From Ochrobactrum sp. BTU1 (GTDB taxonomy: Bacteria > Pseudomonadota > Alphaproteobacteria > Rhizobiales > Rhizobiaceae): a stretch of DNA of 64,000 nt. Shown here piece after piece: positions 1-64,000 of the stretch. Below the pieces are notes generated by a model. The model had not been told where the DNA came from. It saw only the letters and a list, made by a program, of their open reading frames with translations, and searched no databases. The DNA lies in NCBI GenBank assembly GCA_018798825.1, contig CP076355.1:1599975-1663974 (forward strand). The letters run 5' to 3'. The position numbers and the translations under genes were made by a program. Numbering within the stretch: the first letter of the stretch is position 1; every line of letters begins with the position of its first letter.

Positions 1-415
1 TTGTGATGTTGAACATGAATATCAGACAGACAACGAGGATGCCCACCTTGATGATGAAGGGCTGTTCAAGAAACTCACGGCCTTCGTGGATTTTGAAGAG
101 ATACCCCACAACGGCAACACCTGCGGCAACAAAAAACATCCAGAACTGGATGACAGCAAGCTTGGTGCTATAAAGTTCGGTTTCTGTCTCTTCGGGCAGG
201 AGATAATAGGTTGAACCCATAAAGCCCATCAGCAACCAGACGATCAGCGCATTGGTGTGGATCATGCGGACGATGTTGAAGGGCAAAAGCTCAGAGAGCG
301 TGTTGGGCAGGACATAGATCGTACCGGCAAGAACACCGAATGCGACCTGTGCTACGAACAGGACGAGCGCTCCATAAAAATAGAGCATCGCAACCTTTTG
401 GCTTTCATATTTCAT
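1..415 (-). CDS. norB: Nitric oxide reductase subunit B, N-terminal part (cut by window edge)
   Basis: NorB is the catalytic heme-copper-oxidase-like subunit of the membrane cNOR complex, which reduces two NO to N2O. Only about 138 N-terminal residues are present; the gene runs off the left edge of the window. The start MKYESQKVAMLYF is followed by hydrophobic helices and by the segment RMIHTNALIVWL, in which His is the expected heme b ligand of this family. It lies 27 bases downstream of norC on the same strand, so the two are read as norCB. Identity rests on family resemblance and on the adjacent norC. Confidence 0.93.
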   Translation of the reverse strand, partial: MKYESQKVAMLYFYGALVLFVAQVAFGVLAGTIYVLPNTLSELLPFNIVRMIHTNALIVWLLMGFMGSTYYLLPEETETELYSTKLAVIQFWMFFVAAGVAVVGYLFKIHEGREFLEQPFIIKVGILVVCLIFMFNIT

Positions 416-442
416 ATCATAAAACTCCGTTCATCCCGCGCC

Positions 443-895
443 TCAGCCCGCCTCATTGGGTGGCCAGTCCTGCGTCTTGATGCGGCTTGTCCATTCAAGG
501 AAATCAGCCAGATCGTTGAGTTCCTGTTCGCTCAGGTTGAACTGCGGCATCTGACGACGCCCCTCGATTCCGGTAGGCTGCGCCTGCATCCAGGCTTTCA
601 TCGTTTCGCGAGCCCCTTCAGGGTCTTCTTCGCCGCCCCAACGCTTCCAGACATTGCCCAGTTCGGGCGCGAAATAGGCGCCCTCCCCCAGCAACGTATG
701 GCAGTTGATGCAGGAGTTTTTCTCCCAGATGTGTTTGCCGCGCGCGACCGCATCAGTGAGCGTCGTTTCATCCGTGGATGTGGTTTTCATGTAGTAATGG
801 CTGTGCGCCGTCAGTCCCACGAAGATCGCGAAAAAGAAAATAGAACCGCCGTAGAAGACATTTCGGGCGCCGGTCTTGGTTAGGCGTTCTGCCAT
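443..895 (-). CDS. norC: Nitric oxide reductase subunit C (membrane cytochrome c)
   Basis: NorC is the electron-entry subunit of cNOR: a mono-heme cytochrome c anchored by one N-terminal helix. The 150-residue protein starts at MAERLTKTG, has a membrane segment at about residues 14-30, and has the heme site CINCH at 62-66. A downstream Met in QMPQF (about 116) is the likely distal axial ligand. A longer upstream reading exists, but it lacks family resemblance, and the chosen start matches the usual NorC length. It is followed directly by norB. A near-perfect NnrR-type palindrome lies about 230 bases upstream, between norF and norC, so the norCB unit probably has its own NO-responsive promoter. 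Confidence 0.95.
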   Translation of the reverse strand: MAERLTKTGARNVFYGGSIFFFAIFVGLTAHSHYYMKTTSTDETTLTDAVARGKHIWEKNSCINCHTLLGEGAYFAPELGNVWKRWGGEEDPEGARETMKAWMQAQPTGIEGRRQMPQFNLSEQELNDLADFLEWTSRIKTQDWPPNEAG

Positions 896-1120
896 CCCCT
901 TCGTCCTTTCATTGGCCGAAGGCAGAGCCTCGGCATTCGAGCGCATCTCGATCCGAATGGACCAGATCGGCGCTCTAAGTATTTGTCTTAAAGCGCATCT
1001 TTGCCCAAAAGCTGTTTTATACTTATCGGGATGCGCTCTGATCCCCCGTCGATTATGCGGCTCGTCAAACCCCTCACCAGCATCACGGGACTTCACCCTT
1101 CTATCGGGCAGGCGAAAGAC

Positions 1121-1142
1121 GTCTTTGCGTTTTGGCAAAGAC
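1121..1142. promoter_or_regulatory. NnrR/FNR-family palindrome upstream of norC
   Basis: A palindrome with perfect 8-base arms (GTCTTTGC / GCAAAGAC) around a 6-base centre. Its core TCTTTGCGTTTTGGCAAAGA is repeated exactly at 2034-2053. The inner TTGCG-N4-GGCAA resembles the TTGCG-N4-CGCAA type of NnrR site. On the minus strand a -10-like GATAGA (1100-1105) lies about 29 bases downstream of the palindrome centre, the spacing expected for class II activation of norC. Confidence 0.7.
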
Positions 1143-1154
1143 CAGAGCTGTTCT

Positions 1155-1430
1155 TCAAAGCAGGAAGCGCACTGCGACAGTACGCACCAGCGCAAGTGTG
1201 AGCAAAGCAGCGGGCCACGCAAGCAAGGCAGGCTTGAGCGCCCCTTTCATGCCGCGCATTTCCATAAAGTCCAGGATGACGAACCAGCCTTTTGCGAAGG
1301 CGAGAATCAGCACGACCACAATCGCCATCAACCTTCCATGGCTGAGACTGGTAATCAGTGCGCCAGTGAGCGCAAGAACAAGCAGGATGAGCAGCGTGCG
1401 ATTTAAGGACATGTGGTCTTGGTTTCTCAT
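1155..1430 (-). CDS. norF: NorF-like small membrane protein
   Basis: A 91-residue hydrophobic protein with about three membrane helices (LLILLVLALTGAL, IVVVLILAFAKGWFVILDFM, LLAWPAALLTLALV). This is the pattern of NorF / cytochrome c oxidase subunit IV-like proteins that accompany NorE in nor clusters and are accessory to NO reductase activity. I chose the start at 1430 because GAGG lies 7 bases before that ATG. An ATG at 1442 overlaps the norE stop as ATGA, and another at 1412 is possible. It is translated just after norE on the same strand. Confidence 0.8.
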   Translation of the reverse strand: MRNQDHMSLNRTLLILLVLALTGALITSLSHGRLMAIVVVLILAFAKGWFVILDFMEMRGMKGALKPALLAWPAALLTLALVRTVAVRFLL

Positions 1431-1438
1431 TCGTTGCC

Positions 1439-2002
1439 TCATGCAAGATAGAGGACTGGAAACATCACCAGCCATACGAGATCAATGGCGTGCCAAAGAG
1501 TGGTGATGAGCAGAACATTGGAAGCGGTTGGCCGCCAAGCGACCAGCGCCAGAATGATCGATCCAAACTGCACATGCATGAGGTGAAAGCCGGTGAGGAG
1601 GAAATAGAGCTCAAAAAATGAGCCTGTCGCTTCATCCCCGACAAACTGGATTTCATGCGAGTATTCGATGAATTTGACGACGACAAAAGTCAGACCAAAA
1701 AACGCTGCCCACAAAAGCGGATATCGTGCCTCCTTCCCATTGTGTCGTCGCCGCACGGCAATTGCTGCCTGCCAGCCACTCATTATCAAGACAATCGTAT
1801 TGGTAGCCGCCAGACCCGGACTGAGATGCGCCCGCATGTGGGCAACACCTGAAATATTGGTGATCGACATCACCAGAAAGGCAATCAGCAAAACTGCAAA
1901 GGTGATGAGTTCACTCCAGACGAGAATCCAAAGCAGGAGGCTTTCCTCCGGCTCATCATCCGAAATCGTTGCCGCAAAGGCTGTATTTTTCGTTCCAAGC
2001 AT
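1439..2002 (-). CDS. norE: NorE, cytochrome c oxidase subunit III-like protein
   Basis: A 187-residue protein of the cytochrome c oxidase subunit III family with about five hydrophobic helices. Typical subunit III motifs are visible: WSELITFAVLLIAFL near the N-terminus, then FFELYFLLTGFHLMHVQFG and TLWHAIDLVWLVMFPVLYL. In denitrifiers NorE accompanies NO reductase and is thought to help its assembly or activity. It heads a norE-norF unit and is divergent from a small membrane gene at 2106. The NnrR-type palindrome at 2033-2054 lies only 31 bases before this start, so the transcript would be leaderless or the true start lies slightly further in. Confidence 0.88.
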   Translation of the reverse strand: MLGTKNTAFAATISDDEPEESLLLWILVWSELITFAVLLIAFLVMSITNISGVAHMRAHLSPGLAATNTIVLIMSGWQAAIAVRRRHNGKEARYPLLWAAFFGLTFVVVKFIEYSHEIQFVGDEATGSFFELYFLLTGFHLMHVQFGSIILALVAWRPTASNVLLITTLWHAIDLVWLVMFPVLYLA

Positions 2003-2032
2003 GAGTGATGCCTAGACTGAGCAGCCACGCTG

Positions 2033-2054
2033 TTCTTTGCGTTTTGGCAAAGAA
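2033..2054. promoter_or_regulatory. NnrR/FNR-family palindrome in the norE divergent promoter
   Basis: The second copy of TCTTTGCGTTTTGGCAAAGA (2034-2053), here with arms TTCTTTGC / GCAAAGAA. For the plus-strand gene at 2106, CATTAT at 2073-2078 is a good -10, and a start of transcription near 2085 puts the palindrome centre at about -41.5, the classic class II position. It can also serve norE on the other strand. Confidence 0.72.
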
Positions 2055-2105
2055 AAATCGCGACCGCAGGTGCATTATGCGTTTTCAGAGCAAAGGAATA
2101 TTTCA

Positions 2106-2261
2106 ATGACAGATGCACAGATCGGGCTCATGGTGGCTACCCCCGCCATTATCGGTTTCTCGCTCGTTCTTTACCGCATGGGCGCCTTGCAGGGTGCAGG
2201 TACGTTGTCGGCCGTTGCAGCATCAATTGTGATCGCCATCGTGCTGTTCTTCGGTCAATAG
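2106..2261 (+). CDS. Small membrane protein, 51 aa, in NO-reductase regulon
   Basis: A 51-residue peptide beginning MTDAQIGLMVATP, with two hydrophobic segments (about 5-22 and 30-49) separated by a short glycine-rich turn. An AAAGGA ribosome site lies 8 bases before the ATG. I do not recognise a named family. Its promoter carries the same palindrome as norC, and its stop is 12 bases before the next ATG, so it is probably co-expressed with the hemerythrin-like gene during NO respiration. A role as a small subunit of an electron-transfer or NO-related membrane complex is only inference. Confidence 0.7.
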   Translation: MTDAQIGLMVATPAIIGFSLVLYRMGALQGAGTLSAVAASIVIAIVLFFGQ

Positions 2262-2273
2262 GTGCGACCGGAC

Positions 2274-2750
2274 ATGACCGCTGGCTCCTCTCTTCAAGCA
2301 GCCGATATCAGTCGGTTGGAAACACACCATAATGCCTTGCTTAGATTGTGCCTACAGCTCGAAGAAGCTGGGGAAGATGTGGCGACCGGTGCCGCGGCAG
2401 CATTCGATTATCAGGCACTCGCCAAAGAAATTCCTGCGCTTCTTTCAGAAGCCCACTTGCTGGAGGAGACAATTCTATTTCCGGCTTTCGACCACCATGG
2501 CGGATCAGGCTTTGCAACGGTGGTTATTGAGCGACTGAAGGCTGAACACCGGTGCGACCGGCTTGCAGTCGAAGAACTTGCAGAAACTCTGCAAGCCGTG
2601 ACTGAAGGCCGATGCCTGCTCGCAGCCGATACGGTGGCCTATATGATCTGCGGCTTTCTGGAGAGCCTTCGCCGCCACATCCTCTCTGAAGACCTAATGC
2701 TGGAAGCCTTGCTTGCCGCCGAATCTGAACAACGGAAAGTTTTTGGATAA
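2274..2750 (+). CDS. Hemerythrin-like HHE domain protein
   Basis: A 158-residue all-helical protein of the hemerythrin HHE cation-binding family. The expected di-iron ligands appear in four helices: ETHHNALLRL, EAHLLEETILFPAF, KAEHRCDRL and RRHILSEDLML. Proteins of this type next to nor or nir genes are often tied to NO or iron-centre handling (NorA/DnrN-like), but the exact role is not shown here. An in-frame GTG at 2262 directly follows the upstream stop; I prefer the ATG at 2274. It forms a two-gene unit with the small membrane protein, driven by the promoter at 2033-2085. Confidence 0.82.
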   Translation: MTAGSSLQAADISRLETHHNALLRLCLQLEEAGEDVATGAAAAFDYQALAKEIPALLSEAHLLEETILFPAFDHHGGSGFATVVIERLKAEHRCDRLAVEELAETLQAVTEGRCLLAADTVAYMICGFLESLRRHILSEDLMLEALLAAESEQRKVFG

Positions 2751-2768
2751 GCCCCCGCTTAGATTGTC

Positions 2769-3395
2769 TTAACTGTCTGCATCCGTACAGGGCAATTGAC
2801 CATCGGGGCCGGTACAATTGCAGCCAAGATCACGCAGCAATCCGTCTTTAAGGCCGTAAATCCAACCATGAATAGCAACACTCTTTCCCTCCTTCCATGC
2901 CGATTGCAAAACGGGGGTTCGGGAAAGGCTTTGCACTTGAGAAACGACCGTCAGCTCACAAAGTCTGTTTAACCGCTCTTCCTGCTCCGTTATGGACTCC
3001 AGTTCAGTTTTTGATGCCTGCGCAATATCGCGAACAGGCTGCAGCCAATGATCGATTATCCCGTGACGATACCCATCCATTGCTGCACGGACGCCACCGC
3101 ACCCATAATGGCCGCAAACTATAATGTGTTTGATCTCCAGCGCTTCCACCGCAAATTCAAGCACGGAAAGCAGATTGAGATCAGCACGATGGACTAGGTT
3201 GGCGACGTTGCGATGGACGAAAACTTCGCCCGGCTGCAAGCCCGTTACTACGTTGGCGGGTACACGGCTATCGGAGCAGCCGATCCAGAGATATTCCGGT
3301 CGCTGCATGGCAGACAGTCGCCTGAAATAGCCAGGGTCTTCCCGCTCTCTTTCCGCAGCCCATTGCCGGTTATGATCGAAGAGATCTGATATCAT
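2769..3395 (-). CDS. Beta-class carbonic anhydrase
   Basis: This enzyme interconverts CO2 and bicarbonate in the cytoplasm. The 208-residue protein has the beta-class zinc-site motifs in order: CSDSRVP (Cys and the Asp-Arg dyad), then HIIVCGHYGCGGV (His and Cys ligands). The usual segment GEVFVHRNVANLV lies between them. The start at 3395 has GAGGTGA about 9 bases upstream; a TTG two codons earlier is less likely. It is divergent from the DUF2249 gene at 3633 and shares with it an intergenic FNR-type box whose spacing suits this gene, so it may be induced with denitrification genes. Confidence 0.95.
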   Translation of the reverse strand: MISDLFDHNRQWAAEREREDPGYFRRLSAMQRPEYLWIGCSDSRVPANVVTGLQPGEVFVHRNVANLVHRADLNLLSVLEFAVEALEIKHIIVCGHYGCGGVRAAMDGYRHGIIDHWLQPVRDIAQASKTELESITEQEERLNRLCELTVVSQVQSLSRTPVLQSAWKEGKSVAIHGWIYGLKDGLLRDLGCNCTGPDGQLPCTDADS

Positions 3396-3475
3396 CCGCA
3401 AGTTTCACCTCAGAAATCGTTTTTCAGTCAACATTTCCAGGATCTGCATCATAGTGGAGCACGAACATATCATAA

Positions 3476-3489
3476 TTGATCCAGAACAA
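3476..3489. promoter_or_regulatory. FNR/NnrR-type box between carbonic anhydrase and DUF2249 gene
   Basis: TTGATCCAGAACAA differs by one base from TTGAT-N4-ATCAA. On the minus strand a TATGAT -10 lies at 3448-3453, and on the plus strand CATTAT/ATTATT lies at 3509-3515. Both are spaced as expected for a start about 41 bases from the box centre, so one box could activate both directions. Confidence 0.6.
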
Positions 3490-3632
3490 GGCTGTTCTGC
3501 CTGAGAGCCATTATTTGTCATCTTGTTTGAGATGCAACAAAGCAGCTTCTCATTAATCAGATTAGAAAAGCTCTCATGATGGCGCTGGCTGTCGTCATCA
3601 TCTTTCGACAATGACGGCCTGGGAAAATTATA

Positions 3633-3917
3633 ATGCCAATCGAACCAGTTTCGGCAATTCCAGTCATCGACGTGCGCACCATTCCGCCCAACACGCGACA
3701 TGCGACGATCTTTTCCATGATCGATACGCTGGAGCCGGGTGATGCGCTGGAGATCGTCAACGATCACGATCCGGTACCCTTGCGCCGCCAGCTGGAAACG
3801 CGGAATCCCGATGAATTTTTATGGGTTTATAAAGAGAACGGTCCTATCTGGCGTGTCGAAATTGCACGGCGCAAGATCCATGGTTCAGACCATGAATGCA
3901 CTTGCGGCCATCACTAA
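3633..3917 (+). CDS. DUF2249 domain protein
   Basis: A 94-residue protein with one DUF2249 fold. The pattern runs IDVRTIPPNTRHATIF, then LEPGDALEIVNDHDPVPLRRQLE, then FLWVYKENGPIWRVEI, and the protein ends in a Cys/His-rich tail (HECTCGHH). DUF2249 proteins cluster with denitrification genes in many proteobacteria; their biochemical role is not settled. The tail could bind a metal or a cluster, but that is inference. It is the first gene of an apparent run with the polytopic membrane gene, a second DUF2249 protein and a DUF59 protein. A GGGAAAA ribosome site precedes it. Confidence 0.85.
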   Translation: MPIEPVSAIPVIDVRTIPPNTRHATIFSMIDTLEPGDALEIVNDHDPVPLRRQLETRNPDEFLWVYKENGPIWRVEIARRKIHGSDHECTCGHH

Positions 3918-3940
3918 GCTGTTCTTCATCAAGGTTTGAG

Positions 3941-5335
3941 ATGATCGGTGCCGCGCTTTCCCGCTGGACTTTGTCCTATTTTGCAGCTTCCCTCTCCTTC
4001 CTCATAATCGGGGTCGGAATGATGGCAGGCGGCTTTGGTTTTCCGTTCCACGGAATTCGGGCACCAGAAACTCTCATTCTCGTCCATATCATCGCTATCG
4101 GCTGGCTGGCACTGCTGATGAGCGGCGCGCTGCTACAGTTTGTGCCGGTTCTGGTTGCAAAGCCGCTTTGGGGCAGTTCCGCTCAACTGCCAGCCCTGCT
4201 GCTGCTGCTTGCTGGTTTGATCGGACTGCTTTTGGGCTTCGCCGGAATGGCCGGATTGCTTGAAGATACAATTGCGCTGCTTCCCATATCCGGGCTACTT
4301 TTGATGGCAGGCTTTTCGCTGATCGTTCTAATGCTTGGTGTGACCATCTGGAAAGCACGGCCGATTTCGATACCAACGCGCTTTGTGGCCGTCGGCATTA
4401 GCTGCCTGCTGATCGTTGCCAGTCTTGGTGGGCTTTATACTTTTGTCCTGTCCGGTGCGGCGGAGCAGATCATGGCTCTTGAAATCGCCGGATCAACTGT
4501 CTCTATCCATGCAGCGCTTGCACTTGGCGGCTGGATGACTTTCACCGCGATGGGTGTAAGCTATCGATTGCTCACCATGTTCATGCTTTCGCCAGACAGC
4601 AACACGAAACGAACCAGGTTTCTATGGTGGCTCGGTGTTACCGCACTGACGACCCTCGGCCTTAGCGTCACAGTTTTTGCATTCGGCATCGGTCAGCCAG
4701 CGATTGTCCTATCTATCGCACTTGTTCCGGCTATTGCCTGCATTGCTCTTTATGCTCTTGACGTGCGTGCGATCTATCTGCAGCGCAAACGCAAAGCGAT
4801 CGAACTAAACAGCATGGCCAGTATTTCAGCCTTTGCTGCATTGCTGATTTCCATGGTGCTTGCCCTGACGATGCTCTCGACCGGTGTGACCGACCAGATG
4901 GTCGCAGCACTCGTTTATCTCTTCGTCTTCGGCTGGCTTTCAGGCCTCAGCCTGGCACAGCTTTATAAAATCGTTCCGTTTCTCACCTGGCTCGAATGCT
5001 ATGGCCCTGTCATGGGCCGCGTGCAGACGCCGCGTGTTCAGGACTTGGTGCGCGAGGAGAATGCACGGCACTGGTTCATCCTTTATTATGGGAGCGTTTG
5101 GTTCTGCACATTGGCCCTGATCTTCAACCATCTGACTATTTTCAGACTGTCATCCGGACTCAGCCTTATCGCCATTCTGGCTTTGAGCGTTCACTTCTTC
5201 CGCGCCCGGCGGCTTCTTGACGTACCAACCAATCTGCGCCTGCCCAATGGCGTGATCCTGCCCAACCTTATTCATGCCGGTGCGCCCGTGCTTAAAGCGC
5301 GCCGCGTTTTATCACAGCCTGGCGACACGCTTTAG
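3941..5335 (+). CDS. Polytopic membrane protein, NnrS-like / heme-copper-oxidase-like
   Basis: A 464-residue very hydrophobic protein with roughly twelve membrane helices. Conserved-looking His residues sit at helix starts, as in LVHIIAIGWLALLMSGALLQ and IHAALALGGWMTFTAMG. This H-x4-GW pattern is typical of NnrS-like and related heme-copper-type membrane proteins of nir/nor clusters. I read the start at 3941 (AAGG upstream) rather than an upstream one that lacks family character. Its position between two DUF2249 genes, upstream of nirK, suggests a part in NO or nitrite metabolism, perhaps protection from nitrosative stress. The exact function is unknown. Confidence 0.8.
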   Translation: MIGAALSRWTLSYFAASLSFLIIGVGMMAGGFGFPFHGIRAPETLILVHIIAIGWLALLMSGALLQFVPVLVAKPLWGSSAQLPALLLLLAGLIGLLLGFAGMAGLLEDTIALLPISGLLLMAGFSLIVLMLGVTIWKARPISIPTRFVAVGISCLLIVASLGGLYTFVLSGAAEQIMALEIAGSTVSIHAALALGGWMTFTAMGVSYRLLTMFMLSPDSNTKRTRFLWWLGVTALTTLGLSVTVFAFGIGQPAIVLSIALVPAIACIALYALDVRAIYLQRKRKAIELNSMASISAFAALLISMVLALTMLSTGVTDQMVAALVYLFVFGWLSGLSLAQLYKIVPFLTWLECYGPVMGRVQTPRVQDLVREENARHWFILYYGSVWFCTLALIFNHLTIFRLSSGLSLIAILALSVHFFRARRLLDVPTNLRLPNGVILPNLIHAGAPVLKARRVLSQPGDTL

Positions 5336-5344
5336 GAGGTTAAA

Positions 5345-5875
5345 ATGACATCATCCATTCAGGAAATCACCCATCGTGAGCTGGACGTGCGTCCCTTGCT
5401 CAAGAGTGGCGTAGAGCCGTTTCAGGCAATCATGGATGCCGCGGAAAATCTGCTGCCCGGCCAGAGTCTTCTGCTTGTAACACCCTTCAAACCGGTTCCG
5501 CTTTTTGCCGTCATGGAACGCAAAGGGTTTCGTGCAGAGCCGCAATCGATCGGTGACGGCGACTGGCAAACGCTGTTTTCTCCAACGCAAGACGCGGTGC
5601 CGGAAATCCAGCTTTCCAACAATGTGAGTTCGCCCGATATCTGGCCTGACCCTTCGCATTATCTCGATTGCTCAGACATGCAACCACCTGAGCCAATGGT
5701 TCATATACTGGCAGAACTCGAAGGTATGACACGCGGCGACGTTTTGTTTGCTTTGCTGCACCGCGAACCACTCTTCCTATTTCCAGAGCTTGAACGGCGA
5801 GGCCACGAATGGGTCGGCAACTTCGATGAAACAGGCAGCGCCTATCGCATCATGATCCGTGTTGGTGAAGCGTGA
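5345..5875 (+). CDS. Tandem DUF2249 protein
   Basis: 176 residues holding two DUF2249 units. The first runs from about residue 9 (HRELDVRPLLKSG, then LPGQSLLLVTPFKPVPLFAVME). The second runs from about 105 (YLDCSDMQPPEPMVHIL, then FALLHREPLFLFPELERRG). The ATG has an AGGAGG site directly upstream (5335-5340), only 9 bases after the membrane gene, so the two are translationally linked. This family accompanies nirK, nor and DUF59 genes; a role in assembling or repairing metal centres is a reasonable but unproven reading. Confidence 0.87.
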   Translation: MTSSIQEITHRELDVRPLLKSGVEPFQAIMDAAENLLPGQSLLLVTPFKPVPLFAVMERKGFRAEPQSIGDGDWQTLFSPTQDAVPEIQLSNNVSSPDIWPDPSHYLDCSDMQPPEPMVHILAELEGMTRGDVLFALLHREPLFLFPELERRGHEWVGNFDETGSAYRIMIRVGEA

Positions 5876-5885
5876 GGAAAAAACC

Positions 5886-6212
5886 ATGCACAGCGAAAAA
5901 GATGCTCAACTCGAATATGCGATCCTTAATGCACTGCGGCTGATCCTCGATCCGGAGCTGGGCTTTAATCTGGTTGATCTGGGGATGATCTATCACATCG
6001 AAATCGTATCCGGCGGCCTGGTCAACGTTCAGATGACTACGACCACACCCGGCTGTCCTGCTGCAGGATTTCTCCTTGAGGCCGTGCAAACTTGCGTGGA
6101 AGCGGTCGAGGGCGTCTCACGCGCCAATGTCGAGCTGACATATGAACCCATATGGATGCCGGAGATGGCACTGCCGGAAATACAAGCTCGTTTCACCGGC
6201 CTGTCTTTATAG
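5886..6212 (+). CDS. DUF59 / MIP18-family protein
   Basis: A 108-residue protein of the DUF59 family (PaaD/SufT/MIP18-like). Visible family signatures are ALRLILDPELGFNLVDLGMIY at the N-terminus and MTTTTPGCPAAGFL, which holds the conserved Cys. Members assist iron-sulfur or other metal-cluster maturation. The start at 5886 is set by GAGGAAA upstream; an upstream in-frame start would overlap the DUF2249 gene. It ends the four-gene run and is followed by a good terminator hairpin. Confidence 0.87.
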   Translation: MHSEKDAQLEYAILNALRLILDPELGFNLVDLGMIYHIEIVSGGLVNVQMTTTTPGCPAAGFLLEAVQTCVEAVEGVSRANVELTYEPIWMPEMALPEIQARFTGLSL

Positions 6213-6241
6213 AAAGCATGGCTACGACCGTTTCGCGAAGG

Positions 6242-6276
6242 CCAGCGATTGAAATTTATCAATCGCTGGTTTTACT
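6242..6276 (+). terminator. Rho-independent terminator after the DUF59 gene
   Basis: Arms CCAGCGATTG (6242-6251) and CAATCGCTGG (6260-6269) form a perfect 10-bp stem with an 8-base loop, followed by TTTTACTTTT. It separates the DUF2249/DUF59 operon from nirK. Confidence 0.85.
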
Positions 6277-6401
6277 TTTAACAACACGCTCAGGCTGTAA
6301 TCGTCCTTTGTGCTATCGCAAATAAGCCTTTAAAAACTTGGTTGATTTCACGTAAATCATTGTAAATACAAGATAATTATTTCCTCGATTTATGACCCAT
6401 G

Positions 6402-6443
6402 TTGATTGCGGTCAAGGAAGGAACCTCCCGGATCTCCTATACA
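6402..6443 (+). promoter_or_regulatory. nirK promoter with FNR/NnrR-type box
   Basis: TTGATTGCGGTCAA (6402-6415) differs by one base from TTGAT-N4-ATCAA. A -10 CTATAC (6438-6443) places transcription start near 6450, about 41 bases from the box centre, as in class II FNR-family activation. A looser inverted repeat TGATTT-N5-AAATCA lies further upstream at about 6343-6359. Confidence 0.75.
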
Positions 6444-6493
6444 TAAAACGACAGAGCAAAGAGCGCTCGGTCCTATCGTATAGGAGAGAATCG

Positions 6494-7624
6494 ATGGCAG
6501 ACCAGATGCAGATCAACCGCCGCACGATACTGGCAGGAGCAGCACTCGCTGGTGCGCTAGCCCCGGTGCTTGCGACAACATCCGCCTGGGGTAATGGCGC
6601 AATTCGGAAGGCCAGTGCAGCGGAAATTGCAGCACTACCCCGGCAGAAAGTGGAACTGGTGAACCCGCCATTCGTCCACGCTCACAGCCAGGCCGCAGAG
6701 GGTGGGCCGAAGGTTGTCGAATTTACGATGGTGATCGAAGAAAAGAAAATCGTCATTGATGATGCGGGGACTGAAGTTCATGCCATGGCTTTCAATGGCA
6801 CCGTTCCCGGTCCGCTGATGGTCGTGCATCAGGACGATTATGTTGAACTGACACTCATTAATCCTGAAACCAACACGCTGATGCACAATATCGATTTCCA
6901 TGCGGCAACCGGTGCATTGGGTGGCGGTGGACTGACGGAAATCAACCCCGGTGAGAAGACGGTCCTTCGTTTCAAGGCCACCAAGCCCGGCGTTTTCGTC
7001 TACCACTGCGCACCTCCCGGAATGGTTCCTTGGCACGTTGTCTCGGGCATGAATGGGGCGATCATGGTGTTGCCACGCGATGGACTGCACGATGGCAAGG
7101 GTAACAAGCTTTCTTATGACAAGATCTATTATGTCGGCGAGCAGGACTTCTATGTGCCTCGCGATGAAGCTGGTCAGTATAAGAAATACGACGCTCCAGG
7201 TGATGCATATGAAGACACTGTGAAGGTGATGCGTACACTGACACCGACGCATGTTGTCTTTAACGGTGCAGTCGGTGCATTGACCGGCGACAAGGCAATG
7301 ACCGCCAAGGTCGGCGAGAAGGTGTTGATCGTTCACTCGCAAGCCAATCGCGATACGAGACCTCACCTCATCGGCGGACATGGTGACTATGTCTGGGCAA
7401 CTGGCAAGTTCAACACACCGCCAGATCTCGATCAGGAAACCTGGTTCATTCCGGGCGGAGCTGCGGCAGCAGCCTTCTACACATTCCAGCAACCCGGCAT
7501 CTATGCCTATGTGAACCACAATCTGATCGAAGCCTTTGAACTGGGTGCAGCCGCGCATTTCAAAGTCACCGGCGAATGGAATGACGATCTGATGACGTCG
7601 GTTCTGGCGCCGTCTGGGATGTAA
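6494..7624 (+). CDS. nirK: Copper-containing nitrite reductase
   Basis: NirK reduces nitrite to NO in the periplasm using a type 1 and a type 2 copper. The 376-residue protein begins with a Tat signal ([17 protein letters not shown]). Copper ligands can be seen: [10 protein letters not shown] supplies one type 1 His and one type 2 His, [20 protein letters not shown] supplies the type 2 His, then Cys, His and Met of type 1, and RPHLIGGHG supplies the third type 2 His. The start at 6494 follows TAGGAGAG, and the upstream in-frame extension is promoter DNA. nirV follows 86 bases later. The promoter has an FNR/NnrR-type box. Confidence 0.97.
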
Positions 7625-7669
7625 CGAAAGACGGACACTTCTTTGGTGATTGTCGAATAAGGAAAGGCT

Positions 7670-7701
7670 CGGAGCCGTATCTATTGAAGGACGCGGCTCC
7701 G
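7670..7701 (+). terminator. Hairpin between nirK and nirV
   Basis: Arms CGGAGCCG (7670-7677) and CGGCTCCG (7694-7701) can form an 8-bp stem with a 16-base loop. No T-run follows, so it may stabilise the nirK transcript or reduce read-through rather than terminate fully. Confidence 0.4.
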
Positions 7702-7710
7702 TGACACCAA

Positions 7711-8631
7711 ATGACCAAAGGTAATAAGAAGAAGCGCCTTCGGGAGTTGGCCGTGGCTGTACCGGCTGTCTTGCTGGCGGTGGTTGCGGGTCTGTTTGTG
7801 GTCGATGCAGCAGGACGCGCAGAACGCAGCTCTCGGGATACCCAATTTGAGCGCCCGCAGACCATTGTCGTTGCACCGCGCAGCATGACCTATCGCGCTG
7901 ATGGCGACTTTCAAAAGAACAATTATCCGGTGGATGCACCGCTGACGACGCGCAAACTCGCGCAATCCTTTGAGATTATGAAATATCAGGTCAGCGCATC
8001 CGACTATGAGCGTTGCATCGCCGATGGTTTCTGCCAACCGGCGGAAACGTTACCGCATAATCGAAACGGATTGGGCGCCAATGCACCCATTGTCGGCGTG
8101 AGCTACGATGATGCGGAAAACTATGCCAAATGGTTATCGCAAAAGACTGGTGAAATCTGGCATTTGCCGACCGACGAGCAATGGGCTTTTGCTGCCGGTT
8201 CACGCTTTACCGATACAGCTCTGGGCATTGAGGACGATGCCGCAGCCAACCCCGCTTTAAGGTGGCTCAAGGACTATGAGCAGCAGAGCGCGCGCAAGCT
8301 CGAGCGCAGTCCTGAAGTCCGTTCCGCAGGTGCATTTGGTGAAAACGAACTTGGCATCGCAGACGTTGCCGGCAATGTATGGGAATGGACACAGACCTGT
8401 CATCGCCGCGTGAATATCGATGCGTATGGCAAAATCGTTGCCGAAACACCTGTTTGCGGTGTCTATGTGGTCAATGGTAAGCACCGTGCCGCCATGAGCT
8501 CTTTCATCCGCAACCCCAAGACAGGCGGCTGTAGCGTTGGTGTGCCACCCGACAATCTGGGCTTTCGTCTGGTTCGCGACGGTCGCTGGTATGCGGTCGT
8601 GCTGAAACGGCTGAAAGAATTCTCAATATGA
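7711..8631 (+). CDS. nirV: NirV-like protein, formylglycine-generating-enzyme fold
   Basis: A 306-residue protein with an N-terminal membrane anchor or signal (about 12-35, LAVAVPAVLLAVVAGLFVV) and an FGE/SUMF1-type domain. Typical segments are IVGVSYDDAENYAKWLSQKTGEIWHLPTDEQWAFAA, then DVAGNVWEWTQTC, then NLGFRLVRDG. Genes of this type directly follow nirK in many denitrifiers and are named nirV; the biochemical role is not established. It is transcribed in the same direction as nirK, just downstream. Confidence 0.9.
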   Translation: MTKGNKKKRLRELAVAVPAVLLAVVAGLFVVDAAGRAERSSRDTQFERPQTIVVAPRSMTYRADGDFQKNNYPVDAPLTTRKLAQSFEIMKYQVSASDYERCIADGFCQPAETLPHNRNGLGANAPIVGVSYDDAENYAKWLSQKTGEIWHLPTDEQWAFAAGSRFTDTALGIEDDAAANPALRWLKDYEQQSARKLERSPEVRSAGAFGENELGIADVAGNVWEWTQTCHRRVNIDAYGKIVAETPVCGVYVVNGKHRAAMSSFIRNPKTGGCSVGVPPDNLGFRLVRDGRWYAVVLKRLKEFSI

Positions 8632-8731
8632 TGGTTTATGCTTGAATGCCCCATTTTATGCCCCCGAGACTATCCCTTATTCCTCTTGCTGTGCTAAAGC
8701 GACAACGGGGATTTTTAGTAGGGGATGCGTG

Positions 8732-9427
8732 ATGGCCACGATAGATCGCGGGCTTGTCAGAAAACTATCGTTGTTCGCAAAGATGAGCGATGACGAGCTG
8801 GACAAGCTTGTGTCTTACGCCTCAACGCGGCGTGTCGTTCCGGGCGAAACCATTTTTGAACAGGGCGATGATGCCGTCCTGTTCTTTTTGCTGCTTCACG
8901 GCCGCCTCAAGGTTAATCAGGTAACTCCAGACGGACAGCAAATCATCGTTCGCATGGTCCATCCCGGTGACCTATTCGGCTTCGCCAAGGCTTTGCAAAG
9001 GAGCGACTATCCCGGCACGGCAATGGCTGTTGCCGAAAGCATTGTTCTGGCATGGCCAACAGAACTTTGGGACTATTTCGTCGAACAGAATCCTGGCCTG
9101 GCAATGAATGCAATCCAAACCATCGGCAAGCGGCTTGAAGAAGCCCATACCCGAATCCGCGAGATGTCGACCGAGGAAGTTGAGCGTCGCGTTGCACACG
9201 CCGTACTGCGTCTTGCCCGGCAAGCCGGTAAAAAGGAAGAGGATGGTATCCGTATTGACTTCCCCATCACCCGCCAGGATATCGCCGAAATGACGGGCAC
9301 AACGCTGCATACTGTATCGCGTATCCTCAGCAACTGGGAAGGTCAGGGTTTCGTTCGCGGCGGCCGTCAGAAACTAACCGTCATCAGTATGGCTGGCATA
9401 AAGCGTCTTGCCGACGGCAACCCATAA
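8732..9427 (+). CDS. nnrA: Crp/Fnr-family regulator, NnrA/NnrR type
   Basis: A 231-residue transcription factor with an N-terminal cyclic-nucleotide-binding-like sensor domain (PGETIFEQGDDAVLFFLLLHGRLKV) and a C-terminal winged helix (ITRQDIAEMTGTTLHTVSRILSNWE). It lacks the N-terminal Cys cluster of Fnr, which fits the NO-responsive NnrR/NnrA branch. The start at 8732 has AGGGG upstream. Its position behind nirKV and the box sequences before nirK, norC and norE point to it as the local activator of denitrification. Direct NO sensing and targets are inference from the family. Confidence 0.87.
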   Translation: MATIDRGLVRKLSLFAKMSDDELDKLVSYASTRRVVPGETIFEQGDDAVLFFLLLHGRLKVNQVTPDGQQIIVRMVHPGDLFGFAKALQRSDYPGTAMAVAESIVLAWPTELWDYFVEQNPGLAMNAIQTIGKRLEEAHTRIREMSTEEVERRVAHAVLRLARQAGKKEEDGIRIDFPITRQDIAEMTGTTLHTVSRILSNWEGQGFVRGGRQKLTVISMAGIKRLADGNP

Positions 9428-9640
9428 GCTGCAGACTGCTCGATTTTTCATGCGAATGCTCGTTGCGAGCGGTCATTCGTATCTTTTGCTTTGACGATCC
9501 CGCAATTGTCCAAACACCCGGCAAATCATCAAGACCCTCGGCGCGCACGCCTGTAGATCGGATGGCAGATCAGAGCTTCAAAGCGAATGCATTTGAAGCC
9601 GGGTCCAGTCCTCTCCTCCCAAGCAAAAGGATCTACGGCC

Positions 9641-10468
9641 ATGACGACGAATTTCATCGAAACCAAAGACGGCACCAAGATTTTCTACAAGGACTGGGGC
9701 ACAGGTCAACCAATCCTGTTCTCGCATGGCTGGCCGCTTTCGGGCGACGCCTGGAGCGTGCAGATGCTATTTTTCGCTGAGAAAGGCTATCGCGTTATCG
9801 CGCATGACCGTCGCGGTCATGGTCGTTCCGATCAGCCATGGAATGGCAACAACATGGATCAATATGCCGATGATCTGTCAGAGCTGATCGAAAAGCTCGA
9901 CTTAAAGGATGTGATCCTTGTCGGACATTCGACCGGCGGCGGCGAAGTCGCTCACTATATTGGCCGCCACGGCAATAGCCGCGTCGCCAAAGCCGTGCTG
10001 GTTGGTGCCGTTCCGCCACTGATGCTCAAGACTGCAAACAATCCCGAAGGCACGCCGATTGAAGTCTTCGACGGCATTCGCAAGGGCACCCGCTCCGACA
10101 GATCGCAGTTCTTCAAGGATTTGACGCTGCCATTTTACGGCTTCAACCGCGAAGGCGCCAAGGTCAATGAAGGCCTGCGCGAGAACTTCTGGCTGCAGGG
10201 CATGGTCGGTTCGATCAAGGGGCTCTACGACTGCGTTCGCGAGTTCTCGGAAGTCGATTACACGGATGATCTGAAAAAGATCGAAGTGCCGACGCTGGTG
10301 ATCCACGGCGATGACGATCAGATCGTGCCAATTGCAGCCGCGGGCGAAAAGACCGCCAAGATCGTGAAAAATGCAACGCTCAAGGTTTATCCTGGCGCGC
10401 CGCATGGTTTGGCGGAGACCGAAGCCGACAAGTTCAACGCCGACGTTCTGGAATTCATCCAGTCGTAA
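9641..10468 (+). CDS. Alpha/beta hydrolase, non-heme chloroperoxidase/arylesterase type
   Basis: A 275-residue cytoplasmic hydrolase of the cofactor-free haloperoxidase/arylesterase family. The nucleophile elbow GHSTGGGE has Ser97, the acid lies in HGDDDQIVP and the catalytic His in GAPHGLAE. The oxyanion-hole segment [12 protein letters not shown] and the [11 protein letters not shown] motif are typical. Natural substrates of this family are rarely known; esterase or perhydrolase activity is expected. No signal peptide. It stands alone, with about 210 bases of intergenic DNA before it. Confidence 0.88.
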
Positions 10469-10827
10469 ATTCGGCTCGATATCGAAGCGGGACGGCGAGC
10501 GGACCTTCTCTTGCCGTTTTCGCTTTTGTGATCGCGATGACATATCCAAATGGCATCGAAATATGCAAGATTACGGCTCGTGGCCCATACAGTATGCATT
10601 TGTGCAACGCTATAAAGGCAATCCGTCATGACTGAGAAACCTCGCTTGTTTGAAGAGCGCGTGCGTGACGGTCTTGATATGCTGCCTGAACCCGTCGACC
10701 TGCCGGTTGACTGGCTGAGCTGCCATGATTTTCCACGCCCTTCATTGAAGTCTGCCTCAGGGCGCGCGCCAGAATCCTCCTGCTCTCAAACCGACAACAC
10801 GCATTTACGAACGAAAGGACCATCATC
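10469..10827 (+). other. Intergenic region with a doubtful 67-codon ORF
   Basis: This 359-base stretch before dps contains an ORF at 10628-10831 (MTEKPRLFEERVRDG...), which overlaps the dps start by four bases. It has no recognisable domain, no good ribosome site and a low-complexity end, so I do not call it a gene. Its start ATGACTGA resembles the dps start. The dps promoter should lie here, but I see no certain operator. Confidence 0.4.
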
Positions 10828-11346
10828 ATGACTGATAATGTAAAATCCCGTCGCTCTGCCTCTCTCAAGACACCAAGCGGTTTTTCGGAAGAAGCCGTGA
10901 AGGAAATTTCCGGCGGTATCACTGCTCTGCTCGCAGATGTGTTTGCCATTTATCTTAAGACCAAGAATTTCCATTGGCACATGTCTGGCGCGCATTTCCG
11001 CGATTATCATCTACTGCTGGACGAACAGGGCGATCAGATTTTTGCGATCACCGACGATCTGGCAGAACGCGCACGCAAGCTTGGTGGAAACACGCTGCGC
11101 TCCATCGGCGATATTTCGCGCCACCAGCGCATTCTCGATAATGATGCGGAGTTTGTGCATCCGCATGAAATGCTCGCCGAGCTGCGCGACGACAACAAGG
11201 CGCTTGTTGAAAGTATGCGCGTGCTGCACGAGCTTTGCGACGAATATGGCGATGTGGCAACCGCAAGCCTGCTCGAAAACTGGATCGACGAAGGCGAACG
11301 CCGCGTTTGGTTCCTGTTTGAAACGCTGCGCGGTACAAACGGCTGA
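10828..11346 (+). CDS. dps: Dps-family ferritin, DNA-protecting protein
   Basis: Dps forms a 12-subunit shell that oxidises and stores iron with H2O2 and protects DNA in starvation or oxidative stress. The 172-residue protein shows the ferroxidase motif NFHWHMSGAHFRDYHLLLDEQ (His49/His51 region, then Asp/Glu), followed by ITDDLAERARKLGG. The basic N-terminal tail (KSRRSASLK) could bind DNA. The ATG follows a run with AAAGGA. A strong terminator follows. Nothing here shows whether OxyR or another factor controls it. Confidence 0.95.
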   Translation: MTDNVKSRRSASLKTPSGFSEEAVKEISGGITALLADVFAIYLKTKNFHWHMSGAHFRDYHLLLDEQGDQIFAITDDLAERARKLGGNTLRSIGDISRHQRILDNDAEFVHPHEMLAELRDDNKALVESMRVLHELCDEYGDVATASLLENWIDEGERRVWFLFETLRGTNG

Positions 11347-11370
11347 TCGCAAGATCAGTCACACAAAAGA

Positions 11371-11394
11371 AGGGGCCGTCGGCCCCTTTTTTCG
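11371..11394 (+). terminator. Terminator after dps
   Basis: GGGGCC-GTC-GGCCCC followed by six T forms a short, very stable Rho-independent terminator 25 bases after the dps stop. Confidence 0.92.
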
Positions 11395-11558
11395 TTTGTG
11401 CGCGAGGTGATGCACAATCCCGCTCACCCTATACACAAGTATAGAGTAGCAAAAACTCAGGTGTATGGTTTTGCGCTCATAGTACGATTTCGTACAGCGC
11501 CGCATCATCCCAAAATCCTCCCATATCCAACGCAGTTCAACGATTTTACGGGAGATCG

Positions 11559-12152
11559 ATGATGTCACATTTCGCAACACCAGTTGACCACAAGCAGCCA
11601 CGCCTTCCCCTCGACAAGTTCGCAACCGAGACATCAATCAAGGTCTCTACCCTGTTGTTGAATGCCGTACAGCTTCTCGAAGAAGATGAAACAATCGCTA
11701 TCGATCTGGTCAATCAGGCTTCAAGCCTGCTCGGCACACGCATGGTTGACGGCAATGATGTAGCGGATCGGATCGTTGTCGGCGGACTGGCGCCCTGGCA
11801 GATCAAGCGTGTGTGCCGCTTTATCGATGAGCGCATTTCCTACACGATTTCGCTTGATGAAATGGCGCGTCAGGTCAAGCTCAGCACCAGCTATTTCTCG
11901 GCAGCCTTCAAGAACAGCATTGGCGTTTCACCACATAATTATGTGATCCAACGCCGTGTCAAATTTGCCAAGGACAAGATGCTCAACTCCAATGCGCCTC
12001 TTTGTGAAATCGCACTTGATTGTGGCCTTTCCGATCAGGCTCACCTGTCGCGCGTGTTCCGCCGTATCACCGGTACCACACCAAGCGCCTGGCGCCGTTA
12101 TCAGACACGTCCCAATGTCAAAGCAAATCTCGCAGTCGCGGAAATCTACTGA
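11559..12152 (+). CDS. AraC-family transcriptional regulator
   Basis: A 197-residue protein with a C-terminal AraC double helix-turn-helix (about 85-185). The first HTH is in ISLDEMARQVKLSTSYFSAAFKNSIGVSP, and the second in APLCEIALDCGLSDQAHLSRVFRRITGTTPSAWRR. The roughly 80-residue N-terminal part is too short for a cupin sensor and shows no known ligand domain, so the signal is unclear. GGGAG precedes the double ATG. It converges with the LysR gene, with the two stops four bases apart. Confidence 0.87.
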   Translation: MMSHFATPVDHKQPRLPLDKFATETSIKVSTLLLNAVQLLEEDETIAIDLVNQASSLLGTRMVDGNDVADRIVVGGLAPWQIKRVCRFIDERISYTISLDEMARQVKLSTSYFSAAFKNSIGVSPHNYVIQRRVKFAKDKMLNSNAPLCEIALDCGLSDQAHLSRVFRRITGTTPSAWRRYQTRPNVKANLAVAEIY

Positions 12153-12154
12153 CG

Positions 12155-12172
12155 TTTCACGCGTGAAAGTTT
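12155..12172. terminator. Small hairpin between convergent araC-type and lysR-type genes
   Basis: TTTCACGCGTGAAA is a perfect palindrome lying across the two stop codons, with A/T tracts on either side. It may act as a weak bidirectional terminator. Confidence 0.4.
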
Positions 12173-13053
12173 TCAGCCGATGCCGTAATGGCCTCCCTCA
12201 AGGCAGCAATGAAAACCCGGACCTTCGGCAAGACCAGTCTGGTGGTCGGATAGACCGCCCAGATATTGAGTGTTTCAGGTCTTGCCTCACCGAAATTGAG
12301 CCGGACCAGACGCCCGGTCTTCACATCGTCACTCACATACCAGGTCGATAGAAGCGCAAGCCCACCGCCCGCAAGGCAGGTGGCATAACAGCCCTCCATC
12401 GTGTTGGCGGAAAAGCGGGCGTTAAGACGAATGTGCTTTTCGCCTTCGGGCGTCGAGAAAGTCCAGTGTGTTGCAGAGCCGAGCGGCAGGCAGTCATGCT
12501 CTGCAATCTCATCAGTCGCGTGCGGTATGCCGCGTCTTGCCAGATAGTCCGGGCTTGCAACGATGCAACGAAGATTGTCGCTGAGCTTCTGCGCAATCAG
12601 GCTGCTGTCGCGCAGTCGGGCAATGCGGATCGCGAGATCCGTCCCGCTCGCAACCAGATCGGGCAAGTGATCCGTGAGATCAAGCGCGATACGCAATTCT
12701 GGATTCTGCTCAAGTAGCTGGGGCACAAACGGCGTGACATAGCGAAGGCCAAAGGCAACGGGAACCGAAACACGCAAAAGACCTGCAGCACCTCTGGATT
12801 CCGCCCGCAGCAGCGCTTTGGCTTCGGTTTCATTTTCAATCATGGCGCGCGCAAAAGGCAGGAAGGTTTCACCTTCAGGCGTCAGCGAAAGCGAACGTGT
12901 CGTGCGATGCAGCAGCCGGACACCAAGCATTGTTTCAAGAGCAGCTAGACGGCGTGTGGCAACCATCGGCTGAAGACCAAGCCTCCGGGCCGCTTCAGCC
13001 AGGCTTCCCGCATTCACTGCCGCCAGAAATACAACAACGTCATCCGTATTCAT
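12157..13053 (-). CDS. LysR-family regulator, divergent from an MFS transporter
   Basis: A 298-residue LysR-type regulator. The N-terminal winged HTH is visible (VFLAAVNAGSLAEAARRLGLQPMVATRRLAALETMLGVRLLHRTTRSLSLTPEGE), followed by a substrate-binding domain (LLRVSVPVAFGLRYV, LRIALDLTDHLPDLVASGTDLAIRI). It is divergent from the MFS gene at 13262 with about 210 bases between, the usual arrangement for a regulator and its target. The effector is unknown. Confidence 0.9.
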   Translation of the reverse strand: MNTDDVVVFLAAVNAGSLAEAARRLGLQPMVATRRLAALETMLGVRLLHRTTRSLSLTPEGETFLPFARAMIENETEAKALLRAESRGAAGLLRVSVPVAFGLRYVTPFVPQLLEQNPELRIALDLTDHLPDLVASGTDLAIRIARLRDSSLIAQKLSDNLRCIVASPDYLARRGIPHATDEIAEHDCLPLGSATHWTFSTPEGEKHIRLNARFSANTMEGCYATCLAGGGLALLSTWYVSDDVKTGRLVRLNFGEARPETLNIWAVYPTTRLVLPKVRVFIAALREAITASAENFHA

Positions 13054-13261
13054 TATATCATTTTTCGTTATGCAGGCAGATCGTTCAAGATCACTAAAAC
13101 GAAAATCGATAAAAAGCTAGATAGTCATGCGCCGATTGCGATAGAGCGGCTCTTGCTTCAAGGTGCCTTTGATAGCCGCCCTATCCAAAAGTTTTTCACG
13201 CATCGTTCCGCCGGAAAGCGCCTCCCACTTTCCTCGGGACCAACCACAAGAGGGCAGCAAA

Positions 13262-14479
13262 ATGGACGATAAAAGCCAATCTTCAACGCAAGCCGGGCAA
13301 GCCAACGCTGGTATCGGCAAAGGGGCTCTGTTCGCAATGGCCGTAGCCAGCGGCGTGGCAGTTGCAAATATCTATTACAATCAGCCAATGCTTGGAATCA
13401 TGGAAGCCGATTTTCCAAACGATCCGGTGACGGGCCTAATCCCGACCGCCACGCAGCTTGGCTATGCCGCTGGTTTGTTCTTCCTGCTTCCGTTGGGGGA
13501 TATCGTTCACCGGCGCAAGCTGATTATCGGCCAGTTCATCATTCTGGCAGTAGCACTTGCCATTGCGGCTGTAGCACCCTCGGCGCTTGCTCTCGTGATT
13601 GCATCGCTTATCGTGGGTGCAAGCTCGACCGTCGCACAGCAGATCGTACCTTTTGCGGCTTCGCTTGCTGTGCCTGAAAAGCGCGGCGCGACCATCGGCA
13701 CGGTGATGGCGGGCGTCCTTTCGGGCATTCTGTTCAGCCGTACGCTTTCCGGCTTTGTCGGTGAACATGCTGGCTGGCGCGAAATGTTCTGGATCGGTGT
13801 GCCGCTGGCGCTCTTTGCGGGTTTGTTGATGTTTTTCGCGCTGCCTAACCATCGTTCAACATCGCATATGCGCTATCACACAGCGATCCGTTCGCTGGCT
13901 AGAATCTGGAAAACGCACAGCGCCCTTCGCATTGCAGCACTGACGCAGGCAGCACTTTTTGCAGCCTTCACGGCTTTCTGGACCATTCTCGCGCTTTACC
14001 TGCAAACACCTGAATTTGGCTTGGGCGCAGATGTTGCCGGTCTCTTCGGTATTGTGGGCGCAGTTGGTGTTTTTGCAGCGCCATTTGCAGGCCGGATTGC
14101 CGACCGCAAAGGTCCGCACTTTGTCGTGCTTATGGGGGCCATCCTCACGCTGATTTCATGGATGATCTTCGGCCTCTGGTCTTCGCTTATCGCGTTGGTC
14201 GTTGGCGTGATCGTGCTTGATTTCGGCATCCAAGGCGCTCTCGTTTCCAATCAGCACATTATCTATGCACTTGACCCTGAAGCTCGGAGCCGCCTTAATA
14301 CCATCTTCATGACAGCTATGTTCCTCGGTGGTGCGGCAGGTGCTGCACTCTCAACACTTGCGTGGAAGCATGGCGGTTGGCTTGATGTAAGCCTGCTCGG
14401 CGGTTCGCTCGCCATCATAGCGCTGGTCATCCAATTCGTGGCTTTTCGTGTTCGCAGCTCTATCGCTGCCCTACATTAA
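13262..14479 (+). CDS. Major facilitator superfamily transporter
   Basis: A 405-residue inner-membrane transporter with twelve predicted helices. MFS loop motifs are visible: QLGYAAGLFFLLPLGDIVHRRKLI between helices 2 and 3, and AGRIADRKGPHFV in the second half. The NIYYNQPMLG segment after helix 1 is typical of a drug-efflux-like group (YgaY/AraJ-like). The start at 13262 is chosen because the hydrophobic core begins soon after; the upstream reading lies in promoter DNA. The divergent LysR regulator probably controls it. The substrate is unknown. Confidence 0.87.
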   Translation: MDDKSQSSTQAGQANAGIGKGALFAMAVASGVAVANIYYNQPMLGIMEADFPNDPVTGLIPTATQLGYAAGLFFLLPLGDIVHRRKLIIGQFIILAVALAIAAVAPSALALVIASLIVGASSTVAQQIVPFAASLAVPEKRGATIGTVMAGVLSGILFSRTLSGFVGEHAGWREMFWIGVPLALFAGLLMFFALPNHRSTSHMRYHTAIRSLARIWKTHSALRIAALTQAALFAAFTAFWTILALYLQTPEFGLGADVAGLFGIVGAVGVFAAPFAGRIADRKGPHFVVLMGAILTLISWMIFGLWSSLIALVVGVIVLDFGIQGALVSNQHIIYALDPEARSRLNTIFMTAMFLGGAAGAALSTLAWKHGGWLDVSLLGGSLAIIALVIQFVAFRVRSSIAALH

Positions 14480-14482
14480 AGA

Positions 14483-14538
14483 GAATCGAAAGCTTTGCTT
14501 TCGATTACAAAAAAGGCGGCCCACTGGCCGCCTTTTTT
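14483..14538 (+). terminator. Double hairpin terminator after the MFS gene
   Basis: A first hairpin AATCGAAAG-CTTTG-CTTTCGATT is followed by a stronger one, AAAAGGCGGCC-ACT-GGCCGCCTTTTTT (14511-14537). The second is flanked by A and T runs and so can stop both this transcript and the convergent oxdC transcript. Confidence 0.9.
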
Positions 14539-14552
14539 GCTGGTTGGTTTCA

Positions 14553-15770
14553 TCAACGAGGCACCATGCCCGGCTGGTCGGAAGGCAACTTCCGCAAATC
14601 GACAACATCAATATTGAGGTGCTGTGCAACAAGATCCGCTGGCGTATGCGTCAGCCATGAAGAAAGCGACACTTCCTGATATTCCGCCGTCCTGAACACG
14701 GCGACGAATTGAAGATCGGTGGTGCCGGTGTTTTCGATAACGTGGCCCTGACTGCGCTTCACATAGCCGACATCACCAGCCCTGAAATCAGCAGTCTGGG
14801 CGCGTGGGCCTGCATCGAAAACGGTCATGCGGCCTTCGCCCTTGATCCAGTATTGCCATTCGTCGGCATTTGGATGCCAGTGCAGCTCGCGGACACCACC
14901 GGGCTTAATCGTCTCGATTGCGGAAGCAATTGTAGTCGAAGCCTTGAAGATCGAACTGTCAGCCATGCGGATGGTGCCGGAACGGTTTTCTTTCAATGGC
15001 TTTGCAGAGCTGAGCTTGTAGGTGAAGGGAAACGGAGGCAGGCCAGCCGATGAAACCTCTTCCTGGTCGTTAGAAAGTTCCCCCGGCTCGCGACCCTGAA
15101 AAATCCAGAGATTGTTAAGCGGGATCGACTTCATCGCGTCTTCATCGATACCGAAATTCTTGGCAAGAATGCTGGGCGGTGTATGCGCCAGCCAATCTGT
15201 TACCAGCAGCGTATTGTATTCGGACTGATCACCTTCATCAAATGCCAGAACAAATTCGCAGCCATCAGGACCGAGCCCCTGCAAGGAATGCGGAAAGCCT
15301 GCTGGAAAGTACCAAAGATCGCCGGCTTCAACGTCCTGCACATAAGCGCGGCCTGCAGTGTCCAGAACAGTAATGCGGCAGCGACCATTGGTCATGATTG
15401 CCCATTCGGCCGCCCGATGCCAGTGCATCTCGCGAACACCCCCTGCATTCAGGCGCATGTTGACGCCGGATATTTCCGCGGAAATTGCAAAGTCGGATTG
15501 TGTCAACTGACGCGCCCAGCCACCATTCTGAATGCGCTTTGGCGCATTGTTGAATGAACCCCAGAAGAGCTGCATATCGCCAATATCGGTTGCCGGCGGA
15601 TTCTGGAAAGATGGGAATTGTGCGTTGAGCGCCGGGTTCTTTGGGCCGGGATCGGTCAGACTTCCGGCATTGGCGTTGATTGCGCCTTCCGGCGGCAGAT
15701 CAGGATTGCCGAATGTCGGCTTGCTGGAATGATCGTCGGCGCTCTTTGTCTCTATGCGATGGGTGGTCAT
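14553..15770 (-). CDS. oxdC: Oxalate decarboxylase, bicupin
   Basis: OxdC splits oxalate to formate and CO2 with Mn. The 405-residue protein has two cupin domains, each with the metal-binding His-x-His-x4-Glu pattern: HWHRAAEWAIM in the N-terminal and HWHPNADEWQYW in the C-terminal domain. WYFPAGFPHSLQGLG supplies the fourth ligand. The active-site lid reads S-E-Y-N-T where the Bacillus enzyme has S-E-N-S-T. The Glu needed for decarboxylation is kept. AGAGGAG before the ATG at 15770 fixes the start. A CTATACCGAGGT motif about 80 bases upstream links it to the neighbouring two-component system. Confidence 0.93.
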   Translation of the reverse strand: MTTHRIETKSADDHSSKPTFGNPDLPPEGAINANAGSLTDPGPKNPALNAQFPSFQNPPATDIGDMQLFWGSFNNAPKRIQNGGWARQLTQSDFAISAEISGVNMRLNAGGVREMHWHRAAEWAIMTNGRCRITVLDTAGRAYVQDVEAGDLWYFPAGFPHSLQGLGPDGCEFVLAFDEGDQSEYNTLLVTDWLAHTPPSILAKNFGIDEDAMKSIPLNNLWIFQGREPGELSNDQEEVSSAGLPPFPFTYKLSSAKPLKENRSGTIRMADSSIFKASTTIASAIETIKPGGVRELHWHPNADEWQYWIKGEGRMTVFDAGPRAQTADFRAGDVGYVKRSQGHVIENTGTTDLQFVAVFRTAEYQEVSLSSWLTHTPADLVAQHLNIDVVDLRKLPSDQPGMVPR

Positions 15771-15848
15771 GGCGGCTTCTCCTCTCGTTGCCAGCGGCAA
15801 CAATTTCTGATGCAGGAGAAGTTTACGAGAGAAGGGAAAGGGCCACAT

Positions 15849-15860
15849 CTATACCGAGGT
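15849..15860 (-). promoter_or_regulatory. Candidate response-regulator site before oxdC
   Basis: CTATACCGAGGT on the plus strand reads ACCTCGGTATAG toward oxdC. It is one of five related sites (consensus about YCTARGTATRG) found before oxdC, the single-domain receiver gene, the histidine kinase, the kinase scar and the peroxiredoxin operon. Confidence 0.5.
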
Positions 15861-15898
15861 CTATCTATCCCCGGCGATTGGTATGTTGTTCCCCAAGC

Positions 15899-16273
15899 CT
15901 ATGATCGGAGTGCGTGCTCAAGATGGTCGAGCAGCTTAGTCACGTCGACCGGCTTGCCCAGAAAAGCGAAAGCGCCGCCTTCCATGGCCGCATTACGGGT
16001 ACGGTCGTCTTCAAAGGATGTCATAAAGATCATCGGCGGATGAGCCGTCTGTTTGTTCAGTTCGGCCTGAAGTTCAATCCCGCTTAATCCAGGCATCTTC
16101 ACATCAACCAGCATACAATCGATATCCGATTGCGCCTCATAGGCGAGATATTCTTCGGCTGAGGCGAAAAGTCGGCTTTCATAACCGCAAGATTTGACGA
16201 GATCGTCGAGAGCTTCCCGGATGCCCTGATCATCATCAACGATGGCTATGGTATGAATTTGCGCTGCGGACAA
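15899..16273 (-). CDS. Single-domain response regulator (FixJ-like receiver)
   Basis: 124 residues forming only a CheY-like receiver: acidic pocket VDDD (12-15), phospho-acceptor Asp57 in MLVDVKMPG, conserved Thr in FMTSFED, and Lys in FLGKPVDV. There is no output domain, so it may compete for phosphate, relay it, or act by protein contact. The only sensible start is a TTG at 16273 with AAGG about 10 bases upstream. It lies behind the FixJ-like gene on the same strand and has its own candidate site at 16384-16395. Confidence 0.85.
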   Translation of the reverse strand: MSAAQIHTIAIVDDDQGIREALDDLVKSCGYESRLFASAEEYLAYEAQSDIDCMLVDVKMPGLSGIELQAELNKQTAHPPMIFMTSFEDDRTRNAAMEGGAFAFLGKPVDVTKLLDHLEHALRS

Positions 16274-16383
16274 GATATTGGACCTTGAATTGCTAGAATC
16301 TGATCGCGCATCCTGAAAACGATTCCTGTTTTTAGAGATGAGCTTAAGGCCCTTTATGCGCTCTGGCAGAGCACAAATATACC

Positions 16384-16395
16384 ATACTTAGATAC
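16384..16395 (-). promoter_or_regulatory. Candidate response-regulator site before the single-domain receiver
   Basis: ATACTTAGATAC reads GTATCTAAGTAT toward the receiver gene, 110 bases upstream of its start. It matches the shared motif core CTAAGTAT. Confidence 0.4.
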
Positions 16396-16398
16396 AGG

Positions 16399-17058
16399 TC
16401 ACTTTGACGTTTCGCTGAGAAACTCTGCCTTGCGAACCAGATCGGCAAGAGAACGCACATCCATCTTGCGCATGACATTGCCACGATGAAGCTTAACCGT
16501 CACTTCACTGATGCCAAGATCAAAGGCGATCTGCTTGTTCATTTTGCCGGTGACAACAGCGTCCATCACCTCCCGCTCGCGCGGGGTCAATGTTTGCACC
16601 AGTTCGACGACAGCCTGATTTTGCGCTGCCTCCTGTCTGCGCACGCTATCGCGCTGCACAGCCGAACTCACCGCATCCAGCACATCCTGTTCCTTGAAGG
16701 GCTTGGTGAGAAAATCGACGGCGCCTGCCTTCATCGCACGCACCGTCATCGGAATATCGCCAAAGCCCGTCATGAAAACCACCGGCAGGCGAATTCCCGA
16801 TTTTTCAAGCTGGCTCTGGAAATCAAGGCCACTGATGCCCGGCAAACGAACGTCGAGGAGAATGCAGCCCGGTCTTTCCATTCGCGATTGATCCTGGAAT
16901 TTGGCCATGAAGGCTGCCGCTGTTTCAAATGCTTCCGCATCAAACTGCATGGATAAAAACAGATCCGCCAGCGATTCCCGCATCGACGGATCATCATCGA
17001 TGATGAAGACCACAGGCTTGTCGTTTAGTTGTTTTTGAGGCTTGCGTATCTCAGGCAT
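16399..17058 (-). CDS. FixJ/NarL-type response regulator
   Basis: 219 residues. The N-terminal receiver has IIDDDPSM, phospho-acceptor Asp69 in CILLDVRLPG, FMTGFGD and FLTKPFKEQ. The C-terminal LuxR-type HTH is LTPREREVMDAVVTGKMNKQIAFDLGISEVTVKLHRGNVMRKM. The start MPEIRKPQ overlaps the end of the histidine kinase gene by eight bases, so the pair is translationally coupled. The sequence is closest in style to FixJ/TodT/NodW-like regulators. Its likely DNA target is the CTAGGTATAG-type motif in its own operon promoter and before oxdC and the peroxiredoxin operon. Confidence 0.92.
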   Translation of the reverse strand: MPEIRKPQKQLNDKPVVFIIDDDPSMRESLADLFLSMQFDAEAFETAAAFMAKFQDQSRMERPGCILLDVRLPGISGLDFQSQLEKSGIRLPVVFMTGFGDIPMTVRAMKAGAVDFLTKPFKEQDVLDAVSSAVQRDSVRRQEAAQNQAVVELVQTLTPREREVMDAVVTGKMNKQIAFDLGISEVTVKLHRGNVMRKMDVRSLADLVRKAEFLSETSK

Positions 17059-18619
17059 CCTGCACTTCCCAATTGATCGGCAGGCGCATTTCAAATTCCG
17101 CGCCACCTGTTTCGTGATTGGTCCCGGTCAGAGTTCCACCGCTTGCTTCAACCGTGCTGCGGCAGATCGAAAGCCCCATGCCCATACCGGAAGCCTTGGT
17201 TGTATGAAAGGGCATGAACAGCCGCTTGAGCGTATCCTGATCTATTCCCGGTCCGCTGTCACGAATGCTGATCACCGCATGATCATTGTCGATGCGGCCA
17301 ATGGTGATCACAATGGAACGCGAGCGGGTTCTGGATGCTTCCATCGCTTGAATGGCGTTGGTTACAAGATTGATAATCACCTGCTGAAGCTCAATCCGCA
17401 CGCCCTCAATTACCGGCGAACGCCAAGTCTGTGCCATGCGAACCTGGGTACTGCTGCGTTGCAGCTCATGTTCCATGAGCGCAATGGTTTCGCGAACCAA
17501 CATGGTAAGGTCGATGGGTTCCACCCGCCGTTTGGCCTGGCTCAGCATATTGCGCGTGTTCTGGATAATCTCGCTTGCGCGGTCACTATCGCGAATGATC
17601 CGTTCGGCAGAGCGCCGCACAGCGGTCAGGTCCGGGGGCTCGCGGTCGAGCCATCGCAGCACCGTCTGCGCATTGAGCATGATGGCGCCAAGCGGCTGGT
17701 TAAGTTCATGGGCAAGCGAGGCTGACAAGGCACCGACGGTTGCGGCCCTCGAAGCTTTGGTCAATTCAGCCTGTGCTTCCACCAGCGCCTTCTGCGCCAG
17801 TTCACGCTGCGTAATATCGACCATGCTCAGCACAACGCGGTTGAAAGCGGCAGGATCGCTGGGGAAACTGATGCTGAGCAGCGCCAGCCGCTCTTCACCA
17901 CTTTGGGTGTGAAATTCGACCTTGCTCTCAAAATAGCGCTGTTCATCGAGCAGCGCCTGCAACACATGCGCAAATTGGTCATCACGTGGTACGAAGAGAC
18001 TGCCGAGTTGATGCGCCTGCCCCAGATCAACCCCTAGAAGTTCATAGGCTGCTTCATTGGCAGCAACCGTATCGGTCATGCCAATACATTGCCGGACGAA
18101 ATCCGGATGCGTGCGGGCATAGTCTTCAATATCAGTGACGCCTTGCGCCTTAAGCTGGATCAGATGCTGGCGAAGCCGCGAGTAATCACGCTCGCAAAGG
18201 GCAACGCGTGTGCGATCAAAAATTGAACGATAGCGTGCTTCGCTATCTTTGAGCGCTGCGTGGGAGGCGAGCAATTCCTGCTGTCCCATTTTGTTTCTCA
18301 AAATGAGAACGGCTGTAACTACAACCGCAGCAACAGCGACCGCTAGACGGATCGTTGTCTGGAAATCCGGCTCCGGGCCATGGGTTGCATAATAGGATGT
18401 GATGGTGAGGATGAAACAGCCAATGCCGCTCAGGATAATGCCTGTGCGCCCTGTTACTTCGGCTGCCAGCAGCAGCACAATGGCATAGAGAACGGCAATA
18501 GCGCCTTCAATATCGGTGAAGGTATCAACGTAAAAGACACCAAGCGCCAGCGCCAGGGCGACAAAGCCCACCGCCAGTTCACTGCCTCGTTTGTGCACGC
18601 CCTCTGCATATTTAGACAT
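17051..18619 (-). CDS. Membrane PAS histidine kinase, FixL/TodS-like
   Basis: 522 residues. The N-terminal third has about four membrane helices (16-30, 37-55, 59-75, 85-105). A PAS-like region follows (about 120-270, including SEARYRSIFDRTRVALCERD). The HisKA box is SLAHELNQPLGAIML with His304, and the ATPase domain has NLVTNAIQAM, DSGPGID and GMGMGLSICRS. It heads an operon with the FixJ-like regulator and perhaps the single receiver. The signal is unknown. The control motif at 18681 lies about 60 bases upstream. A truncated copy of this gene with His changed to Gln survives at 23766-23823. Confidence 0.92.
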   Translation of the reverse strand: MSKYAEGVHKRGSELAVGFVALALALGVFYVDTFTDIEGAIAVLYAIVLLLAAEVTGRTGIILSGIGCFILTITSYYATHGPEPDFQTTIRLAVAVAAVVVTAVLILRNKMGQQELLASHAALKDSEARYRSIFDRTRVALCERDYSRLRQHLIQLKAQGVTDIEDYARTHPDFVRQCIGMTDTVAANEAAYELLGVDLGQAHQLGSLFVPRDDQFAHVLQALLDEQRYFESKVEFHTQSGEERLALLSISFPSDPAAFNRVVLSMVDITQRELAQKALVEAQAELTKASRAATVGALSASLAHELNQPLGAIMLNAQTVLRWLDREPPDLTAVRRSAERIIRDSDRASEIIQNTRNMLSQAKRRVEPIDLTMLVRETIALMEHELQRSSTQVRMAQTWRSPVIEGVRIELQQVIINLVTNAIQAMEASRTRSRSIVITIGRIDNDHAVISIRDSGPGIDQDTLKRLFMPFHTTKASGMGMGLSICRSTVEASGGTLTGTNHETGGAEFEMRLPINWEVQDA

Positions 18620-19495
18620 CTTTTGTCGTTCCCCAGATTCGACTGCGCGAAACCATAGAGCAATTTATGTGGTTGCGAACCTATACCTAGGTTTGGGTGC
18701 TAACCAGATCATCTAACGAACCTTATCCGCGATCCGAAATCGACGATTGGTGAGACGAAACCGCATCAAGTACCTGCTTCTTTGAGGTTTTCTTTACGCA
18801 GAGGTAAAGGCGCGCGCCCGTAACTCCTTTCGGATTGCAAGCCTGGATGCGTGCTTCAATACCTCAAACCTTTGCCAGCACTTTGAAGTAACAACAACTC
18901 GCGGCGTTCCGTAAGCAGGAATTGTAGCCTCTTTCAGAACAAGCAAAGAGTGGAGCAAGCGAAACATCAGCGGCACCGTCACCGTAATAGCGCCTTTCAT
19001 ACGAACCGCTCGTGCCGCAGACTGCTTGAAAAACATCTGATGCTTAAGATTGACTGTACCCGTTAGCTCATCCACCACCGCACTTCAGAATGTGCACAAT
19101 TGTTTCCTAGAGTGTTGCTGTATCTCAATGTTCGCCGGACCGTTCGTTAAGGTGGTCCATAGCGCCGTTCACAACACACAAGTCTTTTAATACTCAACGC
19201 CATGGCGAGCGCCTCATCCGCTCTTCGTACCCACCATAACGTTCTGGTTATTTAGCCTCTATCTTTTGCTGTGGATGATTTGTTCAAACCTGACAAAGTG
19301 CGATGGTCGTTTTGATGACGCAGTTTTATCTTCGATAGCGTGAGGTTATTTTCGCACCAACATGTAATTTCGTGTGGACATCCATAATAATTGCAAGCAA
19401 AATTCCTCAATAAAAGCATGTTTTCCGCCTTTTCCTGATCATGTAATATTTCTTCTTAGTGTGAGTTTCTTGAGCATTTGCAGGGGGGATTTGAA
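18620..19495. other. Long intergenic region, left edge of the MurF island
   Basis: 876 bases. The first 80 hold the kinase promoter. A weak GTG-started ORF of 94 codons (18794-19078, minus) has no family resemblance and no ribosome site, so it is left uncalled; it could be a remnant. The rest has many stops in all frames and becomes AT-rich toward 19450. The promoter of the MurF fusion gene should lie at its right end. Confidence 0.5.
18681..18694 (-). promoter_or_regulatory. Candidate response-regulator site before the histidine kinase
   Basis: CTATACCTAGGTTT contains the self-complementary ACCTAGGT and reads AAACCTAGGTATAG toward the kinase. It is part of a 23-base stretch (18672-18694) that recurs with one extra A at 23818-23841. 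Confidence 0.55.
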
Positions 19496-21625
19496 GTGAA
19501 AGATGATCTTGCCTGGACACTACACGAAGTTGCCAAAGCAACCAGTGGTCGCTGGTTGATTGAACCGCAGTTCGGGTGGCGTGCGACGGGTCTGGCAATC
19601 GCGGCTCAGACCTTCAAGGCCGGAGATATGATTGCGGTCGCAAGGCACAATGAGGAACGAGGCCTCAGTCTTCAAAGCCTGCAAAGGCTTGCGACTAGGC
19701 CATCAGCGATAATCACATCTGCAGACGTTGCCGAACTCCGAAAATTCGAAACTCCTTTGTTGCTGGTAGAAGATACCGGAAAAGCAATTCTCAATCTCGG
19801 ACACAACGCTCGAGACAGATTTCGTGGTCGTGTCTTTGGCGTAACCGGCAGTGCCGGCAAAACGACATGCGTTGCAATGCTTTCGCATGCATTATCACCT
19901 TACGGCAAAACACAACATTCCGCACATAATGCCAATCTACCACATGGCATCGCATGGAATCTGGCTTCTTTGGATTTGACAGCCTCAAACATTGTTTTGG
20001 AGATGGCCATCGGACGCATGGGTGTAAGTTCCCGAATGGCGCGGCCACATGTTGCGATATTCACAAACATTCAGCCTGTGCATCTCACCGAAACCAATAC
20101 AACAAAAGATATTGCCAATACAAAAAGCGCGATCTTCTGGGGTATGAAGCCGGGCGATATTGCGATTATTAACCGCGACATGCTCGAATGGGATACAGTT
20201 TTTGCGGCAGCCACGAAGGCGAAGCTGCGGGTTGTCCATTTTGGACAGAGTGATGCATGCGACTATCAGATACTGAAATATGATGCGCAGGAAAACCTCG
20301 TCCGGGTAAAAACCCCTTACGGAATTAGAGAATATAAACTCGGCGCAGCTGGGCACCATATGGCGCTAAACAGCATCGCCGTACTGGCCGCTTTGGAGAG
20401 CGCAGGACTAGATCCGGGTGCCGCGCTCGCCTCCTTTTCGACATTTGGGGCATTGGCAGGCAGAGGCGAAAGCCTGCAGATCTGCATCGGAGGCAAAAAT
20501 ATAACTGTTATCGACGACGCATATAACGCCAATCCCGGGTCGATGGCTGCTGCGTTGAACCGCCTAAGTGAAGAAAAGACAAAGGGACGTCGGATCGCTG
20601 TACTCGGACAAATGGCGGAACTGGGCAAAGATGCCGAACGGTACCACACCGAACTTGCGACACTGATTAACAAGCTTCCGATCGATAAAGTTTATATCTA
20701 CGGAAAGCTTTATACAAAATTCTGGGAAGCGCTGGCAGATCATCGCCGCGGGCATTTTGCGCAGAGTTTAACTGATCTTCGTGAGTATCTTCTAGACGAG
20801 ACCCGGTCTGATGATACGATCTTGCTGAAAGGGTCTAACAGCACGCGCGTGCACGAAATCGTCGAAAGTCTCAAGGCAAAAGCGACGATCCGAAGTGCAC
20901 TTAATGTTTCGAACGAGACAAGTGCTCTTCTGCTGCGGTGGAGCGACGGACAGATATTATTCAATCAGGGCGCAGATTTAAAACACCCACCTGCATCAAT
21001 CGCAAAGATCGTTACATTATGTCTCGTGCAGCGGCGCATGGAAGAGCTTCAGATCAACGGTGAGACGACAGTTCCCGTATCAGAAGCTGCCACTGATATT
21101 CAAAGCCTGTGGGGTTTTAGGGCAGGAACTCCTCAAACACTCGCCACACTAATCAAAGCCAACGCCATCATCAGTGCGAACGAGGCCAGCAATGCGCTTG
21201 CAGAATGGCACAGTGGTTCAATCGCCGCTTTTGTAGAGGAAATGAACTCTTATGCGCGATCTGTTGGAATGCGGGAAACGCTTTTTTGTTCTCCCAGTGG
21301 CCTCGGCATCAGACAGAAAACAACGACGGGGGATCTGGCGATACTTGCGGGTCATGTCCACGCCAATTTTCCGGCACTGCTTCAGATTTTTGCTCAAAAG
21401 GATTTTCACTTTGAGGGAAAGACATATCTGAACATCAACCCATTTCTCGGACACAGTGGCATAACCGGACTTAAAACAGGCTCTCTGGGTCCCTCACGAC
21501 ACCACGTCGTGCTTACACGGACGGTAAAGGGTGAGTTGTTCATCTGCGTCATCCTGAGTGCTCAGAGCAAGCAGGAACGCCAACGTATCGGGTATGAGCT
21601 TCTGAAAGCATGTTTGCCTCTGTGA
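19496..21625 (+). CDS. Fusion of MurF-like ligase and D-Ala-D-Ala carboxypeptidase
   Basis: A 709-residue fusion. Residues about 110-460 are a MurF-type ligase: P-loop GVTGSAGKTT (115-124), metal Glu in VLEMAIG, HLTE, the carbamylatable Lys in NTKSAIF, the MurF signature DDAYNANPGSM (340-350) and ILLKGSNSTR. Residues about 470-709 are a PBP5-like serine DD-carboxypeptidase with SIAK (501-504), SAN (560-562) and KTG (660-662), all intact. No signal peptide or membrane helix is seen, so both halves should be cytoplasmic, which is unusual for a carboxypeptidase. The N-terminal domain lacks the DSR motif that binds the UDP-MurNAc peptide in MurF, hinting at another substrate. The GTG start has AGGGGGGA upstream. 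Confidence 0.88.
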   Translation: MKDDLAWTLHEVAKATSGRWLIEPQFGWRATGLAIAAQTFKAGDMIAVARHNEERGLSLQSLQRLATRPSAIITSADVAELRKFETPLLLVEDTGKAILNLGHNARDRFRGRVFGVTGSAGKTTCVAMLSHALSPYGKTQHSAHNANLPHGIAWNLASLDLTASNIVLEMAIGRMGVSSRMARPHVAIFTNIQPVHLTETNTTKDIANTKSAIFWGMKPGDIAIINRDMLEWDTVFAAATKAKLRVVHFGQSDACDYQILKYDAQENLVRVKTPYGIREYKLGAAGHHMALNSIAVLAALESAGLDPGAALASFSTFGALAGRGESLQICIGGKNITVIDDAYNANPGSMAAALNRLSEEKTKGRRIAVLGQMAELGKDAERYHTELATLINKLPIDKVYIYGKLYTKFWEALADHRRGHFAQSLTDLREYLLDETRSDDTILLKGSNSTRVHEIVESLKAKATIRSALNVSNETSALLLRWSDGQILFNQGADLKHPPASIAKIVTLCLVQRRMEELQINGETTVPVSEAATDIQSLWGFRAGTPQTLATLIKANAIISANEASNALAEWHSGSIAAFVEEMNSYARSVGMRETLFCSPSGLGIRQKTTTGDLAILAGHVHANFPALLQIFAQKDFHFEGKTYLNINPFLGHSGITGLKTGSLGPSRHHVVLTRTVKGELFICVILSAQSKQERQRIGYELLKACLPL

Positions 21626-21757
21626 CAGGCTCAGTTCAAATCAATAGGCTCTGAATGCTGAGCAGGGTTTTCTTCTCTGCATTTCGACCTCGGACTGCAT
21701 TGAGGCGAAGGGTTCCCTCTCTGCAACGTCGCCATTCAGAAACAAGTAAAGGACCCC

Positions 21758-23692
21758 ATGACCATGAGCGCAATATATTCCGCTGTCCTTACAACTCTGA
21801 AACGCTCGTGGTCGTTGTTAAAATGGCGCTTTCTAAAGAGCGCATTCGTGCTCGCTGGTATTCCACTACTGATCGGGGCGAGAGCGGACGAGCGGGAAAA
21901 ACTCGGCCCATTTACTGCAACAAATCCGCAGGTATTGCAGGAGCCAAAGGATGCAGAGCATTTCGATATACGTGAGGCCCTGCATGGCTCCACCGCAAGC
22001 TCTGAGCAATGTTCCGCAATAGCGAATTCGCTTTGGGTAAATGCCGCGGGGCCTGGCGAATGCATTCGCTATTATGGCTCGGGCCTTCAGCACCGCGCTA
22101 ACCCCTTGGTAATGGTTTATTTCAGTGGCGATGTGCTGTTACGCAACGCCGACGGGCAAAGAAGCGTGGTTCCGTCTTACGGAAAACAATCACCTTCTTC
22201 GATTACTGAAGAAATGACGGAATGGTCGGAGGCCGCCGGTGTCCCGGCGATATTTCTAGCCCGTCCCGGTCTTTTTGGATCCTCAGGAGATCACAATAAA
22301 CGTCGACAAAATCGGGAAATCGAGCTTATGCAACACGCGATTTCTCTCCTCAAGGATCGCTACCAGATCCAATCTTTCATCTTCGCAGGTCATTCGGGCG
22401 GCGGACAAATAGTTGCAGGTCTTCTCAACAAACGCGACGATATAAGGGCAGCGGTCATATCTTCCGGCCTTGTTTCCGTAAAGCAGGTCACAGATTACTG
22501 GGAGTTTCGCCGCAACATCCCAGGACGTCTTCTTTACGATTCCCGCGAGTTTTACGATCCCATTGACCATTTAAAGAATGTTGCGAAATCTGACCGTCCG
22601 GACGTATACGTTATCTCGGATCCGGAAGACCAGACAATCCCTTTCTTTACGCAGTTGCGCTATGTACGCCGGCTCAAAACAACTGGCTTCGATCCGCACC
22701 ATATATTTGCGCATGCACCAGATCCGTCACACCATTTACTTTCCAATTACGCGAAAATTGCTGCTGCTATGATTGCACAGGGTAACAGTTCTGCCGAAAT
22801 ACGACGAACGCTTGCGCTACATGATGCCAGTCAGATCGCATCGAGGGAAGAGCGAAACAAATCACCAGAAGTTCTGACAATACCCCCGCCCTATGTTAGT
22901 GCCGAGAGCGCTTTATCCGTGTTGATACCGGATGCTACCGATAACACGCAGAAAATCCTGTTCTCTAAAGCGGGCGAAAAGCAGCTCCCGCCTGCATCCG
23001 TGACCAAACTGATGACTGCAATCGTCGCAATTGACATCAGCAGAAAGTTACGACTGGGCCTATCGCATAAAATAGTGGTTCATGCGGACGATCTGGTGGG
23101 TGGATCAGGAAACAATCTGAAGGTCGGCGATGTATTATCGCTTGAGGCTGCAATCGCCAACTTGATGCTGTCTTCGTCGAATGTGACGGCGAATGCTGTC
23201 GCCCGAAGCATGGGCGCTGTAATGAGAAGAGAGGAGCATCACAAAGAAAGCGACCCAGACGTTTTCGTACGCCAGATGAACAATAGAGCCCAGACGCTTG
23301 GCATGACGCGAACTGTCTTCATGAACCCATCAGGGCTTTCAGCTTCGGGACAGGTAACAACAGCCAAGGATCTCGCGAAGCTCGCGGTCGAAGCACTGAA
23401 ATATTCTGAAGTATCAAGAGTGTGGGGAGACAAACAATATACTATAGTAGTCGAGGGGCCTCACGCGCGCAAATTAGCACTATCGAACCCAAATCCCCTC
23501 TATAAGGACTATGATATCATTGGCGGTAAAACGGGGGCACTCGTTCCAGGTCTTTTCAATATCGTGGTCGTTTCCCAGGCGCCAGGAGATAGATTGCTTG
23601 TCACTGTCAGTTTGAAGTCTCCCTCGGAAAACGAGCGGACGAGAGACGTGCGCACGTTGATTGACTGGGCGAAGCGCAATCAAGCAAAGTGA
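21758..23692 (+). CDS. Fusion of alpha/beta hydrolase and D-Ala-D-Ala carboxypeptidase
   Basis: A 644-residue fusion following the MurF fusion by 132 bases on the same strand. A hydrophobic segment at about 24-42 is a signal or membrane anchor, so the protein should face the periplasm. Residues about 100-370 form an alpha/beta hydrolase with elbow GHSGGG (Ser213), a likely acid in ISDPEDQTIPF and His in PDPSHHLL. Residues about 390-644 are a PBP5-like DD-carboxypeptidase with SVTK (about 414), SSN in LSSSNVTANAV, and KTG near 590. AAAGGA precedes the ATG. The two adjacent genes share the same C-terminal catalytic module with different N-terminal enzymes, so they probably act on one peptide-type substrate; this is inference. 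Confidence 0.86.
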   Translation: MTMSAIYSAVLTTLKRSWSLLKWRFLKSAFVLAGIPLLIGARADEREKLGPFTATNPQVLQEPKDAEHFDIREALHGSTASSEQCSAIANSLWVNAAGPGECIRYYGSGLQHRANPLVMVYFSGDVLLRNADGQRSVVPSYGKQSPSSITEEMTEWSEAAGVPAIFLARPGLFGSSGDHNKRRQNREIELMQHAISLLKDRYQIQSFIFAGHSGGGQIVAGLLNKRDDIRAAVISSGLVSVKQVTDYWEFRRNIPGRLLYDSREFYDPIDHLKNVAKSDRPDVYVISDPEDQTIPFFTQLRYVRRLKTTGFDPHHIFAHAPDPSHHLLSNYAKIAAAMIAQGNSSAEIRRTLALHDASQIASREERNKSPEVLTIPPPYVSAESALSVLIPDATDNTQKILFSKAGEKQLPPASVTKLMTAIVAIDISRKLRLGLSHKIVVHADDLVGGSGNNLKVGDVLSLEAAIANLMLSSSNVTANAVARSMGAVMRREEHHKESDPDVFVRQMNNRAQTLGMTRTVFMNPSGLSASGQVTTAKDLAKLAVEALKYSEVSRVWGDKQYTIVVEGPHARKLALSNPNPLYKDYDIIGGKTGALVPGLFNIVVVSQAPGDRLLVTVSLKSPSENERTRDVRTLIDWAKRNQAK

Positions 23693-23765
23693 AAACATAA
23701 AATCTTCACCCTACAGTTGTGCCATTTGAGGTTCTGACCCTCATTCAGATCAGGCAGCCATTTGC

Positions 23766-23841
23766 GCCAGGCGACTGGTTGAGTTCTTGGGCAAGCGAGG
23801 CAGACAAGGCACCGCCAGTTGCGAACCTATACCTAAGGTTT
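23766..23841 (-). pseudogene. Scar of a second FixL-like histidine kinase and its promoter
   Basis: 23766-23823 matches the H-box region of the kinase at 17687-17744 in 51 of 58 bases. Read on the minus strand it gives SASLAQELNQ, with the phospho-accepting His replaced by Gln. At GTTGCG it passes directly into a copy of the kinase upstream region (23818-23841 against 18672-18694). The same GTTGCG occurs at both points of the intact gene, so the remnant looks like a deletion between 6-base repeats in a former full copy. Confidence 0.8.
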
Positions 23842-23879
23842 AGGCCCCAACTCTGTGGCCCAATAGACCTAAGTATCTG
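23827..23879. promoter_or_regulatory. Two candidate response-regulator sites before the peroxiredoxin operon
   Basis: CTATACCTAAGG (23827-23838) points left toward the kinase scar. AGACCTAAGTATCTG (23865-23879) points right, about 85 bases before the peroxiredoxin start. Both match the motif found before the kinase and oxdC. Confidence 0.5.
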
Positions 23880-23961
23880 AACACTATCCGTTCATCTGAT
23901 TGAGCTGCCCTGCTTCGCTGCCTAAGCTGGGAGCATATCGACGTTGCAAAGGAGTTCGATC

Positions 23962-24474
23962 ATGCCGGGCGATAATCCTCTTTCACACGCACTCGCTGCA
24001 GGCACCGTTGCGCCTGCGTTCACTTTACCTGCTACGGCGGATCAGACGGTATCGCTCAGCGATCTGCGTGGCGCTCCGGTGATACTCGCATTTTACCCGG
24101 CTGACTGGAGCCCGGTCTGCAGCGATCAGATGGGACTTTATAACGAAATACTGCCGGAATTTCATCATTCGAAGGCACAGCTGCTCGGCATATCAGTGGA
24201 TGGTGTGTGGTGCCATGCCGCCTTTGAAGCAGAGCGTAAATTGCATTTCCCGCTTCTCGCAGATTTTGAGCCCAAAGGTGAAGTCGCCCGGAACTATGGC
24301 GTTTATCGCCAGAAAGATGGCGTTGCAGAGCGTGCGCTCTTCGTCATCGATGCCGATGGCATTATCCGATGGAGCTATGTTTCGCCCCTCGGCATCAACC
24401 CGGGAGCCGATGGCATTCTTGAAGCACTCGACATGCTTGAGGCCAAACCAACCGCTACGGAGCTGCAACCATGA
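23962..24474 (+). CDS. Peroxiredoxin (AhpC/TSA family)
   Basis: A 170-residue thioredoxin-fold peroxidase that reduces peroxides in the cytoplasm. The peroxidatic Cys lies in FYPADWSPVCSDQ, and the family frame is clear: APAFTLPATADQTVSLSDLRG and later GVAERALFVIDADGIIRW. A further Cys (VWCHAAF) may act in resolution. AAAGGAG lies 7 bases before the ATG at 23962. Its last four bases overlap the next gene as ATGA, so the two are coupled. Control by the FixL/FixJ-like system is suggested by the motif upstream. Confidence 0.92.
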   Translation: MPGDNPLSHALAAGTVAPAFTLPATADQTVSLSDLRGAPVILAFYPADWSPVCSDQMGLYNEILPEFHHSKAQLLGISVDGVWCHAAFEAERKLHFPLLADFEPKGEVARNYGVYRQKDGVAERALFVIDADGIIRWSYVSPLGINPGADGILEALDMLEAKPTATELQP

Positions 24475-25016
24475 GCAAGTTGAGCATTCCTGTCAGTAAA
24501 CAGGATCACATCCAGGGTTATGAGAGAGCCGCTGTAACCCTTGTCGAATATGGCGACTATGAATGCCCTTATTGCGGCGAAGCTTATTACGTTCTGAAAG
24601 CAGTGCAGAAGGCAATGGGTGAGGATCTACGCTTCGTGTTCCGTAATTTCCCGCTCGCAGAAATACATCCCCATGCGCTTCACGCTGCGGAATTTGCTGA
24701 AATGGCAGCTACACAAGGCCTGTTCTGGCAAGCCCATGATCTTCTCTACAAAAACCAAAACGCGCTGACCGATCATGATCTCCTCGCATATGCGACAGCT
24801 CTCGGCATAGCGCCAGCGACCGTCGCAACCGCCTTCGACGGCCGTTTTCAGGAGCGCATTGAAACAGATTTCCGCGGTGGATTGCGAAGTGGCGTCAATG
24901 GCACACCAACGCTTTTCATCAACGGCACGCGATATGATGGTGCTCGCGACGCGGCTAGTCTGGTTACTGTTCTGCGAGAAGTGAAGAATTTGCTTGTCTC
25001 AAATCAAAGCAGATAG
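24471..25016 (+). CDS. DsbA-family thioredoxin-fold protein, cytoplasmic
   Basis: 181 residues with a DsbA/FrnE-like fold. The active site is YGDYECPYCG (Cys-Pro-Tyr-Cys), followed by a helical insertion (HPHALHAAEFAEMAATQGLFWQAHDLLY) and the cis-Pro segment GVNGTPTLFING. There is no signal peptide, so it should work in the cytoplasm, perhaps reducing the peroxiredoxin encoded directly before it. Start and preceding stop overlap (ATGA). The redox partner is inference. Confidence 0.9.
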   Translation: MSKLSIPVSKQDHIQGYERAAVTLVEYGDYECPYCGEAYYVLKAVQKAMGEDLRFVFRNFPLAEIHPHALHAAEFAEMAATQGLFWQAHDLLYKNQNALTDHDLLAYATALGIAPATVATAFDGRFQERIETDFRGGLRSGVNGTPTLFINGTRYDGARDAASLVTVLREVKNLLVSNQSR

Positions 25017-25028
25017 ATGCACAATCGC

Positions 25029-25064
25029 CTCGGGGACCAGCGCCCCGAAGCGCCACCTTTTTAA
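25029..25064 (+). terminator. Hairpin after the DsbA-like gene
   Basis: TCGGGG and CCCCGA pair around ACCAGCG and are followed after a short gap by CCTTTTT. It lies between two convergent genes. Confidence 0.5.
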
Positions 25065-25855
25065 GGTATGATATCGGTCTTTGCCGTTCTGATATCTGGC
25101 TCTTCTGCCTTCATGTAAAAGGCCCTGTCGCCACCCACGTCAAACATCAAACTCCGCTCAATTGCGGCCAAGTAATCCGTAGATGATGCGACCTGCAAAT
25201 GTCTGCCCGATCCTTGATTGTGCAGGCAATCCTTCTGCACTGTAATGATGTTGGTTGCATCGGCGTTTGTGTGGGCAACCCCCACAGGCTTGTCGTCAAA
25301 AATCGAAAGATTTACAATGAGCCTGTTTGCGCTCCAGGTCGCCATTTTCACTTCATCCAAGGCCGCATTGATTGCCATCAGCATGGAGCCTGCCTCGCCT
25401 TTGTGATCATCAGGGCGATAAAGTGCTATTGCTGTAGCCGCTGCTTCAGCATCGCCTTCATCGCAGATGCGCGTCCATGGCAGAACGGTTTCGGATTGGC
25501 TGTCGTCCAACCACTCGATATAGGCAATTGCCACACACTGGTTCGGGCCGCTGGTCATAACGTGGTACAAAGAACGCAGGGCCGCTATATGCCCCTCGCG
25601 AACCATCTGAACATCGTCGATATCTGGCAACGATGACCGATCGACAGCAAAAACAACCGCTGCATCAACTCTATCTGAGCGTAAAGCCTCCCCCGCTCGT
25701 GCTTTCTCGTTCGCAAGCAAAAGCGACCCCAGCAATAGCGCCAGAATTGAGATCAGAACCGACCGCCTTTCCTCACCAAAATTTGCGTATTTGCGAAACA
25801 TGGTCGCCGCCCCATTATACCGCCGACGATCTATCAGCGGATTAGTCGGGAGCAT
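25061..25855 (-). CDS. DUF1194 protein, degenerate von Willebrand A-like domain
   Basis: 264 residues. The first 50 hold a basic stretch and a hydrophobic signal or anchor (LISILALLLGSLLLANEKARA). The rest matches DUF1194: VDAAVVFAVDRSSLPD, then REGHIAAL, VAIAYIEWLDDSQSETVLPWTRI, and IVNLSIFDDK. The usual metal-site pattern D-x-S-x-S reads DRSSL here, so the last Ser is missing. A periplasmic location is likely; function unknown. AGGAGAAT before the ATG at 25855 fixes the start. Confidence 0.85.
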   Translation of the reverse strand: MLPTNPLIDRRRYNGAATMFRKYANFGEERRSVLISILALLLGSLLLANEKARAGEALRSDRVDAAVVFAVDRSSLPDIDDVQMVREGHIAALRSLYHVMTSGPNQCVAIAYIEWLDDSQSETVLPWTRICDEGDAEAAATAIALYRPDDHKGEAGSMLMAINAALDEVKMATWSANRLIVNLSIFDDKPVGVAHTNADATNIITVQKDCLHNQGSGRHLQVASSTDYLAAIERSLMFDVGGDRAFYMKAEEPDIRTAKTDIIP

Positions 25856-26022
25856 ATTCTCCTGATGTACCTGCTAAAATACGACAGGTGCCGTATTTCA
25901 TGCCTTAGGCCATCTTGGTAGCTTCTGGCTAACAGAGGCATATAGGCTTTCATTCAAGCAAATCCTTGCTTGAATGGCGGTTCTGGCAGTTGGGGGCTTC
26001 TGCCAGAGCCGCGACCGGAAGA

Positions 26023-26679
26023 TTAAGCCGATGGCAATCCAAGACGCACCGCATAAGCTGTCAGTTCAGCGCTACTATGGAGGTCCAGTTTGCGCATGAG
26101 GTTTTCGCGATGCTTACGGGCGGTGAAAACGCTGATGCCGAGCCGATCTGCTATTTCCCTGGTCGTCGCACCCTGTGGGATCAATGCCAAAAACTGTAAC
26201 TCACGCCTTGTGAGCGGGACAGGCGACACGACATCGATATTGGGTCCAGGCTCATGACCATTTGGACGGTTGATCGAGGAACCAATGTGAATTGCGCCGT
26301 TGCTGCGACCGTTTTTCAAATTGGCGATGGTGGCAAGCAGTTCGCTCGGATCGCCATCTTTCGTCAGATAACCACTAGCACCAGCGTCGAGTGCTGCACG
26401 GATCGAACGGGATTCACTGTTTGCAGACAGAATAAGAATTTTTAACTTTGGATGGGTCGCTCGTAATTGTTCTATGAACTGAAAGCCGTGAAATCCCGGC
26501 ATCCCAAGATCAAGCAGGACCATATCGCAAGGCGTCTGAGCCAAAAGCCTCAACAAAGACGAGCAATCACCCACTTCACCAACCACAACCGTTTCGCTTA
26601 ACGTGGAAAGAAGTAGTTTAAGCCCCTCGCGGACGATATTGTGATCGTCAGCCAAGACTACCCGGTAGTTTTCCCTCAT
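26023..26679 (-). CDS. NarL/LuxR-type response regulator
   Basis: A 218-residue two-domain regulator. The receiver has VLADDHNIVREG, phospho-acceptor Asp in MVLLDLGMPG, and YLTKDGDPSEL. The LuxR-type HTH is LTRRELQFLALIPQGATTREIADRLGISVFTARKHRENLMRKLDL. I start it at the ATG at 26679 with GAGGGG upstream; a GTG at 26703 is possible. It is divergent from the hybrid histidine kinase at 26725, and the two probably form one signalling system. Target genes are unknown. Confidence 0.9.
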   Translation of the reverse strand: MRENYRVVLADDHNIVREGLKLLLSTLSETVVVGEVGDCSSLLRLLAQTPCDMVLLDLGMPGFHGFQFIEQLRATHPKLKILILSANSESRSIRAALDAGASGYLTKDGDPSELLATIANLKNGRSNGAIHIGSSINRPNGHEPGPNIDVVSPVPLTRRELQFLALIPQGATTREIADRLGISVFTARKHRENLMRKLDLHSSAELTAYAVRLGLPSA

Positions 26680-26724
26680 CGATAAGATGCCCCTCAAGCC
26701 CACAAGCGAATACAGGATAGCATT

Positions 26725-28512
26725 ATGGTGGCATTAGCGCTCCCTGAAAAACACAAAAAATCGACGAGAGTTAATCCCATAGACGAGACGCGTATAAAGC
26801 AGGCGTTGGTCAATACGCTTTACAAGCATTCGGCCGGCGTACTGCTGACAAACATTTTCGTGCCGATCCCCTCGCTTCTGATCTTCTGGGGCAAGGTACC
26901 CAATACCTGGCTCGTTGCATGGTGCGTTTCTGTCTATTTGCTGACAATCCTCCGTATGATCGGCACCCGCGCTTTTTTTCGCCATACGAAAACACCGAAC
27001 AACTATCCGAAATGGGCATGGACGGCGGCTGGCTTCTCGTGGTTGTCGGGTATGAACTGGGGATTATTGGGCTTGATCGGTTTTCTTTCGGGCGAACCAC
27101 ACCTTCTTTCATTCGCAATGATCGTCATGACGGGTCTGACCTGCGGGTCCGTGCCCACTTCATCAGCATTTCTGCCGGTCCTCGTCGGATCGTTATTCAC
27201 GACCGTTCTCCCAAGCACGATCTATTGCCTCATGAGTGAGGGGGAGATTTATAACGCCTATCTGTTTTTGATCGCCTGTCTGGTTATCATCAACGTGCAT
27301 CATGGACGTGTGACCCACCGGGATCTGGCCGAGACGATTCGATTGCGCTTTGAAAACGAAACACTCGTTGATCAGCTCAAAAGTGAACGGGACAGGGTGG
27401 CAGCGGCCGATCGCGCAAAGACACGTTTCCTTGCAGCTGCAAGTCACGATCTCCGGCAACCAGTACACGCACTTGGTCTCTTCAATTCGACCTTGGCAGC
27501 ACTCGCAGGCAGAGGGAATGTCAATGGCGCCGACGCGGCTAATATTTCTGGAAAGATCAGAAGCGTCGTTGCCAATCTGAGCTATCTGCTCAACGCATTG
27601 CTCGATGTTTCACGTCTCGACGCTCAGATCGTGACGCCCAATCGCGAAACCATCTCGATAGGTGAATTACAGGATGATCTTCGCAACGAATTTGCGAGCC
27701 TCGCTGAAAGCAAAGGTCTTCGATGGAGAATGGTCCCATGTGACCTTCATACAGACAGCGACCCCATGATGCTGCGGCAGATAATTGCCAATCTGATTGC
27801 CAACGCGATCCGCTACACGACAAGCGGAGGCATACTCTTTGGCTGTCGTCTCAGAGGCAGTAATATCGAAATTCAGGTCTATGACACCGGGATCGGTATC
27901 GCCGAAAACCAGCACAAAACAGTGTTTGAAGAATTCGTGCAGCTGCATAATCCTGAACGCGATCGCGACAAAGGACTGGGACTTGGCTTGTCGATTGTGA
28001 AACGAACAGCAGAATTGCTCAATCATCCGATCCGGCTTTGCTCGCAAGCCGGTACGGGATCGATGTTTTCAATCGTCGTACCGCTTGTCGTTGATCAGCG
28101 CCAACCGAAGAAGGCCACCAGAAGCCCGCTTCAGACAGGTGGAAACATTTTCATTATTGATGATGAAAGCACCGTTCTTGAAGCTCTCACAGGGCTTGTC
28201 GACGTTTGGGGTTACCAAGCCTTTTCGGGGCGCAACGCTGTCGAAACATATGCCGCCTGGAAAGCTGATAAAACAGCGAAGCCCTCTCAAGCCGACCTTG
28301 TCATCGTGGACTACCGCCTTGAAGGGGGCATGATTGGAACACAAGCTGCACGCAGATTGTTCGATCAACTTGGTTACGAGCTGCCCGTGATCATCCTGAC
28401 GGGCGATACATCGCCTGAAAGACTGCGTGAAGCGTCCGCGAGCGGTTATATGCTGCTTCACAAGCCGATTGACCCCGCCGAATTGCTGCAGGCGATCCAG
28501 AAGGCCATTTAA
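26725..28512 (+). CDS. Hybrid histidine kinase with C-terminal receiver
   Basis: 595 residues. The N-terminal 200 residues have about six membrane helices with no known sensor fold. The HisKA region follows (RFLAAASHDLRQPVHALGLF with the phospho-His), then the ATPase domain (NLIANAIRYT, DTGIGI, GLGLGLSIVKRT). The C-terminal receiver (about 475-595) has FIIDDES, Asp in LVIVDYRLEGG, and LLHKPIDP. The H-box style RQPVHALG and the domain order resemble a known group of kinase-receiver hybrids that pair with LuxR regulators. It is divergent from such a regulator with about 45 bases between. The signal is unknown. Confidence 0.92.
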   Translation: MVALALPEKHKKSTRVNPIDETRIKQALVNTLYKHSAGVLLTNIFVPIPSLLIFWGKVPNTWLVAWCVSVYLLTILRMIGTRAFFRHTKTPNNYPKWAWTAAGFSWLSGMNWGLLGLIGFLSGEPHLLSFAMIVMTGLTCGSVPTSSAFLPVLVGSLFTTVLPSTIYCLMSEGEIYNAYLFLIACLVIINVHHGRVTHRDLAETIRLRFENETLVDQLKSERDRVAAADRAKTRFLAAASHDLRQPVHALGLFNSTLAALAGRGNVNGADAANISGKIRSVVANLSYLLNALLDVSRLDAQIVTPNRETISIGELQDDLRNEFASLAESKGLRWRMVPCDLHTDSDPMMLRQIIANLIANAIRYTTSGGILFGCRLRGSNIEIQVYDTGIGIAENQHKTVFEEFVQLHNPERDRDKGLGLGLSIVKRTAELLNHPIRLCSQAGTGSMFSIVVPLVVDQRQPKKATRSPLQTGGNIFIIDDESTVLEALTGLVDVWGYQAFSGRNAVETYAAWKADKTAKPSQADLVIVDYRLEGGMIGTQAARRLFDQLGYELPVIILTGDTSPERLREASASGYMLLHKPIDPAELLQAIQKAI

Positions 28513-28529
28513 GAAAGCGTGGGTTCAGT

Positions 28530-28729
28530 CCAGAATCTGTAAATCTGCTCTATTGCGTAAAAATAAGCAGAGCCCGGCTTGAAACTGCAAAATCGCTTCC
28601 TACGTGATAGCCAGTGGACCGGGCCCCTCTGGCGGTTTTTACAAACCGTGATGTCGGACACTTCGAGCAAGCTCGAGGTCAGCCCGGTAACCCGAAGCCG
28701 ACCTTGTTAGATTTGAACAGAGGTCGGAT
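28530..28729 (+). promoter_or_regulatory. Structured-looking leader before the TerC gene
   Basis: The 217-base gap contains several possible hairpins, such as CGGTTT-TTAC-AAACCG (about 28632-28647), CGAGCAAGCTCG, and GGTCAGCCCGGTAACCCGAAGCCGACC. TerC/Alx genes are often preceded by the manganese yybP-ykoY riboswitch. I cannot match the conserved riboswitch core with certainty, so I call it only a candidate structured leader. Confidence 0.3.
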
Positions 28730-29725
28730 ATGGAAATATTTACTTCACTCTTCATGGGAACGCCGGTCTGGATGTGGCTGGTGTTTATCGGCATCGTTCT
28801 GGCATTGCTGGTGCTCGATCTTGGCGTCTTCAATAAGGAAGACCATGAGATCGAAATCGGTGAGAGCCTGAAAATGTCGGCTTTCTACATCACACTTGGA
28901 CTGGCTTTTTCCGGCTTTGTCTGGTGGCAGATGAGCAGCGAGGCGACGGCGCAATATCTCACTGCATTCGTGGTTGAGAAAACGCTGGCTCTCGACAATA
29001 TCTTCGTTATCGCACTGATATTCAGCTTCTTCGCAATCCCGCGCAAATATCAGCACCGCGTCCTATTTTGGGGTATTCTCGGTGTGATCGTGTTGCGCGG
29101 CATCATGATCGGCCTTGGCGCTACAATCGTGGCAAACTACCACTGGGTCCTGTATCTGTTTGCGGTCTTCCTCATAATCACCGGCATTAAGATGCTGTTT
29201 TCTGGAGAAGATGACGAACCGGATATGAGCCGAAATCCGCTGCTGCGCTTTGCCCGTAAACACATGCGTGTCACGGATGAACTGCACGGCAATGCCTTCT
29301 TTGTACGGTTGAAAGACAGCGCGACCGGCAAGATGGTACGCTTCGCGACGCCACTATTCCTGGCGCTTATCATGATCGAAGTTGCGGATCTGATCTTCGC
29401 TGTAGACTCCGTACCGGCAGTCTTCACGATCACCACCGATCCCTTCATCGTTTACACATCGAATATCTTTGCAATTCTTGGCCTAAGAGCGCTTTTCTTT
29501 GCCCTGTCGGCCATCCTACATCGCTTCGCCTATCTTAAGTACGCGCTTTCGATCCTGTTGATCTTCATCGGCTCCAAGATGTTCATTGCGGATCTGATGG
29601 GTTGGGAAAAATTCCCGCCTTCTTGGTCGCTCGGCATTACCTTTGCGATCCTTGGTGCGGGCGTTGTCATATCGCTTGTAAAGACCAAAGACGCGGAAAA
29701 GTCTGTCAGCCATCATCAGTCATAA
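28730..29725 (+). CDS. TerC/Alx-family integral membrane protein
   Basis: 331 residues with about nine membrane helices of the TerC family. Conserved acidic segments within helices are visible: LVLDLGVFNK near the N-terminus, EKTLALDNIFVIALIF, and MIEVADLIFAVDSVPAVFTIT. These Asp residues are typical for the family, which exports or handles manganese or other metals (Alx, MeeF) or relates to tellurium resistance. AGAGG precedes the ATG. It stands alone, with a structured leader in front and a terminator-like repeat behind. Manganese export is the likeliest role, by family knowledge only. Confidence 0.92.
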   Translation: MEIFTSLFMGTPVWMWLVFIGIVLALLVLDLGVFNKEDHEIEIGESLKMSAFYITLGLAFSGFVWWQMSSEATAQYLTAFVVEKTLALDNIFVIALIFSFFAIPRKYQHRVLFWGILGVIVLRGIMIGLGATIVANYHWVLYLFAVFLIITGIKMLFSGEDDEPDMSRNPLLRFARKHMRVTDELHGNAFFVRLKDSATGKMVRFATPLFLALIMIEVADLIFAVDSVPAVFTITTDPFIVYTSNIFAILGLRALFFALSAILHRFAYLKYALSILLIFIGSKMFIADLMGWEKFPPSWSLGITFAILGAGVVISLVKTKDAEKSVSHHQS

Positions 29726-29732
29726 GACTGCC

Positions 29733-29770
29733 AAAAAAACATCGGTCCGGCCCATCTGGTCCGGACCGAT
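29733..29770 (-). terminator. Terminator hairpin between terC-type and deoR-type genes
   Basis: ATCGGTCCGG (29741-29750) and CCGGACCGAT (29761-29770) form a perfect 10-bp stem. On the minus strand the stem is followed by GTTTTTTT, so it serves best as terminator of the deoR-type pseudogene; it may also stop the TerC transcript. Confidence 0.75.
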
Positions 29771-29777
29771 TTGAAGA

Positions 29778-30542
29778 TCAGTAAATGATCTCCACCCCTG
29801 CTCTTTCCAACGTTGCATAAACCGCACTTGGCGGCGGCTGATCTGTGATCACCAGATCAATGCCCGATGTTGGCAGGATCGAAAACTTGTCCGATCTTTG
29901 CAGAGCCGTGTGGCTTGCCAGCACGACGAACTTTCTTGTTTGCCGCCGCACCACCTGCGCAAGCTGGAGATGCCTGTCCGACGGCCCAAGCAATCCACGC
30001 TGCACATCAAACCCGCTTGCTCAGGCGACATCAAAAACACGGCGCGAGATGATTTCCATCGCCTCAAAACCGAAGGAAGCACGGGAGCGCTTGTCGAATT
30101 GCCCACCGCAAACCGTAAGATCAGTCTGCCCGCCCATAGACAGGTCGATCATGATATCGACCATCAGCGATGTGGCGATGATGGGTGGTTCGTGACGCGC
30201 CTCCCACGCTGTTGCCAGAGCGGTTGAACCGCCACTGAAAAATACCGACATACCCGGTTAGAGCAATCCATGGGCAATCCGGGCAATTCGCTCCTTGGCT
30301 TCACGATCTGCTCCGATACGCAAGTCAATATGCGGCAGTCCCTTTGCCGTGACGGCACGCGCACCGCCATGCACGCGCATCGCTTGCCCTCTTTCTTCCA
30401 AAGAGGCGAGGTCTCGTCTGATCGTTTCTTCTGAAACCGCGAATATACCGGCGAGCTGCGCGCAAGTGGTATCGCCCTGTCTGATCAGACGATCGCGGAT
30501 CCGATCCTGCCGATCCGATGGTCGAAGAGGTCGTTGTGCCAT
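29778..30542 (-). pseudogene. DeoR-family regulator broken by two in-frame stop codons
   Basis: A 255-codon frame reads as a complete DeoR-type regulator with no frameshift. It has an N-terminal HTH (QLAGIFAVSEETIRRDLASLEERGQAMRVHGGA), a sugar-phosphate sensor part (MSVFFSGGSTALATA, LTVCGGQFD) and a C-terminal part (KFVVLASHTALQRSDKFSIL, IDLVITD). TAA at 30258-30260 (codon 95) and TGA at 30021-30023 (codon 174) interrupt it. The family length is about 255, so nothing else is missing. Its start lies where a truncated HlyD gene ends, and no ribosome site is visible. It may once have regulated the ugp-type transporter whose remnant lies at 32.56-33.09 kb; that is inference. Confidence 0.85.
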
Positions 30543-30564
30543 TTTAAGGTCATGCCATTGTTAC

Positions 30565-30885
30565 GTCGCGGCAGACCTAACGAACTTACCTCACAGGAAT
30601 ACGACAAAATCTCGCCAAGACGGTCATCAAACGGGCAATTAGCGAGCAAACGGCCCGTCTGGGGTGTGAAGACATGGAGAACACCTGCGCTTGGTACCAC
30701 AGCGCCGAACACCCGGACGCGCCGTGTGTATTCACCAAAGATCAAAACAGCCAGAATGAGCGCGACGATTATTATTCCCATTATGGTGGCGAGCTGCACA
30801 GAAACCGGCTGGATCAAGCGGGGACTGCCAAGCCACGCAGTCTGCTGGGAAGCCACGGAATGGGTTCTAAATAGTGAATTGTTAA
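30565..30885 (-). pseudogene. Truncated HlyD-type secretion membrane-fusion gene
   Basis: The minus strand encodes LFRTHSVASQQTAWLGSP, then a membrane helix (LATIMGIIIVALILAVLIFG) and EYTRRVRVFGAVVPSAGVLHVFTPQTGRLL. This is the N-terminus of HlyD/CvaA-like adaptors for peptidase-containing ABC exporters of double-glycine peptides. Resemblance fades near VSSLGLP (about 30565), just before the deoR-type start, so some 300 C-terminal residues are lost. No proper start codon remains before LFR; a GTG at 30856 is the first. It follows the peptide-partner cassette on the same strand and suggests that the cassette once had its own exporter. Confidence 0.75.
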
Positions 30886-31050
30886 TATTGTAACTTTCAA
30901 TTTCTTAAGTGAAGCCAGAAAAAAAGTAGTGTTTAATTCACCTCTATTGTCTTTTTCAGAAAATCACTCAAACAACGAATGGATTTCGATGTCTTCCTGC
31001 CTGTTGAGCTTGTGCAGCGGTTTAGATACTGGTGTTGATTTCGAATCCCG

Positions 31051-31944
31051 TCAGCACTTCCTCGGAAAAATATCATTAAAATCTGGTCTGAAATATACTT
31101 CTCGTGAGATTTTTTCTATTTCATTGAATTTATTTCTTATATAATCCAGATGATAATCCATCTCCATCGGAACTATGTTCTCTTTTTGTTTTGGCCTATA
31201 AAGAGAATAAAGAAACATAACATCTAGCAGACACAGGTTCGGTGACTGACGTTTATGCTTCAACACGAAATCCCCGCTTAATTCGGGGGGAAGAGTAGTA
31301 AGAGGAGACTTCAATGAAGTTGGATATTTTTGAAGATGCTCAGTATTACTCACACCTGTGAGCATCTGAAATACACTTTTTTCAATAAGCTCATTACGTA
31401 AATTTCCTGCGAACATATCCATCTCAGGGCCTAAGCTTGGCAGATCAATAAATATGTAATCCGTTCCCTGACCACCAATTTTGAACTTCATAAAAGCGAG
31501 TGGGTTTGGGCTTGATAGAGCCGTAGCGCTGTATCCTTGAATGCGATCAACAAAATCCAATTTATCTTGCAGGCTCTGATGACTGTCGTCTGCTTTACTG
31601 CGAAAATTTAGGTAAATAAGGCTGTCGTTTGGACAATCCTGGACTGTCTTTCTAAAGAAAGTTCTTACATTTAGATTCGTAATTCTATTGATCGCGTATG
31701 TAAAAAGCGAAACTTTATCAAAGTCTGACGCTGTAGCGCTCCCAGCGACGCACATTATTCTGTTGGATGTCCACCTGAGGACGAGCTCGCGACCCTTTAC
31801 CGTTTGCGTGTAAACAGCCGACTTAAAAAACGAGACCAATTCCGATTTGGATAGCCCCTCTTGAGCTGCTGCTCCAATCGTTGAGCATAAAAGTGATATC
31901 CCAACTAAAATGCAGGTAAGGGTGCTTTTGCTAATTTTTAACAT
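31051..31944 (-). CDS. Secreted DUF2927-like partner of the GG-leader peptide (copy 1)
   Basis: 297 residues with a clear Sec signal (STLTCILVGISLLCSTIGAAAQE, cleavage near 28). The mature part holds CPNDSLIYLNFRSKADD in the middle, NLCLLDVMFLYSLYRPKQKEN toward the end, and the C-terminus FRPDFNDIFPRKC. The C-x-x-D-x-x-x-L-x-x-LY pattern recalls DUF2927, a family of exported proteins of unknown role; I offer this as resemblance only. A paralogue of similar plan lies at 52117-53052, and both follow a VSGG-leader peptide gene. The AT-rich composition differs from neighbours. Possible roles are immunity, maturation or delivery of the peptide; none is shown. Confidence 0.82.
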   Translation of the reverse strand: MLKISKSTLTCILVGISLLCSTIGAAAQEGLSKSELVSFFKSAVYTQTVKGRELVLRWTSNRIMCVAGSATASDFDKVSLFTYAINRITNLNVRTFFRKTVQDCPNDSLIYLNFRSKADDSHQSLQDKLDFVDRIQGYSATALSSPNPLAFMKFKIGGQGTDYIFIDLPSLGPEMDMFAGNLRNELIEKSVFQMLTGVSNTEHLQKYPTSLKSPLTTLPPELSGDFVLKHKRQSPNLCLLDVMFLYSLYRPKQKENIVPMEMDYHLDYIRNKFNEIEKISREVYFRPDFNDIFPRKC

Positions 31945-32002
31945 TCGCCATCGCTTTAATTATACAGCCTCGTTCTTTAAAGAGGCTGCAATCATCCTGC
32001 CG

Positions 32003-32344
32003 TCAGTTATGGCTGCTGCCGCCGTGCGCTTCACGTGGTTTAACACTTATGCTTCCACTGATCCCCGGCACCCCAACCTGAACACCCACGCTATCAACCA
32101 CCCAACCATCTTTCGATAGACGTGGTTTTTTATCAGCTTCTCCACTAGGAAGAACTACATAGCCAGTGACGCCATCGCGATTAGTCTGATAAGCAACCGA
32201 ATGGCCTCGATCACCACCCGCACTGTCAGATCTGCCACCGCCATCTCGGCTGATGCTAATTGTATCAAGATGCGTGGACCCATCTTTGTCGGTGTAATGT
32301 CCGCCAGACACCATCATCATTTCTTCAATTGTCAACACACGCAT
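32003..32344 (-). CDS. Double-glycine leader peptide, colicin-V-like export signal (copy 1)
   Basis: 113 residues. The N-terminus MRVLTIEEMMMVSGG is a classic double-glycine leader, close in pattern to the colicin V leader (MRTLTLNELDSVSGG). Cleavage after GG would free a 98-residue Gly/Ser/Asp-rich peptide, HYTDKDGSTHLDTISI..., ending in GGSSHN and without Cys. The ATG at 32344 has GGAG 6 bases upstream; an in-frame TTG at 32356 is unlikely. The partner gene starts 58 bases downstream. A paralogous peptide is encoded at 53049-53420. Export would need a peptidase-type ABC transporter, which is absent from the window apart from the HlyD remnant. Confidence 0.83.
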   Translation of the reverse strand: MRVLTIEEMMMVSGGHYTDKDGSTHLDTISISRDGGGRSDSAGGDRGHSVAYQTNRDGVTGYVVLPSGEADKKPRLSKDGWVVDSVGVQVGVPGISGSISVKPREAHGGSSHN

Positions 32345-32488
32345 TTTTTTCTCCAATTAATTAAACAACGACCAAATTTAGTTAAAATAGCCCCGGGGAA
32401 ATAGGCCAACATATTGCGTGCAATTTACTCTGATGACTTGCGTCAAGCTCAGAAGATGATGCCCTGAAAAATTTTAAACCGACAACAA

Positions 32489-32520
32489 AAAAAAGCCCCG
32501 ACGCCGAAGCGCCGGGGCAA
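32489..32520 (-). terminator. Minus-strand terminator left of the ugpC remnant
   Basis: On the minus strand, GCCCCGGCGCTTCGGCGTCGG folds into a GC-rich stem (arms CCCCG / CGGGG) followed by eight T. No intact gene ends here, so it may be a leftover of a lost gene, or it may insulate the peptide gene from transcription from the right. Confidence 0.7.
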
Positions 32521-32561
32521 GTTTCCAACGTATGCCAAGCGCTTTGGCCAACCGCTTTGCC

Positions 32562-33087
32562 CACATTGACGTGGAGCCTGACCCTCGCGCATCGTCTTGT
32601 CGTGTTAAACAAGGGCAGTATCGAGCAGATCGGAACTCCGCTTGAGTTTTATCACAATCCAGCCTCGACTTTTGTTGCGAGCTTTATCGGTTCACCAGCC
32701 ATGAACCTCCTCAACGCCCGGCTCGACGGCAACCGTCTGATGATCGATGAAGCGGTTCTGCAGCTTTCAGGCAGTCTTCCCTCATACGATTCTCTCACAG
32801 TGGGCATCAGGCCGGAGGATCTTGTCTTGGCCCAGAATGGTGAGAACCCACTTAGTTTCATGCTCGATCATGTTGAAGAACTCGGCGCCCAGCGCCTCGT
32901 TCATGGTATGGTTGGCGAGCAGCGGATAACTGCAGCCTTTCCGCCTCAGCTCCCGATCAGCGACCATATGCAATTGACGGCAGCCGTCGATAAGCTGCAT
33001 TTTTTCAGTGCGGACACCGGCAAGCGGCTGATTACAGCCGCAAGTCAGGTTGTTTCGCAGAATATATCAAGCCTGTCGCTCGTATGA
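32562..33087 (+). pseudogene. ugpC: Remnant of a UgpC/MalK-type ABC transporter ATPase
   Basis: The frame from 32575 reads LTLAHRLVVLNKGSIEQIGTPLEFYHNPASTFVASFIGSPAMNLL, then a TOBE-like C-terminal domain with SLTVGIRPEDL. This is the last 170 residues of a UgpC-type importer ATPase. The Walker A, signature and Walker B parts are missing, and the junction just before ACCCTCGCGCAT looks like a decayed version of the usual VTHDQVEAMTLAHR with short deletions. No ribosome site or normal start is present. The stop overlaps the end of the convergent LysR gene. Confidence 0.85.
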
Positions 33088-33960
33088 GGTCAGATGTGCA
33101 AACAGGCTCCTTGCCAGAGGCGCCAACGTGGTTTCATCTCGCACACAAACTGCCAGTTGGCGCGTTGCCCAACTGTCGGAAAGCTTGATGATCGCTATCG
33201 AAGAAGATCGCCGGAAACGCCGCGCCGCCGTTTCCGGTATGATGGCAACGCCCACGCCCTCGCCTGCCACCCGGCAAATACCCTCAAAGGTCGGCAACTT
33301 GATACGCGTCTTAAGTCGCAGTCCGATTTTCAGAGCCTGCGCATCGATGTGATCCTGTAATGCGCCTGTGCTTAGCGCGATAAAATGCTGGTCGAGCAAT
33401 TCGTCGAGCCGAACGCTGTTGCGTACGGCGAGCGGATGATCTCTCGCGCTGACCAGCACCAAACGATCAATAGCAAAGGGCTGTAAATGCAAGCCGCCGA
33501 TATCGACGGTATCGGATAGAACACCGATCTCCGCAAAACCTCCTGCGATACTTCTGGCAATCTGAATGCTCTGTCGCTCCTTCAGGTCGATATCGGCCTG
33601 AGAGTTGCGCGCGAGCCAGGGAGCAAGCCGCGCCGGAAGAAATTCGGTCATCGCAGCGGTATTGGCCAGAACGCGGATTGTCCCGCGCAGACCTTTTGCA
33701 TATTCGCCAAGCTCACCCCGCATCTGCGCGATCTGCTGGAGGATCGCACGAGCATGATGCACCAGCGCGTCGCCAGCCTCGGTTGTTGTTACGCCGCGTC
33801 GTCCACGTTCAAGCAACATCACTTCGCTGAGTGTTTCCATATCACGCAGCCTCTCACTCGCAGCCGCCAGTGAAAGTCCAACATCCGCCGCTCCATGGGT
33901 GATACTGCCAGCATCTACCACAGCAAGAAACAAGCGAAGGTCAGTCAGGTCAAAGCGCAT
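33067..33960 (-). CDS. LysR-family regulator next to a TauE/SafE permease
   Basis: A 297-residue LysR-type regulator. The N-terminal HTH is LRLFLAVVDAGSITHGAADVGLSLAAASERLRDMETLSEVMLLERGRRGVTTTEAGD, and the effector domain follows (TIRVLANTAAMTEFLPARLAPWL, VLSDTVDIGGLHLQPF). It is divergent from the TauE-like permease gene at 34058 with about 100 bases between, so it likely controls it. Its 3' end overlaps the last bases of the ugpC remnant on the other strand. The effector is unknown. Confidence 0.9.
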   Translation of the reverse strand: MRFDLTDLRLFLAVVDAGSITHGAADVGLSLAAASERLRDMETLSEVMLLERGRRGVTTTEAGDALVHHARAILQQIAQMRGELGEYAKGLRGTIRVLANTAAMTEFLPARLAPWLARNSQADIDLKERQSIQIARSIAGGFAEIGVLSDTVDIGGLHLQPFAIDRLVLVSARDHPLAVRNSVRLDELLDQHFIALSTGALQDHIDAQALKIGLRLKTRIKLPTFEGICRVAGEGVGVAIIPETAARRFRRSSSIAIIKLSDSWATRQLAVCVRDETTLAPLARSLFAHLTSYERQA

Positions 33961-34057
33961 CAGCCAAGACTATCGCATAATTAGGCTTCGGGCCAGCCGA
34001 AGCCATGATGCGGAACTTCCACATTGTTCCAGTATTTGAGATGGTCCATGCAAGGCC

Positions 34058-34807
34058 ATGTTCGATTTATCAACGACACTGGTATTCACGATTGCGGCTA
34101 CGTTCTTTGCTGCCGGTATTGTCAAAGGCATCACTGGCATGGGCTTGCCCACATTGGCAATGGGCGTGCTTGGCAGCTTCATTTCACCACTGGCAGCGGC
34201 AAGCCTCCTGCTGGTACCGTCTTTCACAACCAATGTTTGGCAGATGATTGCAGGACCAAATTCGCTCGCGCTGGTCAGACGGCTATGGCCGATGATGCTC
34301 GCAATCATTGCCGGAACCATGCTCGGCGTTTCCTGGCTGGCGAAGAGTGATGCCACCATCACGACCAGTACATTGGGCGCCTGTCTCAGCCTCTATGCAG
34401 CCTTCACACTGCTGGCGCATCCCTTCAAGGTGCCTGCGGGACTTGAGACCTGGCTGTCACCGATCGTGGGAGCGATCACAGGCCTTATTGCGGGAGCGAC
34501 TGGCGTGTTCGTAATTCCGGCAGTGCCTTACCTGCAAGCACTTGGACTTGAGAAAGAGGAACTTGTTCAAGCGCTGGGCCTGTCCTTCACTATATCGACA
34601 ATCGCTTTGGCTTTAGGTCTCGGGGTTCAAGGAGTGCTGGTTCTTGATCAACTCGCAATCTCCACCATGGCAATTGTTCCAGCCCTTGCTGGAATGTGGG
34701 CCGGACAAGTCATTCGCAGGAAAATCAGTCCCGTCATATTCAGGCGCGGCTTTCTGATCTCTTTGCTGCTGCTAGGTTTGGAAATGATGCTGCGGCCACT
34801 TTTTTAG
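34058..34807 (+). CDS. TauE/SafE-family sulfite/anion exporter
   Basis: 249 residues with about eight membrane helices in two similar halves. The repeated motif is visible as FAAGIVKGITGMGLPTLAMG in the first half and GAITGLIAGATGVFVIPAVPYLQALGL in the second, as usual for TauE/SafE (DUF81). Members move sulfite, sulfoacetate or other organic anions. It converges with the ABC permease gene, with stops two bases apart, and is divergent from a LysR regulator. Confidence 0.9.
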   Translation: MFDLSTTLVFTIAATFFAAGIVKGITGMGLPTLAMGVLGSFISPLAAASLLLVPSFTTNVWQMIAGPNSLALVRRLWPMMLAIIAGTMLGVSWLAKSDATITTSTLGACLSLYAAFTLLAHPFKVPAGLETWLSPIVGAITGLIAGATGVFVIPAVPYLQALGLEKEELVQALGLSFTISTIALALGLGVQGVLVLDQLAISTMAIVPALAGMWAGQVIRRKISPVIFRRGFLISLLLLGLEMMLRPLF

Positions 34808-34808
34808 A

Positions 34809-36086
34809 TCATGAACGTAAAGCAGACGCCGGACTCATCCGCAGTGTCATCAACGCCGGAACGAGCGAAACCACTGCCGCAACCGCGATAAAGCCAATAA
34901 CAAGCCAGACATCGCTCATTGCAAATTCCACCGGCATCCTGACTGCTGTTGTTGCTGTGAGCCATGATGTGATGGCACGCGCTGCCGCATAACCGATTGC
35001 CAGTCCAAGAAAGATTCCAAGCATCAGCAGAAAAAACAACTCACCCCAGACAATCGCCATGATGGAGCGAACCGGCGCACCAAGCGCCCGCAGCGCACCG
35101 ATTTGACGCTTTCGCACGCCTATATGCATGACCGCAACCAACAACAAAGCAAAAACCACAATCACCTGCGTACCGATTGCGATACCAAGCAGCAGGCGGC
35201 GTGCATCTCCCAATGTCGAATAGAGCCGGGTGAGAACCTCTGCCGGGAAGATCGCCAATGTGCGATCAGAACGATATTCCTGCCGCAGCCGATAGGCATC
35301 CGCAATGGTCTTTGGCTTTACAAGAATAGCCGGAACACCAGGGCTATCAGCATCGAAAGCCTCATCAAGCGGCGCATTGACGTCGATTTCGTGATCATGG
35401 TCATGCCTCTTTTCATTGATTAGCACACCAAATCCGTTACCCAGCTTTTCAGCATGGTCGCCATGCTCGTGCTCTTCGTAAGCTTCCATGCCATGTAGCT
35501 GCCAGACAGTGCGAATGGGAACCAGAATAGACCGATCCCATGCAGTGCCGGTCGCAGCCATTTTGCCAGCTACATGATAGCTCAGCTCCGTATGTGCATG
35601 TCCGCCAGTTTCAACAGTTCCATGCATTGGATTGACTTTAGCGCCGACAGCTAGATCGACTGCCGAACCAATAACCGCCTCCCCCAGACGTGCGAACATC
35701 GTGCCTTCGGCGAGCTGTGGTGACAGGGCGGAAATAAGCTCGGTTGTCGTGCCAACAATGGGAAAGCCCATCGCGCTGTCGCCAAAGCCGATTGGAGCCG
35801 CGAAGGCCACGCGCTTGTCATTTGCAAGTTTGCCCAGCATCGCACCCGACATAAGCGGCAGAGGCGATGGCTGCAAAAAGACCGACGAAAGTGTGAGTTG
35901 CGTGTCACTTCCTGCGGCACCGATCACAAGGTCAAACTTGTCAGATGCCCGCGCCGTGCCAAGCCGCACAGCCCGTTCCTGCACGGTCACGACCGAACTT
36001 AATGCAACCGACAATGCCAGCAAAACGATGATGGCGACAGCACCACTCCAGAAGCGGCGCAGATCCGCAAGAATGAATGCGATCAT
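34809..36086 (-). CDS. FtsX/LolE-type ABC permease with His-rich loop
   Basis: 425 residues: an N-terminal helix (AIIVLLALSVALSSVVTV), a large extracytoplasmic domain, and three C-terminal helices with the MacB/FtsX signature (VRKRQIGALRALGAPVRSIMAIVWGELFFLLM). The outer domain contains His-rich stretches, VETGGHAHTELS, HGMEAYEEHEHGDHAE and KRHDHDHEID (about 155-240), which suggest metal binding. It overlaps the ATPase gene by four bases. With the ATPase, a Tat-exported DUF3299-like protein and an alkaline phosphatase it forms an operon. Zinc handling is a plausible guess. Confidence 0.88.
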   Translation of the reverse strand: MIAFILADLRRFWSGAVAIIVLLALSVALSSVVTVQERAVRLGTARASDKFDLVIGAAGSDTQLTLSSVFLQPSPLPLMSGAMLGKLANDKRVAFAAPIGFGDSAMGFPIVGTTTELISALSPQLAEGTMFARLGEAVIGSAVDLAVGAKVNPMHGTVETGGHAHTELSYHVAGKMAATGTAWDRSILVPIRTVWQLHGMEAYEEHEHGDHAEKLGNGFGVLINEKRHDHDHEIDVNAPLDEAFDADSPGVPAILVKPKTIADAYRLRQEYRSDRTLAIFPAEVLTRLYSTLGDARRLLLGIAIGTQVIVVFALLLVAVMHIGVRKRQIGALRALGAPVRSIMAIVWGELFFLLMLGIFLGLAIGYAAARAITSWLTATTAVRMPVEFAMSDVWLVIGFIAVAAVVSLVPALMTLRMSPASALRS

Positions 36087-36790
36087 GACAATTCCATCTC
36101 CACGCTGTCGCTTACAATCTTTCCGCCCTCAAGGCGGATGCGGCGCTGCAAATATTGCATCAACTGCGGATCATGCGTGACGACCACCAATGTCGCCTTT
36201 TCTTCGGTGGCAAGCCGAACCAGAAGCTCAGCGACATCCGCCCCAGTTTTCTGATCAAGGCTTGCTGTCGGCTCATCGGCCACGATCACGCCGGGCTTAG
36301 AAAGAAGCGCACGCGCGATAGCCACGCGCTGCATCTCACCGCGCGACAGCGTTTCGATATGTTGGTCGGGGCGAGCTATTCCGACTGTTTGAAGCAATTG
36401 AAGAGCGCGCGTGCGATCGTCAGCTTTCACCCCAAAACTCAATTTGAGTGGCAATAGCACATTGGACAGTGCCGAAAGGCCGGGAAACAAGTGAAAATCC
36501 TGCATCACCAGACCGATGTTGCGCGCACGAAATGCATCACGCCTGAAGGAAGACAGGCTGCTGATTTGCGTTTCGCCCCACACCACTTTGCCGGATTTCA
36601 CAGGTTCGAGCCCCGTTATGGCGTTGACCATCGTGCTTTTGCCCGAGCCGGAGGCACCGGTAATTGCCAGATGACCACCAGCAGCCAGATTAAACTTTTC
36701 AATGGAAAGCACGGGGAGAGCCAAACCTTGAAAGCGCACTTCCAGATCGGCAATATCGAGCGACAGGCCCGATGGCTTGGCAAGCATCAT
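36083..36790 (-). CDS. ABC transporter ATP-binding protein (LolD/MacB type)
   Basis: A 235-residue ATPase with Walker A GASGSGKSTMVNAI, Q-loop VMQDFHLF, signature LSRGEMQRVAIARALL, Walker B VIVADEPTASLD and the switch His in VVTHDPQL. The group is that of MacB/LolD exporters, which work with FtsX-like permeases. The gene begins two bases after the upstream stop, without a clear ribosome site, and overlaps the permease by ATGA, so it depends on coupled translation. Confidence 0.93.
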   Translation of the reverse strand: MMLAKPSGLSLDIADLEVRFQGLALPVLSIEKFNLAAGGHLAITGASGSGKSTMVNAITGLEPVKSGKVVWGETQISSLSSFRRDAFRARNIGLVMQDFHLFPGLSALSNVLLPLKLSFGVKADDRTRALQLLQTVGIARPDQHIETLSRGEMQRVAIARALLSKPGVIVADEPTASLDQKTGADVAELLVRLATEEKATLVVVTHDPQLMQYLQRRIRLEGGKIVSDSVEMELS

Positions 36791-36792
36791 CG

Positions 36793-37254
36793 TCAGACCG
36801 TTTCGAAAGAAGCATCACGCAGACGAAGCTGACTGACGAAACCCGTTTCAGGATCTGTCCATGAACCATATTCCAACGTACCGCGCGTCAGAATCGGCGC
36901 GTTGAACTGTACGAACGTCTGTTTGGATGCCAGATAGACGACCATAATATTATCGGGCCAATCCGAATCTGACGAGCAGAATGGGCAGATCGACATCGGA
37001 ATTTCGGTCAGTACGAAGAAATTGGCTTCAGCCTTGAGTGGCGGTGCCATGAACCCGCTGATTGCCACTTCCTTGCCGGAAGCATTTTTGACCTGATCGG
37101 AAAATTCCAGACCAAGAACGCCAAAGCTTTTATACAGATTGTCAAAGCCAAGCTGCTCTGCGGCTTGTACCCTGTTTGCAACGCACATCAAAGGCGCAGT
37201 TGCCAATGCACCAAGCATGAGTTGCCTGCGATTGAAATGCGGTCCTGTGCGCAT
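36793..37254 (-). CDS. Tat-exported DUF3299-like protein
   Basis: 153 residues. The N-terminus FNRRQLMLGALATAPLM is a Tat signal, cleaved near AQA-type residues (VQAAE). The mature part contains GKEVAISGFMAPPLKAEANFFVLTEIPMSICPFCSSD, the pattern of DUF3299-type periplasmic proteins, with a C-P-F-C pair that could bind a metal or form a disulfide. AGGAGG before the ATG at 37254 fixes the start; the longer reading runs inside the phosphatase gene. It lies between the alkaline phosphatase and the ABC genes on one strand and may be the soluble partner of the exporter. Confidence 0.83.
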   Translation of the reverse strand: MRTGPHFNRRQLMLGALATAPLMCVANRVQAAEQLGFDNLYKSFGVLGLEFSDQVKNASGKEVAISGFMAPPLKAEANFFVLTEIPMSICPFCSSDSDWPDNIMVVYLASKQTFVQFNAPILTRGTLEYGSWTDPETGFVSQLRLRDASFETV

Positions 37255-37315
37255 CCTATCCTCCTGAAGGTACGTGGACAGGCGGAAAACCCGCCTGCCC
37301 TTACTCAAACGAAGA

Positions 37316-39073
37316 TTACTCAGACTTTGCCTTGCCGAGCGCAAAGGTGTCAGCAAGCACACGGTAAACATCGCTCTGTTCCATATAGCCGCGAAGACCC
37401 TCGGAACCTGGACCCGTTGCCTGAAGAACAACGTCATCGACAGCGTGAACGCCGGTGTCATCTTCCTTAGGGATGTTGCCCTGAACGAAGACTGCGCCCG
37501 GAACATCCTTGTAAGCCTCATTGGCTACATATTCGCCCTTCTCGTTCTTAACGGCCGGCACGAAGGCGCCATCCATCTTTGGACGGAAGGTTTCGTAATG
37601 ATCCGGGCCGTTATTGGCGGCGAGGAACAGACGACGCGAAACATCAATGCGATCCGGGTAACCGTCGCCATTGGTGTCTTCGTAATTCGGGAATCCGGCG
37701 GCATCGTAAGTGCCAACCTTTTCGCGCATTTCATCGCCCGGCTTTTCATCATCAACTGTTCCAATGATGGCAACGCCATGGGTATGATCGCCGGTGACGA
37801 TAATCATCGTGTCCGGGTTCTTTTCTGCAAATTCGCGGGCAACGCCAACGGCCTTGTCGAACTCGATGGTTTCGACAAGTGCGCGATCCCAATCAAGCGG
37901 ATGGCTCATCTTATCAACCGATGCGCCTTCAACCATCAGGAAAAAGCCTTCTGGGTTCTTGGAGAGCTTTTCAAGAGCCGTCTTGGTCATTTCCACCAGA
38001 CCTGGCTGGTTGGGGAATTTGTCGACCGTACCCTTCTTGAGGAATTCGCGATCAAGCGTAACGTCGAGGTTGCCGGTATGGAAAAGACCGAGGAGCTTGT
38101 CCTGGTTTGACTCACCCGATGCAGCAAGCTCGTCCTTACTTGTGACCAGTGCGTATCCGGCATCCTTGAACAACTGGATATAATCCTTGTCGTCCTTGCG
38201 CTTGGAACCTGGAACATCCTTTGCAAGGAAGTAAGCAGAACCACCACCAAGAATGACGTCAGGCTTCACATCATACATCATTCCAACAATATCAGCCTTG
38301 TCGGAACGCTTGCGCGTATGTGCGACCAGCGCGGCTGGTGTGGCGTCCTGAAGTTCGGATGTCGAAACAATGCCGATGGACTTCTTGGTTTCACGACGCA
38401 TTGCTTCTGCAATGGTTTCAACCTTCGGGTCGTCCTGGCTGTCAGGCGTACGGTCGGCATAAACGCCAAGTGCATTCACGCGTGACTTATGGCCGGTCAT
38501 ATAAGCAGACATGGTGTTGGCACTGTCAGTCGCAATCGAATGGGTAGAAGACGTTCCGATGAAAGCAACAGGCGGAATATCATCCATGTTGAGGCGACCA
38601 TTGGCCTTACCCTCACTCATGCCCTTCGACATGATGCGCGCGCCTGTACGGTGAGCAACCGATAGACCGTCAGCAATCAAGAAGATGATGTTCTTGGCTT
38701 TGGCTTCATTGCCGGTCGCATAGACATCCCAATTGACCGACTTGGTCTCGTCGCCTGCAGAAACTTCAACCTTGTAGTCACCGGCCTTGCCGATTTTCAG
38801 TCCGCGAAGAATGAGAGCGGAACCCAAAACCTTGTCTTCTTCGCCTTTTTCTTCAGCGGTAAACTCGGCTTTGCTGCCAAATACAGCTTCATAGTCCTGG
38901 CCATTAACGGTAACTTTCACGTCCTCTGGCTTAACGACCTTATCGAACTCAACCTTGAAGTCGAAGGGCGAATTGACAAGGATTGTCGCCCGGTCAATTG
39001 GATAGACGGTTGCAGCACCAGCCGCAGTCGTCAGCATGGTTGCTGAGGCGAGAGCAAGAAGCAGTTTGCGCAT
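37316..39073 (-). CDS. phoA: Alkaline phosphatase
   Basis: A periplasmic phosphomonoesterase, 585 residues, with a Sec signal (KLLLALASATMLTTAAGA). After an N-terminal beta domain, the catalytic motifs appear: IIFLIADGLS, ATDSANTMSAYMTG with the nucleophile Ser, MVEGASVDKMSHPLD, VTGDHTHGVAI and GVHAVDDVV. These supply the two-zinc and Mg ligands. It is much longer than the E. coli enzyme because of the N-terminal domain. The start at 39073 is set by the signal peptide. No convincing Pho box is seen. It heads the operon with the DUF3299-like protein and ABC exporter. Confidence 0.92.
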   Translation of the reverse strand: MRKLLLALASATMLTTAAGAATVYPIDRATILVNSPFDFKVEFDKVVKPEDVKVTVNGQDYEAVFGSKAEFTAEEKGEEDKVLGSALILRGLKIGKAGDYKVEVSAGDETKSVNWDVYATGNEAKAKNIIFLIADGLSVAHRTGARIMSKGMSEGKANGRLNMDDIPPVAFIGTSSTHSIATDSANTMSAYMTGHKSRVNALGVYADRTPDSQDDPKVETIAEAMRRETKKSIGIVSTSELQDATPAALVAHTRKRSDKADIVGMMYDVKPDVILGGGSAYFLAKDVPGSKRKDDKDYIQLFKDAGYALVTSKDELAASGESNQDKLLGLFHTGNLDVTLDREFLKKGTVDKFPNQPGLVEMTKTALEKLSKNPEGFFLMVEGASVDKMSHPLDWDRALVETIEFDKAVGVAREFAEKNPDTMIIVTGDHTHGVAIIGTVDDEKPGDEMREKVGTYDAAGFPNYEDTNGDGYPDRIDVSRRLFLAANNGPDHYETFRPKMDGAFVPAVKNEKGEYVANEAYKDVPGAVFVQGNIPKEDDTGVHAVDDVVLQATGPGSEGLRGYMEQSDVYRVLADTFALGKAKSE

Positions 39074-39315
39074 ATCAGAAATCCCCACTGTGTAATGCGT
39101 GTGAGGGTCAGATAAGAAAGCTAGATGACGCTGGTATAACAGTTTGCCGATTAATTGGTAAAACTTGCTTTGCCGGCTATTGAGAGGGCAACTCACCCAC
39201 TAAACAAGGAGTCTGCCGCCCACAAGAACAGGTTATTTAATCCAACTATTTGTTTTTAAATAATAATTTTTCAAAGTCTCTCGTATTCATGCAGGTGTAA
39301 AAAACTTGGGCTAAT

Positions 39316-39335
39316 TGTCTGCGATCAATCAGACA
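39316..39335 (+). promoter_or_regulatory. Inverted repeat next to the phytase-like gene start
   Basis: TGTCTG-N8-CAGACA lies 9 bases before the ATG at 39344, so a bound protein would block translation or elongation. TTGTCTGCGATCAA inside it also resembles an FNR box loosely. The factor is unknown. Confidence 0.3.
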
Positions 39336-39343
39336 GGTGACAT

Positions 39344-40423
39344 ATGATACACAAAACGCTCTCGATCATTCCATTGACGGCACTTCTTCTCAGCACAGTC
39401 CTTCCTGTCTTTGCGCAAGAAAAAGTGTCCGCGTTGGTCGGCGAGTTTGTTCTGCCTACGGGCCTGAAACTCAATGGCGTTGAGTTTGGCGGCATTTCCG
39501 GTCTTGATTACGATCCGGCCCAAAATATCTATTATGCAATTTCTGATGACCGTTCAGAGAAGGCACCTGCCCGTTTCTACAAACTAAAACTCGATATTGA
39601 CGCATCCGGCATTCACGGATTGGATATTCTGGAAACCAACACCCTGCTTGATGCCGAGGGAAAGCCTTTTGCAATCAAGGATGTCGATGCGGAAAGCATT
39701 CGCTTCAACGCTCAAAGCCAGACGCTTTACTGGTCCAGCGAAGGCGACCGCAAAGGCAAGCCTTCTGTTCGTGAAATGAAGCTCGATGGAAGCTTTGTTC
39801 GTGAATTCAAACTGCCGGAAGCGTATTTGCCAGATGAGAATAAAACGCGTGGCACGCGAAACAATCTGGCTTTTGAAAGTCTCGCCATCACAGCCGACGG
39901 CAAGACGCTGCTTGCAGGCACTGAAAATGCTCTCGCTCAGGATGGCGAGATTGCCACGCTTGATAAAGGCAGCAAGTCGCGCATCATCTCCTTCGATATC
40001 GCATCGGGTCAAGCAACCGCCGAGCATGTCTATGAAACTGATCCGGTTTTCGCAAAGGCAACGCTACCGCCTTTCTGGAACGACAATGGATTAAGCGAGT
40101 TCATGACGGATGGGTCGAATCTTCTCACTGTGGAGCGAAGCTACGCTCACGGTGTGGGCAATCGCATCAGCATTTATCGCGCATCCTTCGAAGGTGCGAC
40201 TGATGTGAACAGCAAAGCATCGCTTGAGGGGATCGCAGCCAGACCGTTGAAGAAAGAACTCTTGCTGCGTCTTGATGAAGGTAGGTTCGGCCTCGATATC
40301 GACAATATCGAATCCGTCACATGGGGTCCGGAAATCGATGGTGCGAAAACGCTGGTGATCGCGTCCGACAATAATTTCAATGCCGACCAGTTTACCCAGT
40401 TCGTCGTGGTCAAGCTTCCTTAG
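39344..40423 (+). CDS. Esterase-like activity of phytase domain protein (copy 1)
   Basis: 359 residues with a Sec signal (LSIIPLTALLLSTVLPVFA). The mature part matches the phytase-like esterase family (PF13449): FGGISGLDYDPAQNIYYAISDDRS, DAESIRFNAQSQTLYWSSEGD, FESLAITADGKTLLAGTENAL, SEFMTDGSNLLTVERSY and NIESVTWGPEIDG. It should be a secreted beta-propeller enzyme acting on phosphate or other esters; its substrate is unknown. A second family member follows at 40519. It is divergent from the alkaline phosphatase operon, which supports a link to phosphate scavenging. Confidence 0.87.
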   Translation: MIHKTLSIIPLTALLLSTVLPVFAQEKVSALVGEFVLPTGLKLNGVEFGGISGLDYDPAQNIYYAISDDRSEKAPARFYKLKLDIDASGIHGLDILETNTLLDAEGKPFAIKDVDAESIRFNAQSQTLYWSSEGDRKGKPSVREMKLDGSFVREFKLPEAYLPDENKTRGTRNNLAFESLAITADGKTLLAGTENALAQDGEIATLDKGSKSRIISFDIASGQATAEHVYETDPVFAKATLPPFWNDNGLSEFMTDGSNLLTVERSYAHGVGNRISIYRASFEGATDVNSKASLEGIAARPLKKELLLRLDEGRFGLDIDNIESVTWGPEIDGAKTLVIASDNNFNADQFTQFVVVKLP

Positions 40424-40518
40424 CAGCTGTCATCAAACCTTAATCGTGATGATAATCACCCGTCACAGGGCCCCTTTAAGGACCATTGCGTTTGTTTTCG
40501 CAATTTAGGGGGTCCCTT

Positions 40519-41874
40519 ATGCGCCTTGGTTATCTTCTCGCTTCCATTGCCACGATTGCTATGACGTCTTCGGCCATGGCTGAAGAGACATTCACCGCTA
40601 AACTGGCAGGTCACGCCTATCTGCCAGCTTTGACGCTGATAACACCGCCTGCCGATGCCCCTCGCGACGCCTGGGTTTCCGGCAAGTTCACCGGCAAGGC
40701 ACGCAATGACAAGCCAATGAGCGTCATGGGCGATGTCGGCAAAGCCTATGGCAGCCACACCACCGGCATCTCGCTTCCCTTCATCGGCCAGCCGGTACAG
40801 GGCATGTCAGGCTTTGCTATGAATCGTGCAGCCGATGGCAGCATTTTCACACTGACCGACAACGGTTTTGGCACCAAGGCCAACAGCCCGGATGCACTGC
40901 TGTTCTTCCACCGCATGAAGCCTGATTTTGAAACCGGCAAGGTTGAGCGCGTGGAGTCGGTATTTTTGCGCGATCCCGACAAGAAAGTGCCGTTCCGCAT
41001 CGCTTATGAAGGCACCGATGGCCGTTACCTGACGGGTGCGGATTTTGACCCGGAAAGCATTCAGTATCTCAATGACGAGATCTGGATTGGTGATGAGTTT
41101 GGCCCTTACATCATTCGCGCTGGTCTCGATGGCCGCGTGAAAGCCGTCTATCCAACCATGCTCGATGGTAAGCAGCTGACCGGGCCAGATACACCGGGCG
41201 TCGTCGTGCCAGCGGTTGCCGGCAAGGATTATCGCGTTCAGCGTTCGGGCGGCTATGAAGGCATGGCATTGCAGCCAAAGACCAACCAGCTCTGGGCCAT
41301 GCTTGAAAAGCCGCTTTATGACGACAGCGGCAAGCCGGAAGGCGATTTCCTGCGCGTCATCACTTTTGACACCGGCAAAGGCGAATGGACTGGCAACAGC
41401 TACCGCTTCCGTCTGGCTGAAGGCGCAACTGCTATTGGTGACTTCAACTTCATCGACGACACCCGTGCGCTGGTCATCGAGCGTGACAATGGCGAAGGTG
41501 ATCCGAGCCTTGAGTGCAAGACCGACGATCTTTCAGCCTGCTATCCCCTACCGGCCAAGGTCAAGAATATCGTTCTCGTCGATACATCAAAGATCGACGC
41601 TGACGGTTACATCCACCGTATCGGTCATATCAATCTGATGGACATTCAGGACCCGGACAACAAGGCAATCTTGAGCACCGCAGCAGCACGCGACCTCAAG
41701 GGCAAGTTTACCTTCCCGTTCTTCACCATCGAAGACGTGATGCGCGTAGACGATACTCATATCCTGATCGCCAATGATAACAATCTGCCGTTCTCGGGCG
41801 GTCGCCAGATCGGCGAAGCTGCAAATAACGAGTTTATCCTGCTCGAAGTCGCAGATTTCCTGAACGCCAAGTAA
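40519..41874 (+). CDS. Esterase-like activity of phytase domain protein (copy 2)
   Basis: 451 residues with a Sec signal (GYLLASIATIAMTSSAMAEE). Family segments are visible: GFAMNRAADGSIFTLTDNGFGTKANS, DFDPESIQYLNDEIWIGDEFGPYI, GYEGMALQPKTNQLWAMLEKPL, and VMRVDDTHILIANDNNLPFS. The start at 40519 is preceded by TTAGGGGG. It is about 90 residues longer than copy 1 and clearly diverged. Both probably act outside the inner membrane on phosphate or carboxyl esters. A hairpin at 41894-41919 lies after the stop. Confidence 0.88.
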   Translation: MRLGYLLASIATIAMTSSAMAEETFTAKLAGHAYLPALTLITPPADAPRDAWVSGKFTGKARNDKPMSVMGDVGKAYGSHTTGISLPFIGQPVQGMSGFAMNRAADGSIFTLTDNGFGTKANSPDALLFFHRMKPDFETGKVERVESVFLRDPDKKVPFRIAYEGTDGRYLTGADFDPESIQYLNDEIWIGDEFGPYIIRAGLDGRVKAVYPTMLDGKQLTGPDTPGVVVPAVAGKDYRVQRSGGYEGMALQPKTNQLWAMLEKPLYDDSGKPEGDFLRVITFDTGKGEWTGNSYRFRLAEGATAIGDFNFIDDTRALVIERDNGEGDPSLECKTDDLSACYPLPAKVKNIVLVDTSKIDADGYIHRIGHINLMDIQDPDNKAILSTAAARDLKGKFTFPFFTIEDVMRVDDTHILIANDNNLPFSGGRQIGEAANNEFILLEVADFLNAK

Positions 41875-41893
41875 GTCTCGTTCTGAACCAATG

Positions 41894-41919
41894 ACGGGCA
41901 CTGCATATTGCAGTGCCCG
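41894..41919 (+). terminator. Hairpin after the second phytase-like gene
   Basis: CGGGCACTGCA-TAT-TGCAGTGCCCG is a perfect 11-bp stem with a three-base loop. No T-run follows, so its strength as terminator is unsure. Confidence 0.6.
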
Positions 41920-41985
41920 CTTGCGCATTCTGCAAAATAAAGACATTGCTCAGCTCGATAGTCGGCAGACAGCGAAGAGCAGAGA

Positions 41986-42480
41986 ATGACCGTTAGAGAA
42001 ATCGTCAAATTTCCGGATGCAGCCTTGCGTGCAGTAGCAGCACCCATCACCGCTTTTGATAGTGATCTGCGTGTTCTTGCACAGGATCTGCTCGACACGC
42101 TGCGCGCAGCACCTGGCATCGGCATCACAGCTCCACATATCGGCGTTCTGACGCGCGTCGTGGTGCTGGAGCTTTCCGGCCCCGGCAGCGCCAAGACCTA
42201 CATCAATCCTGAAATCACCTGGGCTTCCGATGAGAAAATTCGCCATCAGGAAGGAAGTATCTCAATGCCAGGTGTGGTGGACGATGTTGAAAGAAGCGCC
42301 CGCATTCATTTGCGTTATCAGGATATCAATGGCACGGGGCAAACTGAAGAATCCGATGGCTTTCTAGCTGTATGCCATCAACACGAGATCGATCAGCTCG
42401 ACGGCATTTTCTGGCTTCAACGTCTTTCAAAGCTCAAGCGCGATCGCCTCATCAAGCGGTACCAAAAGCTTTCGAAGTAA
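41986..42480 (+). CDS. Peptide deformylase-like protein with altered metal ligands
   Basis: A 164-residue protein of the deformylase family. Motif 1, normally GIGLAAPQ, reads GIGITAPHIG. Motif 2, normally EGCLS, reads EGSIS, so the Cys ligand is replaced by Ser. Motif 3, normally HEIDHLDG, reads HEIDQLDG, so the second His ligand is replaced by Gln. Only one of the three metal ligands remains, with the catalytic Glu. The protein is therefore unlikely to be a normal deformylase and may bind peptides or act otherwise. The main def gene is presumably elsewhere. It stands alone. Confidence 0.9.
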   Translation: MTVREIVKFPDAALRAVAAPITAFDSDLRVLAQDLLDTLRAAPGIGITAPHIGVLTRVVVLELSGPGSAKTYINPEITWASDEKIRHQEGSISMPGVVDDVERSARIHLRYQDINGTGQTEESDGFLAVCHQHEIDQLDGIFWLQRLSKLKRDRLIKRYQKLSK

Positions 42481-42694
42481 CTGCCAGAACAGCAATTCGG
42501 TGAAACGTTTCGCAGCTGTCTGGCCGGGATAGGTGCAGTTCTCTGCAACTCCGTCCAAAAAAACACTTGTAGGTAAGCCCAAGCATATCATTCGGACTAG
42601 GGCTTTTGCAGTGTTGGTGTTGCCGGAGTTTTCTTAAATCGAACTGCACCCGGATTTTTAGCAAGCCCATAGCTCGCGAAGGGATTACGCAGTG

Positions 42695-43075
42695 TTAGCC
42701 ACCCGGCTGGCAGTTCATGTTCGTGAATGCCGCAAGTTCGTTCTTGTTCTCACTGAAGCCGAAAGCTTTGATGGTCAGTTTGCCAATCATCGTATCGTTG
42801 CACAGCATGATCGACGTTGGCTTTTTACCTGCTAGCGTCATATCGCAAATCCCGCCGAAGCTTTCTTGTCCGGTTTCGTTTTGCGTCCCGATTAATAGAC
42901 CGCATTTCAGCTTCGCTTCAATGCCGAGCGCTTTGAGATCGTTCGCAAACTCATTGCTACGTTCTGAGATTTCGTTTGCGCCAGTGATATCACGCACCTT
43001 TGAAGGTTCGTCAGCCAGTGCTGCATTCAAAAAAATCAAACCGGCAGTCACAAAGCTCGCCAATCGGACATACAT
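42695..43075 (-). CDS. Small exported protein of unknown function
   Basis: 126 residues with a signal peptide (YVRLASFVTAGLIFLNAALADE) and a mature domain with four Cys (LKCGLLIG, GGICDMTL, IMLCND, MNCQPGG), which may form two disulfides in the periplasm. No family recognised. AGGAGA before the ATG at 43075 fixes the start; a longer in-frame reading is upstream DNA. Confidence 0.72.
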   Translation of the reverse strand: MYVRLASFVTAGLIFLNAALADEPSKVRDITGANEISERSNEFANDLKALGIEAKLKCGLLIGTQNETGQESFGGICDMTLAGKKPTSIMLCNDTMIGKLTIKAFGFSENKNELAAFTNMNCQPGG

Positions 43076-43454
43076 GTCTTCGTCTCCTAAACTATAATCA
43101 GAACTAAAATCGCCGAACAGTCGATCAATACAAAACATTCGCCTGCGTCCAGTCCCTATATGAGTTAAGGTGAACACATTGGGCAAGTTTACATCCATCT
43201 ACTTTTGCCAGACCCTGTAGGCAAGCGGGATATTCTAAATCTCCGCCATTAACGCATGTGTCGGTATTTGACCAAGCGGCTCGTCACAAAATCCAGAAGT
43301 CCAGCGCACAAGCATGCCACCCCGGTCTCAGTTTTTGCTAGTTGCGTTGCGATCAACGCGTTGTAAGGATCATCAATGATGATCCCTGTTCCTGCGTAAT
43401 AGTGGGCAGTCAGTAGTGGTACCGCTTCAGGGGCGACATCCCAGTACCCAAAAA
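43076..43454. other. Intergenic region without recognisable gene
   Basis: 379 bases between the small exported protein and the MFS gene. The left part should carry the promoter of the exported protein (AT-rich, with TTATAG on the minus strand). I see no gene, repeat or RNA in the rest. Confidence 0.5.
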
Positions 43455-44666
43455 TTAGCTTCGCGTTTCACGAGCTCCGTACCGGATGGCTGCACACACG
43501 ATAATCGCCATACTTGCCAGAAGAACCGTCACACACTCAAATAGTCCGTCGTAGCCCGCAGTCATGATCACTGGGGTACTGAGCAGTGGCGATATGAATT
43601 GGCCTGCAAAAACCGAGGAGGTCAGTATTCCCCCGGCCAATCCCCGTCGATGCTGCGGTGCCATTGCGAGTGTCAGCGCGACGAACGTCGGCGAAACTGC
43701 AGCATAACCAGCACCGATTAATGCCGCGCCAGCCAAAATGAACAAAGCCTCGCCCGAATTCAACAACAGCAGAAAACCAGATGCCATAGCAGCATAGCCA
43801 AATGCATAGACACCGGCATAGCCTATGGTGCGCTGTATCCGCGAGTAGGCCAATGCTACTGTGCCTCCGCTCAGCATCAAAAGACTGAGCGTCATACCCG
43901 TCATGCTGGCACTGCTGTAACCTTGGGCATCGAGGAAGAACGGCAACTGCGTAGGCATAATGAAGAAGAACATGTTGGTTACCGACTGCAGGATGACCAA
44001 CCCAAAAAAAAGCAGCGCCCATTTCGGCTTCCCCTCCGATCCCGGCAAATGGGAAGCCCGGCCAACGTCTAATGACCGCCGCGGCTCCACGATCGCCGCC
44101 CATGCAAGCGGCAGCACCAGGAGTGCCAGCCCGTACACACCAAAGACCCATCGGGGCGACACTGTAGCGACCAAGCCCGCTAATAGGATGAGAACCAAAC
44201 CGCCAAAATTTCGTGCGGAGATTTGCAGTCCTGTCAGTGTACTCCTAATCTCACCCGAAAAATAATCGCCGATCAGTGCTGTCTGCGCTGTCATGATAAA
44301 TGCGACGGCAACCCCCAATACAATTCGACTAAGGAATATGGTCAGCAAGTCAGGGAGATACAATCCGGCGCTGCCCGCGATTACAAAAAGAATAATGCCG
44401 ACAAGTAGCGGAACGCGCCGTCCAATCCGATCCACGACGAGCCCTACCAAAGGCGCTAGAAGCGCAATGCTTAATGAGGGGGCCGTCACCAAAAGCCGCG
44501 TCAGCAATTCAGAATGGGGTTCATCTACGAATAAGTGCTGCAATCCGGGCAGCGCCGGGCTGATCGTTGCGTTGGCCATCACCGTTAACGTCGCCGCCAT
44601 CAACAGCGCAACAGCGCGATTGTCTCGCCAGATAGCCACTTCAGCCGCCTTTGGCATATTATCCAT
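43455..44666 (-). CDS. MFS efflux transporter, divergent from a MerR regulator
   Basis: About 400 residues with twelve membrane helices. The MFS motif between helices 2 and 3 is LVGLVVDRIGRRVPLLVG, and GLQHLFVDEPHSELLTRLLVTAPSLSIALLAP precedes it. It resembles CynX/multidrug-efflux-like permeases; the substrate is unknown. The start may be 44666 or the ATG at 44657. A MerR-type promoter with 19-base spacing lies just upstream, so the divergent MerR protein very likely controls this pump. Confidence 0.87.
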   Translation of the reverse strand: MDNMPKAAEVAIWRDNRAVALLMAATLTVMANATISPALPGLQHLFVDEPHSELLTRLLVTAPSLSIALLAPLVGLVVDRIGRRVPLLVGIILFVIAGSAGLYLPDLLTIFLSRIVLGVAVAFIMTAQTALIGDYFSGEIRSTLTGLQISARNFGGLVLILLAGLVATVSPRWVFGVYGLALLVLPLAWAAIVEPRRSLDVGRASHLPGSEGKPKWALLFFGLVILQSVTNMFFFIMPTQLPFFLDAQGYSSASMTGMTLSLLMLSGGTVALAYSRIQRTIGYAGVYAFGYAAMASGFLLLLNSGEALFILAGAALIGAGYAAVSPTFVALTLAMAPQHRRGLAGGILTSSVFAGQFISPLLSTPVIMTAGYDGLFECVTVLLASMAIIVCAAIRYGARETRS

Positions 44667-44700
44667 CTTATTTCCCTTGCCATATTCTTTGCTTCAAGAG

Positions 44701-44733
44701 ATCGTACGACTTTAAGTCAACTTGAGGTCAAGT
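44701..44733 (-). promoter_or_regulatory. MerR-type promoter with 19-bp spacer
   Basis: On the minus strand, -35 TTGACC (44726-44731) and -10 TACGAT (44701-44706) are separated by 19 bases, the over-long spacing twisted into shape by MerR activators. The spacer holds a SoxR-box-like dyad within CTTTAAGTCAACTTGAGG (44710-44727). A perfect palindrome ACTTGA-GG-TCAAGT (44720-44733) directly abuts the merR-type ATG and could mediate autorepression. Confidence 0.72.
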
Positions 44734-45174
44734 ATGAAAACGATGGATATTGGTGAAGTAGCTGAACGCGCTGGCGTACAGCCGTCTACCCTTAGATACT
44801 ATGAGGAAATTGGATTAATCCGATCGGTGGGAAGGCATGGATTGCGGCGGCAGTTCGATAAAGATGTTTTGTTGAAGCTATCCCTGATCGCGCTTGGCAG
44901 AGCGGCAGGTTTCTCACTCACCGAGATTGCTACAATTCTTGGACAAGAAGGCCGTTTAGAACTTCCGAGGGAAGAGTTGCGTGCGAAGGCCGATGACTTA
45001 GACAGACAGATGGCTGGGCTGCGCGTTTTGCGTGATACACTTCGGCATGTTGCTGACTGCAGCGCAACGAGCCATCTCGAATGTCCAACCTTTCGTAAGC
45101 TCCTGGATTCAGCCTCTAAAATTGCGGTACCACGAAAAGCACCTTCTAATGGACGAACCCATCTTAGATCGTAG
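44734..45174 (+). CDS. MerR-family transcriptional regulator
   Basis: 146 residues. The N-terminal winged helix is typical: MDIGEVAERAGVQPSTLRYYEEIGLIRSVGRHGLRRQF. A dimerisation helix follows (ELRAKADDLDRQMAGLRVLRDTLRHV) and then Cys residues in ADCSATSHLECPTF, which could sense a metal or oxidant. The style is near SoxR or the helix-turn-helix group of drug and redox sensors. The ATG directly follows a palindrome. It is divergent from the MFS pump, which is its probable target. Confidence 0.9.
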   Translation: MKTMDIGEVAERAGVQPSTLRYYEEIGLIRSVGRHGLRRQFDKDVLLKLSLIALGRAAGFSLTEIATILGQEGRLELPREELRAKADDLDRQMAGLRVLRDTLRHVADCSATSHLECPTFRKLLDSASKIAVPRKAPSNGRTHLRS

Positions 45175-45558
45175 GACCACCATGTGAATTTGGTTTGGCG
45201 GGATGACAGAAAGGATTGAGCGGTTGAGACTGAAGAATGCGTGTCAAAAGAGTTTTCTGTAAGGTAGAACAAGCCATATCAAACCTTGCCTTTTATCAAA
45301 GCAAGGGTCGCGGCTTTCGGTAAATTCTAATGTGGGTACAGCTGCAGAATTGAAAGCTCAATGCCCACCGGAAGCTGACATTCAAGCCCGATACTGATAA
45401 TGGCTGCCTTGTGCCAAAAGCAGGCGTGTGCACGAAGGGCCGTTCCCGCACCATGGATGGCCACTTAAAACTGGCGAGAGTCATTTCCTTCAATTATAAG
45501 ACAGTCGCTTCCGCATATGGCGAAAGCGTCGTGGCAAGATCAATCCTACAGGTCTCGA
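45175..45558. other. Intergenic region without recognisable gene
   Basis: 384 bases between the MerR regulator and the methyltransferase. All frames are broken by stops; short ORFs have no family resemblance. No repeat or terminator stands out. Confidence 0.45.
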
Positions 45559-46317
45559 ATGAACAATCGTTACGGAACACTGGCTTCTTGGGTCTATAAT
45601 CTGGATAAGCCGGTCGGACGTTCATTTGGCGATGTGGAGTATTATCAGCAACGCCTTGGGGAACTCGAAGGTCCGATCCTGGAACCTGCGGTCGGTAACG
45701 GTCGAGTTTATGTGCCGTTGCTCGAGTCCGGATTCTCAATAGAGGGATTTGACGCGTCTAACGAGATGCTCGGTTACTGCCAGGAGGAATGCAGGAAGAG
45801 GAACCTCTCTGCGAGGGTGACACGACAGACATTCGAAGGGTTCTCCTACAGCCAACGCTTTGCAGCCGTCATCATCCCCGCGGGATCGTTTCAGCTGGTC
45901 ACGGATACCACCTCGGCGATCACTGTACTGAGGCGGTTTTATGATTATCTCATCCCCGGCGCGAAATTGTTCCTGGACCTCGATGCAATAGGCAGTTTCT
46001 TTGGGCCAACAGGGTCAGTTCGAAGCTGGAAAACGGAAAACGGCGATCTGCTCACTCTCTCGGATCATCGGGTGGAAACAGATTATATCGCGCAGACCAC
46101 CCTAGCCCATCTCCGCTATGAGCTTTGGCAGGATGGAAATCTTGTGAAATCCGAACTCGTTTTTTTTAAGTTGCGGTGGTGGGGCGTCGAAGAGTTGTCG
46201 ATGGCTCTTCAGCGCACCGGCTTTGTCGATGTGGTTGTATCAGGCAACTACCTGCACGGAAAAGCCCCACGCAAGGACGATGAAATCATCAGTTTCGAAG
46301 CGCGACGACCCGAGTAA
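45559..46317 (+). CDS. Class I SAM-dependent methyltransferase
   Basis: 252 residues with a Rossmann-type methyltransferase core: ILEPAVGNGRVYVPLLESGFSIEGFDASNEMLGYC is motif I and the acidic loop, and FAAVIIPAGSFQLV follows as motif IV. The C-terminal part is beta-rich. The methyl acceptor is unknown. The start at 45559 is the best, though its ribosome site (AGG) is weak. It stands alone. Confidence 0.85.
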   Translation: MNNRYGTLASWVYNLDKPVGRSFGDVEYYQQRLGELEGPILEPAVGNGRVYVPLLESGFSIEGFDASNEMLGYCQEECRKRNLSARVTRQTFEGFSYSQRFAAVIIPAGSFQLVTDTTSAITVLRRFYDYLIPGAKLFLDLDAIGSFFGPTGSVRSWKTENGDLLTLSDHRVETDYIAQTTLAHLRYELWQDGNLVKSELVFFKLRWWGVEELSMALQRTGFVDVVVSGNYLHGKAPRKDDEIISFEARRPE

Positions 46318-46729
46318 GCCGAGATGCGCTTTCTAATGGCCGCGGAATCGAGTGGCCTGAATAGGCGATCAAGTCTGCCGCAACCACTCACGGTGAAAGG
46401 TCCACACCTGATCCCCCGCACCCGCTTCCTTCGTGGACGCTGAAAGCGTCATAAATCGAGCGACCGGTTTGTGGCAGGTGTGAAATGCCAAGCGAATTTG
46501 CGGGATTGGGCGCCTTCCTGGCGACTGCTAACAACGTCAAGAATAGCGCGCGAACCCGGACCTCGCACATGAGCGCGGCCACAAGCAGTAAGGGTGTAAA
46601 GCTATGCGCCGAATTATCGCAGTGATCGAATTCCAGCGAGTTAACAGACAATCTGCGAGCGGCATAGTCCTTAGCGATGCGCAGATTGGACGAACGATCG
46701 ATCCGCCCAATCGGTGATATATAGCTCGT
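46318..46729. other. Intergenic region without recognisable gene
   Basis: 412 bases between convergent genes. Short overlapping ORFs on the minus strand (for example 46388-46651) show no signal or domain. I see nothing else in it. Confidence 0.45.
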
Positions 46730-47167
46730 TTATTGTCGCGTGAGCGTAAGGACGCCGTTGTCAAGGTAATGTAGCTTGACGGTTTTGTGATCGACAGGAA
46801 CTATTGTTCCCCAAACATCGTCTCGGCAAACCACGCTAAATCCGCCCTTAATGGGCTGTTGATCCGCGTCATCCGGATCAGCCTTCCACGGTGCCAAGCT
46901 GGGGGAAGTTGAACAATTGTCGATCGAAGGATCAATCGGCCGAATTTTCGTACCCTTGGTCCAGGTAATATCGTTTGGGCCAAAATGGATGATTGCGCCC
47001 ATATATTGAGGGTCATTATCTACGAGGGCCTGGACGCCCTCTTTCGGTACTGAAACGGCCTTGACTTGCCAGCTTCCATTCAGGCTGGAGTAGTTGAAGT
47101 CAGCGGCGAGAGCGGGAACGCCCAAGCTGGCCATACCAACCGCGATGGAAATAATGTGAGATTTCAT
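46730..47167 (-). CDS. Small exported protein of unknown function
   Basis: 145 residues with a Sec signal (HIISIAVGMASLGVPALAAD) and a mature domain beginning FNYSSLNGSWQVKAVSVPKEG. Two Cys (DNCSTS, VVCRDD) may pair. The pattern recalls small lipocalin-like or META-like periplasmic proteins, but I cannot name a family. GGGAGA lies before the ATG at 47167; the longer reading is upstream DNA. Confidence 0.72.
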   Translation of the reverse strand: MKSHIISIAVGMASLGVPALAADFNYSSLNGSWQVKAVSVPKEGVQALVDNDPQYMGAIIHFGPNDITWTKGTKIRPIDPSIDNCSTSPSLAPWKADPDDADQQPIKGGFSVVCRDDVWGTIVPVDHKTVKLHYLDNGVLTLTRQ

Positions 47168-47525
47168 CACTCTGCTCTCCCTTTTGTGTCTGATACTAAA
47201 ATACATTTCGCAAAAGACATAACTCGATCTGATAACTCCGAACGTTGGGTCCAACAGATCAAAGCGACTGATTGCTCCAGCATCTCTGCTCGCGGTGGCG
47301 ACAAGTTTTTTCACTGCCCTGATATTAGCTGCATGTGCACGCATTGCAAATTGCCGTTCACGCAGTTGCGGTATGTCTGCGCCAGCCAGGCAGCTTCCGA
47401 TCCTCAACTCAGACGATCAGGCCCATCATGCGTGTCCGAAGCTGCCGTTATTTTCTATTCCCAGGGTAACACTCGAAAACCGAGTAGTCTTGTTTCCCAA
47501 TGCAAATTGCTTGCAGTAGAAACCC
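47168..47525. other. Intergenic region without recognisable gene
   Basis: 358 bases between two genes on the minus strand. The left end should hold the promoter of the exported protein. No clear gene, repeat or terminator is seen. Confidence 0.45.
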
Positions 47526-48305
47526 TCACGCAGTCGGGATGGTGCCACCATCCACCACATGCTCGGTCCCGCTAATGGCCGACGCCCGATCGGATGCCAG
47601 AAAAGCGATGAGATTTGCTACTTCTTCCGGCTCGGCGGGCCGACCCAGAGGAATGCCACCAAGCGACTTCATGATCATTTGCACACCGCCGGCATAGTCG
47701 ATGCCGGCTTCTTTCGCCAATCGCAGTGCCAGGCCATTGGATTTTGGGCTGGCGATCCATCCGGGGGAAACCCGGACCACCCGTACTCCTCTGGGTGTGA
47801 CCTCCTTAGATAGGCTTTTGCTGTAAGTGTTCAGAGCTGCCTTTGCGGAAGCGTAGGCGGTTGTTGCTTCGGGGAGCGGCAGCCGGCTCTGGATAGAAGT
47901 GACATGAACAACAACCCCGCCGCCTTGCGCGATCATGAGGGGGATCAGGGAACGATCGAGCCTGATTGCAGGGTAAAAATTGAGGGCAAACTCCTTTTGC
48001 CAATCCTCGTCACCAAGTGCTGCATAACCGCCTGCCGGCGCGGATGAACCACCCAGAACGTTGACGAGAATGTCCACCCCGCCAAGTTGCCTATGCACCG
48101 CCTCGATGACGGTCTGCGCACCTGCGTTGGTGGTGAGGTCGGCCGCAACGAAAGGCTCATCGGAAAAGTCCTCAGGTTTGTTGCGTGCAGTTGTCAACAC
48201 GCGGGCACCTAATTCTCGGAAGAGAGCGACAGTTGCGGCTCCCGTGCCGAGCGTCCCGCCGGTAATCAGCGCGCGGCGGCCTTCCAGTGTGAGAAACGAT
48301 GTCAT
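47526..48305 (-). CDS. Short-chain dehydrogenase/reductase
   Basis: 259 residues of the classical SDR family. Cofactor motif [20 protein letters not shown] (TGxxxGxG), NVLGG, catalytic Ser in HVTSIQSR and the YASAK motif (Tyr-x3-Lys) are visible, with the C-terminal [17 protein letters not shown](P)-dependent oxidation or reduction of an unknown alcohol or ketone. It overlaps the preceding SnoaL-like gene by ATGA. The divergent LysR regulator at 48770 probably controls both. Confidence 0.92.
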
Positions 48306-48631
48306 ATCGTGATCTCCAGCTCGGTGATCTTTTCGTTCACCAAGACAAAGAAGTAGCGCAAGTCGACCGGGCTTCCCGGAAAATTCCCAACAAGGTGACT
48401 GATTACCAATGTCTTGCCGTTCTCAGTCGCGATGAAGAAGGGCTCGACCGTATAGCTGTATTTTTTGACCGAACCTTCCTTCCAGGCGCGGATAGCATCC
48501 AGACCGATATGGGTCTTGCCCTCGTCCTTGACGATCGCGTCTTCGGTAAAGCACGCGGTGACAGCGTCGGTACCGTCATCGCGGTCGGCGGCAAAATAAT
48601 CTTCGATGCTTTTGGGAAGTTTGACAGCCAT
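48302..48631 (-). CDS. SnoaL-like / NTF2-fold protein
   Basis: 109 residues with an NTF2-like fold: [50 protein letters not shown] is the usual N-terminal signature, and the end is beta-rich. Members bind small molecules, sometimes as isomerases or lyases. AGAGCC with GGAGAG upstream marks the start at 48631. It is the first gene of a two-gene unit with the SDR. Confidence 0.87.
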
Positions 48632-48769
48632 TTGGGCTCTCCAGGTCAAGTGTGTAGCCTTGCTGACTACTCGCCGGTTCTTCCAAGAACCGCAATTGTC
48701 AGTTTAGACCTGGACGACTGATGTGATAATTAGGATAAAGCGGGACGACGAATTTCGAAAGTAGGGATA

Positions 48770-49687
48770 ATGGCGCGATCTATTTTCATCGAGTTCGATG
48801 CCGTTCTTGCCATCGCGAGGCGAGGATCCTTTCGCGCCGCCGCACTCGAGTTAGGCATGTCCACGACGGCTTTGAGTAACGCGATTGCCAAGCTCGAAGA
48901 ACGCCTCGGAATTCGCCTGTTCAATCGCACGACGCGAAGCGTGTCACTGACTGATGCCGGACAGACCCTTGTTGAGCGGGTGGGACCAGCGCTGACTGAC
49001 ATTCATGACGCAATGCATGCGGTGCAATCGCTTCAGGAGACACCGATGGGCACCTTGCGCATCAATGCTTTTGCTTCCGCTGCTCGAGAAATCATCGCTC
49101 CACTTATTTTGTCCTTTCTTAGGCGGCACCCGCAGGTTCATATTGATCTGGTCACTGAAGGGAGGCTGGTCGACATCGTTGCCGATGGCTTCGACATGGG
49201 ACTAAGACCGATCGACCTCGTTCCAAGCGACATGATCGCTGTTTCTCTGGGTGGCGCGCGCAGCAATGCGGTGGTTGCGTCGCCCGAATTTGTGCGTGCA
49301 CACGGCAAGCCAATCGTTCCCACCGACCTCTATCGCTTCCGCTGTATACCCGCGCGCTTGCCAAATAACGCGCTCTTCCGATGGCGCTTTGAGAAGAACG
49401 GCGAGGCCGTGCAGATTGACGTGCAAGGCTCCATAACCCTGGATGAACCAAGCCTCGTTCGAATTGCCGCTCAAAATGGAATTGGCCTTGGCTATGTCAT
49501 GGAAGCAGATGTGCGTGAGGACATAGCGCGGGGACGTCTCGTGCGTGTTCTTGAAGATTGGACACCCCCCCTTGCCCCTCTCGCGCTCTACTATCCAGGC
49601 AGGAAAAATCCACCTGCTGCGTTCAGTGCCTTTATCCAAGCCGCACGGGAATTTTCAAGTCGGTGGCAGGGGAATCCCACATTGTAA
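48770..49687 (+). CDS. LysR-family regulator of the SDR/SnoaL pair
   Basis: 305 residues of the LysR family, AaeR/DmlR-like. N-terminal [60 protein letters not shown]. Effector domain: [34 protein letters not shown]. The ATG has TAGGGAT upstream. It is divergent from the SnoaL-SDR unit with about 140 bases between. Confidence 0.92.
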
Positions 49688-49911
49688 TCCTTGTCGATTG
49701 CTGAATTGTCCGATTGTTCGGCGAGCTTGTCTAATCGCTGTCAGTCGGCTGCCTTCCCGCGTCTCGGAATGCAACCAATTCAAAGCAGCCTGACTTTCTT
49801 TGGAAGTTCACGGAATTTTGGTTGATCTACCATGCAGCGTGAAAACGCGGCATGGTCTCGAAGTTCAGAAGCTCGGTCACGTCTTTGGAGTGGCGCAGCG
49901 AATTACCGTAC

Positions 49912-50310
49912 TCACAGCGCCCCTGTTGCAAGTTCGAACCCCTCATCAAGCCATCCAGCGATACCGCCAGCCATGATCTTGACCGGTCGATCGAGCTCAG
50001 CCAGCCGCAAGGCACCGCGTGCTGCGCCATTGCAATGTGGGCCTGCGCAATAGGTGACAAACATCGTGCCCTCAGGCCAATCGGAGAGTTTTGATCGGAT
50101 TATCTTACCATACGGCAAGTTGATCGCTCCTGGCACATGACCTTTTGCAAACAGGGCGGGGCTTCTCACGTCGAGCAGAACAAAGTCCGCCCCTGTGGAC
50201 AGAGCATCGTGAATGTCCCAGCAATCGGTTTCAAAAGTGAACTCGGACGCAAAATGCTCACGTGCAATGTCGCTGGGAGCAGCCGGAATACGGGTAACTG
50301 CGGATGTCAT
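49912..50310 (-). CDS. Rhodanese-domain protein
   Basis: 132 residues with one rhodanese domain: ADFVLLDVRSPALFAKGHVPGAINLPYG, then the active-site loop VTYCAGPHCNGA with the sulfur-carrying Cys, then VKIMAGGIAGWLDEGF. It may transfer sulfane sulfur or act as a redox partner. I start it at 50310 because GGAGAAC lies 6 bases before that ATG; the ATG at 50313 is too close. It is divergent from the FtrA-like regulator, an arrangement common in rhizobia. Confidence 0.9.
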   Translation of the reverse strand: MTSAVTRIPAAPSDIAREHFASEFTFETDCWDIHDALSTGADFVLLDVRSPALFAKGHVPGAINLPYGKIIRSKLSDWPEGTMFVTYCAGPHCNGAARGALRLAELDRPVKIMAGGIAGWLDEGFELATGAL

Positions 50311-50394
50311 CATGTTCTCCTTCTATCGCACTCAGATCTGACATGCCGCAGCATAGCTTGCCAGATGGCATGAATGACAATATACGTAACTATC

Positions 50395-51372
50395 ATGTCA
50401 ACTACTCCACAAACGCCTGAAACTACCACGGGTCCATTGGTTGCTGCCCTCCTCTACGATGGGCTTTGTACGTTCGAGTTCGGTATTGTCGCCGAAGTCT
50501 TCGGTCTCTACCGACCCGAAATGGGGTCCGGATGGTATCGCTTCGTAAGCTGTGCCATCGAACCAGGGCCTCTGCGTGCGCATGGCGGTCTGACGATCGT
50601 TCCGGATCAAAATGGCGCTGTGTTGGAGGAAGCCGATATTATCGTTGTGCCAGGTTGGAAAGGTGCCGATATACCGGTGCCCGAGGAGCTCTGTGAAAAG
50701 CTCCGTGCTGCTCACGCTCGAGGTGCGCGGCTGCTCTCCATATGCTCTGGTGCTTTTGTACTAGCTGCCACCGGCCTCCTTGCAGGTCGTACTATTACGA
50801 CGCATTGGCGTCATGCGGTGACATTGCAACAGCGTCATCCGGAACTAACCGTGGATGCGGCCGCTCTCTATCGGGCTGAGGGACAAATATTCACTTCCGC
50901 AGGAAGTGCGGCCGGAATCGATCTGCTGATTGCCACGGTGCGTGACGACTTTGGGTCAGATGCAGCAAATTCGGTTGCGCGACGGTTGGTCGTGCCTGCA
51001 CATAGAAACGGCGGACAGTCGCAGTTCCTTGAACGTCCCGTTCCCCAAAGGACAACCGGAGAGATAGCCCCTCTTCTCGACAGAATTCGCAATGCACTTT
51101 CAGGATCTTGGACTACCTCCGCGATGGCTGCGGAATGTGGGATGAGTCTGCGTACATTCCTGCGTCGTTTCGAGGAGGCTGTGGGGAGTAGTCCCGGTTC
51201 CTGGTTAATCACCGAGCGTATTGAAGCAGCCAAATCCCTCCTGACGACACAAGAGAACAGTATCGAAGTTATCTCTCATGCCGTAGGCTTCGGGTCTGGT
51301 CATGCTCTCCGCCAGCAGTTCCGAAAAGCGACGGGCCTGACGCCGACCGAGTACCGTTCGCGTTTCCTGTAA
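50395..51372 (+). CDS. ftrA: FtrA-like regulator: GATase1-like domain plus AraC HTH
   Basis: 325 residues. The N-terminal half is a DJ-1/PfpI-type class I amidotransferase-like domain (VAALLYDGLCTFEFGIVAEVFGL, then LLSICSGAFVLAATGLLAGR with the nucleophile-elbow Cys). The C-terminal half has the AraC double HTH (TTSAMAAECGMSLRTFLRRFEEAVG, then IEVISHAVGFGSGHALRQQFRKATGLTPTEYR). This is the plan of FtrA. An upstream ATG at 50374 is also possible. It likely controls the divergent rhodanese gene. Confidence 0.9.
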   Translation: MSTTPQTPETTTGPLVAALLYDGLCTFEFGIVAEVFGLYRPEMGSGWYRFVSCAIEPGPLRAHGGLTIVPDQNGAVLEEADIIVVPGWKGADIPVPEELCEKLRAAHARGARLLSICSGAFVLAATGLLAGRTITTHWRHAVTLQQRHPELTVDAAALYRAEGQIFTSAGSAAGIDLLIATVRDDFGSDAANSVARRLVVPAHRNGGQSQFLERPVPQRTTGEIAPLLDRIRNALSGSWTTSAMAAECGMSLRTFLRRFEEAVGSSPGSWLITERIEAAKSLLTTQENSIEVISHAVGFGSGHALRQQFRKATGLTPTEYRSRFL

Positions 51373-51548
51373 GCCTTATGCCACTAAATCAGACGACGAG
51401 CTTTTAATTTTATTATATCCATCGCCCACAGGACAGAAAAATGCAGCATCCACGCGCTGTAAGATAAGCTGAAGGCAAGCTACACAGAACGACTTTATGC
51501 CCGCCTGCATTCCTCATTGCAGCTGCCAAAAATCAAGAGACTTTGTTC

Positions 51549-52007
51549 ATGTGCACAATGACCGACGTAAGATATGCTGTCCTCAATGATGCACCTGAAC
51601 TCAGTTCGCTTGTGCAGCAGACTATCCGAATTTCGAATGGTCAAGACTATCCGAAAAGGGTCATTGACCGCGTCATCGATAATTTTTCGATACAGAATGT
51701 TTGCCAACTCATCAACAGCCGAACTGTATGGGTAGCCGTCCGTGGCGGCACTTTATCAGGCACCGCCAGTCTTGATGGCAATACGGTCAGAATGGTATTC
51801 GTATTACCATCCGCGCAAGGAAAAGGCATTGGACAATGCCTAATGCAGACAGTTGAGAAGACCGCGCGCAGTCGCGGTCACAAAGTACTTCGGGTTCCGG
51901 CTTCGCTAACGGCGCGGGGCTTTTACTCCAAGCTGGGCTATTTTGACGTTCGCGAGCTATTGTATGGCGATGAGCGAACGTTCGTGATGGAAAAATCGCT
52001 TAGTTAA
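51549..52007 (+). CDS. GNAT-family N-acetyltransferase
   Basis: 152 residues of the GNAT fold. The acetyl-CoA loop appears as VRMVFVLPSAQGKGIGQCLMQTVEKTA (Q-x-x-G-x-G), followed by KVLRVPASLTARGFYSKLGYFDVRE. Substrate unknown. The start is 51549 or 51558. It converges with the partner gene of the second GG-leader peptide. Confidence 0.85.
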   Translation: MCTMTDVRYAVLNDAPELSSLVQQTIRISNGQDYPKRVIDRVIDNFSIQNVCQLINSRTVWVAVRGGTLSGTASLDGNTVRMVFVLPSAQGKGIGQCLMQTVEKTARSRGHKVLRVPASLTARGFYSKLGYFDVRELLYGDERTFVMEKSLS

Positions 52008-52116
52008 ATGGGCAGGTCACTTGTCTCACTAAGAGATACTAGGTGTGCATGCCCATCAGATGCCAAATAAGGAAATCTTCCGCGGATCATGCTCTTGTGA
52101 CAGATCCAAATTACGA

Positions 52117-53052
52117 TTAGCAATTATTCTTAAAAATGTCTCGATATCTAGGGTTATTCTGAACTTCCGATGACGATTTTAATATATTTTTGTAGTTAAA
52201 TTTTATGTACTTGATGTAATTTTCTAGAGTTCCATTCAATATAGATTGGTCTTTCGCATAAACAATCTTCATTAACATTATGTCATATAAACACATATTA
52301 GGGACATTTAGCTTGAATCTCTCACCCATACTATCAACTGATAAACTGTCAGTATCTATACTAGAACCGGGGAAATCACGTTCTTCTATAATTGATTTAG
52401 GCTTCCTGTTTATTTTTTTGTCAGGAACAGCCAATAGAATCTGAAATAACAATTTTTGTATTACATTTCTAGAAATATCTTCATTTAGATATTCAGCAAT
52501 ATTTATGTCTTCATTTATTGCTGCGTAAGCCCGAGGTTCTTTTCCTTTATTATATATTATTTTTCCAAATCCATAATTATCGTAATTACTATTGAAATCG
52601 TTTAATCCATATCTATTAAGTATAAAAGATAAATCCCCGACTACTGTCGATAGAGCACTTTTCTGCCCACGATGGAAGAAAACATATAAAAATGTGTCGC
52701 TAGAACAGTTAGCAGTACCTTTTTCGAAATGAATCTTTGGCGAAATCCATGTTTCCCTACGAACTATTTCGAAGAAGGATTCCACCCACTTTTTAGTTCT
52801 CGCCATCTCATTTCCATACACGCAAACACTCAAATCGGAGGGCAATCGGTTGAGCTTAAAATGTGTTGGTTTTTCTGGGGCTAAAACTTCCACAAAGAAG
52901 TTTATGAATTTTTTTTCTTCATTTTGATTACTATGTACCGCCATTAAAATAGTAATCACAGCAATGGACGTGACCGCCACCAACGCAGCCACATATTTTT
53001 TCTGAAGTACTATCAGTTTGGGGTAGATCACGGATGCCCTAATTTTGATCAA
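52117..53052 (-). CDS. DUF2927-like partner of the GG-leader peptide (copy 2)
   Basis: 311 residues. An N-terminal membrane anchor (YVAALVAVTSIAVITILMAV, about 20-39) is followed by a periplasmic domain with CSSDTFLYVFFHRGQK in the middle, NMCLYDIMLMKIVYAKDQS near the end, and the terminus NPRYRDIFKNNC. These blocks align in order with copy 1 at 31051-31944, though overall identity looks low. The DNA is strikingly AT-rich against its surroundings. The only early start is a TTG whose last base pair is shared with the upstream stop (TTGA), so translation depends on the peptide gene. The function is unknown. Confidence 0.8.
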   Translation of the reverse strand: MIKIRASVIYPKLIVLQKKYVAALVAVTSIAVITILMAVHSNQNEEKKFINFFVEVLAPEKPTHFKLNRLPSDLSVCVYGNEMARTKKWVESFFEIVRRETWISPKIHFEKGTANCSSDTFLYVFFHRGQKSALSTVVGDLSFILNRYGLNDFNSNYDNYGFGKIIYNKGKEPRAYAAINEDINIAEYLNEDISRNVIQKLLFQILLAVPDKKINRKPKSIIEERDFPGSSIDTDSLSVDSMGERFKLNVPNMCLYDIMLMKIVYAKDQSILNGTLENYIKYIKFNYKNILKSSSEVQNNPRYRDIFKNNC

Positions 53053-53420
53053 TGAGCACCGCCGCTACTTCTTTCACTCCCGCCTGCACTTTTTCCACCG
53101 CGTCCACCATATGGATCATGGCATGACATGCAATCAATGGAGCTGTTCACTGAGATGCCGCCCGTCCCCAAGCGTACACCCAGTCCCGATGAAATGTGTC
53201 CGGCGACATGTCCAAATGTGCTACCCCAGGTATCCTTAGTACCGTCACGGTTCCGTTTGTCTGCACGATTGACTCTATCTCCGTCTGAACCCGAACCATT
53301 TGTTGCGCCCCGTGAACCTGTATAACCACGACCGCCACCATAGTTGGAGCCATCTTTAGCATCCAGGCTTCCGCCGCCGCCTGACACAATCATCATTTCT
53401 TCAATCGTCAGTTCACGCAT
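53049..53420 (-). CDS. Double-glycine leader peptide, colicin-V-like export signal (copy 2)
   Basis: 123 residues. MRELTIEEMMIVSGG differs from the copy 1 leader at two positions and matches the double-glycine consensus of exported microcins. The mature part of about 108 residues is rich in Gly, Ser, Arg and Asp, shares blocks with copy 1 (AKDGS, RNRDGT, GISV) and ends in SSGGAH. Unlike copy 1 it carries DCMSCHDP, a Cys pair that could form a disulfide or bind metal. GAGGATT precedes the ATG. The partner gene overlaps its stop. No exporter gene lies nearby. Confidence 0.83.
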   Translation of the reverse strand: MRELTIEEMMIVSGGGGSLDAKDGSNYGGGRGYTGSRGATNGSGSDGDRVNRADKRNRDGTKDTWGSTFGHVAGHISSGLGVRLGTGGISVNSSIDCMSCHDPYGGRGGKSAGGSERSSGGAH

Positions 53421-53752
53421 AATCCTCTCCCACTATGCTTAAACAAAGCAGAATGATAGCAATCATATAATTTCTAAAACATCCTATTTTAGAGGTCCCT
53501 ACTTCCCTAAGGATCGGCCTCGCCTCATAAATCGCGCTGTCGGGTCCGCTTTATTTGGATCGACCAAAGACTCAGACAGCATTGCCCAGCCCTTAGCGCT
53601 CCCGCGCAATCTGGTGTAGGCGGGTTATGTCTCATATTCACTTCAGCTTCTGTATTTTCACTGCAAAGTGGTGACTGATTGAAGTCTATTCGAATGGCGG
53701 TTCATTTCAAAAACGGCATTTTACTAAAGTGTCATCCGTCATGCCGCCAGAC
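53421..53752. other. Intergenic region right of the second peptide cassette
   Basis: 332 bases. The left part is AT-rich and should hold the peptide promoter. No gene, repeat or integrase trace is seen in the rest. Confidence 0.45.
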
Positions 53753-54112
53753 TTAAGCCGGCGGATAATTCGGTGAAGGAGGCGTCGCGAAGGTGATCAG
53801 GTTACCATCGGGATCACGCACTTGCGCGAGCGTTGAATAATCCCCGGGGATATCATCGCCCAGCATGATTCCCACACCACGCAACCTCTCCCGTTCTGCG
53901 GAAACGTCATCAACAACAATGAAGATTGCTCCTCTCCCGGCGATTTCGTCATCCGTCGAAATCCCCAAGCCCGCCTGATTGAAGAGCTCCCATTGAACCA
54001 GTGTGTCCATGGGTCGGTTATCAGCTTCACGCCCGAATAATTTCGTATACCAAGCTTCAGCAGCTCCAAGGTCCGCGGTCAGCAAAAATGTGTAAATCTT
54101 GTGCCGTGACAT
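53753..54112 (-). CDS. Glyoxalase/VOC-fold protein
   Basis: 119 residues of the vicinal oxygen chelate superfamily: KIYTFLLTADLGAAEAWYTKLFGREADNRPMDTLVQWELF, then AIFIVVDDVSAERERLRGVG and LAQVRDPDGNLITFATPP, the normal beta-alpha-beta modules with the ending E/D-x-G pattern. GGAGA lies before the ATG at 54112. Function could be a small-molecule dioxygenase, lyase or drug-binding protein; not resolved. Confidence 0.88.
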   Translation of the reverse strand: MSRHKIYTFLLTADLGAAEAWYTKLFGREADNRPMDTLVQWELFNQAGLGISTDDEIAGRGAIFIVVDDVSAERERLRGVGIMLGDDIPGDYSTLAQVRDPDGNLITFATPPSPNYPPA

Positions 54113-54252
54113 TCGTCTTCTCCGCAAGTCGAAAGATTATCTAGGCGAGCCATCCTGTCATACAGAGCTGACTTGACCTAACGTGCCGACTTACCGGTCG
54201 AGAGCGACGGACATGAGATGGGGCTAAGTCCCCAACCGATGAACGCAGAAAA

Positions 54253-54591
54253 TCACGTCATAAAAGGCATGATATCGATGCCGTCGCCCGGAAAGACGTT
54301 GATATGTGGGTGGTCTTGAAACAGCTTTGCAGCAGCCTCCGCCGTCTCAGCTTCTACCACGAGATAGCCGCAGAAAGGATTTTCGGCTTCCTCTATACCG
54401 TGCGTTGTCACACGCGTTGTCTTCCCCACCATGCCACCACGATCAAGGATGATGGCTGCATTGCGTTTTTCCCATTCCGCCCATTGAGCTAATCCCTTTG
54501 TATCGACGGCATCCTGCTCGGCTTTTGGCAAACCCCGAAAGGAAGCGAGATCTGCAGATTTGATCGTATAGACTGCGAGAAATCGGGGCAT
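54253..54591 (-). CDS. YCII-domain protein
   Basis: 112 residues of the YCII/DGPF-like ferredoxin fold: MPRFLAVYTIKSADLASFRGLP, then TKGLAQWAEWEKRNAAIILDRGG, then GYLVVEAETAEAAAKLFQDHPHINVFPGDGIDIMPF. Such small enzymes act on diverse small molecules; the role here is unknown. AGGAGGAAAGCTG precedes the ATG. Confidence 0.85.
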   Translation of the reverse strand: MPRFLAVYTIKSADLASFRGLPKAEQDAVDTKGLAQWAEWEKRNAAIILDRGGMVGKTTRVTTHGIEEAENPFCGYLVVEAETAEAAAKLFQDHPHINVFPGDGIDIMPFMT

Positions 54592-56052
54592 CAGCTTTCC
54601 TCCTAAAGCGTGAAATGCCCTTAGTTTAGCTTTGCTTTAGGGGAAATAACACCTGGCGGTCCTTGCAAAGCAATGCTGTACCGCGGGACGTTGCATCGTT
54701 CTTGCTCGATAAAGCGACGCGTCAACAATTACCCAAAGGCTGAACTGCTCTAGCAAAACACCATTCGGGCTTGATCACGAAGCCGCAGCGCATCGAGCTT
54801 CTTTGATATTCACGCGTCCGGCTTGGCGATGCGGTGGTATGTAAGTTGACTGACGCCGGCATTTCGCACGACAAGCACCGGGTTATTCGATTTAAGGCCA
54901 ATATGGCGCGTGGAGCGAGAATCGGACTGACTGGACATTGCCAGCACATTCCTGGTTCGGTTGAGCCGCGCCCGTGGTTTTGACTGAAATTTCTTATAAT
55001 TCAAACGAAATGGACATATCAAACCACCGCCCTAACTCTTTGAAAAAGAACGGGCAATTTTTAGCTAGGAAATCTAAGTAGGAGTATTGTTTCGCTACAG
55101 TGACGATGCCTGGAAGACGACATATCTTCCTTAATGAGCGCATTCGAGTCGTTGTTGCAACTTACTCGTCTGAAAGCAGTATAGGTTGATTTTGAGACGA
55201 ATGTCTACGCCAAATCGATGATGCACCCTCAATCACGGTGGTGCCAATAACTGCAAACGCAATAACGCACGCATTTCTCGTTTCTTGACCGCGGCGCCGT
55301 CATCACGCTTAACAAGAACGTTTTCCGATAGCGGTGATGGATGTCACTGGGCTTGGTTGAACTGCAAACGGGCTCCCAAGTGTCATCCCACTAAGACGTA
55401 GTTTCACCCACAGCCTAAAAGGTTAGCAAAGCTGACCCGGGTTTGCATTTTCTCTACCGACAATGTTGATCCTGCGATAGGCGCATGAAAAATTCTTCTG
55501 AGATAGTAACCTCTCGAATAGTGGTCGACGGTTTGATGCAACGACAAGCATCAATGCGAACTCAAACCATACAAATGTTGCCTCAAAGACCATCCGCGCT
55601 TGGTTGCAACCCAATATTCTAATAGCCAGAGCGAAATTCAGGTGCACCTATAATCCGCTCACGACATTGCCGAATTTGGCTCGGCCCTCCATCCGTTCTA
55701 ACTTTTTGCCCATCCTGGTCCGCCGCAAGTCGGTAGGAATGGTCATGCGAACGCGCGACAGATGTAGATTTCATCGAATATCGCAGCTTTGGTCGCTACG
55801 GGACTTCGTCACAGCCGCCTTCGGGTAAATTGACGTTGCATAACCATGGAATTCGCAGTTCTTACTCTCGTGTTGACCTAGCGCTCACACACCGAACAAT
55901 CTCGCCCTCGACCAGCGCACCGCCAAAGACATCATAGACTTGGATTTTTTACGGGAACAGAAGACCGATTCTCCCACAAGTATTGTTGCCCTGCTCTGCA
56001 ATCCCTCTTGAATGCGCGAAAGAATCCCATAATTTCAAGTCACGAACCTGAA

Positions 56053-56066
56053 TAGACTGCCGTCTA
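56053..56066. promoter_or_regulatory. Candidate partition site upstream of repA
   Basis: TAGACTGCCGTCTA (extended AATAGACTGCCGTCTATT, 56051-56068) is an inverted repeat. Its exact reverse complement overlaps the repA stop codon at 57449-57462. The 16-base frame with a central GC resembles the layout of RepB (ParB) sites of repABC replicons, although the outer bases are not GTT...AAC. Confidence 0.55.
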
Positions 56067-56204
56067 TTATCCTTAATTCTCTTTATATTCAGGTAGATAG
56101 GAAATTTTTCATCGTGCTGGATGATGATTCAAGGCGCCTCCGCCAGGGATCCTAACCATTTGTTAACACGCGCCCCTTGCAGCAAAATAAGAATCGGACA
56201 TAAT

Positions 56205-56224
56205 GACGGTATTTAGACGGTATT
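56205..56224 (+). repeat. Tandem GACGGTATT repeats before repA
   Basis: GACGGTATT occurs at 56205-56213 and 56216-56224, one helical turn apart, 34 bases before the repA start. This position suits an operator for RepA/RepB autoregulation. Confidence 0.5.
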
Positions 56225-56257
56225 AGTTCCAGTGCCGTCACTAGGGATCCCAAGTCT

Positions 56258-57451
56258 ATGAATATCGCAAGTAAAGCAGAGCAAGTGTCGTTTGACGACA
56301 TGATATTGACGCAAGGTCGAGAGATCTCGCGCAAGCTCAATCTGCTGCGTCATGAAAACTTCCCGCCAGATGCGCGCAAGAATTTGCGTCAATTCTCTAT
56401 GGCAGAAGCTGCCTATTTCCTTGGTGTGTCTCCGAGCAATTTGAAAAAGCTGCATCTGGAAGGAAAAGGTGTTGAGCCGATTATCCTTTCGGGTGGACGT
56501 CGCGCATATACGATTGAACAGCTGCAGGAACTGCGTCAGTGGCTCGATCAGAATGGCCGCGCCGAGGTAAAGCGTTATGTTCCGCATCGCCGCGGCAACG
56601 ACAAACTGCAGGTCATCGGCGTTGTGAACTTTAAAGGTGGTTCAGGCAAGACGACGACAGCTGCGCATCTGGCGCAGCATCTCGCCCTCACCGGCCATCG
56701 CGTCCTTGCAATCGATCTCGACCCGCAGGCTTCGCTGTCCGCCTTGCATGGTATTCAGCCAGAGCTCGATGAGTTTCCGTCGCTCTACGAAGCTGTTCGC
56801 TATGATGAGCAGCGCAAATCGATCCGAGAAATCATTCGCAAGACCAATTTCCCTGGTCTCGACATCATCCCTGCAATGCTGGAGCTGCAGGAATATGAAT
56901 ACGACACACCGCTTGCCATGCAGAACGGCGGCGAAGGCAAAACCTTCTGGAACCGTATTGCTGTAGCGCTTGCCGAGGTGGATGCCGATTATGATGTTGT
57001 CGTCATCGATTGCCCGCCGCAGCTTGGCTATCTGACGCTGACCGCCCTTTCGGCCGCTACATCAGTTCTCATCACGGTTCACCCGCAGATGCTTGATCTT
57101 ATGTCGATGTCGCAGTTCCTGCTTATGCTGGGCGACATCCTCAAGACAGTTCGTCAGGCTGGTGGTGCTGTGCAGCTCGATTGGTTCCGCTATCTGATCA
57201 CGCGCTATGAGCCGACAGATGTTCCTCAGGCCCAAATGGTTGGCTTCATGCAGAGCATGTTGGCATCTCACATGCTTAAGCATCAGATGCTGAAGTCAAC
57301 AGCTATATCAGATGCAGGTCTCACCAAACAGACGCTCTATGAGGTTGAGCGCTCTTCGATGAACCGCGGAACTTATGATCGCGCTATGGAAGCACTAGAG
57401 GGGGTTAACTCGGAAATTCGTGGACTTATTCACGAGGCCTGGGGTCGTTAG
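56258..57451 (+). CDS. repA: RepA, ParA-like partition ATPase of the repABC replicon
   Basis: RepA is the Walker-type ATPase that segregates the replicon and represses the operon. 397 residues: an N-terminal HTH-like part (FSMAEAAYFLGVSPSNLKKLHLEGKG), then the deviant Walker A GVVNFKGGSGKTTTAAHLAQ (about 121-140), LAIDLDPQASLSAL, and VVIDCPPQLGYLTL. Length and plan fit chromosomal RepA proteins. repB starts 64 bases after its stop. A candidate RepB site overlaps the stop codon. Confidence 0.96.
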   Translation: MNIASKAEQVSFDDMILTQGREISRKLNLLRHENFPPDARKNLRQFSMAEAAYFLGVSPSNLKKLHLEGKGVEPIILSGGRRAYTIEQLQELRQWLDQNGRAEVKRYVPHRRGNDKLQVIGVVNFKGGSGKTTTAAHLAQHLALTGHRVLAIDLDPQASLSALHGIQPELDEFPSLYEAVRYDEQRKSIREIIRKTNFPGLDIIPAMLELQEYEYDTPLAMQNGGEGKTFWNRIAVALAEVDADYDVVVIDCPPQLGYLTLTALSAATSVLITVHPQMLDLMSMSQFLLMLGDILKTVRQAGGAVQLDWFRYLITRYEPTDVPQAQMVGFMQSMLASHMLKHQMLKSTAISDAGLTKQTLYEVERSSMNRGTYDRAMEALEGVNSEIRGLIHEAWGR

Positions 57452-57463
57452 ACGGCAGTCTAA
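57448..57463. promoter_or_regulatory. Candidate partition site at the repA stop codon
   Basis: TTAGACGGCAGTCTAA includes the repA TAG. Its 14-base core is the exact reverse complement of the site at 56053-56066, so two inverted copies flank repA. Confidence 0.55.
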
Positions 57464-57515
57464 ATCGCAAAATATGGAATAAAATCAGGCTTATGGCTGA
57501 TTTGAGGGTAAAAGA

Positions 57516-58502
57516 ATGGCACGGAAGAACATTTTTCAGAGCGTTATGCAGACCGAAGAAACGGAAGAAAACTCCGCGTCTCCAGTCGAAAATGTTTCGC
57601 GCCGCTTTGGTGCTGCAAAGTCACTCTCTGCGTCTATCGATGAACTCGCAAAGCAGGCCTCTCAAAAGCTCGATGGGGAAGCAATTGTCGAGCTCGATCC
57701 TTCCGATCTTGATGGATCTTTCATTGCTGATCGCCTGCCTGAAGCCGATGATCAGGAATATGCAGAGCTTTTGGAAGCGGTTCGCGAACGCGGGCAGGAT
57801 AGCCCTATTCTGGTGCGCCCACACCCTCAGACCAGCGGTCGCTATATGATCGTTTTCGGTCATCGCCGCGCTAAAGTTGCTGGTGAGCTCGGCATCAAGG
57901 TGAAGGCTGTTATCAAGCCGTTAGCCGATCTTGAGCATATTATAAGCCAGGGCCAGGAAAACTCCGCGCGTGCCAATCTCAGTTTCATAGAGCGCGTTCT
58001 CTTTGCCGCTCGGCTCGAGGAACTGCAGTACAGCCGTGAAGCCATCCAGGCTGCTCTTTCTATCGACTACCAGACATTGTCGAAGATGCTGACCATTCCA
58101 CGTTCGATATCGGAAGACATGCTGGTGGCGATTGGACCGGCAAAAGGCATCGGGCGTGACCGCTGGCTCGAATTGCGCAAACTCATTGAAATGCCGGGAA
58201 AGCCAGAAGCTGCACGTGAACTAATGCAAACCGATGCCTTCAAGGAAGCATCGTCGAGTACGCGTTTTGAACAGCTTTATGGTTACCTCAAAGGGGCAAA
58301 TCAAAAGAAGCCGGTTACGAAGGCCGCATCGCGGACTGGTTCGACCTGGAGTGCGGCTGACAAAAGCGTGAGTGCAACGATCAAACAAAACGGCAAGACA
58401 GCGACACTGGCGCTTAGCGCTGCCAATGGTCCTCGCTTTGCCGATTGGATTTCGCGCAATCTGGATGAACTTTATGCGTCATTCAGTGCCGATGAGAAGT
58501 GA
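57516..58502 (+). CDS. repB: RepB, ParB-like centromere-binding protein
   Basis: 328 residues. After a basic N-terminal part comes the ParB/Spo0J domain with RGQDSPILVRPHPQTSGRYMIVFGHRRAKVAGELG and GQENSARANLSFIERVLFAARL, then an HTH region (SREAIQAALSIDYQTLSKMLTI). RepB binds parS sites and works with RepA in segregation. The start has GAGGG upstream. It is the middle gene of the repABC operon. Confidence 0.95.
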   Translation: MARKNIFQSVMQTEETEENSASPVENVSRRFGAAKSLSASIDELAKQASQKLDGEAIVELDPSDLDGSFIADRLPEADDQEYAELLEAVRERGQDSPILVRPHPQTSGRYMIVFGHRRAKVAGELGIKVKAVIKPLADLEHIISQGQENSARANLSFIERVLFAARLEELQYSREAIQAALSIDYQTLSKMLTIPRSISEDMLVAIGPAKGIGRDRWLELRKLIEMPGKPEAARELMQTDAFKEASSSTRFEQLYGYLKGANQKKPVTKAASRTGSTWSAADKSVSATIKQNGKTATLALSAANGPRFADWISRNLDELYASFSADEK

Positions 58503-58616
58503 GTAAGCGTATTAGGTGAGGAAACTATCCTCGCCTGTCCTGCGTAACGAATAAAGTGGAAAGAGTGCAGGTGGTGGTCATCTGCATAATTTGACGAAAA
58601 GGAAAAAGCAGCAAAA

Positions 58617-58667
58617 GAAAAAGGCCCCCAAACGTCGCCGCGTGGAAGCCCTTCTCATTGGTTTAGC
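58617..58667 (-). ncRNA. Antisense counter-transcribed RNA of the repABC operon
   Basis: The repB-repC gap holds, on the minus strand, -35 TTGACA (58697-58702), a 17-base spacer, and -10 GATTCT (58674-58679). Transcription would begin near 58667. About 15 bases in, a 10-bp stem with some G-U pairs (58644-58653 with 58620-58629) is followed by a U-run. This gives an RNA of about 50 bases, as expected for the ctRNA that limits RepC synthesis and sets incompatibility. Confidence 0.78.
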
Positions 58668-58761
58668 AGCTAGAGAATCGCAAATTCACGAATCACTGTC
58701 AAGTGTATTTAGCGTCATTTCGGCGGGTGGATTTCTTTTGCCTTGTGGAAGGTGAAAGAAA

Positions 58762-59967
58762 ATGGAGTCTCAATTTGGCCTGACGCCGTTTGGCAGTCAG
58801 CGGATGACGCATGCCTTGTTGGCAGTGCATCAAAAAGCTAGAGAAATCCCTCAGGGAGCAGCTGCAGATAAGTGGCAGCTTCATCGTTGGCTATGTGAAG
58901 GCAAGAATATCATTGGTATCAGTGATCGTTCTTTAGCTGTACTGTCTGCCTTGTTATCATTTTATCCCGAAAATACGCTGGTCGAATCCGGTGCTCTGGT
59001 GGTGTTTCCATCCAACAAGCAATTGGCTCTGCGTGCCCATGGAATGGCTGATGCAACGTTGCGTCGTCATCTCGCGGCGCTGGTCGAAGCTGGTATCATT
59101 ACCCGTCAGGACAGCCCCAACGGCAAACGTTATGCCCGCCGCAGCAAATCTGGCGAGTTAAAGATTGCATTTGGTTTCTCACTCGCGCCGCTTCTTATTC
59201 GTGCGTCCGAGTTTGAAGCTGCAGCTGAACACGTAAAAGCTGAAAAGGCTGCTCTGCGTGACATTCGTGAACAGCTAACTTTGCTGCGCCGCGATATTTC
59301 AAAACTGCTCGAATTTGCAATCGAAGCATCGCTTCCTGGCGCTTGGGATGAACTGAAAGTCGAGTTCCGTGCGGTTGTCGACAGCATTCCACGTCGCGCA
59401 GAAATGCAGGAACTGGCTACATTGGTCGCAAAACTTCAGGATATTCATGCTTCTGTTGATAAGGCTTTGAATAATAATCAAAAAGTTCAAAATTTGAGCG
59501 ACAATGAATCCCAAAATGAGCGGCAGCTTAATGAATCAAAACCAGATTCCCATTTTGATAACGACATTGCAAATTTGAACAACAGCGCGACTACAGCACT
59601 GAACAACAGCGCTCACGAAACACATGAAACAAATATTTCTCTCGATCTCGTTCTCAGAGCGTGCCCAGAGATTGGTGCATATGCATCAATTCCTATCAGC
59701 CATTGGGAACATTTGATCGCAACAGCGGAGAAAGTAAGAGGTTTCATCGGTATCGATACCAAACTCTATCAAATGGCTCTGAAAATGCTTGGAAGACAGA
59801 ATACGGCTATCACAATTGCCTATCTGCTCCAGCGTTATAACGATATTCGCTCTGTGAGTGGTTACCTTCGCATTCTTACGGAAAAGGCCGCTGAAGACGC
59901 GTTTTCTGTCAAAGCTCTTATGGTGAGTGCACTGCATATTCAGCAAAGAGAACGACAACTATCCTGA
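58762..59967 (+). CDS. repC: RepC, replication initiator of the repABC replicon
   Basis: 401 residues of the RepC family, which starts replication from an origin inside its own gene. The N-terminal part has the usual FGLTPFGSQRMTHAL and KWQLHRWLCEGKNIIGISDRSLAVLSALLSFYP, then a winged-helix region (NKQLALRAHGMADATLRRHLAALVEAGII). The centre is rich in A/T at about 59460-59650 (encoding many Asn and Ser), where the origin normally lies. AAGGTGA precedes the ATG. The antisense RNA overlaps its leader. Confidence 0.96.
   Translation: MESQFGLTPFGSQRMTHALLAVHQKAREIPQGAAADKWQLHRWLCEGKNIIGISDRSLAVLSALLSFYPENTLVESGALVVFPSNKQLALRAHGMADATLRRHLAALVEAGIITRQDSPNGKRYARRSKSGELKIAFGFSLAPLLIRASEFEAAAEHVKAEKAALRDIREQLTLLRRDISKLLEFAIEASLPGAWDELKVEFRAVVDSIPRRAEMQELATLVAKLQDIHASVDKALNNNQKVQNLSDNESQNERQLNESKPDSHFDNDIANLNNSATTALNNSAHETHETNISLDLVLRACPEIGAYASIPISHWEHLIATAEKVRGFIGIDTKLYQMALKMLGRQNTAITIAYLLQRYNDIRSVSGYLRILTEKAAEDAFSVKALMVSALHIQQRERQLS
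59460..59650. other. Probable replication origin inside repC
   Basis: The AT-rich centre of repC is the known place of oriV in repABC replicons. Here it is visible as A/T-rich DNA coding for Asn/Ser-rich protein. I see no classic DnaA box, so the exact limits are unknown. Confidence 0.5.
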
Positions 59968-60178
59968 TTGAAGTTTGATAGAATGCAAAAGAAGCAATGT
60001 GCCACAGCCAGTTCTTCGAAAACGATAAAGGGGGAACCTAGCTACATTCACCGCAGCATGATGAGAAGGTTGTAGATGCTGGGCGTGAGCAACCGCTCTT
60101 AATCCGTCGCCGGGCAAGGAGCGCAGCGATCAGGCGCTTTCCGCTCTGGCGTATAGGGCCTGATCGATTTGGTCAGGG

Positions 60179-60793
60179 CTATTTCACCAGCTCGGCGTGG
60201 ACGAGATAACGAAGAGGACCTTGGTTAACCGCATCAAACGGATAGCAGGTCGCAAGAACCAGTTGAACGCCTGGAGCATGGATATCGATCTGAGCTTCGT
60301 CCCAACGTGTAACCGTCATATGCGTCGCGCGATAAGTGAAAATCTTGCCGTCATCGCGGGTGATGCGAATGAGATCGCCTTTCTCAAGATCTTTAAGAAA
60401 AGCAAAATGGGTATCGCGATGCGCTGCGTAAACCGCTGTACCGTTATCGCCTGCATTTGGTGTGTTTTGTAAATGACCGGGACCAAAAGCGAGAGCCTGT
60501 CCGCTTGCCCCATTCAGAGCAATTGCAGATGCAGCCAGACGAGGCGCTTCGATACGGGCTACCGGCCAGGTATCGGCCCAGCTCCATGGTTTGACTTTTT
60601 CACCTGAGGCTATGCTTTGTGTGAAAGCCCGTTCCAGAAGGATTTGTGCTGCATAGGCTTTTGCGTGAATCCATAGACCCTGACTGAACAGAACAAGACC
60701 ACAGACCATCAAGGCGATAGACAGAAGGGTGAGGGGGGAGCGCAACAAAGCGCGCTCCTTTGTCTTTGTATTCTGAGCGATAACGATACTCAT
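60179..60793 (-). CDS. Class GN-type sortase
   Basis: 204 residues with one N-terminal membrane helix (LTLLSIALMVCGLVLFSQGLWI) and a sortase domain: VARIEAPRL, GPGHLQNTPNAGDNGTAVYAAHRDTHFAFL (catalytic His), and LVLATCYPFD (catalytic Cys in TxTC-like form). The final Arg in GPLRYLVHAEL is expected. This is the sortase that pairs with the vWA/VIT protein next to it. It begins within the overlap with that gene. Sortases are uncommon in Gram-negatives; this pair is known from several proteobacteria. Confidence 0.92.
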   Translation of the reverse strand: MSIVIAQNTKTKERALLRSPLTLLSIALMVCGLVLFSQGLWIHAKAYAAQILLERAFTQSIASGEKVKPWSWADTWPVARIEAPRLAASAIALNGASGQALAFGPGHLQNTPNAGDNGTAVYAAHRDTHFAFLKDLEKGDLIRITRDDGKIFTYRATHMTVTRWDEAQIDIHAPGVQLVLATCYPFDAVNQGPLRYLVHAELVK

Positions 60794-63048
60794 CATGCAT
60801 TCCCCCTGCGGCGCGAAAACCAGAAGATCAAGAAACCGATGAAAAGAACGCCCGAACCCTGCAGCATGTTTAAAGTTGCTGGCGTTGCTGTTTGCGGAAG
60901 AGGTGTGGCTGGCGCCGGAATGCTTGGCATCCTGGCTCGTTCCTGAGCGCGAACCTTAATCTGGTTCTGTCCGGCCTCTGCATGTTCAAGTACATTGCGG
61001 TCTGCACGGATACCAAACAGAGCATCAAAATCCCATCCGGCGGGAAGCTCCAAAGGGATGTCGGCGCGGGTGAGGGGGGTATTGGCTGGCCGTGCTGGTG
61101 TCTGATCCACGGCAACGAGACTTGTGAGGCGTGTTACCAGATGATGCTCCAGTGCAAGGCTTAGGATACGCGTATCGGCCGCCAATCCTGTAATCTTGCC
61201 GAGCTTCATGTCCACTTCAGCATCATCAATCTTGCGACGAGCCCAGATTTTGGAAATGCCTTCTGCCGGGCTTGCCGCATCGAGCCTGAGGCTGACTGTC
61301 CAGGGCTTTCTGCCAACTGTACCATCAACTGTAATGGTACCAGTTGAGTGTTTTGTCCGTGCCGCAATCACCAACGGTTCACCCTGGTAAAGGTCGGGAA
61401 GAAGGCCTGGCGTCAGATTTACACCCTCTTGTGAGAAGGAAGCTCGAACATCGGTTACCACCGGGTTTTCGAGCTTAGCAAACAATTCACGCATCCGCTG
61501 GTCGACTTCCTCAACCGATCCGATATGCGTAAAGGTGCCACGTCCGATTTCCGATGCCTTGCTCATTAGATAGGTGTTGGGTGCTGAACCAATACCGACC
61601 ATGAAGAGACGGGAGCGATCGCGGCGCGATGCGATGACATCAAGCATTTGCTGTTCGTTACTGATCTCGCCATCGGTTAGAAACACAATCTGACGCAGAC
61701 CGGCTTTTTGATGGCTGTCATCAAGAGCCGCGTGCAATGCGGGCAGCATTTCTGTTCCCCCGACAGCGTCAAGCGTGGCGACATATTCGCGGGCATCGGT
61801 AATGTTGAGCGGCGTAGCAGGGACGGAGTCATCGAATACCTTGGTCAGAGTGTCATCGAAACGAATGACGTTGAAATGATCTGTGGGTTTTAAGCGGGAG
61901 AGGGCGTAGTCAAGACTGGCTTTGGCCTGCTTTATCGAGGTTCCGCCCATCGAACCTGAATTGTCGAGCACAAACACGATTTCTCGCGACTGATTTTCAG
62001 AATTTTTAACGACCGGTGGCGTGACGTAGGCCAGCACATAATCGTCATTTCCAACACGTTCCCGAAAGAGGCCGACATTGGGCATTTCGCTGTCAGCAGC
62101 TTGCCATTCGAGAACGAAATCGCGATCTGCTGTGACCTTCCCATCCAGAACGATCAGGGATGTCTGCTCGTTCTGCTGGTCGATTTTGATGGCGTGATAA
62201 AGGCTCTTGATATCAGTGGCTGGGAAACCGGGTTTGAGGGTGACTGCGATCGTCACGGGATTGGTGCGATCGTCGCCCGGCGCAGCAAGCGGCGTTTCAA
62301 TCGCGGCATTGTCCGGCCCATGGGATGGTTCCGTTTTCTGTCTTCCCCAACCACTCTGAATATCCGCGGTTTCAATGATCGGGTCAGTGTTTTCGGGATT
62401 ATAGCGGGGCGCCACAACGAGCGGCACGCGAAGCGAAAAGCGATTGTCGCTCAAGCGGACCGCCTGCTGGTATTCGATCTGAATAACCACTTTTTCGCGG
62501 GGACCAAGATTTGCAACTGCATTGGTGAAGATGTTTGGGCGCTGCTGTTCGATCAGAGCTGCCTTCTTGCCTTCACTTTTTGCCTTCTCATAGATTTCTC
62601 GTGCTGCCTGCTTTTCCTTGATATCGGCCACGATGACTTTATCGCCGACAATCATCTTCAGGGAATAAACCGCACTATCTTCAGGCAGTGGAAAGACATA
62701 AAGCCCCTCGACCCAGCCGTCGGTAGGGTTTTCAAAAACCTGACTGAGACGGGCGCGGGCAGTGGGACCGCTCACATCGATGTTGAAATCTGTTGCGAGC
62801 CGGGGCGCTTCGACATACTGGCCGGCTTGACTGCTCGCAAGCAGAAGGCTGCCGCTTTGCATGGCGTTCGGCGTTACATAGTCGGGCTTTTCCGCACGCG
62901 CGGATACTACGTTGAGAAGTGAGACAATAACGGCCAGGATTGGCAATATCGTCATGTTCACCAACCAGATGAGCTTGCAGAACTGCGATAGGCGAACTGC
63001 ATGCGCTTGGGGATGAGGGCGATGAGAGTGTCTGCTTGCAGGCGACAT
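60793..63048 (-). CDS. VIT/vWA sortase-target protein with LPQTA sorting signal
   Basis: 751 residues. A long signal peptide (hydrophobic part LVNMTILPILAVIVSLLNVVSARA) is followed by a VIT domain (about 90-210, LSQVFENPTDGWVEGLYVFPLP) and a von Willebrand A domain with an intact metal site (FVLDNSGSMGG, about 360). The C-terminus has the sorting signal LPQTA at 717-721, a membrane helix and RRR. This is the marine-proteobacterial sortase target type. It overlaps the sortase gene by four bases. Its role may be surface or envelope binding; not shown. Confidence 0.92.
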   Translation of the reverse strand: MSPASRHSHRPHPQAHAVRLSQFCKLIWLVNMTILPILAVIVSLLNVVSARAEKPDYVTPNAMQSGSLLLASSQAGQYVEAPRLATDFNIDVSGPTARARLSQVFENPTDGWVEGLYVFPLPEDSAVYSLKMIVGDKVIVADIKEKQAAREIYEKAKSEGKKAALIEQQRPNIFTNAVANLGPREKVVIQIEYQQAVRLSDNRFSLRVPLVVAPRYNPENTDPIIETADIQSGWGRQKTEPSHGPDNAAIETPLAAPGDDRTNPVTIAVTLKPGFPATDIKSLYHAIKIDQQNEQTSLIVLDGKVTADRDFVLEWQAADSEMPNVGLFRERVGNDDYVLAYVTPPVVKNSENQSREIVFVLDNSGSMGGTSIKQAKASLDYALSRLKPTDHFNVIRFDDTLTKVFDDSVPATPLNITDAREYVATLDAVGGTEMLPALHAALDDSHQKAGLRQIVFLTDGEISNEQQMLDVIASRRDRSRLFMVGIGSAPNTYLMSKASEIGRGTFTHIGSVEEVDQRMRELFAKLENPVVTDVRASFSQEGVNLTPGLLPDLYQGEPLVIAARTKHSTGTITVDGTVGRKPWTVSLRLDAASPAEGISKIWARRKIDDAEVDMKLGKITGLAADTRILSLALEHHLVTRLTSLVAVDQTPARPANTPLTRADIPLELPAGWDFDALFGIRADRNVLEHAEAGQNQIKVRAQERARMPSIPAPATPLPQTATPATLNMLQGSGVLFIGFLIFWFSRRRGNA

Positions 63049-63215
63049 TGTGCGCTCCTGTATCTATCGGATAACTGGACACAATTTGCGCCGGAGTGCT
63101 GTTTCCTTGCCAGCGTAAGCTTTGCCAAGTTTTGTCCATAGTTTGCCGGAAGCCACCTTGCCGGTTCCGCTTATGTGTGGAATTGTGAAGGAAAGTACGG
63201 ATTCAGGAAATTCTC

Positions 63216-63983
63216 ATGTCTCAGCAAGAAGCGGTTTTGTCCGATCAATTGAATCTCCGCGTTGCTGAACGGGTGCGCGAGGAAATCGCGCGGCGCAGAA
63301 TCTCGCGACAGCATCTGGCTGATGAGGCGCGCATCAGCCTCTCCACGCTTGAGAAGGCACTGTCCGGGCATAGGCCCTTCACGCTGTCCACCATCATCAG
63401 GCTTGAGCAGGCCATGGGATTTGACTTGCGTGAGCAGTCGGAAATGGAAAAGCCCCAGCCCGTGGTGCCGCACGGACACGCTCCAGAAGAATTGGGTGCT
63501 TACTCGCGCCCTGCTGTATCCTGGCTAGAAGGAACCTTCCTTACCCTGCGCCCTTCCTTTGGCAATAGATCAGATATTTTCGCCTATTGTACCGATATCA
63601 GTTGGGATTCCGAGAATACGCATCTGAAATTTGAAGAGCGCGAGCGTACCGATACGTCTTTTTCGCAGCAGGGACGTGTTTCTGTCCCGCATCTCTCAGG
63701 CCATGTTTATCTAGTGACCAATACCTCTGGTCAGTACCGCATGGCGGTTCTCTCACGGCCAAGTATCGCTGGTGAAATGCACGGCATCCTCACGACATTG
63801 CGGGCAGGCCAGGGTGCGCAACTCACACCTGTTTCGGTGCCTCTGGCACTTATTCCGATGAAGGTTTTTGAAACGCCAGTGTTTGGCCGTGTAACATCTG
63901 CAGATCAGGCCTACGACCAATATTCACGCTTTATCAGAAAGACACTTGGAGATGGTTATGCAAGTTTCGTGACATCGGAATAG
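63216..63983 (+). CDS. XRE-family regulator with C-terminal sensor-like domain
   Basis: 255 residues. The N-terminal HTH of about 60 residues is VREEIARRRISRQHLADEARISLSTLEKALSGHRPFTLSTIIRLEQAMG. The C-terminal part (about 90-255) is a beta-rich domain of unknown ligand (ISWDSENTHLKFEERERTDTSFSQQG, HVYLVTNTSGQYRM). It is divergent from the sortase/target operon with about 170 bases between, so control of that operon is plausible. Confidence 0.85.
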   Translation: MSQQEAVLSDQLNLRVAERVREEIARRRISRQHLADEARISLSTLEKALSGHRPFTLSTIIRLEQAMGFDLREQSEMEKPQPVVPHGHAPEELGAYSRPAVSWLEGTFLTLRPSFGNRSDIFAYCTDISWDSENTHLKFEERERTDTSFSQQGRVSVPHLSGHVYLVTNTSGQYRMAVLSRPSIAGEMHGILTTLRAGQGAQLTPVSVPLALIPMKVFETPVFGRVTSADQAYDQYSRFIRKTLGDGYASFVTSE

Positions 63984-64000
63984 ATTAATATTATCCCTTA

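What the first reader, a model, noticed from the sequence alone, without database searches (positions are those of the whole stretch)
31051..32344. Peptide-partner cassette 1: colicin-V-type GG-leader peptide plus exported DUF2927-like protein
The leader MRVLTIEEMMMVSGG is a textbook double-glycine export signal. The mature 98-residue Gly/Ser-rich peptide is followed by a signal-peptide-bearing partner of about 300 residues. The pair recurs at 52-53 kb, and a HlyD-type exporter remnant follows it. Together these suggest a small exported-peptide system of unknown activity (bacteriocin, signal or adhesin) with a dedicated periplasmic partner. I know of no described system with this pairing.
Basis: partly seen in the sequence, partly recalled or inferred. 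Interest (0 to 1): 0.87.

Follow-up and report, generated by a model that had tools for sequence, protein, structure and literature searches.

The report
Exported-peptide cassette with pseudo-protease partner
Two neighbouring genes make a small peptide tagged for export and a larger partner shaped like a protease that has lost its metal-binding site; they look like an unusual bacteriocin and self-protection pair, which has not been tested.

Summary
On the minus strand lie a 113-aa peptide gene with a double-glycine leader (32003-32344) and a 297-aa exported partner (31051-31944); a diverged copy of the pair lies at 52.1-53.4 kb. An HlyD fragment follows pair 1. The genome also has a C39-peptidase ABC exporter with HlyD and a glycine-zipper peptide about 211 kb away, but that ABC gene is split by a frame change. 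Peptide-then-partner order is kept in all six partner loci whose DNA I read (four named relatives, two pairs here). Three of the six have an ABC exporter gene beside them (one only in part). Three homologous peptides lack the leader. The partner is not DUF2927 by profile. It belongs to a rare branch of an unnamed alphaproteobacterial superfamily with four invariant cysteines, and a good model gives it a metzincin fold without HExxH (0 of 52). Best explanation, inferred: a bacteriocin-like cargo with an oversized, periplasm-facing immunity protein built on a dead metzincin fold. Five of six peptides carry a C-x-x-C-H-D-P-Y motif of unknown role. New variant of a known kind; killing and immunity untested.

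The parts
32003..32344 (-). peptide 1 precursor, 113 aa; double-glycine leader MRVLTIEEMMMVSGG at 32300-32344, mature part 98 aa
   Evidence: ORF; leader pattern and zero-hit control; similarity to peptide 2
31051..31944 (-). partner 1, 297 aa, N-terminal signal-like segment, four Cys conserved in the family, no HExxH; metzincin-like fold inferred from the model of partner 2
   Evidence: fold modelled on the family row P0003
30644..30892 (-). N-terminal fragment of an HlyD-type membrane fusion protein (ORF from 30856 downward)
   Evidence: 70% identical over 86 aa to L014 HlyD residues 9-94; 73% over 71 aa to the own HlyD in L010
53049..53420 (-). peptide 2 precursor, 123 aa, leader MRELTIEEMMIVSGG, NRDGTKD block and CMSCHDPY motif
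52117..53052 (-). partner 2, 311 aa from TTG (304 aa from GTG at 53031, = P0003), N-terminal membrane anchor, four conserved Cys
   Evidence: structure model me120e96ced99
53469..53493 (-). upstream element of peptide 2 with inverted repeat TCTAAAA-N7-TTTTAGA; inside a 29-nt stretch identical upstream of the L014 peptide and close to that of the G012 remnant

Best explanation
The cassette is a cargo plus self-protection pair of a type I (ABC/HlyD) peptide-export system of the class II microcin or Cdz kind. Shown: a double-glycine precursor, a downstream exported or anchored partner, a conserved pair order, and exporter genes next to several relatives. Inferred: a C39 exporter cleaves the leader after GG and exports the mature Gly/Ser-rich peptide, which acts on competing cells. 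Inferred: the partner faces the periplasm and binds its cognate peptide, probably in the groove that the metzincin fold uses for substrates; having no zinc motif, it captures the peptide rather than cutting it. It would thus fill the immunity slot that small hydrophobic proteins (one or two predicted membrane segments) fill beside the glycine-zipper peptides of the same genomes. In this strain pair 1 has lost its local exporter and would depend on the exporter about 211 kb away on the same contig, whose ABC gene is split by a frame change.
Confidence: 0.45

Rival explanations
1. The partner is an export or surface-display accessory (periplasmic chaperone, tether or sorting receptor), and the peptide is a surface protein, adhesin or signal rather than a toxin.
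For: The partner is larger than any confirmed microcin immunity protein and carries two likely disulphides (four invariant Cys). The paired peptides with leaders are Gly/Ser-rich with no membrane-like segment at my threshold. Exporter genes are adjacent in 3 of 6 loci.
Against: The zipper peptides that share leader and exporter have no such partner next to them. Pairing is one-to-one, and the two local pairs have diverged together (24% partner identity), which fits toxin-immunity turnover better than a shared accessory.
Confidence: 0.25
2. The pair in this strain is a decaying remnant of a mobile bacteriocin island and does nothing now.
For: Pair 1 lies between gene fragments: HlyD N-terminus, a 94-aa DeoR HTH piece and a MalK C-terminal piece. 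The C39 ABC gene is split. In G012 a related leader is cut off after ten residues beside a transposase-like ORF (by eye). Only 2 of 35 genus genomes carry the partner.
Against: Both partners and both peptides are uninterrupted ORFs, all four family Cys are kept, and the element upstream of peptide 2 is conserved. Patchy presence is usual for bacteriocins (PMC5380434, passages).
Confidence: 0.2
3. The partner is an active or once-active enzyme that trims or modifies the peptide.
For: Metzincin fold; the peptide carries a CxxCH motif that could be modified.
Against: No HExxH in 52 of 52 sequences, and the Glu conserved in the sister family at that helix is kept in only 4 of 8 partners. I saw no other enzyme gene conserved beside the pairs (by eye).
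Confidence: 0.07

Closest known systems
Class II microcin systems (colicin V type: GG precursor, C39 ABC exporter/PCAT, HlyD-type MFP, adjacent immunity gene)
   Same: Double-glycine leader of the form MRxLTxEEM..VSGG (resemblance to colicin V leader recalled); C39 ABC and HlyD in the genome; gene order peptide then downstream candidate protector.
   Different: Partner about 300 aa and metzincin-like, against 51-216 aa for confirmed immunity proteins (PMC9746304, passages); CxxCHDPY motif in five of six peptides; leaderless relatives.
Cdz contact-dependent glycine-zipper bacteriocins of Caulobacter (CdzABCDI; PMC5380434, passages)
   Same: Type I secretion, small cargo with a G[G/A/S] leader, separate immunity gene; glycine-zipper GG peptides occur elsewhere in this genome and in L014; exporter and cargo genes divergent in L012 and L015, as in cdz.
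   Different: The paired peptides have no glycine-zipper run comparable to the C2 and C4 peptides; the partner is not a three-helix membrane protein.
Unnamed alphaproteobacterial superfamily of the L022 protein (two of its listed members are called DUF2927 domain-containing in UniRef)
   Same: Profile probability 97.3%, E 2.8e-11 over 236 columns; four Cys and one Asp invariant in 52 of 52.
   Different: No paired Gly-rich peptide upstream at the one sister locus read; the Glu of its EELxQ motif is lost in half of the partners.
Metzincin peptidases (MMP-7, karilysin, archaemetzincin)
   Same: Predicted fold.
   Different: No HExxH zinc motif (0 of 52); a long N-terminal helix in the model and four conserved Cys.

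Membership tests
Class II microcin system | precursor with double-glycine leader | tested here: met
   Peptides 1 and 2 and the L014 peptide; 3 of 6 homologous peptides lack it
Class II microcin system | C39-peptidase ABC exporter in the genome | tested here: inconclusive
   C39 domain over cut-off, but the ABC gene is split into two ORFs by a frame change; intact in L014
Class II microcin system | HlyD-type fusion protein in the genome | tested here: met
   L010:9785-11107, PF13437 E 2e-15
Class II microcin system | adjacent immunity protein of 51-216 aa with transmembrane helices | tested here: not met
   Partner 297-311 aa with one N-terminal hydrophobic segment; size range from PMC9746304
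Class II microcin system | antibacterial activity and specific immunity | not testable with these tools
   needs bench work
Class II microcin system | TolC-type outer membrane channel | not tested
   not searched
Cdz-like bacteriocin | glycine-zipper motif in the cargo | tested here: not met
   Peptide 1 has 2 GxxxG; peptide 2 has 8 and the L014 peptide 14, scattered by their Gly content; the C2 and C4 peptides have 17 and 18 with long runs
Cdz-like bacteriocin | type I secretion genes within about 10 kb of the cargo | tested here: not met
   tblastn of two ABC and two HlyD proteins against the window finds only the HlyD fragment beside pair 1 and an ATPase domain of another ABC gene at 36.1-36.8 kb. 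Met in L014 and L012
DUF2927 (PF11150) | match to the family profile over its cut-off (26.2 bits) | tested here: not met
   No PF11150 match up to E 10 for two window partners or six others; 0 matches in this genome
DUF2927 (PF11150) | remote homology by profile-profile comparison | tested here: inconclusive
   Probabilities 21.9 (N-terminus only), 4.9, and 1.6-2.5 against 29 DUF2927 sequences; shared EExxQ motif in 29 of 29 evaluable DUF2927 stretches and in the sister family
Metzincin peptidase | metzincin fold | tested here: met
Metzincin peptidase | HExxH zinc-binding motif | tested here: not met
   0 of 52

The most novel reading that the evidence does not exclude
A zinc-less metzincin domain serves as a dedicated periplasmic immunity or capture protein for its own exported peptide. 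The peptides form a new cargo class with a C-x-x-C-H-D-P-Y motif that moves between GG-leader/C39 export and leaderless export with a C39-less ABC exporter. Mining pipelines with an immunity size limit (250 aa in cinful) would miss it.
Probability: 0.33. Interest if true: 0.78.

Novelty: new variant of a known kind. Interest (0 to 1): 0.6.

Why it matters
If true, it shows a dead protease fold recruited to neutralise or hold a bacteriocin-like peptide, and it gives Hyphomicrobiales a cargo class that searches with an immunity size limit would skip because the partner is too large. It also offers a natural comparison of one cargo family with and without a GG leader, matched to exporters with and without a C39 domain.

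Tried and rejected
DUF2927 as the family: rejected on profile evidence, although fold class and the EExxQ motif leave a remote tie open. A first version of that comparison (probabilities 0.2-0.3) used ORFs picked by a rule that asked for EExxQ or ND, and some picks were probably wrong ORFs; redid it on the exact matched stretches (29 of 33 loci evaluable; 4 at contig ends or incomplete were dropped). Defence system: no PADLOC match for 5 proteins. Plasmid or viral carriage: no plasmid match for either partner and no match of one peptide pattern in viral contigs. PDB relatives by sequence: nothing at or under E 0.1 covering the protein. The first structure job, on nine sequences, gave pLDDT 50.5 and was not used. 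VapC and KEOPS matches of partner 2 are weak partial hits far under their cut-offs. Weak Mersacidin and cerein matches touch the leader only. A regex search for GG leaders within 1.5 kb of ten other C39 loci (five in carrier genomes of other genera, five in genus genomes) found none. Papers: DUF2927, 0 papers; double-glycine + bacteriocin + Ochrobactrum, 0; double-glycine + alphaproteobacteria + bacteriocin, 2, seen in listing only; metzincin + immunity protein + bacteriocin, 1, where the word stands only in a reference; microcin mining, 37, of which 12 listed and passages of two seen, PMC9746304 and PMC13174018, the second without Ochrobactrum, Rhizobi- or Brucella; glycine zipper + Caulobacter, 29, of which 10 listed and passages of PMC5380434 seen. 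I found no description of this pairing there; most subscription journals are not held.

A2 holds 9 rows but 8 distinct partners, since P0003 is window partner 2. For A5 I aligned 23 of the 120 listed homologues, and for A6 44 of them. The DNA of partners P0002 and P0005 was not available.

Full report
What is there. The window is G000:C2:1599975-1663974, the right end of a 1.66 Mb contig. A genome in the same genus group carries the same peptide and partner sequences as Ochrobactrum sp. CM-21-5 (G021/L017 and L014), so the genome belongs to the Brucella/Ochrobactrum group. That GTDB merges the two is recalled; NCBI keeps Ochrobactrum as a genus in Brucellaceae. On the minus strand, peptide 1 (32003-32344, 113 aa) is followed 58 nt later by partner 1 (31051-31944, 297 aa) and then by an N-terminal fragment of an HlyD protein. 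Pair 2 (53049-53420 and 52117-53052) has the same order, with the partner's first possible start overlapping the peptide stop.

The leader is more than chance. A degenerate DNA pattern modelled on these leaders found 7 sites in 3 of 35 genus genomes and none for the reversed control. Four are in this genome: the two pairs here, one on contig C4 and one on C2 about 0.2 Mb away. Two are in G021 (the L014 locus). One, in G012, breaks off after MRELTLEEMM beside a transposase-like ORF (by eye).

The exporter. The genome has a C39 ABC gene with an HlyD gene and a glycine-zipper GG peptide just upstream (L010), about 211 kb from pair 1. The ABC gene reads as two ORFs (444 and 258 aa) because the frame changes between them; the L014 relative is one ORF of 697 aa, 88% and 80% identical to the two pieces. 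I cannot tell a true lesion from a sequencing error. The HlyD fragment in the window is 73% identical to this HlyD over 71 aa, so pair 1 probably once sat beside its own exporter (inference). No other type I exporter was found in the window by tblastn; the only further match is the ATPase domain of another ABC gene at 36.1-36.8 kb.

Relatives. A profile of the partners found matches in 2 of 35 genus genomes, 4 of 394 family genomes and 2 of 397 order genomes, the own genome plus one weak partial match. A scan of named genomes gave Rhizobium herbae HU44 (L012), Nitratireductor aestuarii (L013), Ochrobactrum sp. CM-21-5 (L014) and Phyllobacterium salinisoli (L015). All four have a small Gly-rich ORF directly upstream of the partner, so with the two pairs here the pairing is 6 of 6 partner loci read. 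Five of the six peptides share an NRDGT block and a C[GM][SG]CHDPY motif; peptide 1 has no Cys and not that motif.

Leader and exporter type. The L012, L013 and L015 peptides start 3-4 codons after an in-frame stop and have no leader. Beside L012 stand an ABC gene of 562 aa with no C39 match, which aligns only from residue 164 of the L014 exporter, and an HlyD. Beside L015 stands the first part of the same kind of ABC gene, 68% identical over 125 aa, run into an IstB-like sequence. L014, with the leader, has an intact C39 exporter. So in the three loci with an adjacent ABC gene, leader and C39 domain go together. L013 has no exporter within 8 kb by eye. C39 hits occur in all five distinct carrier genomes tested, but in Rhizobium only weakly (E 1.1e-8), and Nitratireductor and Phyllobacterium, whose peptides are leaderless, have strong ones elsewhere. 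Three loci are few, and this is a lead, not a proof.

Mechanism. Shown by sequence: leader, exported or anchored partner, kept order, exporter genes near several relatives, fold by prediction. Inferred: export and cleavage, an antagonistic role, and the partner as immunity by peptide capture. The positional argument is that glycine-zipper peptides with the same leader (C2, C4, L014) are followed by 56-77 aa hydrophobic ORFs, the usual immunity slot, and the partner sits in that slot for the other cargo class. Two peptides of different kinds beside one exporter in L014 fit a multi-cargo bacteriocin island. L012 also has a small zipper-like ORF (9438-9626) near its pair, without a Pfam match.

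Regulation. Upstream of peptide 2 lies a 29-nt stretch identical to that upstream of the L014 peptide, and 34 of 36 nt match the G012 remnant. It holds an inverted repeat of 7-nt arms and has no other match in the window with up to 3 mismatches. Peptide 1 does not share it by that comparison. A shared operator for the others is a reasonable guess.

Known work. Confirmed class II microcin immunity proteins span 51-216 aa and the cinful pipeline keeps candidates of 30-250 aa (PMC9746304, passages). Cdz uses type I secretion, glycine-zipper cargo and an immunity protein, CdzI, with three predicted membrane helices (PMC5380434, passages). Neither describes a metzincin-fold partner in the passages I saw. 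Verdict: real, conserved and rare; a new variant of exported-peptide systems with an unexplained partner. Activity is untested.

Noticed in passing
window 30258-30542 (-) and 32557-33087 (+): Pair 1 is flanked by gene pieces: a DeoR-type HTH fragment and the C-terminal part of a MalK-type ABC ATPase, which suggests an insertion or deletion hotspot.
   Followed up: partly
L010:12030-12446 and L011:7947-8312: Two more GG-leader peptides in the same genome, both with glycine-zipper runs and a shared C-terminal SGGREKGGGDSGGRG; each is followed by a small hydrophobic ORF.
   Followed up: partly
L010:7697-9788: The C39 ABC exporter gene of this genome reads as two ORFs in different frames.
   Followed up: partly
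peptide 2 and the L012-L015 peptides: Single C-x-x-C-H-D-P-Y motif, like a haem-c attachment site (recalled), in peptides with no Sec-type signal seen; role unexplained.
   Followed up: partly
L037:1500-1527 (G012): A related leader cut off after ten residues beside a transposase-like ORF.
   Followed up: yes
window 56258-58502: ParA-type and RepB-type partition genes near the contig end, pointing to a repABC-type replicon.
   Followed up: no
L044:2350-2931 and 8685-8900; L045:4381-4560: Other small ORFs with GG-like leaders near C39 exporters in two genus genomes, without the partner.
   Followed up: no
P0006-P0125: A large protein family whose 23 scanned members have no Pfam match of note and that shares the predicted dead-metzincin fold by homology.
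   Followed up: partly
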